This document shows positions 1 to 64,000 of a DNA stretch of 64,000 nt, piece after piece. This DNA is from Blattabacterium cuenoti (lineage in GTDB: Bacteria > Bacteroidota > Bacteroidia > Flavobacteriales > Blattabacteriaceae). The notes beneath the pieces were generated by a model that saw nothing but the letters and a program-made list of their open reading frames with translations, did no database searches and had not been told where the DNA came from. The DNA lies in assembly GCF_014251995.1 (NCBI RefSeq), contig NZ_CP059205.1, positions 248,001 through 312,000 of the forward strand. Reading direction: 5' to 3'. Every line of letters begins with the position of its first letter. The first letter of the stretch is position 1. The position numbers and the translations under genes were made by a program.

Positions 1-192
1 ACAGATTCTAATGGTAAACCTCGTTATAATAAAATGCTGGCTATGAGAAGAGCAAATGCAGTATTAAAAGCTCTAATTGAAAAAGGGATAGATCCTAATA
101 AATTAGAAGCTAGAGGGTTAACGGATGGAGGAAAAAATAGTAAAAATAAAAAAGGAAAACGTGTTGTTGAAATAGTAATGAAGAAATATTAA
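1..192 (+). CDS. OmpA-family outer membrane protein, C-terminal fragment (partial)
   Basis: The frame is open from the first base and ends at TAA 190-192, giving the last 63 residues of a protein that starts outside the window. The visible part looks like the end of an OmpA/MotB peptidoglycan-binding domain: a run with MRRANAVLKALIEKGI, then KLEARGLTDGGKN and a basic ending with KGKRVVEIVMKKY. In this family the helix with RA..V...L...G and the following R.G.. strand contact the mDAP-containing wall. That fits the mDAP-type wall indicated by dapF and murE in this window. The N-terminal part and any barrel are unseen, so the exact family member is unknown. Confidence 0.75.
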   Translation, partial: TDSNGKPRYNKMLAMRRANAVLKALIEKGIDPNKLEARGLTDGGKNSKNKKGKRVVEIVMKKY

Positions 193-209
193 ATTAACAA
201 AAAAATAAA

Positions 210-240
210 AAAACCTCAATCTTAAGAGGTTTTTTTATTT
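210..240. terminator. Bidirectional rho-independent terminator between ompA-like gene and tatC
   Basis: A perfect 8-bp hairpin (AAAACCTC 210-217, loop 218-225, GAGGTTTT 226-233) is followed on the + strand by a T-rich run and preceded by an A-rich run that becomes a U-tract on the minus strand. It lies between two convergent genes and overlaps the tatC stop codon, so it probably ends both transcripts. Confidence 0.8.
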
Positions 241-1026
241 TTTTATAGAAATAGAAAAAGAAACACATATGCTAATTTGATAAAGAATTAATAATGGAAT
301 TAAAACAATTATTGTACTAAGAATATCTCCAGGAGTAATAGCAGAAGCGATCACTAACATTATTAGAAATGCATGTTTTCTATATCTTTTTAAAAAAAGG
401 TGAGATACTAATTCCAATTTAGTAAGAAAAAATATAAAAAATGGAAATAAAAACATTATTCCCATAGATAAAGAAGAATGAACAATCAAAGAAATATAAT
501 CCGACAAATCGAATATATTTTTAGGAACATTACTTATTCTGAAATAATATCCAAAATTAATTAAGAATGGAAATAATACGAAATAACCAAAAAGAATACC
601 TAACATAAATAAAATAGGAACTATTATAAATATTTTTATAGAAAATTTTTTTTCTTTATCTGAAAGAGCTGGTTTGATAAACTTCCAAAACTCATAGAAT
701 GTATAAGGAAAAGATAAAATAATTCCTCCTATAAAACAGGTCCATATATAAACATTGAATTGTCCAAATATTTGTCTATTTTGTATTTCTAAATTTTTTT
801 GTAAAAAAGAAATAGAATGAACTTTAAAAAAAGGATTTGTAAATTTATGAAGAATACGATAAGTAATAAAATCTTTTTTAGACGGAGCAAAAATAATATA
901 ATCATACACGATTTTTTTATTATTCATTAATACAACCGTTGCAATGATTATTGCAATGATACAATGAATTAAACGATTTCTTAATTCTTCAATATGCTCT
1001 AAAAACGAAATTTTATTTTCTTTCAT
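235..1026 (-). CDS. tatC: Sec-independent protein translocase TatC
   Basis: TatC is the multi-spanning receptor of the twin-arginine pathway, which exports folded proteins across the inner membrane. The family signature FLEHIEELRNRL lies at residues 8-19, followed by about six hydrophobic segments including FIGGIILSFPYTFYEFW and IKPALSDKEKK, the conserved first cytoplasmic loop. At 263 residues it is close to the usual 240-280. Between helices 1 and 2 there is an extended periplasmic loop (about residues 42-90), common in Bacteroidota TatC. Its partner TatA is not in this window. It is transcribed alone, convergent with the OmpA-like gene and divergent from ychF across an 89-bp gap. Confidence 0.93.
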   Translation of the reverse strand: MKENKISFLEHIEELRNRLIHCIIAIIIATVVLMNNKKIVYDYIIFAPSKKDFITYRILHKFTNPFFKVHSISFLQKNLEIQNRQIFGQFNVYIWTCFIGGIILSFPYTFYEFWKFIKPALSDKEKKFSIKIFIIVPILFMLGILFGYFVLFPFLINFGYYFRISNVPKNIFDLSDYISLIVHSSLSMGIMFLFPFFIFFLTKLELVSHLFLKRYRKHAFLIMLVIASAITPGDILSTIIVLIPLLILYQISICVSFSISIKK

Positions 1027-1115
1027 TCATAATTGAAATTAATTAAAATAGATAATTAAATTTTTTATAATATTCGTTAAACATTATTTAATAAAAAAAT
1101 AAAAATATAAATTCA

Positions 1116-2129
1116 ATGAAATGTGGAATTATAGGTCTTCCTAACACAGGAAAATCTACATTTTTTAATTTTATTTCTAATTCAAACGTTTTATCAGAAA
1201 ATTTTCCTTTTTGTACTATAGAACCAAATTATGGAATGACAAGGGTTCCAGACCAAAGATTATATGAATTGGAAAAAATCATTAATCCAATAAAAATTAT
1301 TCCATCTGAAATAAAAATAGTAGATATAGCTGGAATTATTAAAGGTTCTCATAAAGGAGATGGGTTAGGAAATAAATTTTTATCTCATATTCGTGAAACA
1401 AATGTCATAATTCATATGATACGTTTATTTCAAGATGTTAGCGTTTCACATGTAGAAGGATCTATAAATCCTATCAGAGATAAAGAAATAATTGATATGG
1501 AATTACAATTAAAAGATCTGGAAACAATAGAAAATAGATTAAAAAATGTTAAAACAAAAAAAAATAAATCTATAACAAATACATTAGAAAGTGTTCTTTC
1601 TTTTCTAAGAAGTGGAAAAAATATTAGGACATATCCATTTGTAAAAGATGAAAAAAAATATATAAAAGATTTACAACTTTTAACTATTAAACCTGTTCTT
1701 TATGTATGTAATACTGATGAGGTTACAAATGAAAAAATCAATACATATATAAAAGAATTGAAAAAAATTGTAAAAACAGAAGGTTCTATTTTGATTATTT
1801 TATCATTGATCAAAAATCGTTCTTCAGATAAAATTGATCAAATTTTGAAAAAAGCCTATCAATTATTGAACTTGCAAAGTTTTTTCACCGTTAGTAAAAA
1901 AGAAATCCGATCCTGGACTATTCCTAGTCTGTGTACTGCTTATGAAGCATCTTCAGTTATTCATACAGATTTTAAAAAAGGATTTATAAGAGCAGAAATA
2001 ATTCATTATAATGATTTTATAAAATATAAATCGGAAGAAAAAGCGAAAAAAGCAGGAAAAATTTTTTTAGCAGGAAAAAATTCTTTAATTCAAGATGGGG
2101 ATATAATTCATTTTCGATTCAATTTATAA
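1116..2129 (+). CDS. ychF: Ribosome-associated ATPase/GTPase YchF (OLA1 family)
   Basis: YchF is a translation-factor-like P-loop NTPase of the Obg group that binds ribosomes and prefers ATP. The sequence has the P-loop GLPNTGKST (residues 7-15), the switch segment DIAGIIKGSHKGDGLGNKF, and an NTDE motif in place of the usual NKxD, fitting the NxxE form of this family. The C-terminal TGS domain (about residues 265-337) is well kept, with VIHTDFKKGFIRAE and QDGDIIHFRFNL. It is 337 residues against about 363 usually; the deficit appears internal, since both ends are intact. Its 3' end overlaps the convergent peptidase gene by 11 bp. Confidence 0.94.
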   Translation: MKCGIIGLPNTGKSTFFNFISNSNVLSENFPFCTIEPNYGMTRVPDQRLYELEKIINPIKIIPSEIKIVDIAGIIKGSHKGDGLGNKFLSHIRETNVIIHMIRLFQDVSVSHVEGSINPIRDKEIIDMELQLKDLETIENRLKNVKTKKNKSITNTLESVLSFLRSGKNIRTYPFVKDEKKYIKDLQLLTIKPVLYVCNTDEVTNEKINTYIKELKKIVKTEGSILIILSLIKNRSSDKIDQILKKAYQLLNLQSFFTVSKKEIRSWTIPSLCTAYEASSVIHTDFKKGFIRAEIIHYNDFIKYKSEEKAKKAGKIFLAGKNSLIQDGDIIHFRFNL

Positions 2130-3213
2130 AAAGTTTTTTATAATGATTGTTAATTTCTTTCAAAGAAAAAAATATTAATGATATAGTATTTTCCACATCT
2201 TTTCTATGAACCATTTCTACTGTAGTATGCATATACCGTAAAGGCACGGATATTAGAGCAGATGATACCCCCTTATTTGAATAGGCAAAAGCATCTGTAT
2301 CCGTTCCTGTGTATCTAGATGAAACTAAACGTTGAAATGGTATTTTATTCCTTTCGGAAGTATTAATAATCAAATTTCTAATGTTTTCTTTTATTGAAGG
2401 AGCATATCCAACAACAGGACCTAATCCACATTTAATATCTCCTTGTATTTTTTTATCAATCATAGGACTAGATGTATCATGTGTAACATCTGTAACAATA
2501 GCTATATTTGGTCGTATAGTTTGTGAAATCATTTTAGCCCCCCTTAATCCTACTTCTTCTTGTACGGAATTCACTATGTATAATCCAAATTTAAAATGAA
2601 GATTATTATTCATTATTAATTTTGCTATTTCTGCTATTATAAATCCTCCTATTTTATTATCTAATGCTCTAGCTACGAAATAATTATTATTCATGATAAA
2701 AAAATCATCTGGATAAGTAATAATACAACCTACATGAACTCCTAAATTAATTGCTTCAGCTTTACTAGAAACACCAATATCTACAAATATGTTATCCATA
2801 TTGGGCGATTTTTCGTCTGAAGATCTTCTTGTATGAATAGCTGGCCATCCAAATATTCCATTAACAAATCCTTTTTGTGTATGTATTAATACTTTTTTAG
2901 ATGGAGCTATTTGATGATCAGCTCCTCCATTACGAGAAACATATATAATTCCATCATCTGTTATATAATTCACATACCAAGATATTTCATCTACATGAGC
3001 TTCAATAACCAATTTATATGGAGAAGAAGGATTAATGATTCCTACTGCTGTTCCATATAAATCTGTTTGAATTTTTTCCACATAAGGATTTATATAATCT
3101 ATCCATATTTTTTGTCCTTCATTTTCATTTCCTGTTGGAGAACTTCCATTTAAATATTTCTTAAGAAATTTTAAGGAATCATTGCTAATTGAATAATTAT
3201 TTTTCATTCTCAA
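2119..3213 (-). CDS. M42-family metallopeptidase (FrvX/glutamyl aminopeptidase-like)
   Basis: This is a cytosolic di-metal aminopeptidase of family M42. Likely metal ligands can be seen in order: His in IEAHVDEISW, the bridging Asp in ARALDNKIGGF, the catalytic Glu pair in SVQEEVGLRG, Asp in VTDVTHD and a late His in RYMHTTVEMV. The PA-type insert of the family is present. Length 364 is typical. The exact peptide substrates cannot be read from sequence; peptide recycling is a reasonable inference. It follows dapF on the same strand with a 5-bp gap, so the two are probably co-transcribed. The 3' end overlaps ychF. Confidence 0.88.
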   Translation of the reverse strand: MRMKNNYSISNDSLKFLKKYLNGSSPTGNENEGQKIWIDYINPYVEKIQTDLYGTAVGIINPSSPYKLVIEAHVDEISWYVNYITDDGIIYVSRNGGADHQIAPSKKVLIHTQKGFVNGIFGWPAIHTRRSSDEKSPNMDNIFVDIGVSSKAEAINLGVHVGCIITYPDDFFIMNNNYFVARALDNKIGGFIIAEIAKLIMNNNLHFKFGLYIVNSVQEEVGLRGAKMISQTIRPNIAIVTDVTHDTSSPMIDKKIQGDIKCGLGPVVGYAPSIKENIRNLIINTSERNKIPFQRLVSSRYTGTDTDAFAYSNKGVSSALISVPLRYMHTTVEMVHRKDVENTISLIFFSLKEINNHYKKLFIN

Positions 3214-3218
3214 TTATT

Positions 3219-4040
3219 TTATATTTTAACATATCCTTCAAATATAAATTGAACGGGTCCAGTCAAGTAAATATTTTTATATTCATTTTTTGTTTCCTTT
3301 AATGAAACCCATAATTTCCCTCCCATAGTATTAACCATAATTTTATTAGAAGAAATTCTATTGGTTTCATATCCTGCAATAACAGAAGCCACTGCACCTG
3401 TTCCACAAGATAACGTTTCGTTTTCTACTCCTCTTTCGTAAGTTCTTACAAAGACAGTATCATTTTCAACTATTTCTACAAAATTAACATTTACTCCTCC
3501 ATTTTTTAAATATGAATTTTGAAATCTTATTTTTTTTCCCTCTTGATATACATCTATTTTTTTTATGTTTTTCACAAACAAAATATGATGAGGAGATCCA
3601 GTATTCAAAAAAACATGTTTTTGATGTATTTCTATTTCGTTTTTTTTAATATCAATTAAACTAATTGAAATCAAGTTATCATCATTTATTATTCCATGAT
3701 GAAATCCATCTATTGCTCTATAATGAACTTCTTCTTTTTTTCTCTCCCCTCCTAGTTTTAGTTTTCTATAAGCAAAAAATACAGCACATCTCCCTCCATT
3801 CCCACACATTGTACTTTCTTTTCCATCAGAATTATGATATTTCATATAAAAATCACTAAAATTATTTTCATCATTTTTGATAAAAATAATTCCATCTGCT
3901 CCGACACCAAAATTTCTATCACATAATTTTTTTAAAGTAAAATGTTTTTTTTCTATTTCTTTATTCTCAAATCTAGAGTCTATGAGTATAAAATCATTTC
4001 CTGTTCCTTGGTACTTAAAAAAATTCAATTTCATATTCAT
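3219..4040 (-). CDS. dapF: Diaminopimelate epimerase
   Basis: DapF converts LL- to meso-diaminopimelate, the last step before lysine and the source of the mDAP used by MurE. It has the N-terminal signature KYQGTGNDFILID and both catalytic cysteines in their motifs, MCGNGGRC (Cys79) and LSCGTGAVAS (Cys212). Length 273 matches the family. An MNMK start leaves two possible Met codons six bases apart. It is first of a two-gene run with the M42 peptidase. A 280-bp gap separates it from the divergent htrA-type gene. Confidence 0.95.
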   Translation of the reverse strand: MNMKLNFFKYQGTGNDFILIDSRFENKEIEKKHFTLKKLCDRNFGVGADGIIFIKNDENNFSDFYMKYHNSDGKESTMCGNGGRCAVFFAYRKLKLGGERKKEEVHYRAIDGFHHGIINDDNLISISLIDIKKNEIEIHQKHVFLNTGSPHHILFVKNIKKIDVYQEGKKIRFQNSYLKNGGVNVNFVEIVENDTVFVRTYERGVENETLSCGTGAVASVIAGYETNRISSNKIMVNTMGGKLWVSLKETKNEYKNIYLTGPVQFIFEGYVKI

Positions 4041-4082
4041 TATTCATTCGTTTTCATTGTTTACAGTTATAAAACTCTAATA

Positions 4083-4100
4083 CAGAGATATCAGAGATAT
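4083..4100. repeat. Perfect tandem 9-bp duplication CAGAGATAT x2
   Basis: CAGAGATAT occurs twice without spacing in the 280-bp divergent gap between dapF and the HtrA-type gene (4041-4320). The rest of that gap is AT-rich and shows no RNA gene and no convincing open frame; it must hold the promoters of both flanking genes. Confidence 0.8.
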
Positions 4101-4320
4101 ATTTTACGTGAACAACATGAATAAAACGAAGTTAACATTATTTATTAATAATTTATAAATTTTACATTTTTATTTCCTAAACATTTTATTCTGTTTCCAT
4201 ATAATTGAAAAAAAAAATATTTATTATTTGTTTTTCTTTTAAAATTATCACTTTATTGTTTAATTATTTTGATTATATTTAATATACTCAAAAAACTCAA
4301 ACTATTATACTTAAAGAATT

Positions 4321-5874
4321 ATGAACATGAATAGAATAGTTTTTTATATTGTACTTAGCAGTATAATGAGTTCAATTATAACTGTTGCTGCTTACAAGCA
4401 ATACAACATTAACAAAAGGAATAATTTAAATTTTCAACATGGTAGTAGTGCGCCTTTTTTAGTTAAAACAAAATCGGCTTCATCAGATCCTGCTTCTATA
4501 GTTAGTTCTTCAGGATTACCAGATTTTACAAGAGTTGTAGAAAAAACAATATATGCAGTAGTTAATGTAAAGAACTATTCTAGAAAATATAATTTCCAAA
4601 ATCAATTGGATCCATTTGATTTCTTTTTTGGACCAGATAGTTCTGGAATTAGAAGAGGAAGAAATCATCAACATCAAAAAAATGATAACAATAATGATGA
4701 TGATTTACCCGGAATTCATGGTTCAGGAGTTATTATATCTCCTGATGGATATATTGTAACTAACAATCATGTTATAAAAGACGCGGAAAAAATCGAAGTA
4801 ACTCTAAATGATCAAAGAACTTATAAAGCAAGATTAATAGGAGCAGATTCTAGTACTGATATTGCGTTATTAAAAATAAATGATAGAAATTTACCTTTTA
4901 TATATTTTTCAGATTCCGATAAAGTTCGGGTAGGAGAGTGGGTTCTTGCAATAGGAAATCCTTTTGATTTAAATTCTACTGTTACTGCAGGAATTATTAG
5001 TGCAAAAAATAGAAGTTTGGGGATCTTAAGAGAAGAAACACAATCAGCTATTGAATCTTTCTTTCAAACAGATGCAGCTGTGAATCCTGGAAATAGTGGA
5101 GGAGCGTTAATTAATACTAACGGAGAATTAATTGGAATTAATACAGCTATTTCTTCATCCTCGGGAAATTTTATAGGATATAGTTTTGCTGCTCCTTCTA
5201 ATTTAGTAGCAAAAGTTATTCAAGATATAAGAAAATATGGATCAGTACAACGTGCTTATTTAGGAGTTAGAGGAATGGATCTTTCTAAAGCAGAATATTT
5301 AAAGGATTACAATAAAGAAACAAATCAAAAAATAAAATCCCAACAAGGTTTTTTAATAGGAGAAGTTTTTCAAAAAAGTGGAGCTGGAGATGCAGGTTTA
5401 AAAAAAGGAGATATCATAAAAAAAGTAGATGGAAGACAAATACAAAATATTGCTGATTTATCATTTGTTGTGGGAGTAAAACATCCGGGTGATAAAATAA
5501 AAATAAATATTATTAGAAATGGTTACGAAAAAAGCTTCGATGTTACTTTAAGAGACCTTAAAGGTAGAGCGAGAATAAGAAATAGAGAAGAAGTTAAACC
5601 ATCTGAATTATTAGGTGCAACGTTTAAAGAACTGAATAAAAAATATAAAAAAAATTTCGGAATTGATTACGGTATTTTAATAACAGAAATTGATAATGGA
5701 TATTTAAATTCCATAGGAATAAAAGCAGGAGATATTATTTTATTCATAAATGGGAATAAAATAAAAAAACCTGATGATGTAGATCATATTCTAAATAAAT
5801 ATACAGGAAGGGTTGTTCTAAAATTTATTAGAAACAACAGACAAATATTTATGTCAGAATTCGAAATAATTTAA
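4321..5874 (+). CDS. degP: Do/HtrA-family periplasmic serine protease with two PDZ domains
   Basis: A trypsin-like envelope protease and chaperone that degrades misfolded periplasmic proteins. An N-terminal hydrophobic segment (about residues 5-24) serves as signal or anchor. The catalytic triad is visible as His150 in TNNHVIKD, Asp180 in STDIALLKI and Ser259 in GNSGGALI. Two PDZ domains follow, about residues 310-410 (GFLIGEVFQKSGAGDAGLKK) and 430-517 (GILITEIDNGYLNSIGIKAG). A low-complexity Asn/Asp-rich stretch at about residues 115-130 lies in the LA loop. Length 517 is normal for the DegP/DegQ group. It is monocistronic. The DegP or DegQ label is by similarity only. Confidence 0.92.
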   Translation: MNMNRIVFYIVLSSIMSSIITVAAYKQYNINKRNNLNFQHGSSAPFLVKTKSASSDPASIVSSSGLPDFTRVVEKTIYAVVNVKNYSRKYNFQNQLDPFDFFFGPDSSGIRRGRNHQHQKNDNNNDDDLPGIHGSGVIISPDGYIVTNNHVIKDAEKIEVTLNDQRTYKARLIGADSSTDIALLKINDRNLPFIYFSDSDKVRVGEWVLAIGNPFDLNSTVTAGIISAKNRSLGILREETQSAIESFFQTDAAVNPGNSGGALINTNGELIGINTAISSSSGNFIGYSFAAPSNLVAKVIQDIRKYGSVQRAYLGVRGMDLSKAEYLKDYNKETNQKIKSQQGFLIGEVFQKSGAGDAGLKKGDIIKKVDGRQIQNIADLSFVVGVKHPGDKIKINIIRNGYEKSFDVTLRDLKGRARIRNREEVKPSELLGATFKELNKKYKKNFGIDYGILITEIDNGYLNSIGIKAGDIILFINGNKIKKPDDVDHILNKYTGRVVLKFIRNNRQIFMSEFEII

Positions 5875-5902
5875 TTTTTACTAATTTTAAATTTACTAAT
5901 TG

Positions 5903-6982
5903 TTATTTATTATTCCCCCAAAACAAGTAAAAAAATAAAGTAATTATTCCTAAAATGATATTCGGAATCCATATAGATAAAAAAGAAGGAATCAAATTTT
6001 TTATAGAAAACATTTTTGAAAATTCTATAAAAAAAATATAAAAAATAGATAACATAATTCCTATAAAAATTCCTATATCATTTTTTTTTCTTTTCGAAGA
6101 TAAAGATAATCCTAAAATAGTGAATATAAAAGTAGAAAAAGGTAAACTTGTTCTTTGATAATATTCATTTAAATAAATATTAATATTTTTATTTTTTTTT
6201 TCTACACTTAAAAATTTTCTTAGTTCGGAAATATTCATATTTTCTGCCGCATATTCTTCCGGTAAAAATTCTTTAGGAGCAATCGGTAATTTAATGATTT
6301 TATAATCACCCCTAAAATTATTATTATTTTTTAATGTGGTTTCTATATAATCAAATAGAATATATATTTTATTTTTTTTATCCCAAAAGATATACTTAGA
6401 TTTTAATACAAAAATTAATTTATTGTTATCATCAAATTTTTGATAGACAAAATATTTTCCTAGATTTTTTTTTTTAAAAAATTTTTTCATGAAAATATAT
6501 CCATTTTTTGATATTTGAATACTTACAGATTGATTATTTTCATATTTTTCTTTATATCTTGGACTTAGTAAATATTGATAATAAAACTCATTTTTTTTCT
6601 TGTTAGCAATAGGAAGAAAATAATAATTTATTATCAATGATATAATCCCTATTATTAAAGCTGATATTAAATAAGGAAAACTCAATCTATTGAAGCTTAT
6701 TCCATTTGAAATAATAGCTGTGATTTCTAAATTTTTTTCTAATCTAGATGTAAAAAAAATAACAGATAAAAAAATAGAAATAGGAGAGAATGTATTAGAT
6801 AACCATATAGCCCAAAAAGGATAATAAAAAATCAAAGCATCTTTGATAGATCCATGGTTATCTTCCAACCTAGACATACGTTGAGATACGTCTATTACTA
6901 CAGATAAAAATTGCATAGAAACAGTAATAAATATAAAAGTAAGAAAAAGATTACGAATAATATAACGATCAAGAATTTTCAT
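5903..6982 (-). CDS. LptF/LptG-family permease (YjgP/YjgQ)
   Basis: The sequence has the LptF/LptG layout: an N-terminal amphipathic start MKILDRYIIRNLFLTFIF, two or three hydrophobic segments in the first 130 residues, a periplasmic jellyroll-like domain (about 140-265) and three C-terminal helices ending in WIPNIILGIITLFFYLFW. In the family, two such permeases with LptB move lipopolysaccharide from the inner membrane to the bridge. Only one is in this window, so the partner must lie elsewhere. The start lies one base past the tgt stop, a tight coupling often seen for tgt with this permease in Bacteroidota. Length 359 is typical. Confidence 0.88.
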   Translation of the reverse strand: MKILDRYIIRNLFLTFIFITVSMQFLSVVIDVSQRMSRLEDNHGSIKDALIFYYPFWAIWLSNTFSPISIFLSVIFFTSRLEKNLEITAIISNGISFNRLSFPYLISALIIGIISLIINYYFLPIANKKKNEFYYQYLLSPRYKEKYENNQSVSIQISKNGYIFMKKFFKKKNLGKYFVYQKFDDNNKLIFVLKSKYIFWDKKNKIYILFDYIETTLKNNNNFRGDYKIIKLPIAPKEFLPEEYAAENMNISELRKFLSVEKKNKNINIYLNEYYQRTSLPFSTFIFTILGLSLSSKRKKNDIGIFIGIMLSIFYIFFIEFSKMFSIKNLIPSFLSIWIPNIILGIITLFFYLFWGNNK

Positions 6983-6983
6983 A

Positions 6984-8111
6984 TCATAAACGTTTTTTTA
7001 AAAAAGGAATAATAGATTCTTTCCAAGAAAGAAATTTATTATTCATAATATTCATTTTTGCTTTTTTAATTAAACTATAGTAAAAAGATAAGTTATGTAT
7101 GGAAATTATTTCTTTTGCTAAATTTTCTTTAGATAAAAAAAGATGTCTCAAATAAGATTTACTATATAATTGATCTACATAAGAATTTCCAAATTCATCT
7201 AATGATGAAAAATCTTTTTCCCATTTTTTATTTCTTATATTTATAATACCTTTCCATGTAAATAACATTCCATGACGTCCATTCCTTGTGGGAAGAACAC
7301 AATCGAACATATCTATTCCAAGAGATATACTTTCCAAAATATCAACAGGATCTCCTACTCCCATTAAATATCTAGGTCTTTCTTTAGGCAGAAGATCTGT
7401 TAGTAAATTAATTATATTGTGTGTATTTTCTTTTGTTTCTCCTAAGCTTAGTCCTCCTATAGCATATCCTTCAGCTTCTAATAAAGAAAATATTTTTTCC
7501 GTAGAATATTTTCTTAAATCTGGATAAATACTTCCTTGAATAATTGGAAAAAAACTTTGCTTATAATTATATATTTCTGGATTATTTTTTAAATAAAAAA
7601 AACATTTCTTAAGCCAAGAATACGTTCGATTTACAGATTTTCTAGCTTCTTCATAACTACAAGGAAAAGGAGGACAATCATCAAAAGCCGTAATAATATC
7701 TCCTCCTATAAAACGTTGAATTTCCATGGATTTTTCAGGAGAGAAAAAATGGTAGGATCCATTTGTAATAGATTTAAATCTTACTCCATTTTCTGTAATC
7801 TTATTCAATTTTCTCATAGAAAAAACTTGAAAACCACCACTATCTGTTAATACAGGTTTTTTCCAGTTCATAAAAGAATGAATTCCTCCTACTTTTTGAA
7901 ATATTTTAATTCCAGGACGAAAATATAAATGATAAGTGTTTCCAAGAATTATTTTTGATATTTTATCTAGATCATGAATAGGAACTGTTTTTACATATCC
8001 TTTTGATGCAACTGGCATAAAAACCGGTGTCTCTATTTTTCCATGATCTGTTTCTAAAACTCCATATCTAGCTTTAGAAAAAGTATCCGTTTTAATTAAA
8101 TGAAATTTCAT
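6984..8111 (-). CDS. tgt: Queuine/preQ1 tRNA-guanine transglycosylase
   Basis: Tgt swaps guanine-34 for a queuosine precursor in GUN-anticodon tRNAs (His, Asp, Asn, Tyr). Clear motifs are LTDSGGFQVFS, FDDCPPFPC, YAIGGLSLGE and the nucleophile region MFDCVLPTRNGRHG. I chose the ATG at 8109-8111 (375 residues, the family size, beginning MKFHLIK). A longer reading to 8297 would add 62 unlike residues and run inside rsmH. The C-terminal zinc-site cysteines of the E. coli enzyme (C.C..C) are absent: the segment reads EFGNSYVDQLYSK, while the late His in SIHNLSFY remains. This looks like the Bacteroidota form. It is followed by the lptF/G-type gene. Confidence 0.93.
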   Translation of the reverse strand: MKFHLIKTDTFSKARYGVLETDHGKIETPVFMPVASKGYVKTVPIHDLDKISKIILGNTYHLYFRPGIKIFQKVGGIHSFMNWKKPVLTDSGGFQVFSMRKLNKITENGVRFKSITNGSYHFFSPEKSMEIQRFIGGDIITAFDDCPPFPCSYEEARKSVNRTYSWLKKCFFYLKNNPEIYNYKQSFFPIIQGSIYPDLRKYSTEKIFSLLEAEGYAIGGLSLGETKENTHNIINLLTDLLPKERPRYLMGVGDPVDILESISLGIDMFDCVLPTRNGRHGMLFTWKGIINIRNKKWEKDFSSLDEFGNSYVDQLYSKSYLRHLFLSKENLAKEIISIHNLSFYYSLIKKAKMNIMNNKFLSWKESIIPFLKKRL

Positions 8112-8194
8112 TGTAAAAATTTTATTATATGCAATATATTTTATGATGTAAATAATTTCATTATATATATGTTTTATAATAGATTTTTTAAAAA

Positions 8195-9100
8195 ATGAAT
8201 TATAAAGATATTTTTTATCATCATAAACCAGTTCTTTTAAAAGAAAGTGTAGAAAATTTAATAGTAGATAAAAACGGAATTTATATAGATGCAACATTTG
8301 GTGGAGGAGGACATTCTTATGAAATTCTAAAAAAATTAAATAAAAATGGAACTTTGATAGCTGTAGATCAAGATAAAGAATCTATAAAAAGAAATCTTAT
8401 CAAAGATAAAAGATTTCATTTATTTCATAATAATTTTGTTTATATACGTGATATTTTAAATAAAAAAAATATTGAAAAAGTATCAGGAATATTAGTCGAT
8501 TTAGGAATTTCATCTTTACAAATGGATAATCCTAAAAGAGGATTTTCCAATCAACTAAACTGTCCTTTAGACATGAGAATGAATCAAGAGTCTTCTTATT
8601 CTGCTAAAAATGTTATTAACGAATGTTCAAAAAAGCAATTATTTCATATATTTCGTGAGTATGGAGAATTTAAAAATTCCAAAAAAATTGTAGAAAAAAT
8701 ACTTAAGAGACGTTTTCAAGAAAAATTTTTTAATACTTTTGATTTAAATAATGTTTTTTTTATTCGAGGATCTTTTAGGAAAAAGAAAAGATTTTTTTCC
8801 AGACTTTTTCAATCAATACGAATAGAAGTGAATGATGAAATAAATATTTTAAAAGATTTTTTATTAGAATCTTCTAAAATTATCCTTCCAGGAGGAAGGA
8901 TAGCTATAATTTCGTATCATTCTATTGAAGATAGAATTACTAAGTCTTTTTTTAAGAAGGGAATTATAATAAATAAAATAAATTTTAAAACTCCTCCATT
9001 TAAAATGATACATAAAAAAGTTATTAAACCTAGGTTTAAAGAAATTATAAAAAATCCAAGATCTAGAAGTGCCAGACTAAGAATAGCAGAAAAATCTTAA
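8195..9100 (+). CDS. rsmH: 16S rRNA m4C1402 methyltransferase RsmH (MraW)
   Basis: RsmH methylates N4 of C1402 in the ribosomal P site using SAM. The N-terminus MNYKDIFYHHKPVLLKESV and the SAM motif DATFGGGGHSYEIL are characteristic, as are VDLGISSLQMDNPKRGFS, GGRIAIISYHSIEDR and the RSRSARLR tail. Length 301 is normal. It opens the long division and wall cluster. mraZ, which commonly precedes it, is absent: the upstream gene is tgt on the other strand, across 83 bp. Confidence 0.96.
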   Translation: MNYKDIFYHHKPVLLKESVENLIVDKNGIYIDATFGGGGHSYEILKKLNKNGTLIAVDQDKESIKRNLIKDKRFHLFHNNFVYIRDILNKKNIEKVSGILVDLGISSLQMDNPKRGFSNQLNCPLDMRMNQESSYSAKNVINECSKKQLFHIFREYGEFKNSKKIVEKILKRRFQEKFFNTFDLNNVFFIRGSFRKKKRFFSRLFQSIRIEVNDEINILKDFLLESSKIILPGGRIAIISYHSIEDRITKSFFKKGIIINKINFKTPPFKMIHKKVIKPRFKEIIKNPRSRSARLRIAEKS

Positions 9101-9127
9101 GATTGAAATTAAAAATATAGAATAAAA

Positions 9128-9457
9128 ATGAAAAAAAATTTTAAAAAACAAATCAAAGATTTCTTAAAAGGAGAATTTCTAATTAAAGAAAACGCATATA
9201 GAAATTGGAATTTTATTTTTCTTATGACTATTTTATCTTTGATAAGTATTACCAGTTCACATATAATGGATAGAAGAATCAGGAAAATTTCTAAAATTAG
9301 TGAAGAAATTAAGGAGTTAAAATCCGAATATGCAGATTTGCACAGTAAATGTATGAAAATGCAGTTAGCTTCTTTTCTAAAGAAAAAATTAGTTAATAGA
9401 TTAAAATATTTAGAAGAACCACCATACAAATTAATTTTGGAAAAGAAAAAAAAATGA
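9128..9457 (+). CDS. FtsL-like cell division protein
   Basis: A 109-residue bitopic membrane protein between rsmH and ftsI, the classic ftsL position. It has a basic cytoplasmic N-terminus, one membrane segment (about residues 29-46, FIFLMTILSLISITSS) and a short coiled-coil-like periplasmic part (about 50-85, ISKISEEIKELKSEYADLH). FtsL helps assemble the FtsQLB and FtsWI septal synthase complex. The family diverges fast, so the call depends on architecture, size and position more than on residue identity. The gene lies 27 bp after rsmH. Confidence 0.75.
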   Translation: MKKNFKKQIKDFLKGEFLIKENAYRNWNFIFLMTILSLISITSSHIMDRRIRKISKISEEIKELKSEYADLHSKCMKMQLASFLKKKLVNRLKYLEEPPYKLILEKKKK

Positions 9458-9516
9458 AATCCAATTAAGTTATGAATTATGAGTGCTAATAAAATAAACT
9501 TAATAAAAAATAAAAT

Positions 9517-11502
9517 ATGATGAATATGAAAAGGAGAAGGTATATTTTATTATATAAATCTTACTTAATTGGTTTTTTATTCATTTTTATTGCAACATTA
9601 ATAACTTTCAATTTATTCTACATTCAAAATTCTTCAGAAGAATACAAGAAATCTGTTATAGAGCAAACAATTAGAACTAATTTAATTGAAGCTAAACGTG
9701 GAAACATTTATGCATCGGATAATAGTCTTTTGGTTATGTCCGTTACAAAATATGATATTCATATTGATTTTAAATCCATACCTGAAAAATTATTTCAAGA
9801 AAATATTCATTCTTTATGTAATTCATTGGAATCACTATTCAAAAAATCAAAAAATTTCTTTTATAAAAAATTTCAAGAAGAAAAAAATAAGGGAAATAGA
9901 TATTTTTCATTGGTTAAAAATTTAGATTATCCACACTTTAAAGTATTAAGAAATTTTCCAATTTTCAAAGAAGGACAAATTAAAGGAGGTTTTATTGTAG
10001 AAAAAAAAATACGTAGAATTCATACATTAGGAAATATTGGAAGAAGAACATTAGGATATGATGATCATAGAGGTAAAGCAGGGTTAGAAGGAGCTTTTAG
10101 TGAATATTTAAAAGGAAAAAACGGAAAAAGATTAGAACAACGAATAAGTTCTAAAATATGGAAACCTTTAAAATTAGAAAATGAAGTAGATCCAGAAGAT
10201 GGAAAAGATGTTTATTCAACTATAGATATCTCTTTACAAGATATAGCTTATCAAGCTTTGCTTCAAGGATTACATATATCCAAAGCGGACCATGGATGTG
10301 TTATTCTTATGGATGTTGAAAGTGGAGAAATACCTGCTATAATTAATTTAGAAAAAACAAAGAAAAATACTTATGAAGATGTAAGAAATTTTGCAGTGTG
10401 GGAGGGAAGCGAACCAGGTTCTACATTTAAAACAGTGTCTATTCTTGCCGCTATAGAAGATAAAAAAATAGAAGATAATATGATGGTTAATACAAAAGGT
10501 GGTGTGATGAAATTAAAAGGTAAAGAAATACGAGATAGTCATTATAGTGGATATGAAAAAATGAGTCCAAAAAAAATTTTAGAAGTTTCTTCTAATGTAG
10601 GAATAGCAAGAATTGTTTATGATAATTATAAAGAGTATCCAGAAAAATTTATAAAACACTTAAAAAAATGGAAATTAGATAAAAAAATAGGAATAGATAT
10701 TCCAGGAGAAAGCGTTCCTTTCATTCCGAAACCTAATAGTAAAAAAAATTGGAATGGTATAACATTACCATGGATGACTTTCGGATATAATATTAAATTA
10801 ACTCCTTTACAGATACTTACATTTTATAATGCTATAGCTAACAAAGGAAAGATGATTAAACCTTTATTTATAAGAGAGATAAAAAAAAATGGAAAAAGTA
10901 TAAAAAAATATACTAAACCTATTATAATAAATCCTTCTATAGCGGAAAAATCATCTATTATAGAAATTAGAAAAATGTTAGAAGGCGTTGTAAAAAATGG
11001 AACAGCAAAAAAATTTTATAATCCAGAATATCCTTATGCAGGAAAAACTGGAACGACGCAATTAAATTATTGGTTGAAAAAGGAATCTATTACTTATAAT
11101 AGTTCTTTTGTGGGGTATTTTCCTGCTAAGAATCCAAAGTATTCTTGTATCGTAGTTATTTCTAAACCAAAAAAAGGATTTTATGGAATTGAAGTAGCAG
11201 CTCCTATATTTGATAAAATTGCAAAATATCTTTATCCAAAAATAGGGAAAAAAAAATTTCCTAAAAAAGGAAAAAATAAAAATGATTTGCTTAAAAAAGT
11301 TAGAGAATCAAAAAATTTATTTTTTAACAAATGGACAATGCCTAACGTAATATCTATTCCTGGAAAGGAAGTTATACCTACATTAGAAAATATGGGATTT
11401 AACGTTAAATATGAAGGAATAGGAAAAGTTATTCACCAATCTGTTAAACCGGGAAATAAATTAAAAAAGAATCAAACTATATTTCTTAAACTGGAAGAAT
11501 AA
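9517..11502 (+). CDS. ftsI: Septal penicillin-binding protein (peptidoglycan transpeptidase, FtsI/PBP3) with C-terminal PASTA domain
   Basis: A class B transpeptidase that cross-links septal peptidoglycan with FtsW. It has one N-terminal membrane segment (about residues 13-34), a dimerisation domain and a transpeptidase domain with Ser302 in GSTFK, SSN at 358-360 and KTG at 510-512 in YAGKTGTTQ. The last ~65 residues (MPNVISIPGKEVIPTLENMG onward) form a PASTA domain, normal for Bacteroidota FtsI and unlike the E. coli protein. Length 661. Two or three closely spaced Met codons (MMNMK) leave the start uncertain by a few residues. murE starts two bases after the stop. Confidence 0.95.
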   Translation: MMNMKRRRYILLYKSYLIGFLFIFIATLITFNLFYIQNSSEEYKKSVIEQTIRTNLIEAKRGNIYASDNSLLVMSVTKYDIHIDFKSIPEKLFQENIHSLCNSLESLFKKSKNFFYKKFQEEKNKGNRYFSLVKNLDYPHFKVLRNFPIFKEGQIKGGFIVEKKIRRIHTLGNIGRRTLGYDDHRGKAGLEGAFSEYLKGKNGKRLEQRISSKIWKPLKLENEVDPEDGKDVYSTIDISLQDIAYQALLQGLHISKADHGCVILMDVESGEIPAIINLEKTKKNTYEDVRNFAVWEGSEPGSTFKTVSILAAIEDKKIEDNMMVNTKGGVMKLKGKEIRDSHYSGYEKMSPKKILEVSSNVGIARIVYDNYKEYPEKFIKHLKKWKLDKKIGIDIPGESVPFIPKPNSKKNWNGITLPWMTFGYNIKLTPLQILTFYNAIANKGKMIKPLFIREIKKNGKSIKKYTKPIIINPSIAEKSSIIEIRKMLEGVVKNGTAKKFYNPEYPYAGKTGTTQLNYWLKKESITYNSSFVGYFPAKNPKYSCIVVISKPKKGFYGIEVAAPIFDKIAKYLYPKIGKKKFPKKGKNKNDLLKKVRESKNLFFNKWTMPNVISIPGKEVIPTLENMGFNVKYEGIGKVIHQSVKPGNKLKKNQTIFLKLEE

Positions 11503-11504
11503 GA

Positions 11505-13007
11505 ATGGTAAAGAAATTAGAAGATATATTGAAAAATGTAAATATTTTAAAAATAATAGGAAAAGATATTTCTAGACGAAATGTAGAAGGAATTTCTATA
11601 TGGTCTAATGTTATTATCAATAATATGATTTTCGTCGCTAAAAAAGGAAAAATAACAGATGGACATAAATTCATAACAAAAGCTATTAAAAATGGAGCAA
11701 TCAGTATTGTTTGTGAAAAAATACCTTCCTATCTTCATAAAAATGTTGTTTATATTCTTGTAAAAGATTCCCTCAATGCTTTAGGAATTATATCTTCCAA
11801 TTTTTATGATAATCCTACGAAAAATATTAAACTAGTAGGAATTACGGGAACAAATGGGAAAACATCAATAGCAACAATACTTCATCAGTTATTTTCTAAA
11901 ATGGGGGAAAAAAATATTCTTATTTCCACCATGGGAATAAAAATATTATCCAATATATATCCTACAGAACATACCACTCCGAATATTATTGAAATTAATA
12001 AATATTTAAATCTATCAATCCGTAAAGGGTGTAAATACGCTTTTATGGAAGTAAGTTCACATGGAATTCATCAAAAAAGAATTTCAGGATTATTATTTCA
12101 AGGAGGTATTTTTACTAATATTACACATGATCATTTAGATTATCATAAATCTTTTAATCATTATTTAAACACTAAAAAACTTTTTTTTGACAATTTATCT
12201 AATACTAATAATAATTCTTTTGTATTAATCAATTCAGACGATAAAAATTCATGTAAAATTGTAAAAAATATTTTGTCAAAAATTTATTTTTACGGATTTA
12301 GAAAAACCGCAAATTTTAGGTGTAAAATATTAAAAAAAAATATTTTTGGAAGTTTAATACTTATTGATGGAAATAAAATTTTTACTAATCTAATTGGAAC
12401 ATTTAATGTTTATAACTTGTTAGCAAGTTATGCGACAGCTATTTTATTAGGTAAGAAAAAAAATGATATTCTGAAAAACATTAAGAATATAAAACCTATT
12501 AAAGGAAGATTTGAACAATTTGTATCAGATTCAGGAATCCGTGTTATTGTAGATTATGCTCATAATCCAAATGGATTAAAAACTGTTTTAAATACTATTC
12601 AAGAAATAAAAGATAATAATGTAAAATTAATATGCGTTATAGGTTGTGGAGGAAATAGAGATGTAAAAAAACGTTCTTTAATGGGAAAAATTGTTTATGA
12701 TATGTGTGATGTACCTATTTTTACGTCTGATAATCCTAGAGATGAAGAAATAGAAAAAATACTAGTTGATATGAAAAATTTTAAATCATATTCTAATGTG
12801 AGAAAAAAATCTATTTTAACTATTTCAAATAGAAAAGAGGCTATTAAAATGGCAATTGAAATTGCAAAAAAAAAAGATATTATTCTTTTATTTGGAAAAG
12901 GACATGAAACTTATCAAGAAATAAAAGGAGTACGTTTTCCTTTTAATGACATGGAAATAGTTAGAGAGTTATTAAAAACTAAATCACCTAAAGTTTGTGA
13001 AAAATAA
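11505..13007 (+). CDS. murE: UDP-MurNAc-L-Ala-D-Glu:meso-diaminopimelate ligase
   Basis: MurE adds the third stem-peptide residue in the cytoplasm using ATP. The P-loop TGTNGKTS (Lys119) and the central motif EVSSHGI are present. The specificity motif reads DNPRDE (residues 409-414); DNPR is the meso-diaminopimelate form, whereas lysine-adding enzymes differ there. This agrees with dapF in the same window. Length 500 is typical. It starts right after ftsI and its end overlaps mraY by 11 bp, so the genes are translationally coupled. Confidence 0.96.
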   Translation: MVKKLEDILKNVNILKIIGKDISRRNVEGISIWSNVIINNMIFVAKKGKITDGHKFITKAIKNGAISIVCEKIPSYLHKNVVYILVKDSLNALGIISSNFYDNPTKNIKLVGITGTNGKTSIATILHQLFSKMGEKNILISTMGIKILSNIYPTEHTTPNIIEINKYLNLSIRKGCKYAFMEVSSHGIHQKRISGLLFQGGIFTNITHDHLDYHKSFNHYLNTKKLFFDNLSNTNNNSFVLINSDDKNSCKIVKNILSKIYFYGFRKTANFRCKILKKNIFGSLILIDGNKIFTNLIGTFNVYNLLASYATAILLGKKKNDILKNIKNIKPIKGRFEQFVSDSGIRVIVDYAHNPNGLKTVLNTIQEIKDNNVKLICVIGCGGNRDVKKRSLMGKIVYDMCDVPIFTSDNPRDEEIEKILVDMKNFKSYSNVRKKSILTISNRKEAIKMAIEIAKKKDIILLFGKGHETYQEIKGVRFPFNDMEIVRELLKTKSPKVCEK

Positions 13008-14202
13008 TGATAATTTTTTATTTGAATCATTGAATTCTTGTTTTCTTTTAATCAATATTAATTATGTTTTTTTCAGAGCTGTAGTTTCCTTTTTTTTATC
13101 ATTTTTCATAGCATTAATTTTTTACAAAAAATTTATATATTGGAATAATGCAAAAAATAATATAAGAGAACATATACGTGATCTCGGGCTTATTGGGCAA
13201 AGAGAAAAAGAAGGGACTCCAACAATGGGAGGAGTTATAATGATATTATCCACATTAATTTCTACTATGCTATTTTCTTCTTTGAAGAATAAGTATGTTT
13301 TTATATTAGTCTTGACAACATTTTGCATGGGTTGTATCGGATTCTTAGATGATTATATTAAAATAAAATATAATAAAAAAGGACTTAGTGTAACAGGAAA
13401 AGTGTTAGGACAAATTTTAGTAGGTATTTTAATTGGAAATAATATTTATTTTCTGAATATAAATTCTAATGAATCTATTAAAAAAGTAAATTCGAAATTT
13501 TTTAGGAAAAAAGAATACAGTATTAAAACAACTTTTCCGTTTTCCTTATCTAATCAAGGAAATGAGTTTGACTATTCTTGTATTTTAAACCGATATAATA
13601 AAAAATGGAAAAAATATATATGGATTATTTTTATTCCTATGGTAATTTTTACTATTACATTTTTATCTAACGGAGCTAATTTAACTGATGGTATAGATGG
13701 ATTGACAGCAGGAATATCTTCTATTATTTTCTTTACTTTATCTTTAATCTCTATTATTTCCAGTAATAAAATATTTTCATCAAATTTCAATTTGATATAC
13801 ATTCCTCATTTAGAGGAAATAATTATATTTTCTTTTGCTTTTATAGGTTCCTTAATAAGTTTTCTTTGGTATAATACTTATCCAGCCCAAATTTTTATGG
13901 GAGATACTGGTAGTTTAACTATAGGTGGAGCTATAGCAACTATAACTATTATAAATAGAAAAGAATTAATATTACCTATTTTATGTGGAATTTTTTTTAT
14001 GGAAAATATTTCTGTAATAATACAAGTATTATATTTTAAATTTTCTAAAAAAAAATATGGAATAGGTAAAAGAATTTTTCTTATGGCTCCTTTGCATCAT
14101 CATTTTCAAAAATTAGGATATCACGAGAATAAAATTTTCATTCGTTTTATTATTATCCAAATAATTCTTTCCATATTAACGGTAATTTTATTAATAAAAT
14201 AA
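12997..14202 (+). CDS. mraY: Phospho-MurNAc-pentapeptide transferase MraY
   Basis: MraY transfers phospho-MurNAc-pentapeptide to undecaprenyl phosphate to make lipid I. It is a polytopic protein of about ten membrane segments with EGTPTMGGVIMI (about residue 70), the acidic pair GFLDDYIKI, NGANLTDGIDGLTAG (about 226-240), FMGDTGSL and the His motif MAPLHHHFQKLG near the C-terminus. Length 401 includes a Bacteroidota-style insert around residues 150-200. The gene begins inside the 3' end of murE and ends three bases before murD. Confidence 0.96.
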   Translation: MKNNDNFLFESLNSCFLLININYVFFRAVVSFFLSFFIALIFYKKFIYWNNAKNNIREHIRDLGLIGQREKEGTPTMGGVIMILSTLISTMLFSSLKNKYVFILVLTTFCMGCIGFLDDYIKIKYNKKGLSVTGKVLGQILVGILIGNNIYFLNINSNESIKKVNSKFFRKKEYSIKTTFPFSLSNQGNEFDYSCILNRYNKKWKKYIWIIFIPMVIFTITFLSNGANLTDGIDGLTAGISSIIFFTLSLISIISSNKIFSSNFNLIYIPHLEEIIIFSFAFIGSLISFLWYNTYPAQIFMGDTGSLTIGGAIATITIINRKELILPILCGIFFMENISVIIQVLYFKFSKKKYGIGKRIFLMAPLHHHFQKLGYHENKIFIRFIIIQIILSILTVILLIK

Positions 14203-14204
14203 TA

Positions 14205-15580
14205 ATGAAAAAAAAACTATTGGTAATATTAGGAGGAGGAGAAAGTGGAATTGGAGCAGCTTTACTAGCTAAAAAAAATGGATTAAAAATATTTTTATCC
14301 GATTCAGGAGTTATTTTAAATAAATACAAAAAAATTTTAATAAAAAATAAAATTCCTTTTGAAGAAAAAGGTCATTCAAAAAATATAATAACTAAAAAAG
14401 CTGCAAAAATAATAAAAAGTCCTGGAATTACTAGAAATAACTCTTTTATAGAGAAAATTAATCTTTTGAATATTCCTGTTCAATCTGAATTAGAGTTTGG
14501 AAAAAGTTATCTAGATCAATCTTCTTATATTATCAGTATAACAGGAAGCAACGGTAAAACAACCGTTTGTTCGATAATTTATAAAATTCTTAAAGAAAAT
14601 AAAATTAATGTAGGAATAGGTGGTAATATTGGACGTAGTTTTTCTAGAGAAGTTATAAAAAAAAAAAAAATTATGTATTAGAAGTAAGCAGTTTTCAACT
14701 AGATGATTGTTCTAATTTTAGATCTAATATTGCAGTTTTATTAAATATTACAAGAGATCATTTAGATAGATATGACAATAATATTGAAAATTATATGCAT
14801 TCTAAATTTAGAATAGCAACTTTACAAAAAAAAGAAGATATTTTCATTTATAACTATGATGATCCTATCATAAGAAAGGGATTAAAAAAATATATTATTT
14901 CCTCTAAATGTATTCCTTTTTCTATAAAAAAAGAGTTGAAAAATGGAGCTGGAGCTTATGTAAAAAATAGCAAAATATTTATTAGAAACCAAAAAAACGA
15001 AGAAATATGTTTTTTAAATATAAAAGATATTCCACTATTGGGAGATCATAATATTTATAATATTATGGCTTCATTAATTATATCCGAAATATTTAATATA
15101 AATAAAAAATCGGTAATACCTATTATTTTAAAATTGAAACCTATAAAACATCGTATGGAAAATATATTCCATATAAATGGAGTTAAATTTTTTGATGATT
15201 CTAAAGCTACAAATGTTAATGCCGTTTTTTATGCATTAAAACATATAAATAAACCCATTATATGGATAGCAGGCGGAAAAGATAAAGGTAATAACTATGT
15301 AGAATTAGTTCATTTAGTTAAAAAAAAAGTTAAGGCTATAATTTGTTTAGGTGAACAAAATGAAAAAATTGTTTCTTTTTTCAAAGAAATTATTGATATT
15401 ATTCTGGAAACAAAAAATATTCAAGAAGCTGTATATATGGCTCATATATTGTCTACTTCTGGAGATAACATTTTATTATCTCCTGCTTGTTCCAGTTTAG
15501 ATCTTTTTAAAAATTATAAAGAAAAAGGAAACAAATTTAAAAAAGAAGTAAGAAAACTTTTCTATGAAAAAAAAGGATGA
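14205..15580 (+). CDS. murD: UDP-MurNAc-L-Ala:D-glutamate ligase, reading frame interrupted at a poly-A tract
   Basis: MurD adds D-glutamate to UDP-MurNAc-L-alanine. The first part (14205-14681 to its stop) carries LGGGESGIGAALLAKK and the P-loop SITGSNGKTTV; the rest continues in a different frame from about 14669 with NYVLEVSSFQL and NITRDHLDRY and ends with the family C-terminus, including FFDDSKATNVNA and ILLSPACSSLDLF. The join falls exactly in a run of 14 A (14657-14670). A run of 15 or 12 A would restore one frame of about 458 residues, the usual size. All motifs on both sides are intact, so this looks like a gene rescued by slippage, or a homopolymer sequencing error, and not like old decay. 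Its end overlaps ftsW by 17 bp. Confidence 0.9.
14657..14670 (+). repeat. Poly-A tract (A14) at the murD frameshift
   Basis: Fourteen consecutive A bases lie where the two murD frames must join. In the zero frame the run leads to the stop codon TAG at 14679-14681; a net gain of one A (or loss of two) gives continuous coding. Such tracts are known slippage sites for RNA polymerase in AT-rich endosymbionts. Confidence 0.95.
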
Positions 15581-16760
15581 AAGAAATAGATATTTCAAAT
15601 ATTTGAAAGGAGATAAATATTTATGGGCTTTTATATCCTTGCTAGCTGTATTTTCTTTTCTACCAGTATATTCCGCTAGTACTAACCTGGTTAGTACATA
15701 TGGAGAGACGAATACAACAGCCTTTAGTTATTTATTAAAACACGCTCTCTTTTTGTTAGTTGGTTTTTGTATTCTTTTTTTCACTCAATTTATAGATTAT
15801 AAATACTTTTACCGTATGTCTGTATTTTCTATTCCTATAGTATTTATATTATTAATATTTACTATTATTCAGGAAAAAGAATTGGACGGAGTAAATGCTT
15901 CTCGTTGGTTGCATATTCCTTTTATTAATATATCTTTTCAAACTTCTAGTATTGCTGGACTAGTCCTTTTTATCTATTGTGCTAGATATTTAGCTAAAAA
16001 AAATAAAGAAAATATCAGTATCATTAATTCTTTTTTTCCTTTATTATTTCCAATATTTTTCATTGTAGGACTTATTTTTCCTGCCAATGGTTCTACTGCA
16101 ATTATTGTTTTTATTTCTGTTTTAATCCTCCTTTTTATAGGAGGATATCCATTAAAAGGGATTATTATGATTTCATTAATGGGAATTTTATTTTCAGGAA
16201 TTTATGTTTTTTCCGTTATAAAATGGGGGGATAAAAATCCTGCAAACAGAGTTTATACATGGAAAAGTCGTATAGAAAAATTTTTTAATCATGGATCTGA
16301 AGAAAGTTATCAAATGAAACAATCTAAAAATGCTATTGTTTTAGGAAATAAATTTGGAAGAGGTCCTGGTAAAAGCGTTTTAAAAGCTTTTCTTCCACAA
16401 TCTTCTTCAGATTTTATTTATTCTATTATAATAGAAGAATATGGATCCTTTGGAGGAATGATTCTTTTATTCATTTATCTTTTAATTTTACTCAGAATTA
16501 TGATAATAGCTACAAAAGTAAAGAATCATTTTTGTTCATTATTGGTACTTGCTGTAGGACTCCCTATTATTAATCAAGCATTAATTAATATGGGAATAGC
16601 TGTAGGATTGTTTCCAGTAACAGGACAAACTTTACCACTTATTAGTGCTGGAGGAACCTCTATGTGGGTTACTTTTTTTAGTTTTGGAATTATATTAAGT
16701 GTTAGTCGAATTATATATGAAAAAAAAAATTCAACTGATAAAATTGTAACTAACTCATGA
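15564..16760 (+). CDS. ftsW: Septal peptidoglycan glycosyltransferase FtsW (SEDS family)
   Basis: FtsW is the SEDS polymerase that makes septal glycan strands with FtsI. The 398-residue sequence has about ten membrane segments and family motifs GVNASRWLHIPFINISFQTS (about 110-129), PANGSTAIIVF, the loop QMKQSKNAIVLGNKFGRGPG with IIEEYGSFGG, and the C-terminal FPVTGQTLPLISAGGTSMW. It starts inside the end of murD, so its translation probably depends on the ribosomes completing murD; this makes the murD frameshift relevant to ftsW expression. It overlaps murG by 4 bp (ATGA). Confidence 0.95.
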   Translation: MKKKDERNRYFKYLKGDKYLWAFISLLAVFSFLPVYSASTNLVSTYGETNTTAFSYLLKHALFLLVGFCILFFTQFIDYKYFYRMSVFSIPIVFILLIFTIIQEKELDGVNASRWLHIPFINISFQTSSIAGLVLFIYCARYLAKKNKENISIINSFFPLLFPIFFIVGLIFPANGSTAIIVFISVLILLFIGGYPLKGIIMISLMGILFSGIYVFSVIKWGDKNPANRVYTWKSRIEKFFNHGSEESYQMKQSKNAIVLGNKFGRGPGKSVLKAFLPQSSSDFIYSIIIEEYGSFGGMILLFIYLLILLRIMIIATKVKNHFCSLLVLAVGLPIINQALINMGIAVGLFPVTGQTLPLISAGGTSMWVTFFSFGIILSVSRIIYEKKNSTDKIVTNS

Positions 16761-17872
16761 TGAACAATAATAATGTTTTACCTAGAATAATTATTGGATG
16801 TGGAGGAACTTGTGGACATATCTATCCTGGAATAGCTATAGCAGATGAACTAAAAAAACAGATTCCAAAAACTAGTATTTTGTTTATTGGATCAAAAAAC
16901 CATATGGAAATGAGAGAACTTCCTAAGTTTGGATATTCCGTTGAAGGAATTTGTACTTCAGGAGGAAAAAATAATTTTTTTTCCATAAAAGGTTTTATAT
17001 TTTCTTTAAAATTAATATATAGTTTATTTTTAGCAAATAAAATAATTAAAGAGTTTTCTCCAGATATAGTTATTGGGACAGGTGGATTTGTAAGCTTTCC
17101 CACTTTATATGCTGCGAAAAAAAATAAAATACCTATTCTTATTCAAGAACAGAATTCATTTCCCGGGTTAACTAATAGAATATTTTCACGTTATGCTCAT
17201 AAAATATGTGTTGCTTATGAACAAACAAAAAAGTTTTTTCCAAAAGAAAAAACCGTAGTCACTGGAAATCCAGTTAGATCTGAAATCTTACAAAAGATGC
17301 CTAGTAAGGAAAAATCTTGTATACATTTGGGGTTAAGAATAGAAAGACCTATTATTTTATCTATAGGAGGTAGTCAAGGTTCTGTCAGTATGAATAATGC
17401 TTGGATAAAAGGACTAAATAAATTAATAAAATTAGATATTCAGCTTATTTGGCAAGTTGGAAAACTTGATATTTTTAGAATCAAAAAGAATAAAGCATCT
17501 CATCATTCTAATTTTGTTTTAATGGATTTTATTGAAAATATATCAGAATGTTATTCTGCAGCGGATATTATTGTATCTAGAGCTGGTGCTTTAACTATAT
17601 CAGAAATGTGTTTAATAGGAAAACCTCATATATTAATCCCTTATCCTTGGGCTTCAAATGATCATCAAAATAAAAATGCTAGAATATTGGAGGAACAAAA
17701 AGCTGCTTTAATTATTAAAAATGAGGAAATAGAGAAAAAATTAGTGAATTCAACTATTAAGTTGATTAATAATTCTATAATAAAAAAAAAAATGAGTGAA
17801 AATCTCCTTCAATTGGGAAAACCTAAAGCTACAAATGATATTGTTAATGAAATTTTACAAATTATTTTATGA
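16757..17872 (+). CDS. murG: UDP-GlcNAc:undecaprenyl-PP-MurNAc-pentapeptide GlcNAc transferase
   Basis: MurG makes lipid II from lipid I at the inner face of the membrane. It has the GT-B fold marks: the N-terminal glycine-rich loop, VIGTGGFVSFPTLYAA, QEQNSFPGLTNR, VTGNPVRSEI, SIGGSQGS and the sugar-nucleotide motif SRAGALTISEM with PYPWASNDHQ. The glycine loop reads GGTCGHIYPG where the family normally has GGTGGH, a Gly-to-Cys change. Length 371 is normal. Overlaps of ATGA type with both ftsW and murC show tight coupling. Confidence 0.95.
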   Translation: MMNNNNVLPRIIIGCGGTCGHIYPGIAIADELKKQIPKTSILFIGSKNHMEMRELPKFGYSVEGICTSGGKNNFFSIKGFIFSLKLIYSLFLANKIIKEFSPDIVIGTGGFVSFPTLYAAKKNKIPILIQEQNSFPGLTNRIFSRYAHKICVAYEQTKKFFPKEKTVVTGNPVRSEILQKMPSKEKSCIHLGLRIERPIILSIGGSQGSVSMNNAWIKGLNKLIKLDIQLIWQVGKLDIFRIKKNKASHHSNFVLMDFIENISECYSAADIIVSRAGALTISEMCLIGKPHILIPYPWASNDHQNKNARILEEQKAALIIKNEEIEKKLVNSTIKLINNSIIKKKMSENLLQLGKPKATNDIVNEILQIIL

Positions 17873-19248
17873 ATTTTAATAAAATTAATTTTTTTTATTT
17901 CCTAGGAATAGGAGGAATAGGAATGAGTTCCATTGCTAGATATTTCCATTTTATGGGTAAAAAAGTTTGTGGACATGACAAGAATAAAACTTATTTGACC
18001 CAAAAGTTAGAAGAAGAGGGAATTTCAATTAATTATCGTGATTGTATAAAAATGTTGCCTGAATGGATTCATTCTAAGGAATGTTTAATTGTATATACTC
18101 CAGCTATTCCAAATGATAATAAACAATGGATTTATTTAAAAAAATATGGAAAAAATATAAAAAAACGTTCTAAAGTTTTATCTTCAATTGCAAAAAATGG
18201 AATTTGTATAGCTATAGGAGGGACACATGGAAAGACAACTACTTGTGCTTTACTAGGACATATTTTATATAATTCAGGATTTAGCATTACTGCTTTTTTA
18301 GGAGGAATATCTGAAAATTATCAATCTAATATTATATTAAATGGATCCAAATTTTTTTTGGTAGAAGCGGATGAATTTGATCGTTCTTTTTTGCACTTAT
18401 CACCTAATATTGCATGTGTTACATCTTTTGATCAAGATCATGTAGATATTTATCCAAAAAAGTATGTTTTAAGAAAAGCTTATTTATCTTTTTTAAAAAA
18501 GATAAAAAAACCATACAGAAAGGTTTTTCTTTTACAGGAAGAATCTTTAATACTAAAAAATGCTATATATTATTCTATAACAAAAAAAGCAAATTATTAT
18601 TCAAATAATATTCTTACAAAAGAGAATAAATGGTATTTTGATTTTCATACTCCTACAGAAACATGGAAATCTTTACCATTACCTATTCCTGGAATACATA
18701 ATCTAAAAAATGTTACAGCGGCATTATCTATATCTGATTATCTAAAAATCAATCAAGAAAAAGTCAGAGAATCTCTACTTTCATTTCAAGGAATAAAAAG
18801 AAGATATTATATTCATTATCAATCTAAAAGAAAAGTATATATAGATGATTATGCTCATCATCCTACAGAAATTAATTTTCTTATTAAAACCGTCAGAGAT
18901 TGTTTTCCAGGTAAAAAGATACTAGGAATTTTTCAACCTCATTTATTTAGCAGAACTAAATTTTTTGAAGAATCTTTTGCAAAAAGTTTAGAGAAACTTG
19001 ATATTTTAATACTATTAGATATTTATCCTGCTAGGGAGTTTTTATTAAATGAAATAATTAATTCCAATAGTTTATTAAAAAAAGTAAAAATGGACTCTAA
19101 TAAAAAAGAGTTATCTACTTTATCAAATGTTTTGAAAATAATAGAAAAAAAACATTTTGATATTATTCTTACAATAGGAGCTGGTGATATAGATACCTTA
19201 ATCACACCTATAAAAAAATGGTTATATAAAAACGATTTGGAAAAGTAA
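17869..19248 (+). CDS. murC: UDP-N-acetylmuramate:L-alanine ligase
   Basis: MurC adds L-alanine to UDP-MurNAc, the first stem-peptide step. Visible motifs are the N-terminal FLGIGGIGMSSIARYF, the P-loop GGTHGKTTT (Lys122), LVEADEFDRSFLHL, the Asp/His segment SFDQDHVDIYP and the C-terminal DDYAHHPTEI and FQPHLFSRTK. Length 459 is usual. Its stop codon overlaps the ftsQ start (TAATG). It is placed after murG as in other flavobacterial clusters; ddl is absent from the cluster here. Confidence 0.96.
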   Translation: MNFNKINFFYFLGIGGIGMSSIARYFHFMGKKVCGHDKNKTYLTQKLEEEGISINYRDCIKMLPEWIHSKECLIVYTPAIPNDNKQWIYLKKYGKNIKKRSKVLSSIAKNGICIAIGGTHGKTTTCALLGHILYNSGFSITAFLGGISENYQSNIILNGSKFFLVEADEFDRSFLHLSPNIACVTSFDQDHVDIYPKKYVLRKAYLSFLKKIKKPYRKVFLLQEESLILKNAIYYSITKKANYYSNNILTKENKWYFDFHTPTETWKSLPLPIPGIHNLKNVTAALSISDYLKINQEKVRESLLSFQGIKRRYYIHYQSKRKVYIDDYAHHPTEINFLIKTVRDCFPGKKILGIFQPHLFSRTKFFEESFAKSLEKLDILILLDIYPAREFLLNEIINSNSLLKKVKMDSNKKELSTLSNVLKIIEKKHFDIILTIGAGDIDTLITPIKKWLYKNDLEK

Positions 19249-19970
19249 TGAAAAATAAATCATTTATCCTTGTTTTATTATTATATATAATTTTTATGAT
19301 TCCTCTTTTTTATTTTTCTCAAAAAATACATAAGAATAGAAAAATTAAAAAATTTAATATTATTGTTGATCCTTCATCAAATAATTATTTTATAAATGAA
19401 GAAATTGTTAAAAATATTTTATTTTCTAAAATGAAAAAAAATGAAAAAAAAATCGGTCAATTATGTATATTGAAAATGGAAAAACAATTAGACAATTATC
19501 CTTTTATAAAAAAATCTGAAGTATTTATTAGCGTAGATGGAACTATAAATATTCTTATTTCTCAGAAGGAACCCATTTTAAGAATAAAAAATAGAAATAA
19601 AGAATATTATTTGACAAAAGATGCAGAAGATTTGGAGCTTTCTCCTTTTTATTCTTCAAAAGTTATTTTAGCAAAAGGATTCTTTTCTAAAGAAGAAAAA
19701 AAGTACCTAGTTTGTTTAATAGAAGCTATAAATTCTGATGATCTTCTAAAAAACCAGATTATTAGCATTAAAAAAAATGACGATAACTTATTTTTTTTAA
19801 TTCCCAAAATAGGAGATCATTATATTATATTTGGAAACGTAAAAGATTTTAAAAATAAATTGAATAAATTAAAAGCATTTTATAAACAGTATTTAAATAA
19901 TATGAATATTAATCAATATCAAAGTATTGATTTGCAATATAAAGGACAAATAGTCGCAAAAAAAAGATGA
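19248..19970 (+). CDS. ftsQ: Cell division protein FtsQ
   Basis: A bitopic division protein linking the FtsLB and FtsWI complex to the ring. It has one N-terminal membrane segment (about residues 5-22, FILVLLLYIIFMIPLFYF) and a POTRA-like part with YFINEEIVKNILF and YPFIKKSEVFISVDGTINI followed by ISQKEPILRI. At 240 residues it is short but within range. The sequence is diverged and lysine-rich, so the call depends on architecture and its place between murC and ftsA. Confidence 0.88.
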   Translation: MKNKSFILVLLLYIIFMIPLFYFSQKIHKNRKIKKFNIIVDPSSNNYFINEEIVKNILFSKMKKNEKKIGQLCILKMEKQLDNYPFIKKSEVFISVDGTINILISQKEPILRIKNRNKEYYLTKDAEDLELSPFYSSKVILAKGFFSKEEKKYLVCLIEAINSDDLLKNQIISIKKNDDNLFFLIPKIGDHYIIFGNVKDFKNKLNKLKAFYKQYLNNMNINQYQSIDLQYKGQIVAKKR

Positions 19971-19974
19971 ATCT

Positions 19975-21354
19975 ATGGAATATCAAGATATAGCTATAGG
20001 TCTTGATGTGGGAACCACAAAGATTGTAGCTATGGTAGGAAGGAGAAATGAATATAATAAAATTGAAATCCTAGGCATAGGTAGATCTAAAAGTATAGGT
20101 GTACATAGGGGGGTTGTAAACAATATAACTCAAACAATTGAAGCTATTCGAGAAGCAGTTTCTGAAGCAGAACATAGTTCTGGTTTAAAAATAAAAGAAG
20201 TCATTGTTGGAATAGCAGGACAACATATTAGAAGTCTACAACATAATGATTATATTACTAGATTAGGATTTGAAAATGTAATTAATCAGAAAGATATACA
20301 AAAACTGATAGATCAAGTTCATAAACTAGTGATGTTGCCAGGGGAAGAAATTATTCATGTTCTTCCACAAGAATATAAAGTAGACAGTCAAACAGAAATA
20401 GAAGAACCAATAGGAATGTATGGAAGTCGTTTAGAAGCTAATTTTCATGTAGTTGTAGGACAAGTTTCTTCTATTCGTAATATTGGAAGATGTGTTAAAG
20501 CTGCAGGATTAAATTTATCCGGAATGACATTAGAACCTTTAGCTTCTGCTGAAGCTGTTTTGAGTAAAGAAGAAAGAGAAGCTGGTGTAGCTTTAGTGGA
20601 TATAGGTGGAGGGACCACTGATATTGCCATATTTAAAGATAATGTTATTCGTCATACGGCTGTAATACCTTTTGGAGGAAATGTTATTACTGATAATATT
20701 AAAACAGATTGTTTAATTATTGAACGACAAGCTGAATTATTAAAAATAAAATTTGGATCTGCATGGCCTGGAGAGAATAAAGAAACAGAAATTGTTTGTA
20801 TACCTGGATTAAGAGGACGTGATCCTAAAGAAATTTCTTTAAAACATCTTTCTAAGATTATACATAAAAGAGTATGCGAGATTTTAGAAAAAGTTAATAT
20901 AGAAATTAAAAATTATGGAAATGAAGAACAAAAGAAAAGATTAATCGCTGGATTAGTTATGACAGGTGGAGGATCTCAATTGAAACATATTCGTCCTTTA
21001 ACTGAATATATTACTGGAATGGATGTTCGCATAGGTTATTCTAATGAACATATTGCAGGTGGAGAAAATGGTTTAATAAGTAATCCAGAATATGCAACAT
21101 CTATAGGTTTAGTTATTAAAGGTATTGATGATAAAAAGAAATATATTTGTACAACAACAAATATGGGACGTAGATATTATGATGAAACCTATTCATCAAA
21201 ATTTATTTCTAAAAAATTTTATGAAAAAAATAAAAAATTAAATTCAGAAGATAATAATACAGATCATTCTGATAAAAAAAATAAAACAAAATCAAAATCT
21301 TTTCTTGAAATTTGGGCAGATAAATTTCGTCAAATATTGAATGATACAGAATAA
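19975..21354 (+). CDS. ftsA: Cell division protein FtsA
   Basis: FtsA is the actin-like protein that tethers FtsZ to the membrane. The ATPase motifs are clear: GLDVGTTKIVAMVG near the N-terminus, VDIGGGTTDIAIF in the middle and VMTGGGSQLKHI later. The 1C subdomain segment EVIVGIAGQHIRSLQ is present. The C-terminal end KSFLEIWADKFRQIL has the look of the membrane-binding amphipathic helix, joined by a variable charged linker. Length 459 is normal for Bacteroidota. ftsZ starts six bases after its stop. Confidence 0.96.
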   Translation: MEYQDIAIGLDVGTTKIVAMVGRRNEYNKIEILGIGRSKSIGVHRGVVNNITQTIEAIREAVSEAEHSSGLKIKEVIVGIAGQHIRSLQHNDYITRLGFENVINQKDIQKLIDQVHKLVMLPGEEIIHVLPQEYKVDSQTEIEEPIGMYGSRLEANFHVVVGQVSSIRNIGRCVKAAGLNLSGMTLEPLASAEAVLSKEEREAGVALVDIGGGTTDIAIFKDNVIRHTAVIPFGGNVITDNIKTDCLIIERQAELLKIKFGSAWPGENKETEIVCIPGLRGRDPKEISLKHLSKIIHKRVCEILEKVNIEIKNYGNEEQKKRLIAGLVMTGGGSQLKHIRPLTEYITGMDVRIGYSNEHIAGGENGLISNPEYATSIGLVIKGIDDKKKYICTTTNMGRRYYDETYSSKFISKKFYEKNKKLNSEDNNTDHSDKKNKTKSKSFLEIWADKFRQILNDTE

Positions 21355-21360
21355 TAAATC

Positions 21361-22749
21361 ATGACAATGAAAAAAGAAGATTTTATACAAAATAAAAAAA
21401 AAGAAAATATCCAATTTGGATTTACGAAAAGTCGATCAGCTGCGATAAAAGTTATTGGAGTCGGAGGTGGAGGTAGTAATGCTTTAAGTCACATGTTTGA
21501 ACAAGGTATTACTGGAGTTGATTTTATAGCATGCAATACAGATTCACAAGCTTTAAAAAATAATCCAGTTCCTGTAAAAATTCAATTAGGAGTTTCTACC
21601 ACTGAAGGATTAGGTGCTGGAGCCGATCCTGATGTGGGAGAAAAAGCTGCTTTAGAAAGTTTGGAAGAGATAAAAAGTGTTCTAGATTCTAATACTAAAA
21701 TGACATTTATTACAGCAGGAATGGGGGGAGGAACAGGAACAGGAGCTGCACCAATTATTGCTGGAATTTCCAAAGAAAAAGGAATCCTAACTGTAGGAAT
21801 TGTTACTATTCCATTTCATTTTGAGGGAAAAATGAGATTACAACAAGCTCAAAAAGGAATAGAATCGTTAAGAAAAAACGTGGATTCTTTAATTGTAATT
21901 AATAATGACAAATTAAGAGAGTTATATGGAAATTTAGGGTTCAAAGCTGGATTTGCAAAAGCAGACGAAGTTTTAACTACTGCCGCTAAAGGGATTGCAG
22001 AGGTTATTACTCATCATTATAAACAAAATATAGATTTAAGAGATACTAGAACCGTACTTAAAGAAAGTGGAACTGCTGTTATGGGGTCTGCTATTTCTGT
22101 TGGTGAAAATAGAGCAAAAGAAGCTGTTATACAAGCTTTAGACTCTCCATTGTTAAATGACAATAAAATTACTGGAGCGAAAAATGTTCTATTATTAATT
22201 GTTTCAGGTAGAATAGAGATTACTATAGATGAGATAGGAATTATCAGTGATTATATACAAGCTGAAGCAGGAAATAATGCTAATATTATTATGGGGATAG
22301 GAGAAGACGAAAATTTAGAAGAAAGTATTTCAGTCACTATAGTAGCTACAGGATTTCCTACAGAAATTCAAAGAGCAATCAATCATGAGGAAAAAAAAAT
22401 TTTTCATAAACTAGAAGAACCTTATGAACAAAGATTAAAAAAAATGGAAGAAATTAGTTCTTTTTCTAAAAAAGAAATAAATCTTTATCCTATGAAAAAA
22501 AATAATTTGAGATATTCAGAAAAAACTTTTGATAAGAAAGAGAATTTTTCATTAAATCAAAAAGAAAACGTTTTTGAACAATCTATTAATTCAAATTTTG
22601 TAGAATCTAAACAAAATAATAAAAAATATCTAATGCTAGAAGATAGCTTTGATTTTCCTATTTCATATAATAATGATAGTGAAAAAACGTTAAAAAAAAG
22701 TATTCATAAAAAAGAAAATAATAAAGGTAAAAAATTCAATGACTTTTAA
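21361..22749 (+). CDS. ftsZ: Cell division GTPase FtsZ
   Basis: The tubulin-like GTPase that forms the division ring. The signature GGGTGTG is at residues 122-128 in FITAGMGGGTGTGAAP, with VIGVGGGGSNAL near the N-terminus and the T7 loop region FAKADEVLTTAAKGIAE. The globular part ends near residue 335. The remaining ~125 residues are a Lys/Asn/Glu-rich linker with no obvious copy of the usual conserved C-terminal FtsA-binding peptide. Many free-living flavobacteria have a much longer tail, so this one is reduced at 462 residues. It is the last division gene of the cluster. Confidence 0.97.
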   Translation: MTMKKEDFIQNKKKENIQFGFTKSRSAAIKVIGVGGGGSNALSHMFEQGITGVDFIACNTDSQALKNNPVPVKIQLGVSTTEGLGAGADPDVGEKAALESLEEIKSVLDSNTKMTFITAGMGGGTGTGAAPIIAGISKEKGILTVGIVTIPFHFEGKMRLQQAQKGIESLRKNVDSLIVINNDKLRELYGNLGFKAGFAKADEVLTTAAKGIAEVITHHYKQNIDLRDTRTVLKESGTAVMGSAISVGENRAKEAVIQALDSPLLNDNKITGAKNVLLLIVSGRIEITIDEIGIISDYIQAEAGNNANIIMGIGEDENLEESISVTIVATGFPTEIQRAINHEEKKIFHKLEEPYEQRLKKMEEISSFSKKEINLYPMKKNNLRYSEKTFDKKENFSLNQKENVFEQSINSNFVESKQNNKKYLMLEDSFDFPISYNNDSEKTLKKSIHKKENNKGKKFNDF

Positions 22750-22769
22750 CATTTAAAATATCATTAATA

Positions 22770-24203
22770 ATGGAATCACCTTATATTCCTAAAGGAACCA
22801 GAGATTTTTCATTTATTGAGATGAATAAAAGAAATTATTTAATTAAAACTATTCGGGAAATATTTGAAATTTTTGGATTCTACTCAATAGAAACTCCTTC
22901 TTTTGAAAACATTTCTACCCTTGTAGGAAAATATGGAGAGGAAGGAGATTGTTTGATATTTAAATTACTTCATTCTGGTAATGTTTTAAAAAAAAAAATT
23001 TCAGAATTTTTAATAAAAACCAATAATAAAAAAATTCTAGATGAAGTTGATGATAATTTAATAAAAAAAATTTTTTTCCAAAAAGTAACTAATAAAGCAC
23101 TTCGATATGACTTAACAGTTCCCTTTATGCGCTATGTAGTAATGCATAAGAACGAAATAATATTTCCTTTTAAAAGATATCAAATACAACCTGTATGGCG
23201 TGCTGATAAACCTCAAAAAGGAAGATTTAGAGAATTTTATCAATGTGATGCAGATATAATTTCATCTTATAACTCTTCTCTATGGGAAGAAATAGAATTA
23301 ATTCAACTTTGTGACAAAATTTTTTCAAAACTTAATTTTCCTGTTATTATTTATATTAATCATAGAGATATATTGGGAGGACTAGTCGAAATTTCAGGGA
23401 TTAAAAATGATTTGTGGAAAAATTTTATTACATCTTTAGACAAATGGAATAAAATTGGACGAGACTTGGTTAAAAAAGAAATGTTGTGTAAAGGAATTTC
23501 TTCTCAATCATTTGATAAAATAGAGTTTTTTTTAGACATGAAAAAAAATTTCTATGAAAAAAAAAAATATTTAACTATGGCTTTTAAAGATTCCAAAAAA
23601 GGGAAAAAAGGAATCGAGGATCTTAGTTTTATTTACAATAAAATAAATGATATTTCTTTAAAAAAGACAAAATTGGAATGGGATATTTCTTTAGTTAGAG
23701 GAATGAATTATTATACAGGAACAATATTAGAAATTGTTCCATTACATAATAATAATACTTCTTTAAGGTCTATTTCTATTGGTGGTGGAGGAAGATATGA
23801 TAAATTATCTAATTTGTTTGGAATGAAAAACATTTATGGAGTGGGAATTTCTTTAGGTTTAGATAGGGTTTATTTAGCTATGGAAAAGGAAAGTTTATTA
23901 GATACTATTTTTTTCTCTAATTATCCATCAAAAATTTTGTTTATTAATTTCGGAGATGAAGAAGTTTTGTACGCATATCAAATGATAAATTTTTTAAGAG
24001 AAAAAGGAATTTCTACTCAATTATATCCTCATGCTGTTAAAATAGGGAAGCAATTTAAATATGCTAGTGATAATAATATTCCATTTGCTATTATAATAGG
24101 AAAAAATGAAATAAAAAGAAGAAAAATAAAAGTTAAAAATCTTAGAGAAAAAACAGAAAAGGAATACGATAATATCAATGATGTTATAAATCAATTAATG
24201 TAA
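22770..24203 (+). CDS. hisS: Histidyl-tRNA synthetase
   Basis: A class II aminoacyl-tRNA synthetase charging tRNA-His, whose gene lies at 45131-45206. Motif 1 falls in the N-terminal GTRDFSFIEMNKRNYL region; motif 2 includes YQIQPVWRADKPQKGRFREF; the histidine-specific segment reads LVRGMNYYTG; motif 3 is in YGVGISLGLDRVYLAM. A C-terminal anticodon-binding domain follows (about residues 385-477). Length 477 is somewhat above the E. coli 424, as in other flavobacteria. It comes 20 bp after ftsZ and ends 7 bp from the convergent pnuC. Confidence 0.95.
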   Translation: MESPYIPKGTRDFSFIEMNKRNYLIKTIREIFEIFGFYSIETPSFENISTLVGKYGEEGDCLIFKLLHSGNVLKKKISEFLIKTNNKKILDEVDDNLIKKIFFQKVTNKALRYDLTVPFMRYVVMHKNEIIFPFKRYQIQPVWRADKPQKGRFREFYQCDADIISSYNSSLWEEIELIQLCDKIFSKLNFPVIIYINHRDILGGLVEISGIKNDLWKNFITSLDKWNKIGRDLVKKEMLCKGISSQSFDKIEFFLDMKKNFYEKKKYLTMAFKDSKKGKKGIEDLSFIYNKINDISLKKTKLEWDISLVRGMNYYTGTILEIVPLHNNNTSLRSISIGGGGRYDKLSNLFGMKNIYGVGISLGLDRVYLAMEKESLLDTIFFSNYPSKILFINFGDEEVLYAYQMINFLREKGISTQLYPHAVKIGKQFKYASDNNIPFAIIIGKNEIKRRKIKVKNLREKTEKEYDNINDVINQLM

Positions 24204-24210
24204 TAAAAAA

Positions 24211-24858
24211 TTATAATTTTAGTGCTTTTTTTTTCCAAATAAAAAAACCCATTATAGCTAATATAACTAAAATGATAAATAAAATTCCTGTCAATATAAA
24301 ACCTTTAAAAAAATAAAGGGGAACAGAAATCATATTTCCAATAATCCAAAATATCCAATTCTCTACCTTTTTCATAGACATTTGATACATACCAGAAAAA
24401 AAAATTCCCGTTGTTAATATATCCATCCAATCGGAATAGTTTTTAAGTTTTCCATAAAAAAAATAAAGTATCATACTGAAAATACATGTAAAAAATAATA
24501 AAAAAAATGTACGAAAATAATCTTTTTTACTACAAAAAGTGATAGAAATGGGCATTTTTTTATTTTTTTGATCTTTTTTATACAACCAAATAAACCATCC
24601 ATAAAAACTCATTATTGTATAATATAGATTAATAATAAAATCTCCATAAAGAGAAGAAACAAAGGTTAAATAACTATATATTATAGTACTTACTATTCCT
24701 ATTGGATATACCAATATATTATTTCTTTGGGCAAAAAAAATACTTAATATTGTAAGTATTACAGCAGTAGATTCTAAAATGAGAATAATATTTCCCTTAT
24801 TATGATGATAAGGGGATAAAAGAATATTGATGTTCTCATTTATCATTATCATGTTCAT
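24211..24858 (-). CDS. pnuC: Nicotinamide riboside/mononucleotide transporter PnuC
   Basis: PnuC is a vitamin uptake protein of seven membrane segments that imports NAD precursors. The 215-residue sequence has the family pattern ILAQRN-like AQRNNILVYPIGIVSTIIYS in the early helices and DFIINLYYTIMSFYGWFIWL in the core, where the YGWxxW signature lies, plus the later KKVENWIFWIIGNMISVPLY. The start overlaps the end of the phosphopantetheinyl transferase gene by 4 bp. The substrate form (nicotinamide riboside or mononucleotide) is not decided by sequence. Confidence 0.9.
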   Translation of the reverse strand: MNMIMINENINILLSPYHHNKGNIILILESTAVILTILSIFFAQRNNILVYPIGIVSTIIYSYLTFVSSLYGDFIINLYYTIMSFYGWFIWLYKKDQKNKKMPISITFCSKKDYFRTFFLLFFTCIFSMILYFFYGKLKNYSDWMDILTTGIFFSGMYQMSMKKVENWIFWIIGNMISVPLYFFKGFILTGILFIILVILAIMGFFIWKKKALKL

Positions 24859-25496
24859 TTATCTATGATATAAACTAAGTAAAAATTTTCTATTTTTCTA
24901 TAAAAAGCGTAAAACCTTTGACTACAGGTTTTTTTCATTATCCAACATGATATGCAAGATTTCTTTTCAAGTATAAAAGGAGAAACTTTATAACGATTTA
25001 AAAAACTGTGGTGAATTCCTCCTTCTAATTTATATAAACTTTCTTTAATTCCCCATATAACATGTAAATAATCTTTTTCATAATTTTTTTTAATAAAAAT
25101 AGATTCATCTTTTCTAAGAAATTTATTTTTTACTTTAACTATTTTATTATCTTTTCTTAATTTTTCTATGTCTATTCCTATCTGATAAGAGCTTATTGCT
25201 ATAGCAATTTTTCCGAAAGAATGACTTAAGGAGATATGTTTTTTTTCAGGAAAAAGGAAGGGTTTTCTTTTTTCATTGTAAAAAATTCTTATATTCATTC
25301 CTATATATCTTAATGCATAACGAATCCCTAAAAATTCTTTTTTTCTTTTTATAGATAAAGATAAAAAAAACATTCTTTCTTTCTTAGAAAGAATTATATT
25401 CTCCATATTTTCTAAAAGAAATTTCCATTTATTGTATTTAAATATTAGAATTTTTGTATGAATTTTATTGAACTTATAATAGGAATATAAATTCAT
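24855..25496 (-). CDS. 4'-phosphopantetheinyl transferase (Sfp/AcpT superfamily)
   Basis: This enzyme puts the 4'-phosphopantetheine arm of CoA on acyl carrier protein, needed for fatty acid synthesis. The superfamily magnesium and CoA motifs are visible: SLSHSFGKIAIAIS, GIDIEKL and WGIKESLYKLEG. Length 213 fits the Sfp-type class, used by Bacteroidota instead of or beside AcpS. It is the first gene of a two-gene unit with pnuC, overlapping by 4 bp. The 5' end is divergent from mrp. The carrier protein target is an inference. Confidence 0.88.
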   Translation of the reverse strand: MNLYSYYKFNKIHTKILIFKYNKWKFLLENMENIILSKKERMFFLSLSIKRKKEFLGIRYALRYIGMNIRIFYNEKRKPFLFPEKKHISLSHSFGKIAIAISSYQIGIDIEKLRKDNKIVKVKNKFLRKDESIFIKKNYEKDYLHVIWGIKESLYKLEGGIHHSFLNRYKVSPFILEKKSCISCWIMKKTCSQRFYAFYRKIENFYLVYIIDK

Positions 25497-25602
25497 GTTC
25501 TTATTTTAGAATATATTTTCAAATCTAGTTATTTTTTTTTGTACTATTATTGTGATAGGTTATTTTTATTTATTCTTAACCGTACAAACATCTAATATTA
25601 GT

Positions 25603-26613
25603 GTGAAAAAAAAAATTGAAAATGCATTAAAAAACGTTATTGCTTTCGGTAATAATAATATTATTGAATCTGGTATTCTAAAAAAAATAGACATTTTTAG
25701 TCATAAAATAATAATCTATTTAAGATTAGATCATCCTTCTATGCATTTTAAAAACAAATTAATCAGAGAAATTAATCTTTCTATGAAAAAAGAAAATGTA
25801 CTAAATCCAGTATATATAAAAATAGAAAGAAAATTAAAAGAAAATTTCAATAGGAAACCTATGATAAAAAATATAATAGCTGTTGCTTCTGGAAAAGGAG
25901 GTGTTGGTAAATCTACAATAGCAACTAATTTAACCGTTTCCTTAGAAAAAATGGGGTTTCATGTTGGATTATTGGATGCTGATATATATGGTCCTTCTAT
26001 TCCATTAATGTTTAATCTTAATAAAAAAGATTTTAGTGAAAAAATCTATAATAATGAAAATAAGATGATTAATCCTATCATTAGTTTTGGAGTTAAAATT
26101 TTGTCTATAAGCTTTTTTTTGAAAGATGAACAAGCTATTGTTTGGAGAGGTCCTATGGTTACTAAAGTTTTGAGGCAATTTATTCATGAAACTGATTGGG
26201 GAGAATTAGATTTTTTAATAGTGGATTTACCTCCAGGAACAGGTGATATCCATTTATCTCTTTTACAAGAAATTTCGTTAAAAGGAATTGTTATAGTTAG
26301 TACATCTCAAAAAATAGCATTATCTGATGTGAATAGATCTGTGGAAATGTTTCGTATGAAACCTATAAATGTTCCAATTATTGGAATTATTGAAAATATG
26401 TCTTATATATTAGGGGAAAAAAAATATTATTTTTTTGGTAAAGATGGAGTCAAGAATTTTTCTGAAAAAATGAATCTTTTTTTTCTTGGAGAAGTTCCTA
26501 TGTTACAAGAAATACGAGAATATTCAGATTATGGAATTCCTGTAGTTTTAAAAAATAAAAAAATAGAAAATATTTTTATGAATATCACTAAAAACATTAT
26601 TAATCAATTATAA
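25603..26613 (+). CDS. Mrp/ApbC-family P-loop ATPase, iron-sulfur cluster carrier
   Basis: Mrp proteins carry Fe-S clusters to target enzymes. An N-terminal MIP18/DUF59 domain (first ~90 residues, KKIENALKNVIAFGNNNIIE) precedes the NTPase with the deviant Walker A GKGGVGKST, LLDADIYGPSIPLMF, VWRGPMVTKVLRQF and DFLIVDLPPGTGDIHL. The usual late CxxC cluster-binding pair is not visible: the segment reads IENMSYILGEKKYYFFG, where the family often has ENMSYF-CP-C. No in-frame ATG exists upstream; GTG at 25603 matches the family N-terminus (336 residues), and GTG at 25552 would add 17 residues. The loss of the CxxC needs an alignment. Confidence 0.88.
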   Translation: MKKKIENALKNVIAFGNNNIIESGILKKIDIFSHKIIIYLRLDHPSMHFKNKLIREINLSMKKENVLNPVYIKIERKLKENFNRKPMIKNIIAVASGKGGVGKSTIATNLTVSLEKMGFHVGLLDADIYGPSIPLMFNLNKKDFSEKIYNNENKMINPIISFGVKILSISFFLKDEQAIVWRGPMVTKVLRQFIHETDWGELDFLIVDLPPGTGDIHLSLLQEISLKGIVIVSTSQKIALSDVNRSVEMFRMKPINVPIIGIIENMSYILGEKKYYFFGKDGVKNFSEKMNLFFLGEVPMLQEIREYSDYGIPVVLKNKKIENIFMNITKNIINQL

Positions 26614-26632
26614 AACTTTACGTTTTAATGAA

Positions 26633-27460
26633 CTATGAACAAAATTTTATAAACTCTTTAATTATTAATATTATAAGAGGTATAGATTTTTCTGATTCTT
26701 GAAAAAATTGATTTTTATAATTTGAATAATCGTTATTGATAATAATTTTATCAGAACTTTTATTAGTAGATAATCCCATCATGACAATAATAGATATAGA
26801 GAATACTCGTAGATTCATACATCTGGCAGCGATTACATCTGTCACTATATTCATTCCACCAATACTATCCCCTCCCATGGATCGTATCATGGCATATTCT
26901 GAATAAGTTTTATAATTGAAATAAGGAAAAGCAACAAAAATTCCTTTTTGAATAATTATATTATGATTCATCGCTATATTTTCTGCAATTTCTAACATTT
27001 TTTTATCATATGGTTCTGTAATTTCAAAAAATTTATTTTTTATAATATTATTTATATTACGGGTTTCTGGAAATAAATTTATATGGTCTTTAATTAACAT
27101 GACATCTCCCATTTTATAATTTTGATTAACGCCTCCAGAAATATTAATTAATATTAATTTTTCGATTCCTATTTTTTTACATAAAATAATAGGAAAATAA
27201 TTTGTCTTTTTTTTTTCATGAAAGTTTTCTATTAGAAATACTACATTTTTATCTTCTATTTTTCCAAATAAGAATCTTCCGTATAATTTCTTTTTTGAAA
27301 AAATTGGAATTTCTTCATACAAAATGCATATAGGATTTTTAATTTCTTCTATTAGTTTATCAAACTGATTTTCTAATAATAATATTCCGAAATCAGGTTT
27401 TTCTTTTATTTTATTTTGTATGTATTGTTTTGATTTTTCTAAAGTCATAATTATTGACAT
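26633..27460 (-). CDS. Purine nucleoside phosphorylase family protein with degenerate active site
   Basis: The frame is intact at 275 residues and has the PNP backbone: SGGVNQNYKMGDVMLIKDHI (109-128), ITEPYDKKMLEIAE, SEYAMIRSMGGDSIGG and a late IAARCMNLRVFSISII. Several motifs that bind phosphate and purine in the family are not recognisable: the glycine-rich loop near residue 30 reads LLLENQFDKL, the EGHSG segment is IFSKKKLYG (54-61), and the G..GP..ET segment reads AFPYFNYKTYSEY (177-189). So the fold is probably kept but classical phosphorolysis is doubtful. The ATG at residue 5 (MTLEKSKQY) is an alternative start that fits the family N-terminus. It stands alone, convergent with mrp. Confidence 0.75.
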   Translation of the reverse strand: MSIIMTLEKSKQYIQNKIKEKPDFGILLLENQFDKLIEEIKNPICILYEEIPIFSKKKLYGRFLFGKIEDKNVVFLIENFHEKKKTNYFPIILCKKIGIEKLILINISGGVNQNYKMGDVMLIKDHINLFPETRNINNIIKNKFFEITEPYDKKMLEIAENIAMNHNIIIQKGIFVAFPYFNYKTYSEYAMIRSMGGDSIGGMNIVTDVIAARCMNLRVFSISIIVMMGLSTNKSSDKIIINNDYSNYKNQFFQESEKSIPLIILIIKEFIKFCS

Positions 27461-27544
27461 AAAATTTTTATCAAATTATATTTTTATAATTTTTCCTTTT
27501 TTATTTTTTCTATTAAAATTGACAATTAATTAATTTTATTAATA

Positions 27545-28567
27545 TTATTGTATAATATTTACTTCTATTGATAATAGAATGTTAAATTTTTCTTTTATGT
27601 CTTTTCTTATTTGTTTTGATAAACAAAATATGTCCATTCCACTAGCTTCTCCATAGTTTACTAAAATTATAGGATGTTTTTCATACACCCCTGCATTCCC
27701 AATTTTCTTACCTTTCCATCCTGTATTTTCAATTAATGAATTGGCAGATAACTTTATTTTTCTATTAGAAACACTATAACCGACAATAGTGGGATATTTG
27801 AATTTTACTTTCTTAAAATAAGAAATATCTACTATGGGATTTAAAAAAAAACTACCAGCATTTCCTAATTTTTTTAAATTAGGAAGTTTTCGATTTCTTA
27901 TATGAAAAAGTGCATTTATTAAATCGTTAACAGTAGGTTTGTTAACTTTCATATTTTCTAATTCTTTTTTAACTTCTACATAAGAAAGATTCAATCTTTG
28001 ACATTTTTTTCTTAGGATAAAGAAAACAGATAAAATTATAAATTTATTTTTGTAATTATAATTTTTGAAAAGAGAACAACGATATCCTAATTGACATTCT
28101 TTATTTGTGAGTTCTATTATTTTTTGGTTATATATTTCGTATGCTTGTATTTTTAATAAAGTATCTTTAATTTCTGATCCATATGCTCCTATATTTTGAA
28201 TAGAAGCAGCTCCAACTGTACCTGGAATAAATGATAAATTTTCTAAACCTAGAAATCCTTTTTTTATGGTCCACATGACAAATTCATTCCAATTTTCTCC
28301 AGAATAAGCTTGGACAATAACTTGAAGGTCATTTTCCTGTATTATTTTTTTTCCTTTTATTCCTATTTTTATTACCATACCTGGATAGTATTTTTTTAAA
28401 AAAAGAATGTTACTCCCATTTCCTAAAAAAACTTTTGGAATATTTGGATATCTATTAATAACTTTTATAATTTCTTCCATGCTTTTTACTTCTACAAAAT
28501 AACGAGCATAGACATTTATTCCAAATGTATTAAATTTTTTAAGAGAAAAATTCTTGTTGATTAACAT
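27545..28567 (-). CDS. murB: UDP-N-acetylenolpyruvoylglucosamine reductase
   Basis: MurB reduces UDP-GlcNAc-enolpyruvate to UDP-MurNAc with NADPH and bound FAD, the step before MurC. Motifs are NTFGINVYARYFVEV, FLGNGSNILF, LSFIPGTVGAASIQNIGAYG and GNAGSFFLNP, which holds the catalytic Ser region, followed by the VNYGEASG end. Length 340 fits the type I enzyme. It stands apart from the main wall cluster, as in many Bacteroidota, and is divergent from the ytxH-like gene. Confidence 0.95.
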   Translation of the reverse strand: MLINKNFSLKKFNTFGINVYARYFVEVKSMEEIIKVINRYPNIPKVFLGNGSNILFLKKYYPGMVIKIGIKGKKIIQENDLQVIVQAYSGENWNEFVMWTIKKGFLGLENLSFIPGTVGAASIQNIGAYGSEIKDTLLKIQAYEIYNQKIIELTNKECQLGYRCSLFKNYNYKNKFIILSVFFILRKKCQRLNLSYVEVKKELENMKVNKPTVNDLINALFHIRNRKLPNLKKLGNAGSFFLNPIVDISYFKKVKFKYPTIVGYSVSNRKIKLSANSLIENTGWKGKKIGNAGVYEKHPIILVNYGEASGMDIFCLSKQIRKDIKEKFNILLSIEVNIIQ

Positions 28568-28661
28568 TAGAAAAATATTTCATTACGAGGTATACAAAAT
28601 ATAATTTTGTTTGTAAATTGATTAAATTTATTCTATACAAAAAATATAAAATTGTTTTTTT

Positions 28662-28946
28662 ATGAAAAAAGGGGGAAGTTTTTTTTGGGGGGTTATTTTA
28701 GGAACTATAGCCGGTTTATTCATGGGAATTCTTTTAACTCCAAGAAAAGAGGAAAAAATAAAAAATATATTGGAAAAAAAAACAGAAGAGTTAAGAGATA
28801 ATTTACAGGAAATTAGTAAAAAATTTGGTGAAAAAGTAGATCAGATTAAATCCAATTTTGGATATAAATGGAAAAAATACAAAATCGAAAAAGAAAAAAT
28901 AAATCAAGATAAACAAGATAAAGTAGAAGATGAATTAGGAACTTAA
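28662..28946 (+). CDS. YtxH-domain membrane protein
   Basis: A 94-residue protein with one N-terminal hydrophobic segment (FFWGVILGTIAGLFMGILLTP, about residues 6-26) followed directly by the PRK-type junction and a charged helical coil (about 30-85, KTEELRDNLQEISKKFGEKV). This matches the YtxH/gas-vesicle-like family, whose role is not established; envelope or stress functions have been suggested. It is followed after 17 bp by a small membrane protein, and the pair is typical of flavobacteria. Confidence 0.8.
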   Translation: MKKGGSFFWGVILGTIAGLFMGILLTPRKEEKIKNILEKKTEELRDNLQEISKKFGEKVDQIKSNFGYKWKKYKIEKEKINQDKQDKVEDELGT

Positions 28947-28963
28947 AAGGTATCTATTTTTTC

Positions 28964-29293
28964 ATGTTCATTTTCATTAAAAATTTTATTCATAAAAAAT
29001 GGTGTGTTTTAAAAAATGAATTTATTCAATTTTTTATCACTATTATTGGAGAGGTTTTTTTCAATTTTTTTTTGTTAATATTTTCTATCATTATTTTTTT
29101 TTTGGGAAGTCTTTCTTTATGTTTCTTTCTTTCCTTTTATTTCGGAAATTATATTATAGGATTTAGTATTCTAACTGTTTTATATTTTTTTATTTTTATT
29201 TTTGTTTTCTTTTTCTCAAGAAATATTTCTAGATCTTTCATTAAAAGTTTATTGAGTAGATCTATTTTTAAAATTTTTAATAAGAAAAAATAA
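28964..29293 (+). CDS. Small membrane protein, phage-holin-family-like (DUF1469 type)
   Basis: A 109-residue protein with two long hydrophobic segments (about residues 25-57 and 64-90) separated by YFGNY, an amphipathic N-terminus and a basic C-terminus (RSIFKIFNKKK). Size, layout and position after a YtxH protein match the 'phage holin family' proteins of flavobacteria, which are chromosomal and not evidence for a phage. No catalytic motif is visible and the function is unknown. Identification is by layout more than by sequence. Confidence 0.6.
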   Translation: MFIFIKNFIHKKWCVLKNEFIQFFITIIGEVFFNFFLLIFSIIIFFLGSLSLCFFLSFYFGNYIIGFSILTVLYFFIFIFVFFFSRNISRSFIKSLLSRSIFKIFNKKK

Positions 29294-29314
29294 AACTAGA
29301 AATAATCATTAATT

Positions 29315-30076
29315 ATGAAACAATTGGAAGTTGTTTATGGAATACGTCCGTTAATAGAGGCTATTAGATCTAATCTAAGTATTAAAAAAATATTTTTTCA
29401 GAAAGGTTTGATTCAAGAATCAAATGCTTACAAAAAATTAAGACATCTTTCTAAAGAAAAAAATATTCCAATTCAAACTGTTACAAAACAAGAATTTTTT
29501 CAATTGAGAAATAAAAATCATCAAGGTGTTTTTGCTATTATTTCTCCCATAGAAACTTATCATATAAAAGATTTGTTACCTATGTTTTATGAAAAAGGTA
29601 TAAATCCACTTCTAGTAGTTTTGGATAGAATTACAGATGTAAGAAATTTTGGATCTATAATACGTACTTCTGTATGTGTTGGAGCGAATGCTATTATTGT
29701 TCCAAAAAAATCCACAGCAATGATTGGATCTGATTCGTTAAAAACGTCTTCAGGAGCTCTATTTAAGATTCCAATTTGTCAAGAAAAAAATATTAAAAAT
29801 ACTCTTCTTTTTCTAAAAAATTATGGATTAAAAATTGTTTCCGCTACGGAAAAATCCAATATAGATTGGTATAATATTGATTTTTCAGGACCAATAGCTT
29901 TAATATTAGGAAATGAAGAAAAAGGAATTTCCAAAAATTATTTGGAAATTTCTTGCGAAAAGGTAAAAATTCCAGTAATAAAAAAAATTTCTTCTTTAAA
30001 CGTGTCTGTAGCTTGTGGAATAATTTTATATGAAATTTTTCGACAAAGGAAATTTCGATCTAAAACTCGCTTTTAA
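29315..30076 (+). CDS. rlmB: SpoU-family 23S rRNA (guanosine-2'-O)-methyltransferase RlmB/TrmH type
   Basis: A SPOUT methyltransferase that 2'-O-methylates a guanosine, in RlmB G2251 of 23S rRNA. It has the N-terminal substrate-binding domain (VVYGIRPLIEAI, about 5-16) typical of RlmB, then the knot motifs LDRITDVRNFGSIIRT (Asn/Arg of motif 1), ALILGNEEKGIS (motif 2) and SSLNVSVACGIILYEI (motif 3). Length 253 is normal. Its 3' end overlaps convergent pheS by 17 bp. RlmB is favoured over TrmH because of the N-terminal domain. Confidence 0.9.
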   Translation: MKQLEVVYGIRPLIEAIRSNLSIKKIFFQKGLIQESNAYKKLRHLSKEKNIPIQTVTKQEFFQLRNKNHQGVFAIISPIETYHIKDLLPMFYEKGINPLLVVLDRITDVRNFGSIIRTSVCVGANAIIVPKKSTAMIGSDSLKTSSGALFKIPICQEKNIKNTLLFLKNYGLKIVSATEKSNIDWYNIDFSGPIALILGNEEKGISKNYLEISCEKVKIPVIKKISSLNVSVACGIILYEIFRQRKFRSKTRF

Positions 30077-31055
30077 ATTGTTTTAAAAAACGAATATCAT
30101 TATCGAAATAAGTTCTAATATCTTTCATTTGATAAATTATCAAAGCCAAACGTTCTATTCCCACTCCAAAAGCAAATCCAGAATAAATTTCCGGGTCAAT
30201 TCCTACATTTTTTAAAACTTCGGGATCTATCATTCCACAACCCATAATTTCTAACCATTCATTGTTGCAATGAATATCTACTTCCGCACTGGGCTCTGTA
30301 AAAGGGAAATAAGAAGGACGGAATCTAATTTTTTCTTTTCCGAAAAGAGAAGTTATTAAATAATGAATAGTTTGCTTTAAATCGGAAAAAGAAATTTTTC
30401 TATCTATAGAAAATCCTTCTGCTTGATGAAACATAAAATTTGAATGTGATGAAATAGTTTCGTTTCTATACACTTTACCTATGGATAAAATACGAAAAGG
30501 TGGACAATGATTTTTCATATATCGTATTTGTATAGACGAGGTATGTGTCCTCAATAAAACATCTAGACTTTTACATAAAAAAAAAGTATCCTGCATATCT
30601 CTAGATGGATGAGAAACCGGAATGTTTAAAGCCGTAAAATTATGCCAGTCATCTTCTATTTCAGGACCGTCTACATGAATAAATCCAATTCTTATAAAGA
30701 TTTCTATTATTCTATTTATTATTATGGATAATGGATGAATGGATCCTATTTCTATAGATTTTCCAGGAAAAGTAGGATCATAATCAGAATTCAGTACCTT
30801 TTTATTTTTATTAATATCATTTATTGATTTATAATGAGAAATTTTATTTTGAACTTCTTTTTTTAATTCATTAATGATTTTTCCATAATTTTTTCTTTCA
30901 TGAATGGATATTTTTTTTAAATTTTTAAATAATACTGTTATAATTCCTTTTTTTTTTCCTAAAAATTTTATTTTAAATGTTTCTAAATCCTCATTTTTTT
31001 TGATATGAAAACATTTTATATATTTTTTTATCTTAATTATTTCTTTTTGATCCAT
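30060..31055 (-). CDS. pheS: Phenylalanyl-tRNA synthetase alpha subunit
   Basis: The catalytic alpha chain of the alpha2-beta2 enzyme. An N-terminal coiled coil (about residues 1-95) binds tRNA; the class II core includes GSIHPLSIIINRIIEIFIRI, the motif 2 region RTHTSSIQIRYM and GKVYRNETISSHSNFMFHQ, the Phe pocket FRPSYFPFTEPSAEVD and motif 3 GFAFGVGIERLALI. Length 331 is typical. pheT is not adjacent; here pheS follows a small conserved gene of unknown role with a 13-bp gap. Confidence 0.96.
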   Translation of the reverse strand: MDQKEIIKIKKYIKCFHIKKNEDLETFKIKFLGKKKGIITVLFKNLKKISIHERKNYGKIINELKKEVQNKISHYKSINDINKNKKVLNSDYDPTFPGKSIEIGSIHPLSIIINRIIEIFIRIGFIHVDGPEIEDDWHNFTALNIPVSHPSRDMQDTFFLCKSLDVLLRTHTSSIQIRYMKNHCPPFRILSIGKVYRNETISSHSNFMFHQAEGFSIDRKISFSDLKQTIHYLITSLFGKEKIRFRPSYFPFTEPSAEVDIHCNNEWLEIMGCGMIDPEVLKNVGIDPEIYSGFAFGVGIERLALIIYQMKDIRTYFDNDIRFLKQFKSEF

Positions 31056-31068
31056 ATTAGTAATCTAT

Positions 31069-31434
31069 TCATTCAATAATATTTTCTTCATTCATATAAC
31101 GAATAATTGCTTTTTTAATTAAAAATAATTGTTCATTTCTATTAAAAAATGGAATTTTTGATTTTAATATATAATGAGGCCATCCTTCTTTGTCTTTTCC
31201 AAGATAAGAATAATAACCAAAAGGTTCTAATATTCTACATATTGCGATATGTAGAATATTTATTTTATCTTCTCTATTTAAAAATCCATTCTTACCTTTA
31301 CCTAATTCTTGAACTCCTATTAAATAAATAATTCCAATGATATCGATTTTTTCTTTTATGTAAAAATTGTTTTTTATGTATAGAATTACTTTATTCCAAT
31401 CAGTATGAAATTGATGCAAAGATTTTTTTTTCAT
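31069..31434 (-). CDS. Conserved flavobacterial protein of unknown function
   Basis: A 121-residue protein I do not recognise. It is mixed helical and basic/aromatic, without membrane segment, signal peptide, cysteine cluster or P-loop. Distinct stretches are IGIIYLIGVQELGKGKNGFL (35-54), which suggests a folded helix-turn unit, and FGYYSYLGKDKEGWPHY (about 74-90). It lies 13 bp upstream of pheS on the same strand, so it is probably co-transcribed. Retention in a reduced genome argues that it is used. The small frame on the opposite strand is a shadow. Confidence 0.7.
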   Translation of the reverse strand: MKKKSLHQFHTDWNKVILYIKNNFYIKEKIDIIGIIYLIGVQELGKGKNGFLNREDKINILHIAICRILEPFGYYSYLGKDKEGWPHYILKSKIPFFNRNEQLFLIKKAIIRYMNEENIIE

Positions 31435-31451
31435 TTTTTTAATTAATTATT

Positions 31452-31964
31452 ATGTTAACATTAGATATAATTATCATTATTTTAGTATTATATGGAGGAT
31501 ATCATGGTTATAAAAAAGGTTTAATATCTCAATTATTTATATTTATGATATTTTTTATTTTTATTTACAGAGGAATTTTTATATTTAACTTTGTTAAAAA
31601 AATTAATATGATAAATAAAAATTCAAATTTTTTTGAATTTTCTTCTTTAATTATTTCTTTTTTTTCCATAATTTTTTTATCTTTTTTGATTAAAAAAATT
31701 ATAGAATATATTATAACAATTACATGGATGACGCCTGTTAATAATTTTTTTGGAGGAATACTAGGCATAATTAAATATCTTTTCGTAATTTCAATGTTTC
31801 TTTTCTTTCTAAAAGAAACAAATAAAAAAATAAATATAATTCCTTTTAGTTTTTTTCAAAATTCGTTTGAAAAAGAGTTTCAATTTTTTTTTTCTAAAAA
31901 AGGACATCTATTAAATAAATTAAAAGAATTATATTTTTATTTTCAAAGTTCATTTTCAAAATGA
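31452..31964 (+). CDS. CvpA-family membrane protein
   Basis: A 170-residue protein with about four membrane segments and the CvpA opening LDIIIIILVLYGGYHGYKKG (4-23), the GYKKGL turn being typical. A second conserved part is VNNFFGGILGIIKYLFVISM (about 96-115). In other bacteria CvpA affects colicin V production and envelope integrity, but the molecular role is unsettled. It overlaps the LuxE-like gene by 4 bp (ATGA) and is divergent from the unknown gene beside pheS. Confidence 0.82.
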   Translation: MLTLDIIIIILVLYGGYHGYKKGLISQLFIFMIFFIFIYRGIFIFNFVKKINMINKNSNFFEFSSLIISFFSIIFLSFLIKKIIEYIITITWMTPVNNFFGGILGIIKYLFVISMFLFFLKETNKKINIIPFSFFQNSFEKEFQFFFSKKGHLLNKLKELYFYFQSSFSK

Positions 31965-32938
31965 ATTTTAAAAAAAAAATTTTCTCTATAAGATCAAACA
32001 ATGAATTTAAAAATCTAACATTAGATATATTTCACTATCAGGTAATAAATAATCAGATTTATAGAAATTATCTTCAATTATTGAAAATTGATCCAACGAA
32101 AATAAAAGATATTACTGAAATTCCCTATTTACCTATCTCTTTTTTTAAAACGCACCGTATTTTAAGTAATAGAAATAAAATTATTCCAAACATTATTTTT
32201 ACTAGCAGTGGAACAACAGGAATTAAAAGTAAGCATTATATATCAGATTTAAGTATTTATAATGAAAGCATTATAAATGGATTTGAATTTTTCTATGGTT
32301 CTATAAAAAAATTTAAATTCATAGGATTATTCCCCTATGATAGAAAAGATTCTTCTTTGATTTATATGATAAAATATTTGATACATAAAACCGTTCAAAA
32401 TGGAAGCCGTTTTTTGTCTTCCCACTGTAAGGAAAAAAACATTATTTTTCCTGACAAAAAAAATATTTTACTTTTTGGACTTAGTTCTTGTCTATTAGAT
32501 TTTATAGAAAAAATGGAGGAGAAAAATGAATATAAAAAAAACGTAATTATTATGGAAACAGGAGGGATGAAAGGAGTAAAAAAAGAAATAATTAGAGAAG
32601 AATTACATGATATATTGAAAAAATCATTCATTGTTAATGAAATTCATTCGGAATATGGAATGACAGAATTACTTTCTCAAGCATATTCAAAAAAAGATGG
32701 AATTTTTCGATGTCCTCCTTGGATGAAAATATATATCAGAGATACGAAAGATCCTTTTATTCATATAGATAACAATAAAATTGGAGGTATTGATATTATA
32801 AATTTGTCTAATTATTTATCTTGTCCTTTTATTGCTACTGAAGATTTAGGAAAAAAAATTAATGATAAAGAATTTGAAGTATTAGGAAGAATGGATTTTT
32901 CAGACATACGAGGATGTAACGTAATGACTATTATGTAA
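31961..32938 (+). CDS. LuxE-like acyl-protein synthetase (adenylate-forming family)
   Basis: A 325-residue protein of the LuxE/acyl-protein synthetase group, related to acyl-adenylate enzymes. The nucleotide loop FTSSGTTGIKSKHYI (about 80-94) is clear, followed by a METGGMKGVKKEIIREEL segment and HSEYGMTELLSQAYSKKDG, the family's YGMTEL motif. A late DLGKKI and VLGRMDFSDIRGCNVM close the fold as in these enzymes. In luminous bacteria LuxE activates fatty acids for reduction by LuxC; no luxC or luxD partner is here, and the role in flavobacteria is unknown. It is coupled to the cvpA-like gene by an ATGA overlap. Confidence 0.8.
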   Translation: MNFKKKIFSIRSNNEFKNLTLDIFHYQVINNQIYRNYLQLLKIDPTKIKDITEIPYLPISFFKTHRILSNRNKIIPNIIFTSSGTTGIKSKHYISDLSIYNESIINGFEFFYGSIKKFKFIGLFPYDRKDSSLIYMIKYLIHKTVQNGSRFLSSHCKEKNIIFPDKKNILLFGLSSCLLDFIEKMEEKNEYKKNVIIMETGGMKGVKKEIIREELHDILKKSFIVNEIHSEYGMTELLSQAYSKKDGIFRCPPWMKIYIRDTKDPFIHIDNNKIGGIDIINLSNYLSCPFIATEDLGKKINDKEFEVLGRMDFSDIRGCNVMTIM

Positions 32939-32971
32939 TAAAATAATAAATACAAAAAAATATTTTTTTAT

Positions 32972-32989
32972 ATTCTATTGTAATAGAAT
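32972..32989. repeat. Perfect inverted repeat between convergent genes
   Basis: ATTCTATT and AATAGAAT are separated by two bases between the convergent LuxE-like and phosphate transporter genes. It could fold as a hairpin in either transcript, but no U-tract follows on either strand, so it is at best a weak terminator. Confidence 0.5.
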
Positions 32990-33005
32990 TAAATATTCTA
33001 AAAAT

Positions 33006-35282
33006 CTACAAATGATGTATCATTTTCAATGATTTATTATTCTTATTATACAACAATAAAATAATTTCTTCTACACTTTCTGCTATTTTTTTTGACTGTA
33101 AAAGAAGATCCATCATTAAAAATGTATTTTTTTCCCCATATTTTTTATAAGTAATTCCCATGACTTGTTGATTCATTTGTTCCTCTATTTTCTTTAATAT
33201 TTTATTTTGTACTTCACAAGGAAATTGAATTTTTTTATAATTTCTATCTGTTGTTATTTTTCTGACAATATAAAAATGTTCAATCATTAAATTTTCTAGA
33301 GTTATTAAATTCTTTTTTTGCTGATATTTTAAAGGTTTGTGGCTATTTTTTACATGAAATAATGTATGATTAGTAATAATATCAGAAGATTCTATAATCT
33401 CTTTAGTTTTGTTGTATATATGTAAATAAAAGATTCCAACAGTAGAATTACTGTTCTTTGTTTTTTTAATTACTTGTATTAAAGTACTTTGTATGTTTAA
33501 AAATTTTTTTTTTACTTTTAAAAAAGTGCTTCTACTGTGTTGAAGAGTTTTTAAATTTTCTTGAGTAATTCCTTCTATGCTGTTTTTATAAATTTCCTCT
33601 ATATATTCAAATATTTGGTTGATAATATCAAAAGATTTATTTAATGTATTTTCTAAAGTAAGATTTTCTATAATATCTAAAAATGGTTTTTCTTCTTTTA
33701 TTTTTTTATGATAAGTTTTATAACTTTTATAAAAAACAAATATAATTAAAAATAAAAAAGAATATAAAGCCCATGCTTTAAAAAAGTATAAAAATGAAGC
33801 TGTTATTCCCGCTATTGTAAAAGCCATTAATCCTGTTAGAAACCATCCTCTTATGACTTTCAAAACTCCTGAAATTCGATAAACAGCACTTTCTCTATCC
33901 CATGCTCTATCTGAAAGAGAAGTTCCCATTGATACCATAAAAGTGACAAAAGTAGTAGATAATGGTAACTTTTGAACTGTTGCTATAGAGATTAATATGC
34001 TAGATATAGTCAAATTAGCAGAAGCTCTCACTAAATCAAAAGCTACATTTTTTTCTTTTTTTTGCTTAAAATTTTTTTCTATTTTAACTAAAATCCTTTT
34101 TGGAATAAATTGAAAAAAATAATTACCAAAAAGTAAAAAAAATCTCACAATTCCTCTAGAAAAAGAATTGGATAAAAACTTTTCAGGTCCTTCATTTTGT
34201 CTACTTAAGTTAATTTCTGTACTAGTAATATTTTTTGTTTTTTTGGAAAACCAAAGAGTTAATATCATAATAATTCCTGAGAAAACTAAGATTAATGATG
34301 GAACTTGTACATTTCCAGATAAACTTTTCATATTGAATTTTTCAGCAGGAGGACTCCCTGCTTCTTTCCATATTTTATATGATTGTATACCAGCTATAGG
34401 AACGCCTATAAAGTTTACTAAATCATTTCCAGCAAAAGCCATAGCTAAAGAAAAAGTTCCATATAATACAACAAATTTTAGAATATTGTATCCTAAAAAA
34501 ACAAATATTTTCGCTAAAATTAGCCATATTAAAAATAACGTAATAAAAAAAATAAAAAAATTATTATGAATCCATTTTATAAAATTTATAATAAATAGAG
34601 AAAACACTGTTAAATGATCATTAGTAGAGCCTTCAAAAGTACTATACAATCCTTTTACAATCAGAAAATAGGTCATACAACTCAACGAAATAGCCGTCCA
34701 TATTATTCCTGCATATTTTAATTTATCTTTATAGTCAAAGCTCAATAAAAAACGAATAAAATAGTGAATAAAAGCTCCAGAAATAAAAGAAATTATAATA
34801 GATAAGAAAATACCAATACTAATTGTTAATGTTTTTTCTGTTTTGATATATAAATTTAAATGATGAAAAGGTTCATTACTTGATGGAGAACTAATTTTAA
34901 TCATAGCTATACTGAAAGCTCCACCCAATAAACAGAAAACCATAGATACTGTAGTAGAAGTAGGTAATCCTAAAGTATTAAAAATATCTAGTAAAATAAT
35001 ATCTGATATCATAACCGATAAAAATATGAAAATGATATCTGAAAAATAAAAATAAGAAGGATCAAAAACACCTTTTCTTGCTACTTCCATCATTCCACTG
35101 GATAAGAAAGCTCCTAATAAAATTCCTAAACTAGCAAAAATCATTATTGTTTTTCTAGAAGCCACTTTAGATCCAATAGCAGAATTTAGAAAATTAACTG
35201 CATCATTAATTAATCCAACAATTAAATCAAATATGGATAAAAGAAAAATAACCGCTATAATTGATGAATAAAAAAATTTCAT
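33006..35282 (-). CDS. PiT-family inorganic phosphate transporter with C-terminal PhoU-like extension
   Basis: PiT proteins import phosphate with a cation. Two repeated PiT signatures are visible: the N-terminal GLINDAVNFLNSAIGSKVAS and the later FAGNDLVNFIGVPIAGIQS, with LGLPTSTTVSMVFCLLGGA and KLPLSTTFVTFMVSMGTSLS after them. About ten membrane segments fill the first ~540 residues. The last ~210 residues are soluble and helical (LENTLNKSFDIINQIFEYI), resembling a PhoU-like domain fused to the transporter, as in many Bacteroidota PiT proteins. Length 758 fits that form. It is monocistronic; a 91-bp gap separates it from ruvA. Confidence 0.88.
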   Translation of the reverse strand: MKFFYSSIIAVIFLLSIFDLIVGLINDAVNFLNSAIGSKVASRKTIMIFASLGILLGAFLSSGMMEVARKGVFDPSYFYFSDIIFIFLSVMISDIILLDIFNTLGLPTSTTVSMVFCLLGGAFSIAMIKISSPSSNEPFHHLNLYIKTEKTLTISIGIFLSIIISFISGAFIHYFIRFLLSFDYKDKLKYAGIIWTAISLSCMTYFLIVKGLYSTFEGSTNDHLTVFSLFIINFIKWIHNNFFIFFITLFLIWLILAKIFVFLGYNILKFVVLYGTFSLAMAFAGNDLVNFIGVPIAGIQSYKIWKEAGSPPAEKFNMKSLSGNVQVPSLILVFSGIIMILTLWFSKKTKNITSTEINLSRQNEGPEKFLSNSFSRGIVRFFLLFGNYFFQFIPKRILVKIEKNFKQKKEKNVAFDLVRASANLTISSILISIATVQKLPLSTTFVTFMVSMGTSLSDRAWDRESAVYRISGVLKVIRGWFLTGLMAFTIAGITASFLYFFKAWALYSFLFLIIFVFYKSYKTYHKKIKEEKPFLDIIENLTLENTLNKSFDIINQIFEYIEEIYKNSIEGITQENLKTLQHSRSTFLKVKKKFLNIQSTLIQVIKKTKNSNSTVGIFYLHIYNKTKEIIESSDIITNHTLFHVKNSHKPLKYQQKKNLITLENLMIEHFYIVRKITTDRNYKKIQFPCEVQNKILKKIEEQMNQQVMGITYKKYGEKNTFLMMDLLLQSKKIAESVEEIILLLYNKNNKSLKMIHHL

Positions 35283-35373
35283 AATAAGAAGTGTTGAAGT
35301 ATTATTGAATTCACAAATAAAAGAGTATAATTTGGTATTAGATTTATTTTATTAGTATAAGTAAGTTATAATT

Positions 35374-35982
35374 TCACAATTTTTTTAAAGATTCTTTAAT
35401 GAGATTTTCTACGGTGAGTTCTTCTGATTTTGGATGTTTATTTAAAATATCATCCAATACTTTTTCAGATTCTATAGATGAAAACCCGAGTACATTTAAA
35501 GCATTTAGAGCCTCTTTCTTGATGAAAGAAGGTGTTTTTCCTAAAAAAATTACATTTTTATTTTTATTATCACCTATTTTTTTAGTGAATTTATCTTTCA
35601 ATTCAATAACAATTCTTTGAGATATTTTTTTTCCAATTCCTTTTACATCATTAAATGCTTTTATGTTCTCTTTATATATGGACTCTTCTATTTCAGATGG
35701 AGTAAGGTGAGATAATAAAGTAATAGCAGAACTTGGACCTATTCCATTTACAGATATCAAATAAGAAAATATTTCTCTTTCTTTTTTTTCAAAAAATCCA
35801 TATAAAACATGTTGATTTTCTTTTATAAAAAGATAGGTGTATATACATATATATTTTCCTTTATTTTCTAATGAAAAGTAAGTATATAATGAAATATTAA
35901 TATAATATCCTACACCATGGCAATCTATTATTAAATAGGATTTATTTTTCTCTACTAATTTTCCTTTTAAATGCGTTATCAC
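35374..35982 (-). CDS. ruvA: Holliday junction branch migration protein RuvA
   Basis: RuvA binds four-way junctions and loads the RuvB motor. The 202-residue protein has the OB domain (MITHLKGKLVEKNKSYLIID), the double helix-hairpin-helix domain with LISVNGIGPSSAITLLS and FNDVKGIGKKISQRIVIELK, and the C-terminal RuvB-contacting domain (KKEALNALNVLGFSS). Length is typical. ruvB and ruvC are not in the window. der lies 38 bp upstream on the same strand. Confidence 0.95.
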   Translation of the reverse strand: MITHLKGKLVEKNKSYLIIDCHGVGYYINISLYTYFSLENKGKYICIYTYLFIKENQHVLYGFFEKKEREIFSYLISVNGIGPSSAITLLSHLTPSEIEESIYKENIKAFNDVKGIGKKISQRIVIELKDKFTKKIGDNKNKNVIFLGKTPSFIKKEALNALNVLGFSSIESEKVLDDILNKHPKSEELTVENLIKESLKKL

Positions 35983-36020
35983 GATCTCATCAAAACAAAT
36001 AAATAATAAATTCCGAAAAA

Positions 36021-37364
36021 TTATTTTTTTCTAAAGAAAATTTGTATTGGTATTCCTTTAAAATCAAAATGATAACGTATTTTATTTTCAACAAATCTTT
36101 TATAAGATTCTTTTATATATTGAGGAAAATTAGAGAAAAAAATAAATATGGGTGTATATGATGATGGAAGTTGAGTGCAATATTTTATTGTTATTAATTT
36201 TTTTTTAGAATGAGGAGGATTTTTTTTAAAGATTGGTAACATAATTTTGTTTAAAACATTTGTTTTTAATCTATTCTTACGTGATTTAAAAATATGATCA
36301 GCCATAGAAATAATATGATGTATTCCATATTTGTTTTTAGCGGATATAAAAAGAATAGGAACATTATTAAATGGAGATATTTTCTTTCGAATTAATAATT
36401 CGTAGTTTTTTTGAATATGAGCACAAGAATTGTTATCATAAAATAAATCCCATTTATTAATAAGAATTATAATTCCCTTATTATTTTTTTTTACCAATCT
36501 AAAAATATTCATATCCTGTTTTTCCCATCCCCTGGACGCATCCACCATTAGAAGACATATATCAGTATTTCTTATTGTTTTCATTGTTCTCATGGAAGAA
36601 TAAAACTCAACGTTTTCTTTTATTTTTGACTTTTTTCTTACTCCAGGAGTATCGACTAAAATACATTCATATCCTAATTTTTTATAAAAAACATCTAGAC
36701 TATCTCTAGTAGTTCCGGAAATAGTAGTTACTATATGATGATTCTTCTCTAAAAAAGAGTTAATTAAAGTCGATTTTCCTACATTTGGACGTCCTATTAC
36801 CGAAAAACGAGGAAGAAATTCTTTTTTTTTGGTATTTTCGTTTTTTATAGAAAATTTATTTTTTAATATTTCTATTAGTTTATCTAATAACTCTCCAGTT
36901 CCACTACCATTTATAGCTGATATATAATGATAATATCCAAATCCTAAATGAAAAAAATCAATATTATTGTAATATATAGACTTTTTTAAATTATCTACTT
37001 TATTAACTACTAATAAAATTGTTTTGTGAAATTTTTTTAGTATCTTAGCAATTTCTCTCTCTTCTTCCAAAAGACCTATTGTTATATCTACTAAAAATAA
37101 AACAACATCAGATTCTTTTATAGCTATTAAAATTTGGTTGTTTATTTCTCTTTCAAGAATGTCATTTTTTAATTTTGAAAAATTAAAACCACCTGTATCC
37201 ACTACAGAGAATTTAAATCCGTTCCATTCTGAATTTCCAATAATCCGATCTCTTGTTACTCCGCTTGTAGTATGAACAATAGCTTTTCTCTTTCCCACAA
37301 GACGATTAAACAAAGTCGATTTTCCTACATTTGGACGTCCTACTATAGATACAGTACAATTCAT
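36021..37364 (-). CDS. der: Ribosome assembly GTPase Der (EngA)
   Basis: Der has two tandem GTPase domains and a KH-like C-terminal domain and helps mature the 50S subunit. G1 motifs are GRPNVGKSTLFN (about 8-19) and GRPNVGKSTLIN (about 193-204); G3 motifs are DTGGF and DTPGVRKKSK; G4 motifs are NKVDN and NKWDL. The KH domain occupies about residues 355-447 and ends FKGIPIQIFFRKK. Length 447 is usual. It is divergent from trmD. Confidence 0.97.
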   Translation of the reverse strand: MNCTVSIVGRPNVGKSTLFNRLVGKRKAIVHTTSGVTRDRIIGNSEWNGFKFSVVDTGGFNFSKLKNDILEREINNQILIAIKESDVVLFLVDITIGLLEEEREIAKILKKFHKTILLVVNKVDNLKKSIYYNNIDFFHLGFGYYHYISAINGSGTGELLDKLIEILKNKFSIKNENTKKKEFLPRFSVIGRPNVGKSTLINSFLEKNHHIVTTISGTTRDSLDVFYKKLGYECILVDTPGVRKKSKIKENVEFYSSMRTMKTIRNTDICLLMVDASRGWEKQDMNIFRLVKKNNKGIIILINKWDLFYDNNSCAHIQKNYELLIRKKISPFNNVPILFISAKNKYGIHHIISMADHIFKSRKNRLKTNVLNKIMLPIFKKNPPHSKKKLITIKYCTQLPSSYTPIFIFFSNFPQYIKESYKRFVENKIRYHFDFKGIPIQIFFRKK

Positions 37365-37454
37365 TTTTTAACATAAATTATTCACAAAGGTAAAATTTTT
37401 TCATTAGGATTCATTCCTAGATTATTAGTCAAAGTGTATATTACCAAAAATATT

Positions 37455-38126
37455 ATGCATATAGATATTGTTAGTGTAGTTCCTGAAATTCTACATAGTC
37501 CTTTTTCTAATTCCATAATTAGAAATGCGATTAATAAAAAATTGGTTGATATTCATGTTCACGACTTACGTCAATATGGTTTAGGAAAAAAAAAGAAAAT
37601 AGATGATTATCCTTATGGAGGTGGATCGGGAATGGTTATTCGAATAGAGCCCGTTTATCAGTGTTTTTCGAAATTATTATCAAAACGACATTATGATGAA
37701 ATAATTTTTATGACTCCTGAAGGAAATATTTTTTCACAAGAATATGCAAAAATTCTGTCTGAAAAAAAAAATATCATTATTCTTTGTGGCCGATACAAAG
37801 GAATCGATCAGAGAATAAGAGATCATTTGATTTCTAAAGAAATTTCTATTGGAAAATATATTTTATCTGGAGGAGAATTAGCTGCTGCTGTAGTAGTAGA
37901 ATCTGTAGTTAGATTATTGCCTGGAGTTATAAAAAATCAAAATTCCATTATTACGGATTCTTTTTATCAAAAAGAATCTTTAATAGCACCACCTATTTAT
38001 ACACGTCCATCTTTGTATAAAGGATGGGCTGTTCCAGAAGTTCTTTTATCTGGACATCACAAAAAAATAAAAGATTGGTTTTATAAAAAAACTATGGAAC
38101 TTAATAAGAGAAATACAAATTTTTAA
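37455..38126 (+). CDS. trmD: tRNA (guanine-N1)-methyltransferase
   Basis: TrmD methylates G37 of tRNAs with G at 36, preventing frameshifts. The start at ATG 37455 gives MHIDIVSVVPEILHSPFSNS, which matches the family N-terminus; a GTG at 37434 would add seven odd residues. SAM-binding knot motifs are present: DDYPYGGGSGMVI, IILCGRYKGIDQRI, ISIGKYILSGGELAA and LLSGHHKKI near the end. At 224 residues it is normal. A clear terminator follows at 38167. Confidence 0.95.
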   Translation: MHIDIVSVVPEILHSPFSNSIIRNAINKKLVDIHVHDLRQYGLGKKKKIDDYPYGGGSGMVIRIEPVYQCFSKLLSKRHYDEIIFMTPEGNIFSQEYAKILSEKKNIIILCGRYKGIDQRIRDHLISKEISIGKYILSGGELAAAVVVESVVRLLPGVIKNQNSIITDSFYQKESLIAPPIYTRPSLYKGWAVPEVLLSGHHKKIKDWFYKKTMELNKRNTNF

Positions 38127-38166
38127 GAACAAAATTATTAAAAAATTTTATTTGCTTAAATAACGT

Positions 38167-38187
38167 AATCTCAATAGAGATTTTTTA
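38167..38187 (+). terminator. Rho-independent terminator after trmD
   Basis: A perfect 6-bp hairpin, AATCTC (38167-38172), loop AATA, GAGATT (38177-38182), runs into a T-tract. It lies 40 bp after the trmD stop on the coding strand, so it most likely ends the trmD transcript and isolates gyrB. Confidence 0.75.
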
Positions 38188-38202
38188 TTTAAATTAAATT
38201 TT

Positions 38203-38230
38203 TTGAATAGTTTTTAATTTATGATAGAAT
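38203..38230 (+). promoter_or_regulatory. Candidate sigma-70-like promoter upstream of gyrB
   Basis: TTGAAT (38203-38208) and TAGAAT (38225-38230) are 16 bp apart. In such AT-rich DNA chance matches are common. If used, it would give gyrB a leader of almost 300 nt or a separate small RNA. Confidence 0.3.
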
Positions 38231-38313
38231 AGCATAGAGCTAAATTCCGGACATAAACGAATTTTTATGTTTAAGTTTCATTGCATTTATTAACAATCTA
38301 ACAATAATACAAT

Positions 38314-38331
38314 CTTGTAACACTTGTAACA
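38314..38331. repeat. Perfect tandem 9-bp duplication CTTGTAACA x2
   Basis: CTTGTAACA is repeated twice without spacing, about 195 bp before the gyrB start codon. It includes three non-AT bases per unit, which makes chance less likely. Function unknown; a protein binding site or slippage product are both possible. Confidence 0.8.
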
Positions 38332-38496
38332 AATACTACGAAGAAGAATAAGCAAATTTATCACTTTTTTTTAACAACTATAATTAATTTTTATCCAAAA
38401 TTTTCAATAAAAAAACATTTTTTTTATTTTATATTTATTTCATGATTGATAAAATAAAGATTAAAATTAAAACTATACTAAACTAAAAAATTACAC

Positions 38497-38525
38497 AACA
38501 TTAATGATTAATGTTATCATAACAT
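38497..38525. promoter_or_regulatory. Two overlapping palindromes abutting the gyrB start codon
   Basis: AACATTAAT-G-ATTAATGTT (38497-38515) has perfect 9-bp arms; ATGTTAT-C-ATAACAT (38511-38525) has perfect 7-bp arms, shares five bases with the first and ends one base before ATG 38526. The place suggests an operator or a structure that controls translation start of gyrB. Confidence 0.5.
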
Positions 38526-40457
38526 ATGAGTACAAAAAATATTGAAAATAATTATACAGCAGATAGTATTCAGTCTCTTGAAGGAATAGAACATATCCGG
38601 GTTAGACCCTCAATGTATATTGGAGATGTAGGAAATAGAGGTTTACATCATTTAGTCTATGAGGTAGTAGATAACTCAGTAGATGAATCTTTAGCCGGAT
38701 TTTGCAATAAAATATGGGTAACAATTCATAAAAATGGATTTATCACTGTATTTGATAATGGTCGTGGAATTCCGATAGATATTCACAAAAAAGAAGGAAA
38801 ATCTGCTCTTGAAGTTGTTATGACTAAAATTGGAGCAGGAGGAAAATTTGATAAAAATTCTTATAAAGTTTCAGGAGGACTACATGGTGTAGGAATTTCT
38901 TGTGTCAATGCTTTATCTCAAAAACTTATAGTTACAATTTATCGTGATAAAAAAATTTATCAACAAGAATATTTTAAAGGAAAGGCTATTTCTCCTGTAA
39001 AATTTTTAGGTAAAACTGATATGCAAGGAACAAAAATTTATTACCTCGCTGATTCTTCTATTTTTCATTCTATTACATATAATTATGAAATTATAGCTAA
39101 TCGTTTAAAAGAGTTATCCTTTTTAAATAAAGGTTTGCATTTATTTTTAAAAGACGAAAGAAAGAATATTGAAGAATATTTTTTTTCTGAAAATGGATTG
39201 AAAGAATATCTTCCTATTTTAGATAAAAATCAAGAATCTTTGATAAAGAATATTATTTTCATTGAAGGGGAAAAAGACACTACCATTGTGGAAGTTGCAA
39301 TGCAATATAATACATCTTTCAAAGAGAGAATTTATTCTTACGTAAATAATATTAATACTTATGAAGGAGGTACTCATATTTCTGGATTTAGAAGAGCAAT
39401 AACAAGAACACTGAAAAAATATATAGATAGTTATGGAACTTTATTATCTAAAGATAAATTAGAGTTAACTGGAGACGATTTTAGAGAAGGAATTACAGCT
39501 ATTTTATCAGTTAGAGTAATGGAACCTCAATTTGAAGGACAAACAAAAACAAAATTGAGTAATCATGAGGTAGGAGGAGTTGTAGATAAAATTGTAGGAG
39601 AAACGTTGGACAGTTATTTAGAAGAACATCCTATTGACAGAAAAAAAATTATTGATAAAATCATATTATCAGCTAAAGCACGTCAAGCTGCTAAAAAAGC
39701 TCGTGAATTAATACAAAAAAAGACTCCAATTAATAATAATAGTATCTTACCGGGAAAATTAGCTGATTGTTCTTTAAATAATCCAGAACATTGTGAAATT
39801 TACTTAGTTGAAGGAGATTCGGCGGGAGGAACTGCTAAACAAGGGAGAGATAGAAATTTTCAAGCTATTTTACCTTTGCGAGGAAAAATACTAAATGTTG
39901 AAAAAGCTATACAATACAAAATATTTGAAAATGAAGAAATAAAAAATATTTTTACTTCTTTAGGAGTTTTCATAGAAACAGAAGAAAATAAAGAAATTTT
40001 AAATATAAATAAATTGAGATACAATAAAATTATTATTATGACAGATGCAGATACAGATGGAAGTCATATTTCTACTTTAATTTTAACACTATTCTTTCGT
40101 TATATGAGACTCTTAATAGAAAAAGGATATATTTACATTGCGACGCCTCCACTTTATTTAATACGAAAAGGAAATCATTATCAATATGCTTGGAGTGATC
40201 AAGAAAGAGAAAAAATTTTAAATCAATTAGGAGGAAGAAAATCTGTAATGATACAACGTTACAAAGGGTTAGGAGAAATGAATGCAGAACAACTTTGGGA
40301 TACTACTATGAATCCAAAAAAAAGAACTTTACGAAAAATTAATATTGAAAATTATTTAGAAGCAGACAAAATATTCTCCATACTTATGGGAGATGAAGTC
40401 CCTCCACGTAGAGATTTCATAGAAAAAAATGCAATATATGCAAAAGTTAATATATAA
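38526..40457 (+). CDS. gyrB: DNA gyrase subunit B
   Basis: The ATPase and TOPRIM subunit of gyrase, which introduces negative supercoils. GHKL motifs are EVVDNSVDESLAG, VFDNGRGIPIDIHKKEGK and SGGLHGVGISCVNALS in the first 130 residues; the TOPRIM parts are YLVEGDSAGGTAKQGRDR, MTDADTDGSHISTL and the C-terminal QRYKGLGEMNAEQLWDTTM. Length 643 is the short form lacking the E. coli insert. The upstream gap is long for this genome and has two palindromes at the start codon. Gyrase genes are often controlled by supercoiling, which may apply here. uppP follows after 3 bp. Confidence 0.97.
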   Translation: MSTKNIENNYTADSIQSLEGIEHIRVRPSMYIGDVGNRGLHHLVYEVVDNSVDESLAGFCNKIWVTIHKNGFITVFDNGRGIPIDIHKKEGKSALEVVMTKIGAGGKFDKNSYKVSGGLHGVGISCVNALSQKLIVTIYRDKKIYQQEYFKGKAISPVKFLGKTDMQGTKIYYLADSSIFHSITYNYEIIANRLKELSFLNKGLHLFLKDERKNIEEYFFSENGLKEYLPILDKNQESLIKNIIFIEGEKDTTIVEVAMQYNTSFKERIYSYVNNINTYEGGTHISGFRRAITRTLKKYIDSYGTLLSKDKLELTGDDFREGITAILSVRVMEPQFEGQTKTKLSNHEVGGVVDKIVGETLDSYLEEHPIDRKKIIDKIILSAKARQAAKKARELIQKKTPINNNSILPGKLADCSLNNPEHCEIYLVEGDSAGGTAKQGRDRNFQAILPLRGKILNVEKAIQYKIFENEEIKNIFTSLGVFIETEENKEILNINKLRYNKIIIMTDADTDGSHISTLILTLFFRYMRLLIEKGYIYIATPPLYLIRKGNHYQYAWSDQEREKILNQLGGRKSVMIQRYKGLGEMNAEQLWDTTMNPKKRTLRKINIENYLEADKIFSILMGDEVPPRRDFIEKNAIYAKVNI

Positions 40458-40460
40458 ATC

Positions 40461-41258
40461 ATGAATTATATTCAATCAATTATGTTAGGGATTATTGAAG
40501 GAATGACAGAATTTTTTCCTGTTTCTTCCACAGGACATATGATTATTGCAGCTTCCGTTATGGGAATATTAGAAGATAAAATAATGAATTTATTTCTTGT
40601 ATCTGTTCAGTTTGGAGCAGTATTATCCATTATTTTTTTGTATAAAAAAAAGATTTTTTTCCAAAAATGGAATTTTTACCGTAAAATTTTCATATCTAGT
40701 TTTCCTATAGGAATTTTAGGTTTTTTTTGTTCAAAAAAAATAAATTTTTTATTAGGAAATCCAATTTTTGTTTATTTATCTCTTTTTATAGGAGGATTAA
40801 TTATTTTGGAATCAGAAAATTTTTATAAAAAAAATAACTCTGATAAAAAGAGTAAAATTACTTACTATGAAGCTTTTATTATTGGATTATTTCAATGTAT
40901 AGCTTTAATACCAGGGGTATCTAGGAGTGCGACAACTATTATTTCTTGTATGTTGCAAAATATTAATAGAAAAGAAGCTATAGAGTTCTCTTTTTTTTTA
41001 TCTATACCAATTATTATAGTTGCTACATGTAAAAAATTGTTTGATTATTATTTTCAGTTAGATTCTTTCACATTTAAAGAAATAGAATTATTATTATTAG
41101 GAAATATAGCCTCTTTTTTTACCAGTATAATAATTATTAAACGATTTATGGGATACTTAAAAAACAATAGTTTCAAACTATTCGGATATTATAGAATTAT
41201 CACGGGGATTTTTTTTCTTGTTATTCATTATTTAATTAAACCAACTAAAATTATATAA
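40461..41258 (+). CDS. uppP: Undecaprenyl-diphosphatase (BacA/UppP)
   Basis: UppP recycles the lipid carrier by removing a phosphate from undecaprenyl diphosphate, supplying MraY. It has eight or so membrane segments with the two active-site signatures EGMTEFFPVSSTGHMIIA (about 14-31) and PGVSRSATTII (about 152-162). Length 265 is normal. Three bases separate it from gyrB, so it is probably read through from gyrB, and truB follows after 11 bp. Confidence 0.95.
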   Translation: MNYIQSIMLGIIEGMTEFFPVSSTGHMIIAASVMGILEDKIMNLFLVSVQFGAVLSIIFLYKKKIFFQKWNFYRKIFISSFPIGILGFFCSKKINFLLGNPIFVYLSLFIGGLIILESENFYKKNNSDKKSKITYYEAFIIGLFQCIALIPGVSRSATTIISCMLQNINRKEAIEFSFFLSIPIIIVATCKKLFDYYFQLDSFTFKEIELLLLGNIASFFTSIIIIKRFMGYLKNNSFKLFGYYRIITGIFFLVIHYLIKPTKII

Positions 41259-41269
41259 TATTTTGTATT

Positions 41270-42022
41270 TTGATTAAAGACTTATTTCAATATCAAAACG
41301 GAAAAATTTTTTTAATAGATAAACCATGGGGATGGACGTCTTTTGACGTTGTAAAAAAAATGAAAATTTCTATTCTTATGAATACAAATTCTTATTATTA
41401 TAAGAAGAAGAAAAAAATAAATTTAAAAATAGGACATGCAGGAACGTTAGATCCTCTTGCTACAGGTTTATTAATTATTCTCACAGGAGAATATACTAAA
41501 AAGGCATATGAAATTCAAGATTATAAAAAAACCTATACGGGTATAATCAAATTAGGCTGTGAAACTTCATCCTTTGATTCAGAAACAAGGGAGTATAATT
41601 TTTCTTCCACTTTGCACCATATTACCCCTAGAATTATTAAAAAAACATCTGAAAAATTTATAGGAAAAATTAATCAGTTTCCTCCTTATTTTTCTGCATT
41701 AAAAAAAAAAGGAAAAAAATATTATGAATATGCTAGAAAAGGGAAAAAAATAATTTCAATAAAACCAAGGTGTGTTACAATTTATAATTTTCATATCCTA
41801 AAAATAGGAATACCATACATAAAATTTTTTATAGAATGTGGAAGAGGCACTTACATTAGATCCGTTGCTAATGATTTTGGTAAAAAATTAAAAACTGGAG
41901 CTTATCTTCTTTCTTTAAGGAGAGAAAGTATAGGAAATTTTTCTATAAAAGAAAGTTCTAATTCTATTTTCAAATTCTTTTCTTCAAAAGAACTGGGATT
42001 TCCATGTTATTGCACCAAATAA
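41270..42022 (+). CDS. truB: tRNA pseudouridine-55 synthase
   Basis: TruB makes pseudouridine 55 in the T-loop of tRNAs. The catalytic Asp lies in GHAGTLDPLATGLL; KTYTGIIKLGCETSSFDSET and QFPPYFSALKKKGKKYYEYA are typical, as is GRGTYIRSVANDFG. No in-frame ATG precedes the conserved FLIDKPWGWTSFDVV, so a TTG at 41270 is the likely start, giving 250 residues. The 3' end is only 4 bp from convergent rpsP. Confidence 0.94.
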   Translation: MIKDLFQYQNGKIFLIDKPWGWTSFDVVKKMKISILMNTNSYYYKKKKKINLKIGHAGTLDPLATGLLIILTGEYTKKAYEIQDYKKTYTGIIKLGCETSSFDSETREYNFSSTLHHITPRIIKKTSEKFIGKINQFPPYFSALKKKGKKYYEYARKGKKIISIKPRCVTIYNFHILKIGIPYIKFFIECGRGTYIRSVANDFGKKLKTGAYLLSLRRESIGNFSIKESSNSIFKFFSSKELGFPCYCTK

Positions 42023-42026
42023 AAAG

Positions 42027-42365
42027 TTAAATTTTATATTTTTTGTACCATGTATCAAATTTTTTTTGACATTCTTCAATAGTTAAAGCACCTTTTTTTA
42101 CTCCTTCTAACAAATGTTTTTTAAGTAATACACCGTTTTTAGAAAAAATAGATCTTACTGTATCAGTGGGTTGAGCTCCTCTCATTAACCATGAAACAGA
42201 ATTCTCCATTTTCAACACAATTGAAGGAGGATCTATGTGAGGATTATAAGTTCCTAATTTTTCAATAAACTTTCCATCTCTAGGAGAACGAGAATCAGAT
42301 ACAACTATATGGTAAATAGGTTTATGTTTTCTTCCTATTCTTTTTAAACGTATTTTCACAGACAT
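42027..42365 (-). CDS. rpsP: 30S ribosomal protein S16
   Basis: A small primary 16S rRNA binder. The N-terminus [20 protein letters not shown] with [18 protein letters not shown] is characteristic, and [18 protein letters not shown] follows. At 112 residues it lacks most of the long lysine/alanine-rich tail of many free-living Bacteroidota S16 proteins, which fits genome reduction. It is transcribed alone, divergent from the tRNA-Gln gene. Confidence 0.96.
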
Positions 42366-42450
42366 AATTTTATGATTTTATAAAAAACCTTAATTTAATA
42401 ATTAATTGTTAATGTTTTTGAAAAAAATGGTATATATTTACAAATGATAT

Positions 42451-42521
42451 AGACCCGTTGTGTAACGGTAGCACAGCAGATTTTGGTTCTGTTAGTTGGG
42501 GTTCGAGTCCCTACGGGTCTG
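42451..42521 (+). tRNA. tRNA-Gln (anticodon TTG)
   Basis: A full cloverleaf can be drawn: acceptor AGACCCG (42451-42457) with CGGGTCT (42514-42520), D-arm GTG...CAC, anticodon stem GCAGA/TCTGT around loop TTTTGGT with TTG at 42483-42485, and T-arm TGGGG-TTCGAGT-CCCTA. The discriminator is G42521. The CCA end is not encoded (TTA follows), so it must be added after transcription. It would read CAA and, by wobble, CAG. Confidence 0.95.
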
Positions 42522-42559
42522 TTACTTGCCAATTCAATAGTTTTTTTAATCGTATTTTT

Positions 42560-42579
42560 GATATCTACAGATATCTACA
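42560..42579. repeat. Perfect tandem 10-bp duplication GATATCTACA x2
   Basis: GATATCTACA occurs twice without spacing 33 bp before the gltP start, followed by TTATAGATGTA, which can pair with it. It may be a regulator site or recent slippage; it is the third short tandem duplication in intergenic DNA of this window. Confidence 0.8.
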
Positions 42580-42611
42580 TTATAGATGTATTGAATTTTA
42601 CAAAATAAGTT

Positions 42612-43997
42612 ATGAAAAAAGAAAAAGTTTTATTAATAGCTTTTTTAAGTACATTGGCTTATGTATTAGTCCATTTATCCAAATCTTTTTTTGGGTTAGA
42701 TAAATTTACACTTTGCATACTGAGATGCTTTGTTATATCTATTTTTGTATTATACGCTTTCTTGAAAAAAGATTTAACTACTTGGATTTTATTATCCATA
42801 ATCATAGGAATAGAAATGGGATTAGATCTACCTAAAATTGCTGTAGAACTAAGATTTTTATCCCAAATATTTTTGAGATTGATAAAAACCATTATTGCTC
42901 CCATATTATTTTCGACTTTAGTAGTCGGAATAGCAAGTCATTCTAACATTAAACAGTTAGGAAGTATGGGGTGGAAATCATTACTATATTTCGAAGTAGT
43001 TACAACTTTAGCTTTATTTATTGGACTTATTGCTATTAATGTATCCCAAGCAGGAGTAGGAATTGTGATTCCTTCTGGAATTACAGTACAACAATTACCG
43101 AAAGTAGAAAGTAAATCTTGGCAAGAGACAATTCTTCATGTATTTCCAGAAAATTTTATAAAATCTATATATCATGGAGATGTGTTGCCTATAGTAGTAT
43201 TTTCCGTTGTTTTTGGAGTAGCAATGGTATTTTTAGAAGAAAAAAAGAGGGCACCTGTATTACTATTTGCAGAGAGTCTTTCGGATATTATGTTTAAATT
43301 CACTAAAATTATCATGTATTTTGCTCCTATAGGAGTAGGTTCTGCCATAGCTTATACAGTAGGACATATGGGGTTGGATATTTTATATAATTTACTTCAA
43401 TTGTTATTAACCCTTTATATTGCTTTGATTGTATTTTTAATGGTTGTTTTATTTCCTATTTTGTTATGGATAAAAGTTCCTTTAAAAGGTTTTGTAAGAG
43501 CATTGACAGAACCTGTATCATTAGCGTTTGCTACTACAAGTTCAGAATCGGCTTTACCTCTTCTTATGGAAAATTTAGAAAAATTAGGAGTTCCAAGAAA
43601 AATTGTTGCTTTTGTAATTCCTACAGGTTATAGTTTCAATCTAGATGGAACTACTCTTTATTTATCTTTGGCTACTGTTTTTGTGGCACAAGCATCTGGT
43701 ATTCCTTTAAGCTTTAGTCAACAAATCTTTATAGGTTTAACTTTAATTTTAACTAGTAAAGGAGTTGCAGGAGTACCTAGAGCTTCTTTAGTTATTCTTT
43801 TAGCGACTGTTGCTTCTTTTGGATTGCCAACCTGGCCAATATTAGCTATTGTAGGTATAGATGAATTAATGGATATGGCTAGAACAACTGTAAATGTAAT
43901 AGGAAATGGATTAGCCAGTTGCGTTATTGCTCGTTCTGAAGGAGAATTAGATGATAAAAAAATGTTAGATTATATTAATAATAATCAATCAAAGTAA
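42612..43997 (+). CDS. gltP: Dicarboxylate/glutamate:cation symporter (DAACS family, GltP/DctA type)
   Basis: A glutamate-transporter-fold protein that imports glutamate/aspartate or C4-dicarboxylates with protons or sodium. Family hallmarks are LRLIKTIIAPILFSTLVVGI (about 92-111), the serine-rich hairpin FATTSSESALPLLMENL, IPTGYSFNLDGTTLYLSLA and SKGVAGVPRASLVIL. An extra N-terminal region of ~60 residues with two hydrophobic segments precedes the usual start of the domain. Length 461. In a symbiont that recycles nitrogen, glutamate import is a plausible role, but substrate is not decided by sequence. It follows tRNA-Gln by 90 bp. Confidence 0.9.
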   Translation: MKKEKVLLIAFLSTLAYVLVHLSKSFFGLDKFTLCILRCFVISIFVLYAFLKKDLTTWILLSIIIGIEMGLDLPKIAVELRFLSQIFLRLIKTIIAPILFSTLVVGIASHSNIKQLGSMGWKSLLYFEVVTTLALFIGLIAINVSQAGVGIVIPSGITVQQLPKVESKSWQETILHVFPENFIKSIYHGDVLPIVVFSVVFGVAMVFLEEKKRAPVLLFAESLSDIMFKFTKIIMYFAPIGVGSAIAYTVGHMGLDILYNLLQLLLTLYIALIVFLMVVLFPILLWIKVPLKGFVRALTEPVSLAFATTSSESALPLLMENLEKLGVPRKIVAFVIPTGYSFNLDGTTLYLSLATVFVAQASGIPLSFSQQIFIGLTLILTSKGVAGVPRASLVILLATVASFGLPTWPILAIVGIDELMDMARTTVNVIGNGLASCVIARSEGELDDKKMLDYINNNQSK

Positions 43998-44013
43998 AAC
44001 AAAGTAAAATAAA

Positions 44014-45075
44014 TTGTTTTTTTATAGAAAAAAAAATAAGTGTTCTGCAGTTATTTCAAATGGAATAATTACGAAAAGAAGTCATTCTAATATTGCTTTA
44101 ATTAAATATTGGGGAAAACATAAAAAAAAAATTCAAATCCCATTGAATTCTTCTATTAGCCTTTCTTTGAAAGGTGTATATACTGTAACACGATTGATTT
44201 ATTATATAAAAAAAAAAAAAGGAAACTTATCAATAAGAATTTTTTTTTCTGGAAAGGAAAAAACTAGTTTCCTCCCAAAAACTGTTGAATTTTTTCGTAA
44301 TATTTTATTTTATTGCTCTTTTTTGAAGGACTATAACTTTATTATAGAAACCTATAATACTTTTCCACATAGCAGTGGAATAGCTTCTTCTGCATCTTCT
44401 ATGAGTTCTTTAGCATTATGTATTATGGAAATGGAAAAAAGATTAGTTTCTTCTTTAATAAAAAAAGATTTTTTCTTCAAAAAAGCTTCTTTTTTAGCCA
44501 GGTTGGGTTCTGGAAGTGCTTGTAGATCTATTTATTCTGGACTTGTTGTTTGGGGGTATCATAAATCTATAAAAGGTAGCAATAATTTTTATGCTATACC
44601 ATATCCATATATGGTACATTCTATTTTTAGAAAAATAGAAGATACTATTTTAATAGTAGATGAAAAACCTAAAAGTATTTTAAGTTCAAAAGGACATCAG
44701 TTAATGAATGAAAACCCATATTCTAGAGAAAGGTTTAAATGTGCCAATAAAAATATGGATCGTCTTATATCTATATTAAAAATAGGAGATTTCCAAGAAT
44801 TTGGAGAATTAGTAGAACATGAAGCTTTAACTCTTCATGCTATGATTATGACATCTAATCCTTATTTTTTGTTGATGAAACCAAACACTATTAAGATTAT
44901 TCATTCTGTATGGGATTTTAGAATGCAAAATAAAAAAAATATCTATTTTACACTAGACGCAGGTGCGAATATACATCTTTTATACCCTTTTGAAGAAAAA
45001 AAATTCATTAAAAAATGGATATACAGTGATCTTTTTTCTTTTTGTAAAAAAATTATAGAAAGTTTTTGTTATTAA
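44014..45075 (+). CDS. mvaD: Diphosphomevalonate decarboxylase
   Basis: A GHMP-family enzyme that makes isopentenyl diphosphate in the mevalonate pathway. SHSNIALIKYWGKHKKK (about 24-40) and PLNSSISLSL are signature segments; HSSGIASSASSMSSLALC is the GHMP ATP loop; GSGSACRSIYSGLVVWG and a late TLDAGANIHLLYP with the catalytic Asp are present. No in-frame ATG precedes, so TTG at 44014 is the probable start (353 residues). A run of 13 A at 44208-44220 lies inside the gene and is in frame. It would feed undecaprenyl and quinone synthesis. Confidence 0.93.
   Translation: MFFYRKKNKCSAVISNGIITKRSHSNIALIKYWGKHKKKIQIPLNSSISLSLKGVYTVTRLIYYIKKKKGNLSIRIFFSGKEKTSFLPKTVEFFRNILFYCSFLKDYNFIIETYNTFPHSSGIASSASSMSSLALCIMEMEKRLVSSLIKKDFFFKKASFLARLGSGSACRSIYSGLVVWGYHKSIKGSNNFYAIPYPYMVHSIFRKIEDTILIVDEKPKSILSSKGHQLMNENPYSRERFKCANKNMDRLISILKIGDFQEFGELVEHEALTLHAMIMTSNPYFLLMKPNTIKIIHSVWDFRMQNKKNIYFTLDAGANIHLLYPFEEKKFIKKWIYSDLFSFCKKIIESFCY
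44208..44220 (+). repeat. Poly-A tract (A13) inside mvaD
   Basis: Thirteen A bases encode the last base of an Ile codon and four Lys codons (YYIKKKKGN) without breaking the frame. It is a second slippage-prone site, comparable with that in murD. Confidence 0.9.
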
Positions 45076-45130
45076 TTTAGTTATATTTGGTTTTTTAACT
45101 TTTTAAGTTTAATTATTTAATAACATTAAT

Positions 45131-45206
45131 GGTGGACGTAGCTCAGTTGGTTTAGAGCATCAGATTGTGGTTCTGAGGGTCGCCGGTTCGAATCCGGTCG
45201 CCCACC
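45131..45206 (+). tRNA. tRNA-His (anticodon GTG)
   Basis: The cloverleaf has acceptor GTGGACG (45132-45138) against CGCCCAC (45199-45205), anticodon stem TCAGA/TCTGA around TTGTGGT with GTG at 45167-45169, and T-arm GCCGG-TTCGAAT-CCGGT. The extra 5' G at 45131 (position -1) opposite C73 is the histidine identity element read by HisS. There is an A-C mismatch at acceptor pair 5-68. CCA is not encoded. GTG anticodon makes it a substrate of Tgt, also in this window. Confidence 0.95.
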
Positions 45207-45239
45207 CTTATTGTTTTGTTGTTTTATGAACTTTTTTAT

Positions 45240-46442
45240 CTAGATCAAGGTTAAGGTCTTTTTTATTCTTTTAAAGGCTTCTATAATTTTATCTTCGGAA
45301 GAAGCGTAAGAAATTCGCAAACATTCATCATTTCCAAAAGCACTTCCACTTACAGTGGCAACCCTAGCTTTATTCAGCAATAATTCAGAAAAATCATCTG
45401 CATTTTTAATAATTTTTCCGTGTAATTTTTTCCCAAAAAAAAATGAAATTTTTGGAAAAACGTAAAAAGCACCATCTGGTTTATTATTTAATTGGAATCC
45501 ATCAATTTTTTTAATCATATTTAAAACCAAATCTCTTCTTTTCTTAAACTTTTTAATCATATATTCTATTTCACTTGGATTAGATTTTAATGCACAAATA
45601 GCTGCCCTCTGTGCAATAGAATTAGCACAAGAGGTCATTTGTCCCTGTATTTTATCACAAGATTTAGAAATCCATTCTGGAGCACCTATATATCCAATTC
45701 TCCATCCAGTCATTGAAAATGCTTTAGAAATACCATTTAATGTAATAACTTGATTATAAATATCAGGAAATATAGCAATGCTAGTGACAGGTTCTTTAGA
45801 ATAAGAAATGTACTCATAAATCTCATCAGAAAGAATCATAACCTCTGGATGTTTTTTAAAGATATTTGATAAATCTTTTAATTCTTGATAAGAATAAATA
45901 CTTCCTGTAGGATTGCAAGGAGTACTGAAAATAAATAGTTTAGTTTTAGATGTTATTGCTCTTTCTAATTGTTCTGGATGAATCTTAAAATTATTTTCCA
46001 TAGTTGTCGGAATTACTACAGGATAAGATTCACAAAGTCTTACCATTTGATAATAACTGACCCAATAAGGAGCAGGAATAATAACTTCATCATTTTTATT
46101 TAATAAAGATAAAAGAAGGTTCATAATAGCTTGTTTCGCTCCAGTAGAAACTACAATTTGAGAAGGTGTATATTTTAAATGGTTATCACGGTAAAACTTT
46201 TCACATATTACCTTTCTAAGGTCCAGGTATCCAGATACAGGAGTATAGTAATGATAACCTTCATCTATAGCTTTTTTAGCGGCATTTAAAATAAAGTTAG
46301 GAGGAGAAAAATCAGGTTCACCTAAACTTAAATTAATAATATCGTAACCTCTTTTTTTTAATTCTCTAGCTTTAGCTGCCATAGCTATGGTTTGCGAAAA
46401 AGATATATTTTGTAAACGTTGAGATAGTAATCTATTTTCCAT
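45240..46442 (-). CDS. aspC: PLP-dependent aspartate-type aminotransferase (class I, fold type I)
   Basis: A class I aminotransferase of the Ib aspartate group. The PLP lysine is in TLNGISKAFSMTGWRIGY; the N-terminal INLSLGEPDFSPP, APYWVSYYQMV, STPCNPTGSIYS, ILSDEIYEYISY and late CLRISYASSE (arginine that binds the carboxylate) are all present. Length 400. It probably makes aspartate from oxaloacetate and glutamate; related enzymes also accept prephenate or aromatic acids, so the substrate remains open. It lies alone, convergent with the tRNA-His gene. Confidence 0.9.
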   Translation of the reverse strand: MENRLLSQRLQNISFSQTIAMAAKARELKKRGYDIINLSLGEPDFSPPNFILNAAKKAIDEGYHYYTPVSGYLDLRKVICEKFYRDNHLKYTPSQIVVSTGAKQAIMNLLLSLLNKNDEVIIPAPYWVSYYQMVRLCESYPVVIPTTMENNFKIHPEQLERAITSKTKLFIFSTPCNPTGSIYSYQELKDLSNIFKKHPEVMILSDEIYEYISYSKEPVTSIAIFPDIYNQVITLNGISKAFSMTGWRIGYIGAPEWISKSCDKIQGQMTSCANSIAQRAAICALKSNPSEIEYMIKKFKKRRDLVLNMIKKIDGFQLNNKPDGAFYVFPKISFFFGKKLHGKIIKNADDFSELLLNKARVATVSGSAFGNDECLRISYASSEDKIIEAFKRIKKTLTLI

Positions 46443-46512
46443 AGATATTAGAATTTGAAATGATCACAAATCTAAATAAATTTGGTTATAAATTTATTTA
46501 TCCATAATAATT

Positions 46513-47133
46513 ATGAAATTAGTTGAAAAATATTTTCCAAATCTGTTAAGTGAACAAATCCATAAATTATCTTCCTTAAAAGACTTATATGCATATTGGA
46601 ATACATATGTAAATCTAATTTCTAGAAATACATTCTATGATTTTTATCAACAACATGTTCTTTTTTGTTTAGGAATAGCTAAAGTATTTTCTTTTTTTCC
46701 TGGATCATATGTAATGGATTTAGGTACAGGTGGAGGATTTCCGGGAATTCCTTTATCCATAATTTTTCCTCATACAAAATTTATATTAGTTGATTCTATT
46801 CAAAAAAAGATTCAAATTTTAAAAACAATTATACATTGTCTTGATATAAAAAATGCATATCCTATTTGTATTCGTGCAGAAAAACTAGAAAGTAAATTTG
46901 ATTTTGTAGTTACTAGAGCAGTATCTAAAATAGATAATATCCACAATTGGATAAAAAATAAATTTAAATACAAATCTAACTCAAAAATTAAAAATGGATC
47001 TTTTTATCTAAAAGGAGGAGATATTTCTGAAGAAATAAAAAAATTTCCTCATGCAATAGTATATTCTTTAAATCATTATTTTCAAGAACCATTTTTTTTT
47101 ACTAAAAAAGTGATTTGGATTTCCAATATCTAA
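46513..47133 (+). CDS. rsmG: 16S rRNA m7G527 methyltransferase RsmG (GidB)
   Basis: RsmG makes 7-methylguanosine 527 in 16S rRNA. The SAM motif VMDLGTGGGFPGIPLSIIFP (about 74-93), VDSIQKKIQIL and the RAEKLESKFDFVVTRAVSK stretch are the family marks. Length 206 is normal. It is divergent from the aminotransferase across 70 bp and is followed after 24 bp by the amidohydrolase. Confidence 0.94.
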   Translation: MKLVEKYFPNLLSEQIHKLSSLKDLYAYWNTYVNLISRNTFYDFYQQHVLFCLGIAKVFSFFPGSYVMDLGTGGGFPGIPLSIIFPHTKFILVDSIQKKIQILKTIIHCLDIKNAYPICIRAEKLESKFDFVVTRAVSKIDNIHNWIKNKFKYKSNSKIKNGSFYLKGGDISEEIKKFPHAIVYSLNHYFQEPFFFTKKVIWISNI

Positions 47134-47157
47134 GATAAAAATAAAAATAAAAAGATT

Positions 47158-48126
47158 ATGAATCCTAAAAAAATTTTCATAGAAAAAATACAAGAAAAAG
47201 GAGGATGGGTAAATGCTCATGCTCATTTAGATAGAGCTTATACTTTAACAAAAAAAAATTTTAAATATTCTTATTCTCCACTAAAAAAAAAATGGTATCT
47301 GATAGATGAAATGAAACGTTTAGCTACAAAAGAAGATATTTATATGAGAATGGAAAAAGCTTTAGAATATTTTTTAATTCAGGGAACACAAGCGTTGTGT
47401 ACTTTCATTGACGTAGATGAAATCATTGAAGATCGTGCTTTGAAAGCAGCACAAAAATTGAAAAATAATTATGGAAATTCCATTTATATTCTTTTTGCTA
47501 ATCAAGTCCTAAAAGGAGTTCTTAACGATAAGTCAAAATATTGGTTCGATAAATCGTTAGAATTTGTAGATATTATAGGAGGATTACCTGCTAAAGATTA
47601 TGGAAAAGAAGATGAACATTTAGATTTCTTATTAAGAACAGCTAAAAAAAAAGGAAAAATAGTACATGTACATGTTGATCAATTGAATACTTACGAAGAA
47701 AAAGAAACCGAAAAATTAGCAAGAAAAACAATTGAGCATGGAATGCAAGGAAAAGTGGTTGCCATACATAGTGTTTCTTTAGCCGCACATTCTAGAGATT
47801 ATCGTTATAAAACATATCAATTAATGAAGAAAGCTGATTTAATGGTAATTTCTTGTCCTATTGCTTGGATTGACCATCCAAGACGTGAACATTTAACAAT
47901 TAGTCATAATTCTATCACTCCAGTGGACGAAATGGTTCCTGAAGGGATTATAGTAGCGTTTGGAACGGATAACATATGTGACATTTATAAACCTTTTTCT
48001 GACGGTGACTTATGGATAGAATTACGTGTTATGTTAGAAGCTTGTCATTACTATAATATAGATCATTTGGTAAAAATTGCTACAACAAATGGGTTAAAAG
48101 TATTAGGATTAGATAAAAATATTTAA
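47158..48126 (+). CDS. Cytosine-deaminase-like amidohydrolase
   Basis: A metal-dependent hydrolase of the amidohydrolase superfamily, 322 residues. Metal and catalytic residues are visible in order: WVNAHAHLDRAYT (His21 and His23), VHVHVDQLNTYEE (His and Glu of the deaminase subgroup), AIHSVSL (His) and FGTDNICDIYKPF (Asp). The HxHLDR form plus GTDNI resembles cytosine deaminase (CodA type). The protein is shorter than CodA (about 420) and has no visible N-terminal beta domain. Whether it acts on cytosine, another pyrimidine or another amide is unknown. Nearby genes do not suggest a pathway. Confidence 0.8.
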   Translation: MNPKKIFIEKIQEKGGWVNAHAHLDRAYTLTKKNFKYSYSPLKKKWYLIDEMKRLATKEDIYMRMEKALEYFLIQGTQALCTFIDVDEIIEDRALKAAQKLKNNYGNSIYILFANQVLKGVLNDKSKYWFDKSLEFVDIIGGLPAKDYGKEDEHLDFLLRTAKKKGKIVHVHVDQLNTYEEKETEKLARKTIEHGMQGKVVAIHSVSLAAHSRDYRYKTYQLMKKADLMVISCPIAWIDHPRREHLTISHNSITPVDEMVPEGIIVAFGTDNICDIYKPFSDGDLWIELRVMLEACHYYNIDHLVKIATTNGLKVLGLDKNI

Positions 48127-48131
48127 ATTAA

Positions 48132-49637
48132 TTATTTCTTACCATTTTTCTCCGGACGCATTTGTGGAAAAAACAAAACTTCTTGAATAGAAGATTTTTT
48201 CGTTAACAACATTACTAAACGATCTATTCCAATTCCAATTCCTGCAGTAGGAGGCATTCCGAACTCTAAAGCACGTATAAAATCTTGGTCAATTGATAGT
48301 GATTCATTTTTTTCATTATTTCCAGATAGTCTCATTTGTTCTCGTAAACGACTAAGTTGATCTATAGGATCATTCAATTCTGAATAAGCGTTAGCAATTT
48401 CCTGTCCATTAATAATGAGTTCAAAACGTTCTGATAAATCTTTTTTATGACGATGTCTTTTAGTTAAAGGACTCATTTCTATTGGATAATCAATAATGAA
48501 TGTGGGATCATTATAATTTTTTTCGCATTTTACTTCAAAAATATGTTCAATCAATTTAGCTTTACTCATATTTCTATTTTCTTCTATGTTTAATTTATGA
48601 CATACTTTTCTTAAATCTTCTTCCTTAATTTTTTCTAAATCAAATCCTGTATATTTTTTAATAGAATCTAATATAGGGATACGGGGAAAAGGAGTTTTAA
48701 AATTAATATTATGTTCTTCTTCTTTTTGAAATTCTTTCCAAATACACTTCATCAATTTTTCTGTGAAATCCATCATCCAATAATAGTCTTTATAAGCGAT
48801 ATAAAGTTCTAAAACAGTAAATTCTGGATTATGGATTCTATCCATTCCCTCATTTCTAAAATTTTTAGAGAATTCATAAACTCCGTGAAATCCTCCAATA
48901 ATAAGTCTTTTTAAATAAAGTTCATTAGCTATACGTAAATATAATGGGATTCCTAACGTATTGTGATAAGTTTCAAAAGGACGAGCTATAGCACCTCCAG
49001 GTATAGATTGTAAAACAGGAGTATCTACTTCTAAGTAACCTTTATCATCTAAATAGTTCCTTATTTTTTGTATAATACGAGTTCTTGTTAGAAAAATATT
49101 TTTTACATGATCATTAACTATAAGATCTACGTAACGCATACGGTAACGTTGTTCTGTATTGGAAAAAGCGTCATATATTTTATTATTTTTTTTATCTACT
49201 TTCACTTGGGGTAACGGTCGTATAGATTTGGATAATAAAGTTAATTTATGAGCACGTATAGTAATTTCATTCATTTTTGTTTTAAATAAAAAACCTGTTA
49301 TTCCAATAATATCTCCTATATCTATGAGTTTTTTTAAAAAAATATTATAAGTATCCTTTATTCCCATTTTTTCCGAAAATAAGTTCTTTTCAGAAAAGTA
49401 TATTTGTATACAATCTGTATGATCTTTAATTTCTCCGAAAGAAGCTTTTCCTAAAAAACGAAAACGCATTAAACGTCCTGCTATGCTAATAATTTCTTTT
49501 TCTAAAAAATTTTTTTTTATATCCAAAATAGAACCAGTAATAATGTATTCTTCTGATGGATAAGGATTGATTCCTAATAATTTAAGTTTATCTAATTTTT
49601 TCCTGCGTATGATTTGTTGTTCTGATAAATGAAGCAT
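48132..49637 (-). CDS. lysS: Lysyl-tRNA synthetase (class II)
   Basis: Charges tRNA-Lys, in high demand here because AAA codons abound. An N-terminal OB anticodon domain (about 50-150, ISIAGRLMRFRFLGKASFGE) precedes the class II core with RYRMRYVDLIVN, motif 2 FEFSKNFRNEGMDRIHNPEF in the form VYEFSKNFRNEGMDRIHNPE, and motif 3 GIGIGIDRLVMLL. Length 501 is typical; some flavobacterial enzymes are longer. It is convergent with the amidohydrolase and divergent from lipB. Confidence 0.96.
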   Translation of the reverse strand: MLHLSEQQIIRRKKLDKLKLLGINPYPSEEYIITGSILDIKKNFLEKEIISIAGRLMRFRFLGKASFGEIKDHTDCIQIYFSEKNLFSEKMGIKDTYNIFLKKLIDIGDIIGITGFLFKTKMNEITIRAHKLTLLSKSIRPLPQVKVDKKNNKIYDAFSNTEQRYRMRYVDLIVNDHVKNIFLTRTRIIQKIRNYLDDKGYLEVDTPVLQSIPGGAIARPFETYHNTLGIPLYLRIANELYLKRLIIGGFHGVYEFSKNFRNEGMDRIHNPEFTVLELYIAYKDYYWMMDFTEKLMKCIWKEFQKEEEHNINFKTPFPRIPILDSIKKYTGFDLEKIKEEDLRKVCHKLNIEENRNMSKAKLIEHIFEVKCEKNYNDPTFIIDYPIEMSPLTKRHRHKKDLSERFELIINGQEIANAYSELNDPIDQLSRLREQMRLSGNNEKNESLSIDQDFIRALEFGMPPTAGIGIGIDRLVMLLTKKSSIQEVLFFPQMRPEKNGKK

Positions 49638-49716
49638 AAAATAATTTATGTCAAAAGTACCAAAAATGAAAAAAAAGGAAGGTACATTTGTTTTTTTTAA
49701 TAAAAATAAGAAACAT

Positions 49717-50424
49717 ATGAAAAAAAAAGTACTTTTTTTTGAAGATTTAGGAAAAAAAGAATATGGAGAGACTTGGAAATATCAAAAAAGATTATTTGAT
49801 AATATTATTTATCAAAAAAAAATGAATAATTTTTCTTTTAAAAAAGCTGGTTATTTTTTGTTTGTAGAACATCCTCATGTATATACTATAGGAAAAAATG
49901 GAAAAAAAGATAAACATTTATTAGTAACATTGGATTTCTTAAAAAAAATAAATGCCACGTTTTATCAAACAGATAGAGGTGGTGATATAACTTATCATGG
50001 TCCTGGACAATTGGTAGGATATCCCATTTTAAATATGGACTGTTTTTTCACAGATATACATAAATACCTTCGTCTTTTAGAGGAAGTTATTATTCATTTT
50101 TTATGGAAAAATTATGAAATTAAGGGAGAACGAAAAAAAGGAAAAACAGGAGTATGGTTTCATAACAAAAATGGAAAATCAAGAAAAATATGTTCAATAG
50201 GAATTAGAATAAGTCGTTGGGTTACCATGCATGGATTTTCTTTAAATGTAAATACAGACTTACGATATTTTGATTATATTATTCCTTGTGGAATTTCTAA
50301 TCAGGAAGTTACTTCTCTTAAAAAAGAATTGAAAAAAAGAGATCTTTCTTTAAAAGAAGTAAAAAAAATGGTAAAAAAATCTTTTCAAGAAATATTTAAT
50401 GTAGAATTTGTTTCTGTTACATAA
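49717..50424 (+). CDS. lipB: Lipoyl(octanoyl) transferase LipB
   Basis: LipB moves octanoate from acyl carrier protein to lipoyl domains; LipA then inserts sulfur. Key segments are FVEHPHVYTIGKNG, RGGDITYHGPGQLVGYPILN, the lysine in RKICSIGIRISRWVTMHGF and the catalytic cysteine in YIIPCGISNQEVTS. I chose ATG 49717 (MKKKVLFFEDLG, 235 residues) since it matches the family start; ATG 49648 would add 23 Lys-rich residues and start 11 bp from divergent lysS. The end is 13 bp from convergent mtaB. Confidence 0.92.
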   Translation: MKKKVLFFEDLGKKEYGETWKYQKRLFDNIIYQKKMNNFSFKKAGYFLFVEHPHVYTIGKNGKKDKHLLVTLDFLKKINATFYQTDRGGDITYHGPGQLVGYPILNMDCFFTDIHKYLRLLEEVIIHFLWKNYEIKGERKKGKTGVWFHNKNGKSRKICSIGIRISRWVTMHGFSLNVNTDLRYFDYIIPCGISNQEVTSLKKELKKRDLSLKEVKKMVKKSFQEIFNVEFVSVT

Positions 50425-50437
50425 ACAAAAAAATTAT

Positions 50438-51778
50438 TTATAGTTTATTTATGGGTTCTACTATTAGAACTCCATCTTTATCTATTTCTTTGATTAAAAC
50501 ATTTTGTAATGTATTTCTATACAACAATAAATTATATGAATTTATCGGAATTTTAGTTCTAATATAATTTTCTGTGTATCCATACAAATATTCTTTATTT
50601 ACAGAACTGTTTTCGAATAAAACGGTTTTTTTTTTGTTAATCTGACTTTCGCAAAAAAAACGATATTTTTTTTGCGAAAGATTTCTTAAAATTTTATTTC
50701 GTTTCCATTGTATTGTTTTAGATACATGTTCTTGCATTATAATGGATCTTGTATTTGGACGAGGAGAATAAGTAAATATATGCAAAGATGAAATTTCTAA
50801 TTTTTTCAAAAAATTATAAGTTTCTAAAAAATGCTTGTATGTTTCTCCAGGAAAACCAACAATAACATCTGAACCTATATAAGCATCTGGAATAAGACAT
50901 TGTATTTTTTTAACTTTTTCTTGATAAATTTCTCGATTATAACGTCTACGCATTTTTCTCAAAATTTCATTACTACCAGATTGTAAAGGGATATGAAAAT
51001 GAGGAACAAAATGTTTGCTTTTGGAAAAAAATTCGATATATTCATTTTTCAATAAATTAGGTTCAATAGAAGATAATCGTATTCTTCCTTTTTCTTCGAT
51101 TTTGTCTATAGCTTGTATTAAGTCAAAAAACGTATATAAACGGTTATTTTTTCCATATATTTTTCCATAATCTCCAATATTAACACCTGTTAACACGATT
51201 TCTTTTACACCTTTTTTAAAAAGGGATTTAATATTTTTTAATACATTTTCCATACTCTCAGAACGAGATACCCCTCTTGACATAGGAATAACACAATAAC
51301 TACATTTATAATCACATCCATCTTGGATTTTAAAGAAAGAACGAGTCCTATCTCCAAAAGAAAATGATGGAAAATAAAAATCTTTTTTTTCTGTATCTGA
51401 AATAATTTTAGGATAATGTTTTTTAGATATTAATTTTTCATTATTAATATAATCTATGATTTTAAATTTTTCTTTAGAACCTAAAACAAGATCTACTCCA
51501 AAAATAGAAGAAACTTTCTTAGAATTTAATTGAGCATAACACCCTATTGCTATAATAAAAGATTTTGCATTTTTATTCATAGCAGAACGGACAAGATACT
51601 TGAATTCAAGTTCTGCCTTTTTTGTAACAGAACAACTGTTAATTATATAAATATCTGCATAACTTTTGAAAGAAACATGTTGATAATATGAGTTAGAAAA
51701 CATTCTTGCTATAGTAGAGGTTTCTGCGTAATTAAGTTTACACCCCATCGTATAAAATGCAACTTTTTTTTTTGCCAT
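50438..51778 (-). CDS. mtaB: tRNA t6A37 methylthiotransferase MtaB
   Basis: A radical SAM enzyme that adds a methylthio group to t6A37 in tRNAs reading ANN codons. The N-terminal cluster cysteines lie in YTMGCKLNYAETS, INSCSVT and AIGCYAQL; the radical SAM motif is CDYKCSYC in KIQDGCDYKCSYCVIPMSRG. HIPLQSGSNEILRKMRRRY and GSDVIVGFPGET are typical, with a C-terminal TRAM-like region. Length 446 fits MtaB better than MiaB or RimO. It is the last gene of the long minus-strand run. Confidence 0.92.
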   Translation of the reverse strand: MAKKKVAFYTMGCKLNYAETSTIARMFSNSYYQHVSFKSYADIYIINSCSVTKKAELEFKYLVRSAMNKNAKSFIIAIGCYAQLNSKKVSSIFGVDLVLGSKEKFKIIDYINNEKLISKKHYPKIISDTEKKDFYFPSFSFGDRTRSFFKIQDGCDYKCSYCVIPMSRGVSRSESMENVLKNIKSLFKKGVKEIVLTGVNIGDYGKIYGKNNRLYTFFDLIQAIDKIEEKGRIRLSSIEPNLLKNEYIEFFSKSKHFVPHFHIPLQSGSNEILRKMRRRYNREIYQEKVKKIQCLIPDAYIGSDVIVGFPGETYKHFLETYNFLKKLEISSLHIFTYSPRPNTRSIIMQEHVSKTIQWKRNKILRNLSQKKYRFFCESQINKKKTVLFENSSVNKEYLYGYTENYIRTKIPINSYNLLLYRNTLQNVLIKEIDKDGVLIVEPINKL

Positions 51779-51868
51779 TTTATTTCTTTAATTTCCATTA
51801 ATTTTTTTAAAAAATAGAATATTATATCTCAATTCAAGAAAATTTACATTTTACGATTTTCAATTTTA

Positions 51869-52498
51869 TCAAGATGAAAAATAATCGATAATTCCACTAT
51901 GATTAGCTTTCATAGCTTTTTTCCCTTTTTTCCAATTTGCTGGACATACCTCTCCACTTTTTTCATAATGTTGGATAGCATCTACCATACGAATAGATTC
52001 ATTTATATTTCTACCTAAAGGAAAATCATTAATTAAAAGATGCCGTATGATTCCTTTTTTATCTATTAAAAATAATCCTCTATAAGCAATTAATTCTCCA
52101 TTAACTTTCAATCCTTCATTTTTATCGAAAACGAAATCTCCAGATAAAACTCCATAATCATATGATATAGTTTTATTAATATCGGAAACGATAGGATAGG
52201 TCACTCCATTTATCCCTCCTTTTTCTTTTGGAATTTGTAACCAAGCCCAATGAGATTGTTCTGTATCTGTAGATACAGCAATAATTTGCACATTTCTATT
52301 CTCAAATTCCTTAATTTTCTCTTGAAATGCATAAATTTCTGTTGGACAGACAAAAGTGAAATCTTTAGGATAAAAAAAAAGTAAAACATATTTTTTACCA
52401 AAAAATTGTTCTAAAGAAAAATTTTGTACAATATTTTTCCCATTTAATACCGCACTGGAATTAAAGTCAGGTGCTTTTTTTGAAATTAATGTTTTCAT
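51869..52498 (-). CDS. 2-Cys peroxiredoxin (AhpC/Prx1 type)
   Basis: Reduces hydrogen peroxide and organic peroxides. The peroxidatic cysteine lies in FYPKDFTFVCPTEIYAFQE (about residue 50) and the resolving cysteine in KSGEVCPANWKKGKKAM near the C-terminus, the typical 2-Cys arrangement. A downstream LIDKKGIIRHLLINDFPLGR is also typical. Length 209 is normal. AhpF is not present here, so the electron donor is probably thioredoxin. It follows dnaG on the same strand after a 60-bp gap that holds an inverted repeat. Confidence 0.93.
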   Translation of the reverse strand: MKTLISKKAPDFNSSAVLNGKNIVQNFSLEQFFGKKYVLLFFYPKDFTFVCPTEIYAFQEKIKEFENRNVQIIAVSTDTEQSHWAWLQIPKEKGGINGVTYPIVSDINKTISYDYGVLSGDFVFDKNEGLKVNGELIAYRGLFLIDKKGIIRHLLINDFPLGRNINESIRMVDAIQHYEKSGEVCPANWKKGKKAMKANHSGIIDYFSS

Positions 52499-52521
52499 TT
52501 ATTCAAAATTTTTTTTATTTA

Positions 52522-52538
52522 CCAAAATAAAATTTTGG
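52522..52538. repeat. Inverted repeat upstream of the peroxiredoxin gene
   Basis: CCAAAAT-AAA-ATTTTGG has perfect 7-bp arms and lies 24-40 bp upstream of the peroxiredoxin start, between dnaG and that gene. No U-tract follows on the transcribed strand, so a terminator is unlikely; an operator is possible. Confidence 0.4.
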
Positions 52539-52558
52539 GATCTTGTTAAAGATAGAAA

Positions 52559-54424
52559 TTACACATTTCTATGTAACTTTTTGTAAAGTTTATTTTTTAT
52601 ATTTGTTAAATATATAATTTTTTTGAGAAAATATTCTCTATCATTATTTTTATTTAACCGGTAATTAGAAATTTCTTTTCTAATTAATTTTGAAATATAT
52701 AAAGATTTATATCTTAATAAAAGATCAATTATATATTGATTCATTTTATCCTCTGGATCAGTAACTTTTATTCCTTTTTTATCCCATTTAGACAATTTAG
52801 ACAATGAATAAATATTTTTTTTATTATTTGATAATAAATAATCCGTTTTATTTTCATTTTTTTGTGAACAGATTCCATCAAAAATCTCTTGATTTTTATT
52901 CAAAGAAAAACGTATATTCCAATGTTTGAAAACATGTAATATCTCTTTGAACACAGTTGTATTATGTTTTTCTTTTTTTATTATTTTATTCCCATGATTT
53001 AAAATTAATTGAATCAATTTTTCTTCAATAATAAAAAGAGGGTTTTGAATTTTTTTATTTTCTATTACACTTTTCTTAGTTCTCTGAAAACTAATGATTT
53101 TTAATTTATTTCTTTTATTTATTTTTTCCAATTCATGAATTAGAATTTCTTGACGAATATCTAAAATATTCGATGCTTCTTGTAAATAGAGTTCTCTTTG
53201 AAGAAGATTAGATATTTTCGAAATACTGTTCAAAATATTTAAAATAAAATATGATTTTTTAATAGGATCATTTTTATATAATTTAGAATATATTTTTTCT
53301 TTAAAAGAAATAAAATTATAACTTCTTTTTGCTATAAAATTTTTTAGTTGAGAAATAGAGTATTTTTTAGATATAGAATCTGGATCTTCTCCGTCAGAAA
53401 TAAACAATATACGAAGATTCATATCCTGTTCTAGAATCAAATTTATTCCTTTTAAAGAGGCTTTAATTCCTGAACTATCTCCATCATAAAAAAGTACTAT
53501 GTTTTTTGTAAATTTTTTAATTAACAATATCTGTTCGACAGTTAGTGAAATTCCAGAAGAAGAAACTACATTTTTTATCCCAGATTGATGTAAAGAAATA
53601 ACATCTGTATATCCTTCTACTAAATAACAAAGATCTTCTTTTAGTATGTTTCTTTTAGCTTGAAATAAACCATATAAAATTTTGCTCTTTTGAAATAGGT
53701 CGCTTTCTGACGAATTGATATATTTATATTTTGTAGAAATTGAAAATTCAATATTTCTACCACCAAAACCTATCACTTTTCCTGACAAATTATGTATTGG
53801 AAACATAACGCGTTTACGAAAACAATCAAAAAAATTATTTGAATATTTTTTATAAATAGTTAGCCCTGATTTTTTCAAATCTCTAATTTTAAATCCTTTT
53901 TCTAAAGCTTTTTTCGTAAACGATCCCCAAGAAAAAGAAGCGTATCCTAATTCAAACCTATGAATTACTTTTATGTTAAACCCTCTTTTTTTAATCAAGT
54001 AATTCAGTCCATTTTTCATCCCTTCTCTAGTAAAAAAGAGTTGATTTATAAAAAAACGTTTCGCATAATCCTGTATTGTATACAATTTTTCATGTTCTTC
54101 ATGATTTATTTTGAAAATTTTCTTTATTGAACTATTATAATTTATTTTAATGGAATATCTTTTAGCAAGATAAAATAATGATTCTACGTAAGTGAAATGT
54201 TCATGTTCCATCAGGAAAGTAATAATGTTTCCACCTTTTCCAGAACTGAAATCTTTCCATATTTTTTTTTTTGGAGAAACTATAAAAGAAGGAGTTTTTT
54301 CATTAGAAAATGGACTAAGTCCTCTATAATTTACTCCACTTTTTTTTAGTTCTATGAAATTTCCAATAATATCTTCTATGCAAGAAACAGAAAGTATTTT
54401 ATTGATAGTTTCTTTAGAAATCAT
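52559..54424 (-). CDS. dnaG: DNA primase DnaG lacking the zinc-finger ligands
   Basis: Makes RNA primers at the replication fork. The N-terminal CHC2 domain is present by sequence, but all four zinc ligands are replaced: GLSPFSNEKTPSF has Ser37 and Ser40 where Cys and His are expected, and IWKDFSSGKGGN has Asp58 and Ser61 where two Cys are expected. The TOPRIM core is intact, with YLVEGYTDVISLHQSGIKN and VLFYDGDSSGIKASLKGI. A helicase-binding C-terminal part (~430-621) is lysine-rich and diverged. Length 621. I believe this Ser form is common in flavobacteria, but that is from memory. It overlaps rpe by 11 bp. Confidence 0.93.
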   Translation of the reverse strand: MISKETINKILSVSCIEDIIGNFIELKKSGVNYRGLSPFSNEKTPSFIVSPKKKIWKDFSSGKGGNIITFLMEHEHFTYVESLFYLAKRYSIKINYNSSIKKIFKINHEEHEKLYTIQDYAKRFFINQLFFTREGMKNGLNYLIKKRGFNIKVIHRFELGYASFSWGSFTKKALEKGFKIRDLKKSGLTIYKKYSNNFFDCFRKRVMFPIHNLSGKVIGFGGRNIEFSISTKYKYINSSESDLFQKSKILYGLFQAKRNILKEDLCYLVEGYTDVISLHQSGIKNVVSSSGISLTVEQILLIKKFTKNIVLFYDGDSSGIKASLKGINLILEQDMNLRILFISDGEDPDSISKKYSISQLKNFIAKRSYNFISFKEKIYSKLYKNDPIKKSYFILNILNSISKISNLLQRELYLQEASNILDIRQEILIHELEKINKRNKLKIISFQRTKKSVIENKKIQNPLFIIEEKLIQLILNHGNKIIKKEKHNTTVFKEILHVFKHWNIRFSLNKNQEIFDGICSQKNENKTDYLLSNNKKNIYSLSKLSKWDKKGIKVTDPEDKMNQYIIDLLLRYKSLYISKLIRKEISNYRLNKNNDREYFLKKIIYLTNIKNKLYKKLHRNV

Positions 54425-55073
54425 TACAAAACTTCATTTTGTGAATAATTTTTTTTGGAAAAGAACTAGAAAAAATAGTGGTCCCAGATACTAATATATC
54501 TGCTCCATTATTAAATAAAACAGAAGCATTCTCTAAATTAATTCCACCATCTACTTCTATAAGAGTGGAAGAATTTTTTTTTAAAATTAAATCCTTAGTC
54601 TCTTCTAATTTTTGATATGTTTGTCTAATAAATTTTTGTCCACTATAACCAGGATTAACACTCATTAATAAAACAAAATCTATGTCTTTAATAACATCTT
54701 TCAAAAGAAATATTGGAGTATGTGGATTAATAGCTACACCTACTTTCATATCACATTTTTTAATAGCAGAAATAGTCCTATTAAGATGAATACAAGCCTC
54801 ATAATGAATATGTAAATGATCTGCTCCAGAATTTTTATATTGTTCAATATATTTTTCTGGTTGTAGTATCATTAAATGAACATCAAGAGGTTTTTTTGCA
54901 TATTTTTTTACATGTTTAACAAATAAGGATCCAAAAGAAATATTAGGAACAAAAGAGGAATCCATGATATCAATATGAAACCAATCTGATTCACTTTCGT
55001 TTAACATTTTTATATCACGATGTAAAAAAGCTAAATCAGCTGAAAGTAAAGATGGAGCTAAAATTTTTCTCAT
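54414..55073 (-). CDS. rpe: Ribulose-phosphate 3-epimerase
   Basis: Interconverts ribulose 5-phosphate and xylulose 5-phosphate in the pentose phosphate pathway, supplying erythrose 4-phosphate chemistry for aromatic synthesis. The TIM-barrel signature includes ILAPSLLSADLAFLHRDI at the start, WFHIDIMDSSFVPNISFG with His/Asp metal ligands, DVHLMILQPEKYI, VLLMSVNPGYSGQKFI and LIEVDGGINLENA. Length 219 is usual. Its end overlaps dnaG, and fabI lies 59 bp upstream. Confidence 0.95.
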   Translation of the reverse strand: MRKILAPSLLSADLAFLHRDIKMLNESESDWFHIDIMDSSFVPNISFGSLFVKHVKKYAKKPLDVHLMILQPEKYIEQYKNSGADHLHIHYEACIHLNRTISAIKKCDMKVGVAINPHTPIFLLKDVIKDIDFVLLMSVNPGYSGQKFIRQTYQKLEETKDLILKKNSSTLIEVDGGINLENASVLFNNGADILVSGTTIFSSSFPKKIIHKMKFCNDF

Positions 55074-55132
55074 ACTAAAAATATTTCAATTCAAAAAAAA
55101 TAATATTAGTAAATTTTAGTGATTTTATGAAA

Positions 55133-55945
55133 TCATATTAGTGTGGATTCATGAATTCCAGTATTTGAAAAACCTCCGTCATGATAAAGATTTTGCATGG
55201 TTACTTTTCTTGTTAGATCTGAAAATAACGTAATTATATAATTAGCGCAATCTTCCGCAGTAGCATTTCCTAGTGGAGACATTTTTTCTGAAAAAACTAG
55301 AAATTTATCAAATCCTTCTATAGATTTTGCTGATCTAGTGACACTAGGAGATTGTGATACTGTATTAACTCTAACTTTTTCTTTGACTCCCCAATAATAT
55401 CCAAAATTTCGTGTAATACTTTCTAAATAAGACTTATAGTCAGACATATCTCCATAAAATGGAAAACTTCGTTGAGAAGCAATATACGTTATAGCTACAA
55501 TAGACCCCCACCTATTCATCGCCTTTTTATTCCAAGCAGTTTGCATTATCTTATGATAAGATACAGCAGATATTTCCCATCCTTTTCTTAAAAATTCATA
55601 ATTTAAAGAAGGATATGCTAATTTTTTTCGTATATTAATAGACATGGCTATAGAATGCAATAAAAAATCTATTTTACCTCCAAAATGATCTAATGTTTTT
55701 TCAAATAAAATATTAAGATCGCATATTGAGGTAGCATCTGCTGAAATAACTATAGAATTTGTCTTTTTAGATAATTCTTGGATTTTACCAACTCTTAAAG
55801 AAGCTGGTGTGTTGGTTAATACAAAAGAAGCTTTTTCTTTATAAGCACGTTCTGCAACTTTCCATGCAATAGAATTTTCATCAAAAGCTCCAAAAATAAT
55901 TCCTTTTTTTCCTTTTAATAAATTGTAAGATTTGTCATAAGACAT
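55133..55945 (-). CDS. fabI: Enoyl-[acyl-carrier-protein] reductase (NADH), FabI
   Basis: Last reduction of each fatty acid elongation cycle. It has the short-chain dehydrogenase fold with the FabI form of the nucleotide loop, GIIFGAFDENSIAWKVAERA, the LHSIAMS strand and the active site Tyr-x6-Lys in FPFYGDMSDYKSYLESITR. VNTVSQSPSVTRSAKSI follows as in FabI. Length 270 is normal. It sits 11 bp after metK on the same strand. Confidence 0.92.
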   Translation of the reverse strand: MSYDKSYNLLKGKKGIIFGAFDENSIAWKVAERAYKEKASFVLTNTPASLRVGKIQELSKKTNSIVISADATSICDLNILFEKTLDHFGGKIDFLLHSIAMSINIRKKLAYPSLNYEFLRKGWEISAVSYHKIMQTAWNKKAMNRWGSIVAITYIASQRSFPFYGDMSDYKSYLESITRNFGYYWGVKEKVRVNTVSQSPSVTRSAKSIEGFDKFLVFSEKMSPLGNATAEDCANYIITLFSDLTRKVTMQNLYHDGGFSNTGIHESTLI

Positions 55946-55956
55946 AAATAAAATAC

Positions 55957-57219
55957 TTATTTTTTTAATTTTATATTAAAAATTTCCTTTATTAAAGATA
56001 AATAATCTAACTTTTCCCAAGTAAAAAGTTCCACTTTATGTTTTTTTTTATTTCCTTTCATATCTAAAAAAGATTTGTATACTTTTTTTGGATCTTTTCC
56101 CATATGTCCATATACAGATGTTTCTATATATATTGGTTTACGTAATTTTAATCTTTTTTCTATAGCATAAGGACGTAAATCAAAAATTTTATTAATATTA
56201 GATACTATTATTTTATTATTTATTTTGGACTTTCCGTAAGTATTAACAAAAATACCAATTGGTTCGGAAATTCCTGCTGCATAAGATATCTGTATCAACA
56301 ATTCATCTGAAACTCCTGCTGCAACAAGATTTTTAGCTATATGTCTAGCTGCATAAGCTCCAGATCTATCCATTTTGGATGGATCTTTTCCAGAAAACGC
56401 GCCTCCTCCATGAGATCCTCTTCCTCCATAAGTATCTACGATAATTTTTCTTCCAGTCAATCCAGTATCCCCATGGGGACCTCCAGTAACAAATTTTCCT
56501 GTAGGATTAATGTAATATTTTGTTCTATTTGTGAATAAATCCTTTATATTTTTAAATTTCATATTTTTTTTTACTCTTGGAATCAGAATATTAATAACAT
56601 CTTGTATAATACGCTTTTGCATTTTTTCTTTTGTGTCAAATTCATCATGTTGAGTTGAAATTACAATAGTGTGAACATGTAACGGAACGTTATTTTCAGA
56701 ATATTCTAAAGTTACTTGTGATTTTGCATCTGGACGTAAGTAAGTCATTTTTTCCCCTTCATTTCGAATGAATGAAAGTTCTTTTAAGATATGATGTGAA
56801 ATTTCCAATGTTAAAGGCATATAATTCTCAGTTTCTTTTACTGCATATCCAAAAACAATTCCTTGATCACCAGATCCTTGATCTTCTTTTTTTGATCTAA
56901 CAATTCCTTCTAATAAATCTAAAGACTGTTCTTGAATAGAAGAGATAATTCCACAAGAATCCGCATTAAATCTATATTCATTTTTGGTATATCCTATTTT
57001 TCTAAGAACATCACGTGATATTCTTTGAACATTCACCCAAGTTTTAGAATTAACTTCTCCAGTTATAATAATCTGACCTGTGGTTACTAAGGTTTCTATG
57101 GCTACTTTTGCATTTGGATCATAAGCCAAGAAATGATCTAATATAGAGTCAGATATTTGATCTGAAATTTTGTCAGGATGTCCTTCCGAAACAGATTCAC
57201 TGGTAAATAAATAAGCCAT
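55957..57219 (-). CDS. metK: S-adenosylmethionine synthetase
   Basis: Makes SAM from methionine and ATP, used by the many methyltransferases in this window (RsmH, RsmG, TrmD, RlmB). Signature segments are SVSEGHPDKISDQISDSILD near the start, GSGDQGIVFGYA, the GGPHGDTGLTGRKIIVDTYG stretch and the nonapeptide GGGAFSGKDPSKMDRSGAY in part. Length 420. An AT-only palindrome (57253-57271) lies 34-52 bp before the start. No SAM riboswitch is visible in the 54-bp gap. Confidence 0.97.
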   Translation of the reverse strand: MAYLFTSESVSEGHPDKISDQISDSILDHFLAYDPNAKVAIETLVTTGQIIITGEVNSKTWVNVQRISRDVLRKIGYTKNEYRFNADSCGIISSIQEQSLDLLEGIVRSKKEDQGSGDQGIVFGYAVKETENYMPLTLEISHHILKELSFIRNEGEKMTYLRPDAKSQVTLEYSENNVPLHVHTIVISTQHDEFDTKEKMQKRIIQDVINILIPRVKKNMKFKNIKDLFTNRTKYYINPTGKFVTGGPHGDTGLTGRKIIVDTYGGRGSHGGGAFSGKDPSKMDRSGAYAARHIAKNLVAAGVSDELLIQISYAAGISEPIGIFVNTYGKSKINNKIIVSNINKIFDLRPYAIEKRLKLRKPIYIETSVYGHMGKDPKKVYKSFLDMKGNKKKHKVELFTWEKLDYLSLIKEIFNIKLKK

Positions 57220-57273
57220 TTTTTTTAGTGACTGAGTTATTTAAGTTTAAGTTAATTTATTAAATAAATTATT

Positions 57274-58350
57274 TTATCTGATTTGATTTTGAATTTTAAT
57301 AGATTCCTGATGTAAAACTTTAAAAAGTTCTTTAAGAAACTTTTCATCGAGTCCTAATTTTTTTCCTAAAAAAATAGATTTATTCATAATAGAATTCCAT
57401 CTGTTTGGTTGAATAATATCTATATCTAAAGATTTTTTTAGAGCCCCTAATTTCTTTGAAGTATTCATTCTTTCTGATAAAAGAGAAATAATATTTTCGT
57501 CTATTTCATCAATGATAATTCTGAAATAGTCTAAATTTATTTGACTTTTTTTAGAAAATTTATCTTTAATATTTGTTAATTTACTTAACATTATTAAAAG
57601 CTCTTCTGGTGTTATTTGTTGTTGAGAATCACTCCAAGCGTTATCAGGATCGTAATGGCTTTCTATCATTAATCCTTCATGTTGAAAATAATAAGCTTTC
57701 TTTGCTATATCAAAAATTCCTTCTTTATTTCCACAAATATGTGAAGGATCACATATAATAGGTATTCTGGGAAGAATATTTCTGAAACTTAATAAAGTGC
57801 TCCAATTAGGTTGATTACGGTATTTAGAATTTTTGTAAGTATAAAATCCACGATGTATTACGCCCAGTTTTTTAATCCCTCTACCCAAAAGTCGTTCTAA
57901 GGCTCCTATCCATAATTCTACATCAGGATGAATTGGATTTTTTACTAAAACAATTTTATCATTTGCTTTTTCCAAAGCATCTGCTATATTCTGAATAGTG
58001 AAAGGACTAGCAGTACTTCTAGCGCCTATCCAAAGGACATCAACTTCAAAAGATATAGCTAGCTTAACATGTTCTTCATTAGCTACTTCCGTAGCTATCA
58101 TTAATCCAGTATTTTTTTTAACTTTACGAAGCCATTCAAGCCCTTTTTCACCAATTCCTTCAAAATTATTGGGTTTTGTTCTAGGCTTCCAAATTCCCGC
58201 TCTAAATATTTGAACAGAAGAAGTATCTAATCTTTTAGCTGTTTCTATTATTTGTTTTTCGCTTTCTGCACTACAAGGACCAGATATAATTAAAGGTTTT
58301 TTAAATTTATCAATCCAGGATCTATCTATGCTATTATTGATTTTTTCCAT
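57274..58350 (-). CDS. Bifunctional DAHP synthase / chorismate mutase
   Basis: Joins the first committed step of aromatic synthesis to the chorismate branch. Residues about 10-255 are a DAHP synthase of the KDO8P-like group (KPLIISGPCSAESEKQII, FRAGIWKPRTKPNNFEG, ICDPSHICGNKEG). Residues about 270-358 are an AroQ chorismate mutase (IIDEIDENIISLLSERMNTS, with the Arg/Lys/Glu pattern, and IMNKSIFLGKKLGLDE). Fusion in this order is usual in Bacteroidota. It is the last of the pheA-aminotransferase-tyrA group, two bases after tyrA. Feedback control may act through the mutase domain, as in homologues. Confidence 0.93.
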   Translation of the reverse strand: MEKINNSIDRSWIDKFKKPLIISGPCSAESEKQIIETAKRLDTSSVQIFRAGIWKPRTKPNNFEGIGEKGLEWLRKVKKNTGLMIATEVANEEHVKLAISFEVDVLWIGARSTASPFTIQNIADALEKANDKIVLVKNPIHPDVELWIGALERLLGRGIKKLGVIHRGFYTYKNSKYRNQPNWSTLLSFRNILPRIPIICDPSHICGNKEGIFDIAKKAYYFQHEGLMIESHYDPDNAWSDSQQQITPEELLIMLSKLTNIKDKFSKKSQINLDYFRIIIDEIDENIISLLSERMNTSKKLGALKKSLDIDIIQPNRWNSIMNKSIFLGKKLGLDEKFLKELFKVLHQESIKIQNQIR

Positions 58351-58352
58351 TA

Positions 58353-59207
58353 CTATACATTTATTTTACACATATTTTTTATTTTGTTAGCCTTTTTTAT
58401 ATACTGATCTATTTTATGAAATTTTTTATTTATTAAATAATTACGAAATCTTTCTAAATAATCAATATAAAATTCCATAGATTTAATTATATTTTCTCTA
58501 TTAGAAATAAAAATAGGCAACCACGTTTCAGATTTACTTTTTGCTAAACGTGTAGTAGAACTCAATCCACTCCCCATCATATTATCAAATATTTTTTCTT
58601 CATTTTGAAATTTTTTTAAAACTGTATTAGCTAAAGTAAAGGAAACAACATGAGGTAAATGAGAAATATAAGAAATATATAAATCATGTTTTTTAGAGTT
58701 CATAAAAATAATTCGCATTTTCATAATAGAATAAATTCGTTTTACAACAGAGATTGCATCTGTATCGCTCAATTCATAATCACAAATAACGCAATTTTTT
58801 TTATAAAAAAGATTAGGATATGCTGAAGTAGGGCCAGAATGTTCAATTCCTGCAATAGGATGTGTTGCTACAAATCGATTTCTTTTTGGATGAGAAGAGA
58901 CTTTATTGCAAATATCATATTTAGTAGATCCAGTATCTAAAATTACTGTATCCTCATTAGCTTTATCCAAGATTGTTGGAAGTATTTTTTTTATTTCGTC
59001 TACCGGTATAGATAAAATAATTACTGAAGATTTAACAATTAAATCTTTCAAAGAGATTACTTCGTCTACTATTCCGGTTTTAATCGCATATGAAGCATTA
59101 TTTTGATTTAAATCTGCTCCAAAAAATTTCTTTACAAAGTTTGATTTTCTCAAACCTAAACCAATAGATCCTCCAATTAATCCTAATCCTATAATTCCAA
59201 TATTCAT
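58353..59207 (-). CDS. tyrA: Prephenate dehydrogenase
   Basis: Oxidises prephenate to 4-hydroxyphenylpyruvate, the precursor of tyrosine. The Rossmann loop NIGIIGLGLIGGSIGLGLRK opens the protein; VILDTGSTKYDI and FVATHPIAGIEHSGPTSA with the catalytic His, and SYISHLPHVVSFTLA follow. No C-terminal ACT domain is present at 284 residues. It overlaps the aminotransferase by 4 bp and is followed after two bases by the DAHP synthase/mutase. Confidence 0.93.
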   Translation of the reverse strand: MNIGIIGLGLIGGSIGLGLRKSNFVKKFFGADLNQNNASYAIKTGIVDEVISLKDLIVKSSVIILSIPVDEIKKILPTILDKANEDTVILDTGSTKYDICNKVSSHPKRNRFVATHPIAGIEHSGPTSAYPNLFYKKNCVICDYELSDTDAISVVKRIYSIMKMRIIFMNSKKHDLYISYISHLPHVVSFTLANTVLKKFQNEEKIFDNMMGSGLSSTTRLAKSKSETWLPIFISNRENIIKSMEFYIDYLERFRNYLINKKFHKIDQYIKKANKIKNMCKINV

Positions 59208-60364
59208 GATGAAAAAACTCTATTTTTTGCTTGTTCTAATAATTCTGTTGGACAACAAATAGAAAATCTTAAATATCCTTTTCCATTATTTCCAAAAACT
59301 CTTCCTGGAGTAACAAATATGTGATATTTTTTCAGAAAATTATCCGACCATACAGAATCATCTTTTTCTAATCCAGTTATTTTTGACCAAACAAATATTC
59401 CAGAATTTTTTTTTGTATATTTCAAATTTAGATAATCACATATTTCCCATACTATTTTTCTTCGTTTGGAATATTTTATATTAATTTCATTAAACCATTC
59501 TGAATTGTGGTTCATAGCCTCTATAGCTCCAATTTGAATGGGATAATACATTCCAGAGTCCATTTGACTTTTTACTTTTAATATGTTTTTAATAAATTCC
59601 TTTTTTCCTATGACCATTCCTACACGCCACCCTGGCATATTGTAACTTTTACTTAACGAGTTTAATTCTAGAGCTATATCTTTAGAACCTTTTACATTAA
59701 AAATACTTAATGGACGTTCATTGTTTAATATAAAACTATAAGGATTATCATGAACAAGTAAAATACAATTTTTTTTTGCAAAAAAAACAATTTCTTCTAA
59801 CTTCTCCAAAGTGATTTTTGCTCCAGTTGGCATATGAGGATAATTAATCCACATAATTTTGATCTTTTTAAGATCATTTATTTTTTCCAATAAATGAATG
59901 TTAGGAACCCAATTTTCATTTTCATAAAGATTATAATAAATAATTCCTACTTCTAAAAGATTTGATATAGATGAATAAGTAGGATATCCAGGATTTGGTA
60001 TTAATACTTTATCTCCTTTATTTAAATAAGACATGCTTATATGCATAATTCCTTCTTTAGAACCCATTAATGGCAAAATTTCATTTTTCGGATTTACATT
60101 AACTCGATATTTTTTTTCATACCAATCAGAAATAGCTTTACGAAGCTTCTCTATTCCAATATAACTTTGATAAGTATTTGCATAATTCAGCTCTGATGCT
60201 TTTTTCATTTTACTTATAACTTTTTTTGGAGGAAGTAAGTCTGGATTTCCAATTCCCAAATTAATAATTTCTATTCCTTTTTCTTTAAGGTGGTTAATCT
60301 CCTTCATTTTTTCTGAAAAAAAGTATTCCGATATTTTATGCATTTTTTTTGAAACTACAATCAT
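59204..60364 (-). CDS. PLP-dependent aminotransferase, probably aromatic amino acid
   Basis: A class I aminotransferase of 386 residues with IINLGIGNPDLLPPKKVI, LPLMGSKEGIMHISMSYLN, NPGYPTYSSISNL, INYPHMPTGAKI and the PLP lysine in NSLSKSYNMPGWRVGM. A position between pheA and tyrA strongly suggests transfer to phenylpyruvate and hydroxyphenylpyruvate to finish phenylalanine and tyrosine. Close relatives also act in diaminopimelate and methionine synthesis, so the assignment depends on context. It overlaps tyrA by 4 bp. Confidence 0.88.
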   Translation of the reverse strand: MIVVSKKMHKISEYFFSEKMKEINHLKEKGIEIINLGIGNPDLLPPKKVISKMKKASELNYANTYQSYIGIEKLRKAISDWYEKKYRVNVNPKNEILPLMGSKEGIMHISMSYLNKGDKVLIPNPGYPTYSSISNLLEVGIIYYNLYENENWVPNIHLLEKINDLKKIKIMWINYPHMPTGAKITLEKLEEIVFFAKKNCILLVHDNPYSFILNNERPLSIFNVKGSKDIALELNSLSKSYNMPGWRVGMVIGKKEFIKNILKVKSQMDSGMYYPIQIGAIEAMNHNSEWFNEINIKYSKRRKIVWEICDYLNLKYTKKNSGIFVWSKITGLEKDDSVWSDNFLKKYHIFVTPGRVFGNNGKGYLRFSICCPTELLEQAKNRVFSS

Positions 60365-60401
60365 TAGATTATTGATTATTTATTATACAATGAATAATTA
60401 T

Positions 60402-61238
60402 TCAAGATTTAATTCTACCATTTTTGTATTCTCCCATAATAGATAATTTATGAAGACAAGGTATTTTTTGAATATGTTTTTTCATCTTTTCATAAGATTT
60501 TATATTGTTAAATATAATATCCACATAAAAGGAATATTCCCAAGGTCTTTGTATTATAGGAATAGACTGTATTTTTGTCATATTTATTCCAAGACTAGAT
60601 ATAAATTTCAATATTTGAGACAAACTTCCAGTAGCATGTAGAATTTTTAATCTTAATGAAGCTTTATTAAAAGAAATATTTTTTTGTTTACAATAATTTT
60701 TAATAATAAAAAATCTCGTAAAATTACTTTTTATAGTCTGTATATTCTTAGAAAGAATTTCTAATCCATATTCTTTAGCAGCATTTTCAGATGCTATAGC
60801 TGCTATCCCCTTTTTCTTACATTTAGAAATATATTTGGCAGCAGCAGCTGTATCTGAATATTCAAATATTCTTATATAAGGATGTGCATCTATAAATAAT
60901 TCACATTGCAAAATAGCCATAGGATGAGAATAAATTTCTTTAATACCTTCTATATTTTGTCCTGGATAAGCCATTAAATGATGTTTTATAGGAATATAAA
61001 TCTCTCCTACTATCTTTAAATCATATTCAGACAAAAGACTATAATTGGTTAATATTGTCCCCGCTATACTATTTTCTATAGCCATAACTCCAATGTCTAC
61101 ACTAGATTTCGCAACGTAAGAAGCTAATTTCCTAAAAGAAGAACATTCTATCAACTTATAATTACATCCTTTGAAATATCTAGAAACAGCCTCATGATGA
61201 AAACATCCTTTAACTCCTTGTATCGCTATTTTTTTCAT
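60402..61238 (-). CDS. pheA: Prephenate dehydratase
   Basis: Converts prephenate to phenylpyruvate. The N-terminus MKKIAIQGVKGCFHHEAVSRYF, SVDIGVMAIENSIAGTI, YSHPMAILQCELFI and the Thr-Arg-Phe motif in SNFTRFFIIKN are those of the dehydratase. A C-terminal ACT domain (about 190-278, LHATGSLSQILKFISSLGIN) binds phenylalanine for feedback control. No mutase domain is attached, since it is on the DAHP synthase. I chose ATG 61236-61238, giving 278 residues; an in-frame ATG at 61262 would add MIQIFFSF. It is the first gene of the aromatic group. Confidence 0.93.
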   Translation of the reverse strand: MKKIAIQGVKGCFHHEAVSRYFKGCNYKLIECSSFRKLASYVAKSSVDIGVMAIENSIAGTILTNYSLLSEYDLKIVGEIYIPIKHHLMAYPGQNIEGIKEIYSHPMAILQCELFIDAHPYIRIFEYSDTAAAAKYISKCKKKGIAAIASENAAKEYGLEILSKNIQTIKSNFTRFFIIKNYCKQKNISFNKASLRLKILHATGSLSQILKFISSLGINMTKIQSIPIIQRPWEYSFYVDIIFNNIKSYEKMKKHIQKIPCLHKLSIMGEYKNGRIKS

Positions 61239-61332
61239 GAAACTAAAGAAAATTTGAATCACTTGTGAAATCAGAAAGTTTCATTATTGATTATGCGGAA
61301 AAATTAGAACAAATATAATATATTATTCTATT

Positions 61333-61404
61333 TAATGCAATTTATATCTTTTTTTCTATGAAAAAATAAAAATTTATAAATTTCATAGTTACAATATTGC
61401 ATTA
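61333..61404 (+). promoter_or_regulatory. Nested inverted repeats in the mntH leader region
   Basis: TAATGCAAT (61333-61341) can pair with ATTGCATTA (61396-61404), and within it CTATGAAA (61356-61363) with TTTCATAG (61381-61388). This gives a two-tier stem with a 17-nt loop in the 265-bp region between pheA and mntH. It does not match a riboswitch I recognise. With this base composition, such repeats may occur by chance. Confidence 0.35.
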
Positions 61405-61527
61405 GTTATATTTAGATTAGGTGAAATGACTAAAGTAAAAATAAAAAATAGGTTAAAATTATGAATCAAAAAAAAAAGATTAAAACGGTTAACTTTATAT
61501 TTTTATTTTCATATTCTATTATTTTAT

Positions 61528-62880
61528 ATGATAAAAAATAAATCATCTACAGGATGGAGGAATAATAACAACAAAGCTTCCCTTTCAGAGGTTTTTTCTT
61601 CCGTTTCTGTTCCTCAAAAAAAAGGAATATGGAAAAAAGTTTTTGCTTTCACTGGACCAGGATTATTAATTGCTGTAGGATATATGGATCCAGGAAATTG
61701 GGCTACAGATATAGCTGGAGGTTCAAAATTTGGTTATATGCTTTTATCCGTTATTTTTATATCCAATTTTTTCGCTATTATATTACAACATTTAGCTTTA
61801 AAATTAGGAATTGTTTGTGAAAGGGATTTAGCCCAAGCATGCAGAGATCATTATCCACCTTTTATTAATTTTGTATTATGGATTTTATGTGAAATAGCCA
61901 TATCTGCTTGTGATTTAGCCGAGATAATTGGATCAGTGTTAGCATTAAAACTACTTTTTGGACTACCTATCACATGGGGAGTGTTAATCACAGTTATTGA
62001 TGTTTTAATAATTTTGTTTTTTCAATCCAAAGGATTTAGATATATTGAAGGTGTGGTGGCTGCTTTGATATTTACAATTTTAATTTGTTTTACTTTCGAA
62101 ATAATTAGTTCAAAACCAGATATTTTACCTATATTAAGAGGAATTATTCCTGATTTAGAAATCATTAAAAATTCACATTCTTTTTATATATCTATCGGAA
62201 TATTAGGTGCTACAGTTATGCCTCATAATCTATACCTTCATTCAAGTATTATACAAACTAGAGATTATCCACGTACTGATGAAGGAAAAAAAATGGCTAT
62301 AAAATATGCAACCATAGATAGTACTTTATCTTTATCTTTAGCGTTTTTTATTAACGCAGCTATATTAATTATATCTGCAGCCACTTTTCATAAATCTGGA
62401 CATACAGAGGTAGCAGATATTATGCAAGCACACAAACTTTTAACTCCCATATTAGGATCTAGTCTTGCTGGAGTTTTTTTTGCTCTAGCCTTGCTTGCCT
62501 CTGGACAAAATTCTACATTAACTGGAACCTTAGCTGGACAAATAGTTATGGAAGGTTTTTTAAATATTAGATTAAAACCTTGGATAAGAAGACTAATAAC
62601 AAGACTAATTGCTATTGTTCCAGCTATGATAGCATCTATTATTTATGGAGAAAAAGGAACAGCAGAATTATTAATAATAAGTCAAATAATTTTATCAATA
62701 CAACTAATTTTTGCTATTATTCCATTAGTATGTTTTACAGGAGATTTAGATAAAATGGGAATATTTGTAAATGGTCCAATTTTGAAAATATCGTCTTGGT
62801 TAATTACAATTATAATTATTTTTCTAAATTTGTTATTATTATATGATATTTTCAATAATTTTTTTTTAGGAAGAGGCTAA
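61528..62880 (+). CDS. mntH: Nramp-family divalent metal transporter (MntH type)
   Basis: A proton-coupled importer of manganese or ferrous iron. The metal-binding signatures are AVGYMDPGNWATDIAGGSKF (DPGN of helix 1) and GATVMPHNLYLHSSIIQ (MPHN of helix 6), with the later ALLASGQNSTLTGTLAGQIV. About eleven membrane segments, 450 residues, normal for the family. A soluble N-terminal extension of ~40 residues (Ser/Asn-rich) precedes the first helix. A 26-codon frame (61461-61541) overlaps its start by 14 bp. The 3' end overlaps rplI by 15 bp on the other strand. Confidence 0.93.
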   Translation: MIKNKSSTGWRNNNNKASLSEVFSSVSVPQKKGIWKKVFAFTGPGLLIAVGYMDPGNWATDIAGGSKFGYMLLSVIFISNFFAIILQHLALKLGIVCERDLAQACRDHYPPFINFVLWILCEIAISACDLAEIIGSVLALKLLFGLPITWGVLITVIDVLIILFFQSKGFRYIEGVVAALIFTILICFTFEIISSKPDILPILRGIIPDLEIIKNSHSFYISIGILGATVMPHNLYLHSSIIQTRDYPRTDEGKKMAIKYATIDSTLSLSLAFFINAAILIISAATFHKSGHTEVADIMQAHKLLTPILGSSLAGVFFALALLASGQNSTLTGTLAGQIVMEGFLNIRLKPWIRRLITRLIAIVPAMIASIIYGEKGTAELLIISQIILSIQLIFAIIPLVCFTGDLDKMGIFVNGPILKISSWLITIIIIFLNLLLLYDIFNNFFLGRG

Positions 62881-63318
62881 TACTTCAAAAGTAAACATAA
62901 ATACACGTTGATGATGTAATCTTATACTTACTTGATGTTTTCCTATTGTTTTAATAGATTTATTCCCAGGGATTCTAATAAATTTCTTATCTATAGAAAT
63001 TCCCTTTTCATTCAATATATTCACAAGTTTTTGACTATTAATAGAACCAAATATTTTTCCACCTTTTCCAACTTTAACCGGTATTTTAACAGTTAATTTT
63101 TTTAATTTATTTTCTATTTCTTTCGATTTTTCAATTAAAAAACTTTTTTTTCTAGATCTTTGTTTCAATATTTCGAGCGTATTTTTTACAATTCCAGGTA
63201 ATGCTAAAATAGCATATCCTTTAGGGATTAAATAATTTCTAGCATAACCAGGTTTAACATCTAATTCATCATATTGAAAACCTAAATTTTCTATATCTTT
63301 TTTTAAAATTATTTTCAT
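62866..63318 (-). CDS. rplI: 50S ribosomal protein L9
   Basis: Binds 23S rRNA at the base of the L1 stalk. The start MKIILKKDIENLGFQYDELD and VKPGYARNYLIPKGYAILA are the L9 signature; a linker helix (~55-75) leads to the C-terminal domain with VGKGGKIFGSINSQKLVNIL. Length 150 is usual. It ends the rpsF-rpsR-rplI operon and overlaps convergent mntH by 15 bp. Confidence 0.97.
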   Translation of the reverse strand: MKIILKKDIENLGFQYDELDVKPGYARNYLIPKGYAILALPGIVKNTLEILKQRSRKKSFLIEKSKEIENKLKKLTVKIPVKVGKGGKIFGSINSQKLVNILNEKGISIDKKFIRIPGNKSIKTIGKHQVSIRLHHQRVFMFTFEVLASS

Positions 63319-63336
63319 TTTATCCTATCCTTTATT

Positions 63337-63645
63337 TTATCTTAGATCATCTGTTACAAAAGGTAAAAGTCCGATTTGTCTACATCTTTTAATAGCTGCA
63401 TTTAATTTATTTTGATTCTTTTGCAAAGAACCTGTAATGCGTCTTGGTAATATTTTTCCTTGCGCATTCAAAAATTTAATTAAGAATGTAGGATCTTTAT
63501 AATCTATATATTTGATATTTCTTTTTTCAAAATAACAATATTTTTTATCTACTTTTGTTTCTATTTTAATAGGAGATAAATATCTTAAATCGCTATCTTG
63601 TTTTTTTGTATTTTGATTATATTCCTCTAGTTGATTACTTTTCAT
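63337..63645 (-). CDS. rpsR: 30S ribosomal protein S18
   Basis: Binds next to S6 on the platform of the 30S subunit. The core KKYCYFEKRNIKYIDYKDPT and LNAQGKILPRRITGSLQKNQ with the basic C-terminal IKRCRQIGLLPFV are typical. I chose ATG 63643-63645 (102 residues), which overlaps rpsF by 11 bp and fits the family length; an ATG at 63681 would give 114 residues and a 47-bp overlap. It is 18 bp before rplI. Confidence 0.93.
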   Translation of the reverse strand: MKSNQLEEYNQNTKKQDSDLRYLSPIKIETKVDKKYCYFEKRNIKYIDYKDPTFLIKFLNAQGKILPRRITGSLQKNQNKLNAAIKRCRQIGLLPFVTDDLR

Positions 63646-63982
63646 TTTTTTTCGAAAATTTATTTCTTCTTCTTTCTGCATATTTTATTCCAAATTTATT
63701 TAATTTAACAGTTAAGAAACGTAATATGCGTTCATCTTGTCTTAATCTCAATTCTAAATCAGATACCAAATCAGATTTTAATAAAAATTCAAACAAATGA
63801 TAACAACCACTTTGTTTTTTTTGAATAGGATAAGCCAGTTTTTTCAGCCCCCAGTGTTCCTGATAAATAATTTTTCCTTTTTTTTTAATCAGATAATCTT
63901 CATATTCTTTTGCTGTTTCCTTTGCTTGATCATCAGATAATATAGGTGTGATTATCATGATATTTTCGTAATGTTTAAGCAC
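63635..63982 (-). CDS. rpsF: 30S ribosomal protein S6
   Basis: A ferredoxin-fold protein that pairs with S18. The sequence starts MLKHYENIMIITPILSDDQA and includes WGLKKLAYPIQKKQSGCYHL and LRQDERILRFLTVKL, all S6 marks. At 115 residues it is normal. It is the first gene of the rpsF-rpsR-rplI set; its promoter lies at or beyond the window end, where only 18 bp remain. Confidence 0.96.
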   Translation of the reverse strand: MLKHYENIMIITPILSDDQAKETAKEYEDYLIKKKGKIIYQEHWGLKKLAYPIQKKQSGCYHLFEFLLKSDLVSDLELRLRQDERILRFLTVKLNKFGIKYAERRRNKFSKKNEK

Positions 63983-64000
63983 ATTAATTAATTTAACTAA

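Follow-up and report, generated by a model that had tools for sequence, protein, structure and literature searches.

A widely shared frameshift at a poly(A) run of murD in Blattabacterium, probably tolerated through recoding

The murD locus and its two reading frames

The stretch of DNA analyzed here (the window, 64 kb) spans positions 248001–312000 of G000, a Blattabacterium-type genome in a single contig of 628,453 bp. On its forward strand murD follows directly upon mraY (12997–14202), an intact open frame of the same cluster, and overlaps ftsW (15564–16760), which starts 17 nt before the murD end; the names mraY, ftsW and those of the other cluster genes are ones that we presume from position. 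The first murD reading frame (14205–14681, forward strand) runs from an ATG at 14205 to a TAG at 14679–14681 and encodes 158 amino acids, whose translation contains the MurD N-terminal domain and the portion of the central ATPase domain that holds the P-loop (SITGSNGKTTV), matched in Pfam by MurD_N and the start of Mur_ligase_M (profile positions 1–29 of 200). Its stop lies immediately 3′ of a run of 14 A (14657–14670, forward strand), the proposed recoding site, which the first frame reads as ATA AAA AAA AAA AAA ATT. The second frame, displaced by −1 (14669–15580, forward strand, 303 amino acids, its stop ending at 15580), is recognized by translation, Pfam and dN/dS; from 14669 it reads NYVLEVSSFQL...NITRDHLDRY and covers Mur_ligase_M profile positions 60–198 followed by Mur_ligase_C. 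Both pieces are also matched by MurD structures in the PDB.

The two frames thus meet inside the ATPase domain, 3′ of the P-loop and just 5′ of a strand bearing a glutamate that aligns, by the alignment ranges, with position 157 of the E. coli MurD chain 1e0d_A and that we take to be catalytic; the second frame encodes this residue together with the remainder of the central domain and the ligase domain at the C-terminus. The junction itself sits in a lysine-rich stretch whose length differs between relatives. The original prediction, that a frameshift at the A14 tract divides a murD of about 458 codons while both halves keep the MurD motifs, is confirmed by the translations, with which the Pfam and PDB matches agree.

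When the window was compared with five relatives, using open frames of at least 90 amino acids (a survey in which smaller frames could be missed), three places were flagged in G000, murD among them. The second, located at a T9 run, is a frame of 92 amino acids on the strand opposite the mraY-murD boundary, and the third is a difference in gene start near 42,610, away from any run; by our judgement murD would be the sole broken gene among the three.

Spread, run length and history of the break

To describe the locus across the genus, 49 genomes were scored as intact or split according to whether the second half of murD, found in all 49, is in or out of frame with the P-loop. The gene lies in one frame in 26 genomes and is split in 23, always at the same position, with a net change of −1, within a pure A run of 9–14. 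Recurrence of the same position and direction in 23 of 49 genomes places the break beyond chance. In 19 of these 23 genomes the first frame meets its stop 10 nt past the junction codon. An upstream Ser-Phe codon pair precedes the junction by 32 or 35 nt in 22; in the remaining one, G036, the motif search matched another site and the distance is not comparable, although the aligned length is nonetheless the same. Outside the genus, the P-loop and second half are in one frame across the site in seven records (L107–L113), which lack an A run of nine or more there (L107 has A7); in L112 the frame stops soon after. The murD split is therefore a real, conserved frameshift that is common to relatives, and the suggestion that the tract be compared in related strains has yielded the same break in 22 other genomes, against a sequencing error.

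The length of the run varies among split genomes while the phase is constant. The longest run is A9 in 14 genomes, A10 in one, A11 in four, A13 in three and A14 in one, and the A9 run is followed by G with the phase unchanged in all 14. Since these A9 genomes, 14 of the 23, are broken in the same phase, A14 is not the cause of the break, and the original view of A14 as its essential feature does not hold. In the tract alignment, which holds 19 split genomes (all 23 except the three distant ones and one located on the opposite strand), A14 looks like a secondary feature, produced by later lengthening through adjacent substitutions around an older 1-nt displacement, with balanced indels as a possible alternative origin. 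A run of at least nine A is present in 23 of 23 split genomes, and a shorter one in 6 of 26 intact genomes (Fisher p 0.024, a value that ignores relatedness). Selection on the purity of the tract was considered and dropped: conserved lysine columns elsewhere are all AAA in 58–71% of cases, so that three such columns are expected with 0.71^3 = 0.36, which is not significant, and the lysine-codon purity of the tract is not unusual on its own. The idea that slippage might also tune ftsW found no evidence in the overlap of the two genes, because a candidate ftsW start precedes the murD end whether murD is split (21 of 23 genomes) or intact (24 of 26).

On a tree built from nine neighboring proteins (3,783 columns), the split state follows the branching order, with 8 changes against 16.5 in shuffles. 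The main clade holds 24 genomes, 20 of them split, the intact ones being G042, G030, G044 and G046; here parsimony favors an ancestor that was already split, followed by four restorations, as such a root requires 4 changes where an intact one requires 6. The other three split genomes (G038, G029 and G014) belong to a distant clade of eight, which needs 2 changes if its root was split and 3 if it was intact. For the whole tree, 8 changes are required under either root state, and were the split irreversible, parsimony would need 14 separate gains. Three of the four in-frame main-clade genomes appear to be older published ones, where curation or sequencing error is possible. In G046 (L021, apparently from Nauphoeta), the A9 run is unchanged and a single frame has been regained by a 2-nt loss downstream, which alters the residues between the tract and the loss and keeps the glutamate; murD is split in its sister, G019.

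The hosts of the main clade include one of the Ectobiidae (Blattella) and several Blaberidae (Blaberus, Nauphoeta and Panesthia), according to the family assignments in a table of PMC6128925, which also dates the last common ancestor of the living cockroach families to 140 million years ago. A split that goes back to the root of the main clade would be older than the separation of the ectobiid and blaberid host lines; its age would then, as we infer, be near 100 million years. The split seems to have persisted while many cockroach lineages diverged, and apparently it has been undone several times.

Selection on the two halves and competing explanations

The selective regime of the second half was assessed in eight split-split pairs covering 13 of the 20 split main-clade genomes, with the three distant split genomes (G038, G029 and G014) outside the sample. 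Its dN/dS was 0.137–0.333, compared with 0.090–0.302 for the first half of murD and 0.148–0.382 for murC in the same pairs, and with 0.174–0.409 for the second half in eight intact-intact pairs. Comparison of G000 with G024, G036 and G023 gave 0.19–0.32 for codons 0–100 and 0.19–0.29 for codons 100–320; the close pair G015-G016 gave 0.73 in codons 100–320, a ratio that comes from few changes (12 and 4). The constraint reaches up to the junction: over the first 40 codons past the tract, nine of ten pairs have a dN/dS of 0–0.26 and one has no changes. Codon-position shares in the 20 split main-clade genomes were likewise similar for murD_N (0.28/0.14/0.59), murD_C (0.31/0.15/0.55) and murC (0.28/0.17/0.55). 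In a rough neutral simulation of six pairs, in which one sequence was evolved over the whole pair distance, 5.2–19.9 stops were expected in the second half, and at most 1 of 600 runs was stop-free. The second half of murD is thus under purifying selection in the main clade, as it is in intact genomes, which bears out the expectation that a cell-wall gene of this kind is not dispensable.

These data decide between several readings of the break. The gene might be a pseudogene, with peptidoglycan synthesis being lost or rescued by the host; loss of symbiont genes often begins with frameshifts, several pseudogenes are listed for Blattabacterium genomes (PMC6039017), and of the three distant split genomes, G029 and G014 also have a broken or missing ftsI-like gene and ftsQ, so that in these two the split may mark the onset of decay. 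For the genus this reading is most improbable: no further disabling changes are seen, and all 49 genomes, the 23 split ones among them, encode both halves at full length (no more than 20 residues missing at either end); the main-clade dN/dS resembles that of intact genomes where the simulation expects 5–20 stops; at least one genome has come back into frame through a second change; and no second MurD was seen in G000, the other matches of the search scoring at most 24 bits. An error of sequencing or assembly at the homopolymer is the least credible explanation of all. A run of 14 A is hard to sequence, and some curation effect on the older in-frame genomes is possible, but the run is only A9 in 14 split genomes and the split state follows the tree; moreover, split G016 appears to be the published Panesthia genome, and three of the split genomes are present also as named records (L104–L106). 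For the main clade the other split genomes and the selection on the second half rule out both of these readings, and with them the pseudogene alternative raised by the original prediction is answered there.

Two further readings accept that the second half is made. MurD might be produced as two separate pieces, the second re-initiated at an internal codon near the first stop, and 12 of the 23 split genomes indeed carry an ATG five codons past the junction, a few nucleotides from the first-frame stop, with a GTG there in 2 more and a TTG at codon 3, sparing the glutamate, in 4. Against this, 6 of the 23 lack ATG, GTG or TTG for at least 23 codons, and 2 of these have none in 100: the first usual start of the second frame is at codon 42 in G000, 41 in G005, 31 in G038 and 23 in G014, and G024 and G023 have no ATG, GTG or TTG in the first 100 codons. 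Pairs of genomes without such starts (e.g. G000-G024 and G024-G023) are still constrained in that stretch; re-initiation at the ATG would remove the E157-equivalent glutamate; the same ATG is found in the intact relatives L014 and L021; and a break inside the ATPase domain argues against separately made pieces. The missing start codons in six split genomes rule out re-initiation as a general explanation, and we consider it very unlikely. As the first 40 codons are constrained yet devoid of start codons in some split genomes, the second-frame stretch after the tract would hardly be reachable without a change of frame. That change might be made by the ribosome, −1 slippage on A_AAA_AAG or A_AAA_AAA turning an unaltered mRNA into full-length MurD. 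In the 14 A9 genomes the first-frame codons AAA AAA AAG contain the A_AAA_AAG heptamer, and longer runs contain A_AAA_AAA; every A-run event is −1, as such slippage would have it; and G000 has one tRNA-Lys, with anticodon UUU, among the 31 of 33 tRNAs that were typed (all except those at 99230 and 608909). A slippery heptamer is, however, a by-product of a −1 break in an A run, and the downstream RNA is not unusually stable (z −0.61 to +1.61), no stable structure being found in single folds of six sequences, five split and one intact, with pseudoknots outside the scope. Frameshift-prone heptamers of E. coli raise frameshifting 2.1–10-fold over a background of about 0.055% in the absence of stimulators, figures given for the class and not for A_AAA_AAG itself (PMC4066793), and Bacteroidia such as F. 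johnsoniae rarely use Shine-Dalgarno pairing (PMC8710568), which makes an upstream stimulator less likely. The sequence AAAGAAG occurs upstream of the tract in many rows of the alignment, intact relatives included, and encodes protein residues. Ribosomal slippage, the leading alternative, appears unlikely to be the main cause.

Recoding at the A run, known systems and neighboring genes

The reading that we find highly probable is that murD, a gene present once and normally essential, carries an old frameshift that is tolerated through recoding at the A run, and we consider it probable that RNA polymerase slippage is the main cause. RNA polymerase would slip on the run of 9–14 A and add an A, or a phase-equivalent number, so that only part of the transcripts is re-phased and encodes full-length MurD, while the remainder would yield a fragment (158 residues in the window) that stops soon after the tract. 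Because the frame would change in a lysine-rich stretch of variable length, ahead of the strand with the catalytic glutamate, the protein should be little affected. By this account full-length MurD is presumably made in the split genomes. The slippage proposed at the outset is supported insofar as recoding at the A run best explains the locus; polymerase and ribosomal −1 slippage are not separable by sequence alone, and it is the published slippage data that favor insertion by the polymerase. In Buchnera, homopolymers accounted for 151 of 157 insertions against 16 of 57 deletions of transcription slippage (PMC5574713); slippage that mostly inserts would make −1 breaks tolerable, as is seen in all A-run events, and the −1 bias could also be mutational in origin. 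The same study saw no reading frame put right through transcription error. A point against the polymerase is that 14 of the 23 split genomes have A9, one of the shorter runs on which this enzyme slips. Were the polymerase to slip often, shifted transcripts should also arise from the other three runs of at least 14 A in G000 (14–15 A), all of which are in frame within open frames: they lie in a dnaN-like gene (L101, 1415–2635, forward strand), at the start of a cdsA-like gene (L100, 865–1674, reverse strand) and, as read by eye, in a small open frame (L099 near 1592, reverse strand).

Poly(A) frameshifts rescued by RNA polymerase slippage are known from Buchnera and Blochmannia (Tamas 2008 and Wernegreen 2010; PMC3017870, PMC4389277 and PMC5009743), with 12–50% corrected transcripts for cell-wall genes of an aphid symbiont and a gene of an ant symbiont (PMC5009743), and with 30% full-length transcripts in earlier work cited alongside eight frameshifted genes of B. 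vafer (PMC3017870). The likeness to murD is close: the symbionts are AT-rich and live in insects, a long A run holds the break, the gene is otherwise intact and the frame is common to species, and the aphid-symbiont cases include cell-wall genes. Features of this endosymbiont type of slippage found here are the pure A run, a gene that is intact and selected (in the main clade) and the occurrence in several species. Our case differs in its lineage (Bacteroidota), its gene, its frequency (23 of 49 genomes) and its apparent restorations. The murD split is likely a new and unusually widespread case of this frameshift type; it is undescribed in the available parts of the Blattabacterium literature on frameshifts, murD, slippage and pseudogenes or homopolymers, where an earlier mention is possible. 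The tssM1 gene of Citrobacter, as described in PMC4256274, resembles it in a run of 9–11 A with a nearby stop, where slippage gives a longer product; both tssM1 products are needed, whereas the short murD product is probably useless.

The dnaX genes offer models of both machines. Thermus dnaX is a comparable system of transcriptional slippage, and in E. coli dnaX programmed −1 ribosomal frameshifting occurs at A_AAA_AAG with stimulators. The A9 relatives share with the latter the heptamer, the −1 direction and tRNA-Lys UUU as the sole tRNA-Lys typed, and differ from it in the lack of an unusually stable downstream structure and in a short product of no known use. Slippage in dnaX is also mentioned in PMC3017870.

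If our reading is right, tolerance of poly(A) frameshifts, known from symbionts of aphids and ants, also occurs in Bacteroidota and reaches a gene that is single-copy and normally essential. Split genomes with intact sister species would form a natural experiment on what the break costs, how much re-phased product is made and which machine is at work. Essential genes called pseudogenes in such genomes may, as a warning, be working ones. The pseudogene lists given for two Periplaneta symbionts in PMC6039017 include the normally essential metG, gltX, atpG and dnaN, which may be tolerated homopolymer breaks too.

The break in murD stands out by its frequency: it is found in 23 of 49 genomes, and no other gene of the cluster is broken at an A run in more than 5. 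Full-length products are encoded in 49 of 49 genomes by murC, ftsA, ftsZ and the first and last genes of the cluster, and in 48 by ftsW, 48 by mraY, 46 by murE, 44 by murG, 43 by ftsQ and 41 by the ftsI-like gene. These counts replace a first pass in which in-frame stops in other genes proved to be partly gene ends or overhangs. Breaks at A runs in murD, murE, murG, ftsW and ftsI amount by our count to 13 events, with sisters counted once and four origins for murD (10 if murD has a single origin, at the base of the genus, which the tree permits), and all 13 are −1 (two-sided p 0.0002 under even odds). G046 has further A-run breaks in ftsI and murG and may be a lower-quality genome; without it the count is 11 of 11 (p 0.001 on the same assumption).

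Near residue 33 of murG, a −1 break at A9–A10 is present in 5 of 49 genomes (G033, G021, G011, G046 and G003, within L050–L098), which makes four events with sisters counted once and marks murG as another place in the cluster where slips recur. A −1 break at A10–A11 interrupts murE in G019 (L071), G003 (L082) and G007 (L085), ftsW is broken by −1 at A11 in G024 (L054), and the ftsI-like gene by −1 at A10 in G046 (L070). Two genomes that are split in murD thus carry a further break, in ftsW (G024) and in murE (G019). It is conceivable, though doubtful, that the murD break is kept as a set-point, recoding throttling MurD and, through coupling, ftsW, so that wall synthesis and division stay low in a host-controlled symbiont, with the A-run breaks that other species have in murE, murG, ftsW and ftsI as further throttling steps on one pathway.

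The sole +1 case seen concerns mraY of G042 (L053), whose N-terminal part is displaced at a T9 run near the gene start; it may be a break of the opposite type, or may reflect a sequencing error or simply a different start site, and was kept out of the A-run count. In the L091–L098 region, G029, G013, G014, G022, G010, G009 and G039 have a shortened or absent ftsI-like gene, and all of these except G013 also a shortened or absent ftsQ; judging from these reading frames, division genes are eroding in some of the smaller genomes.
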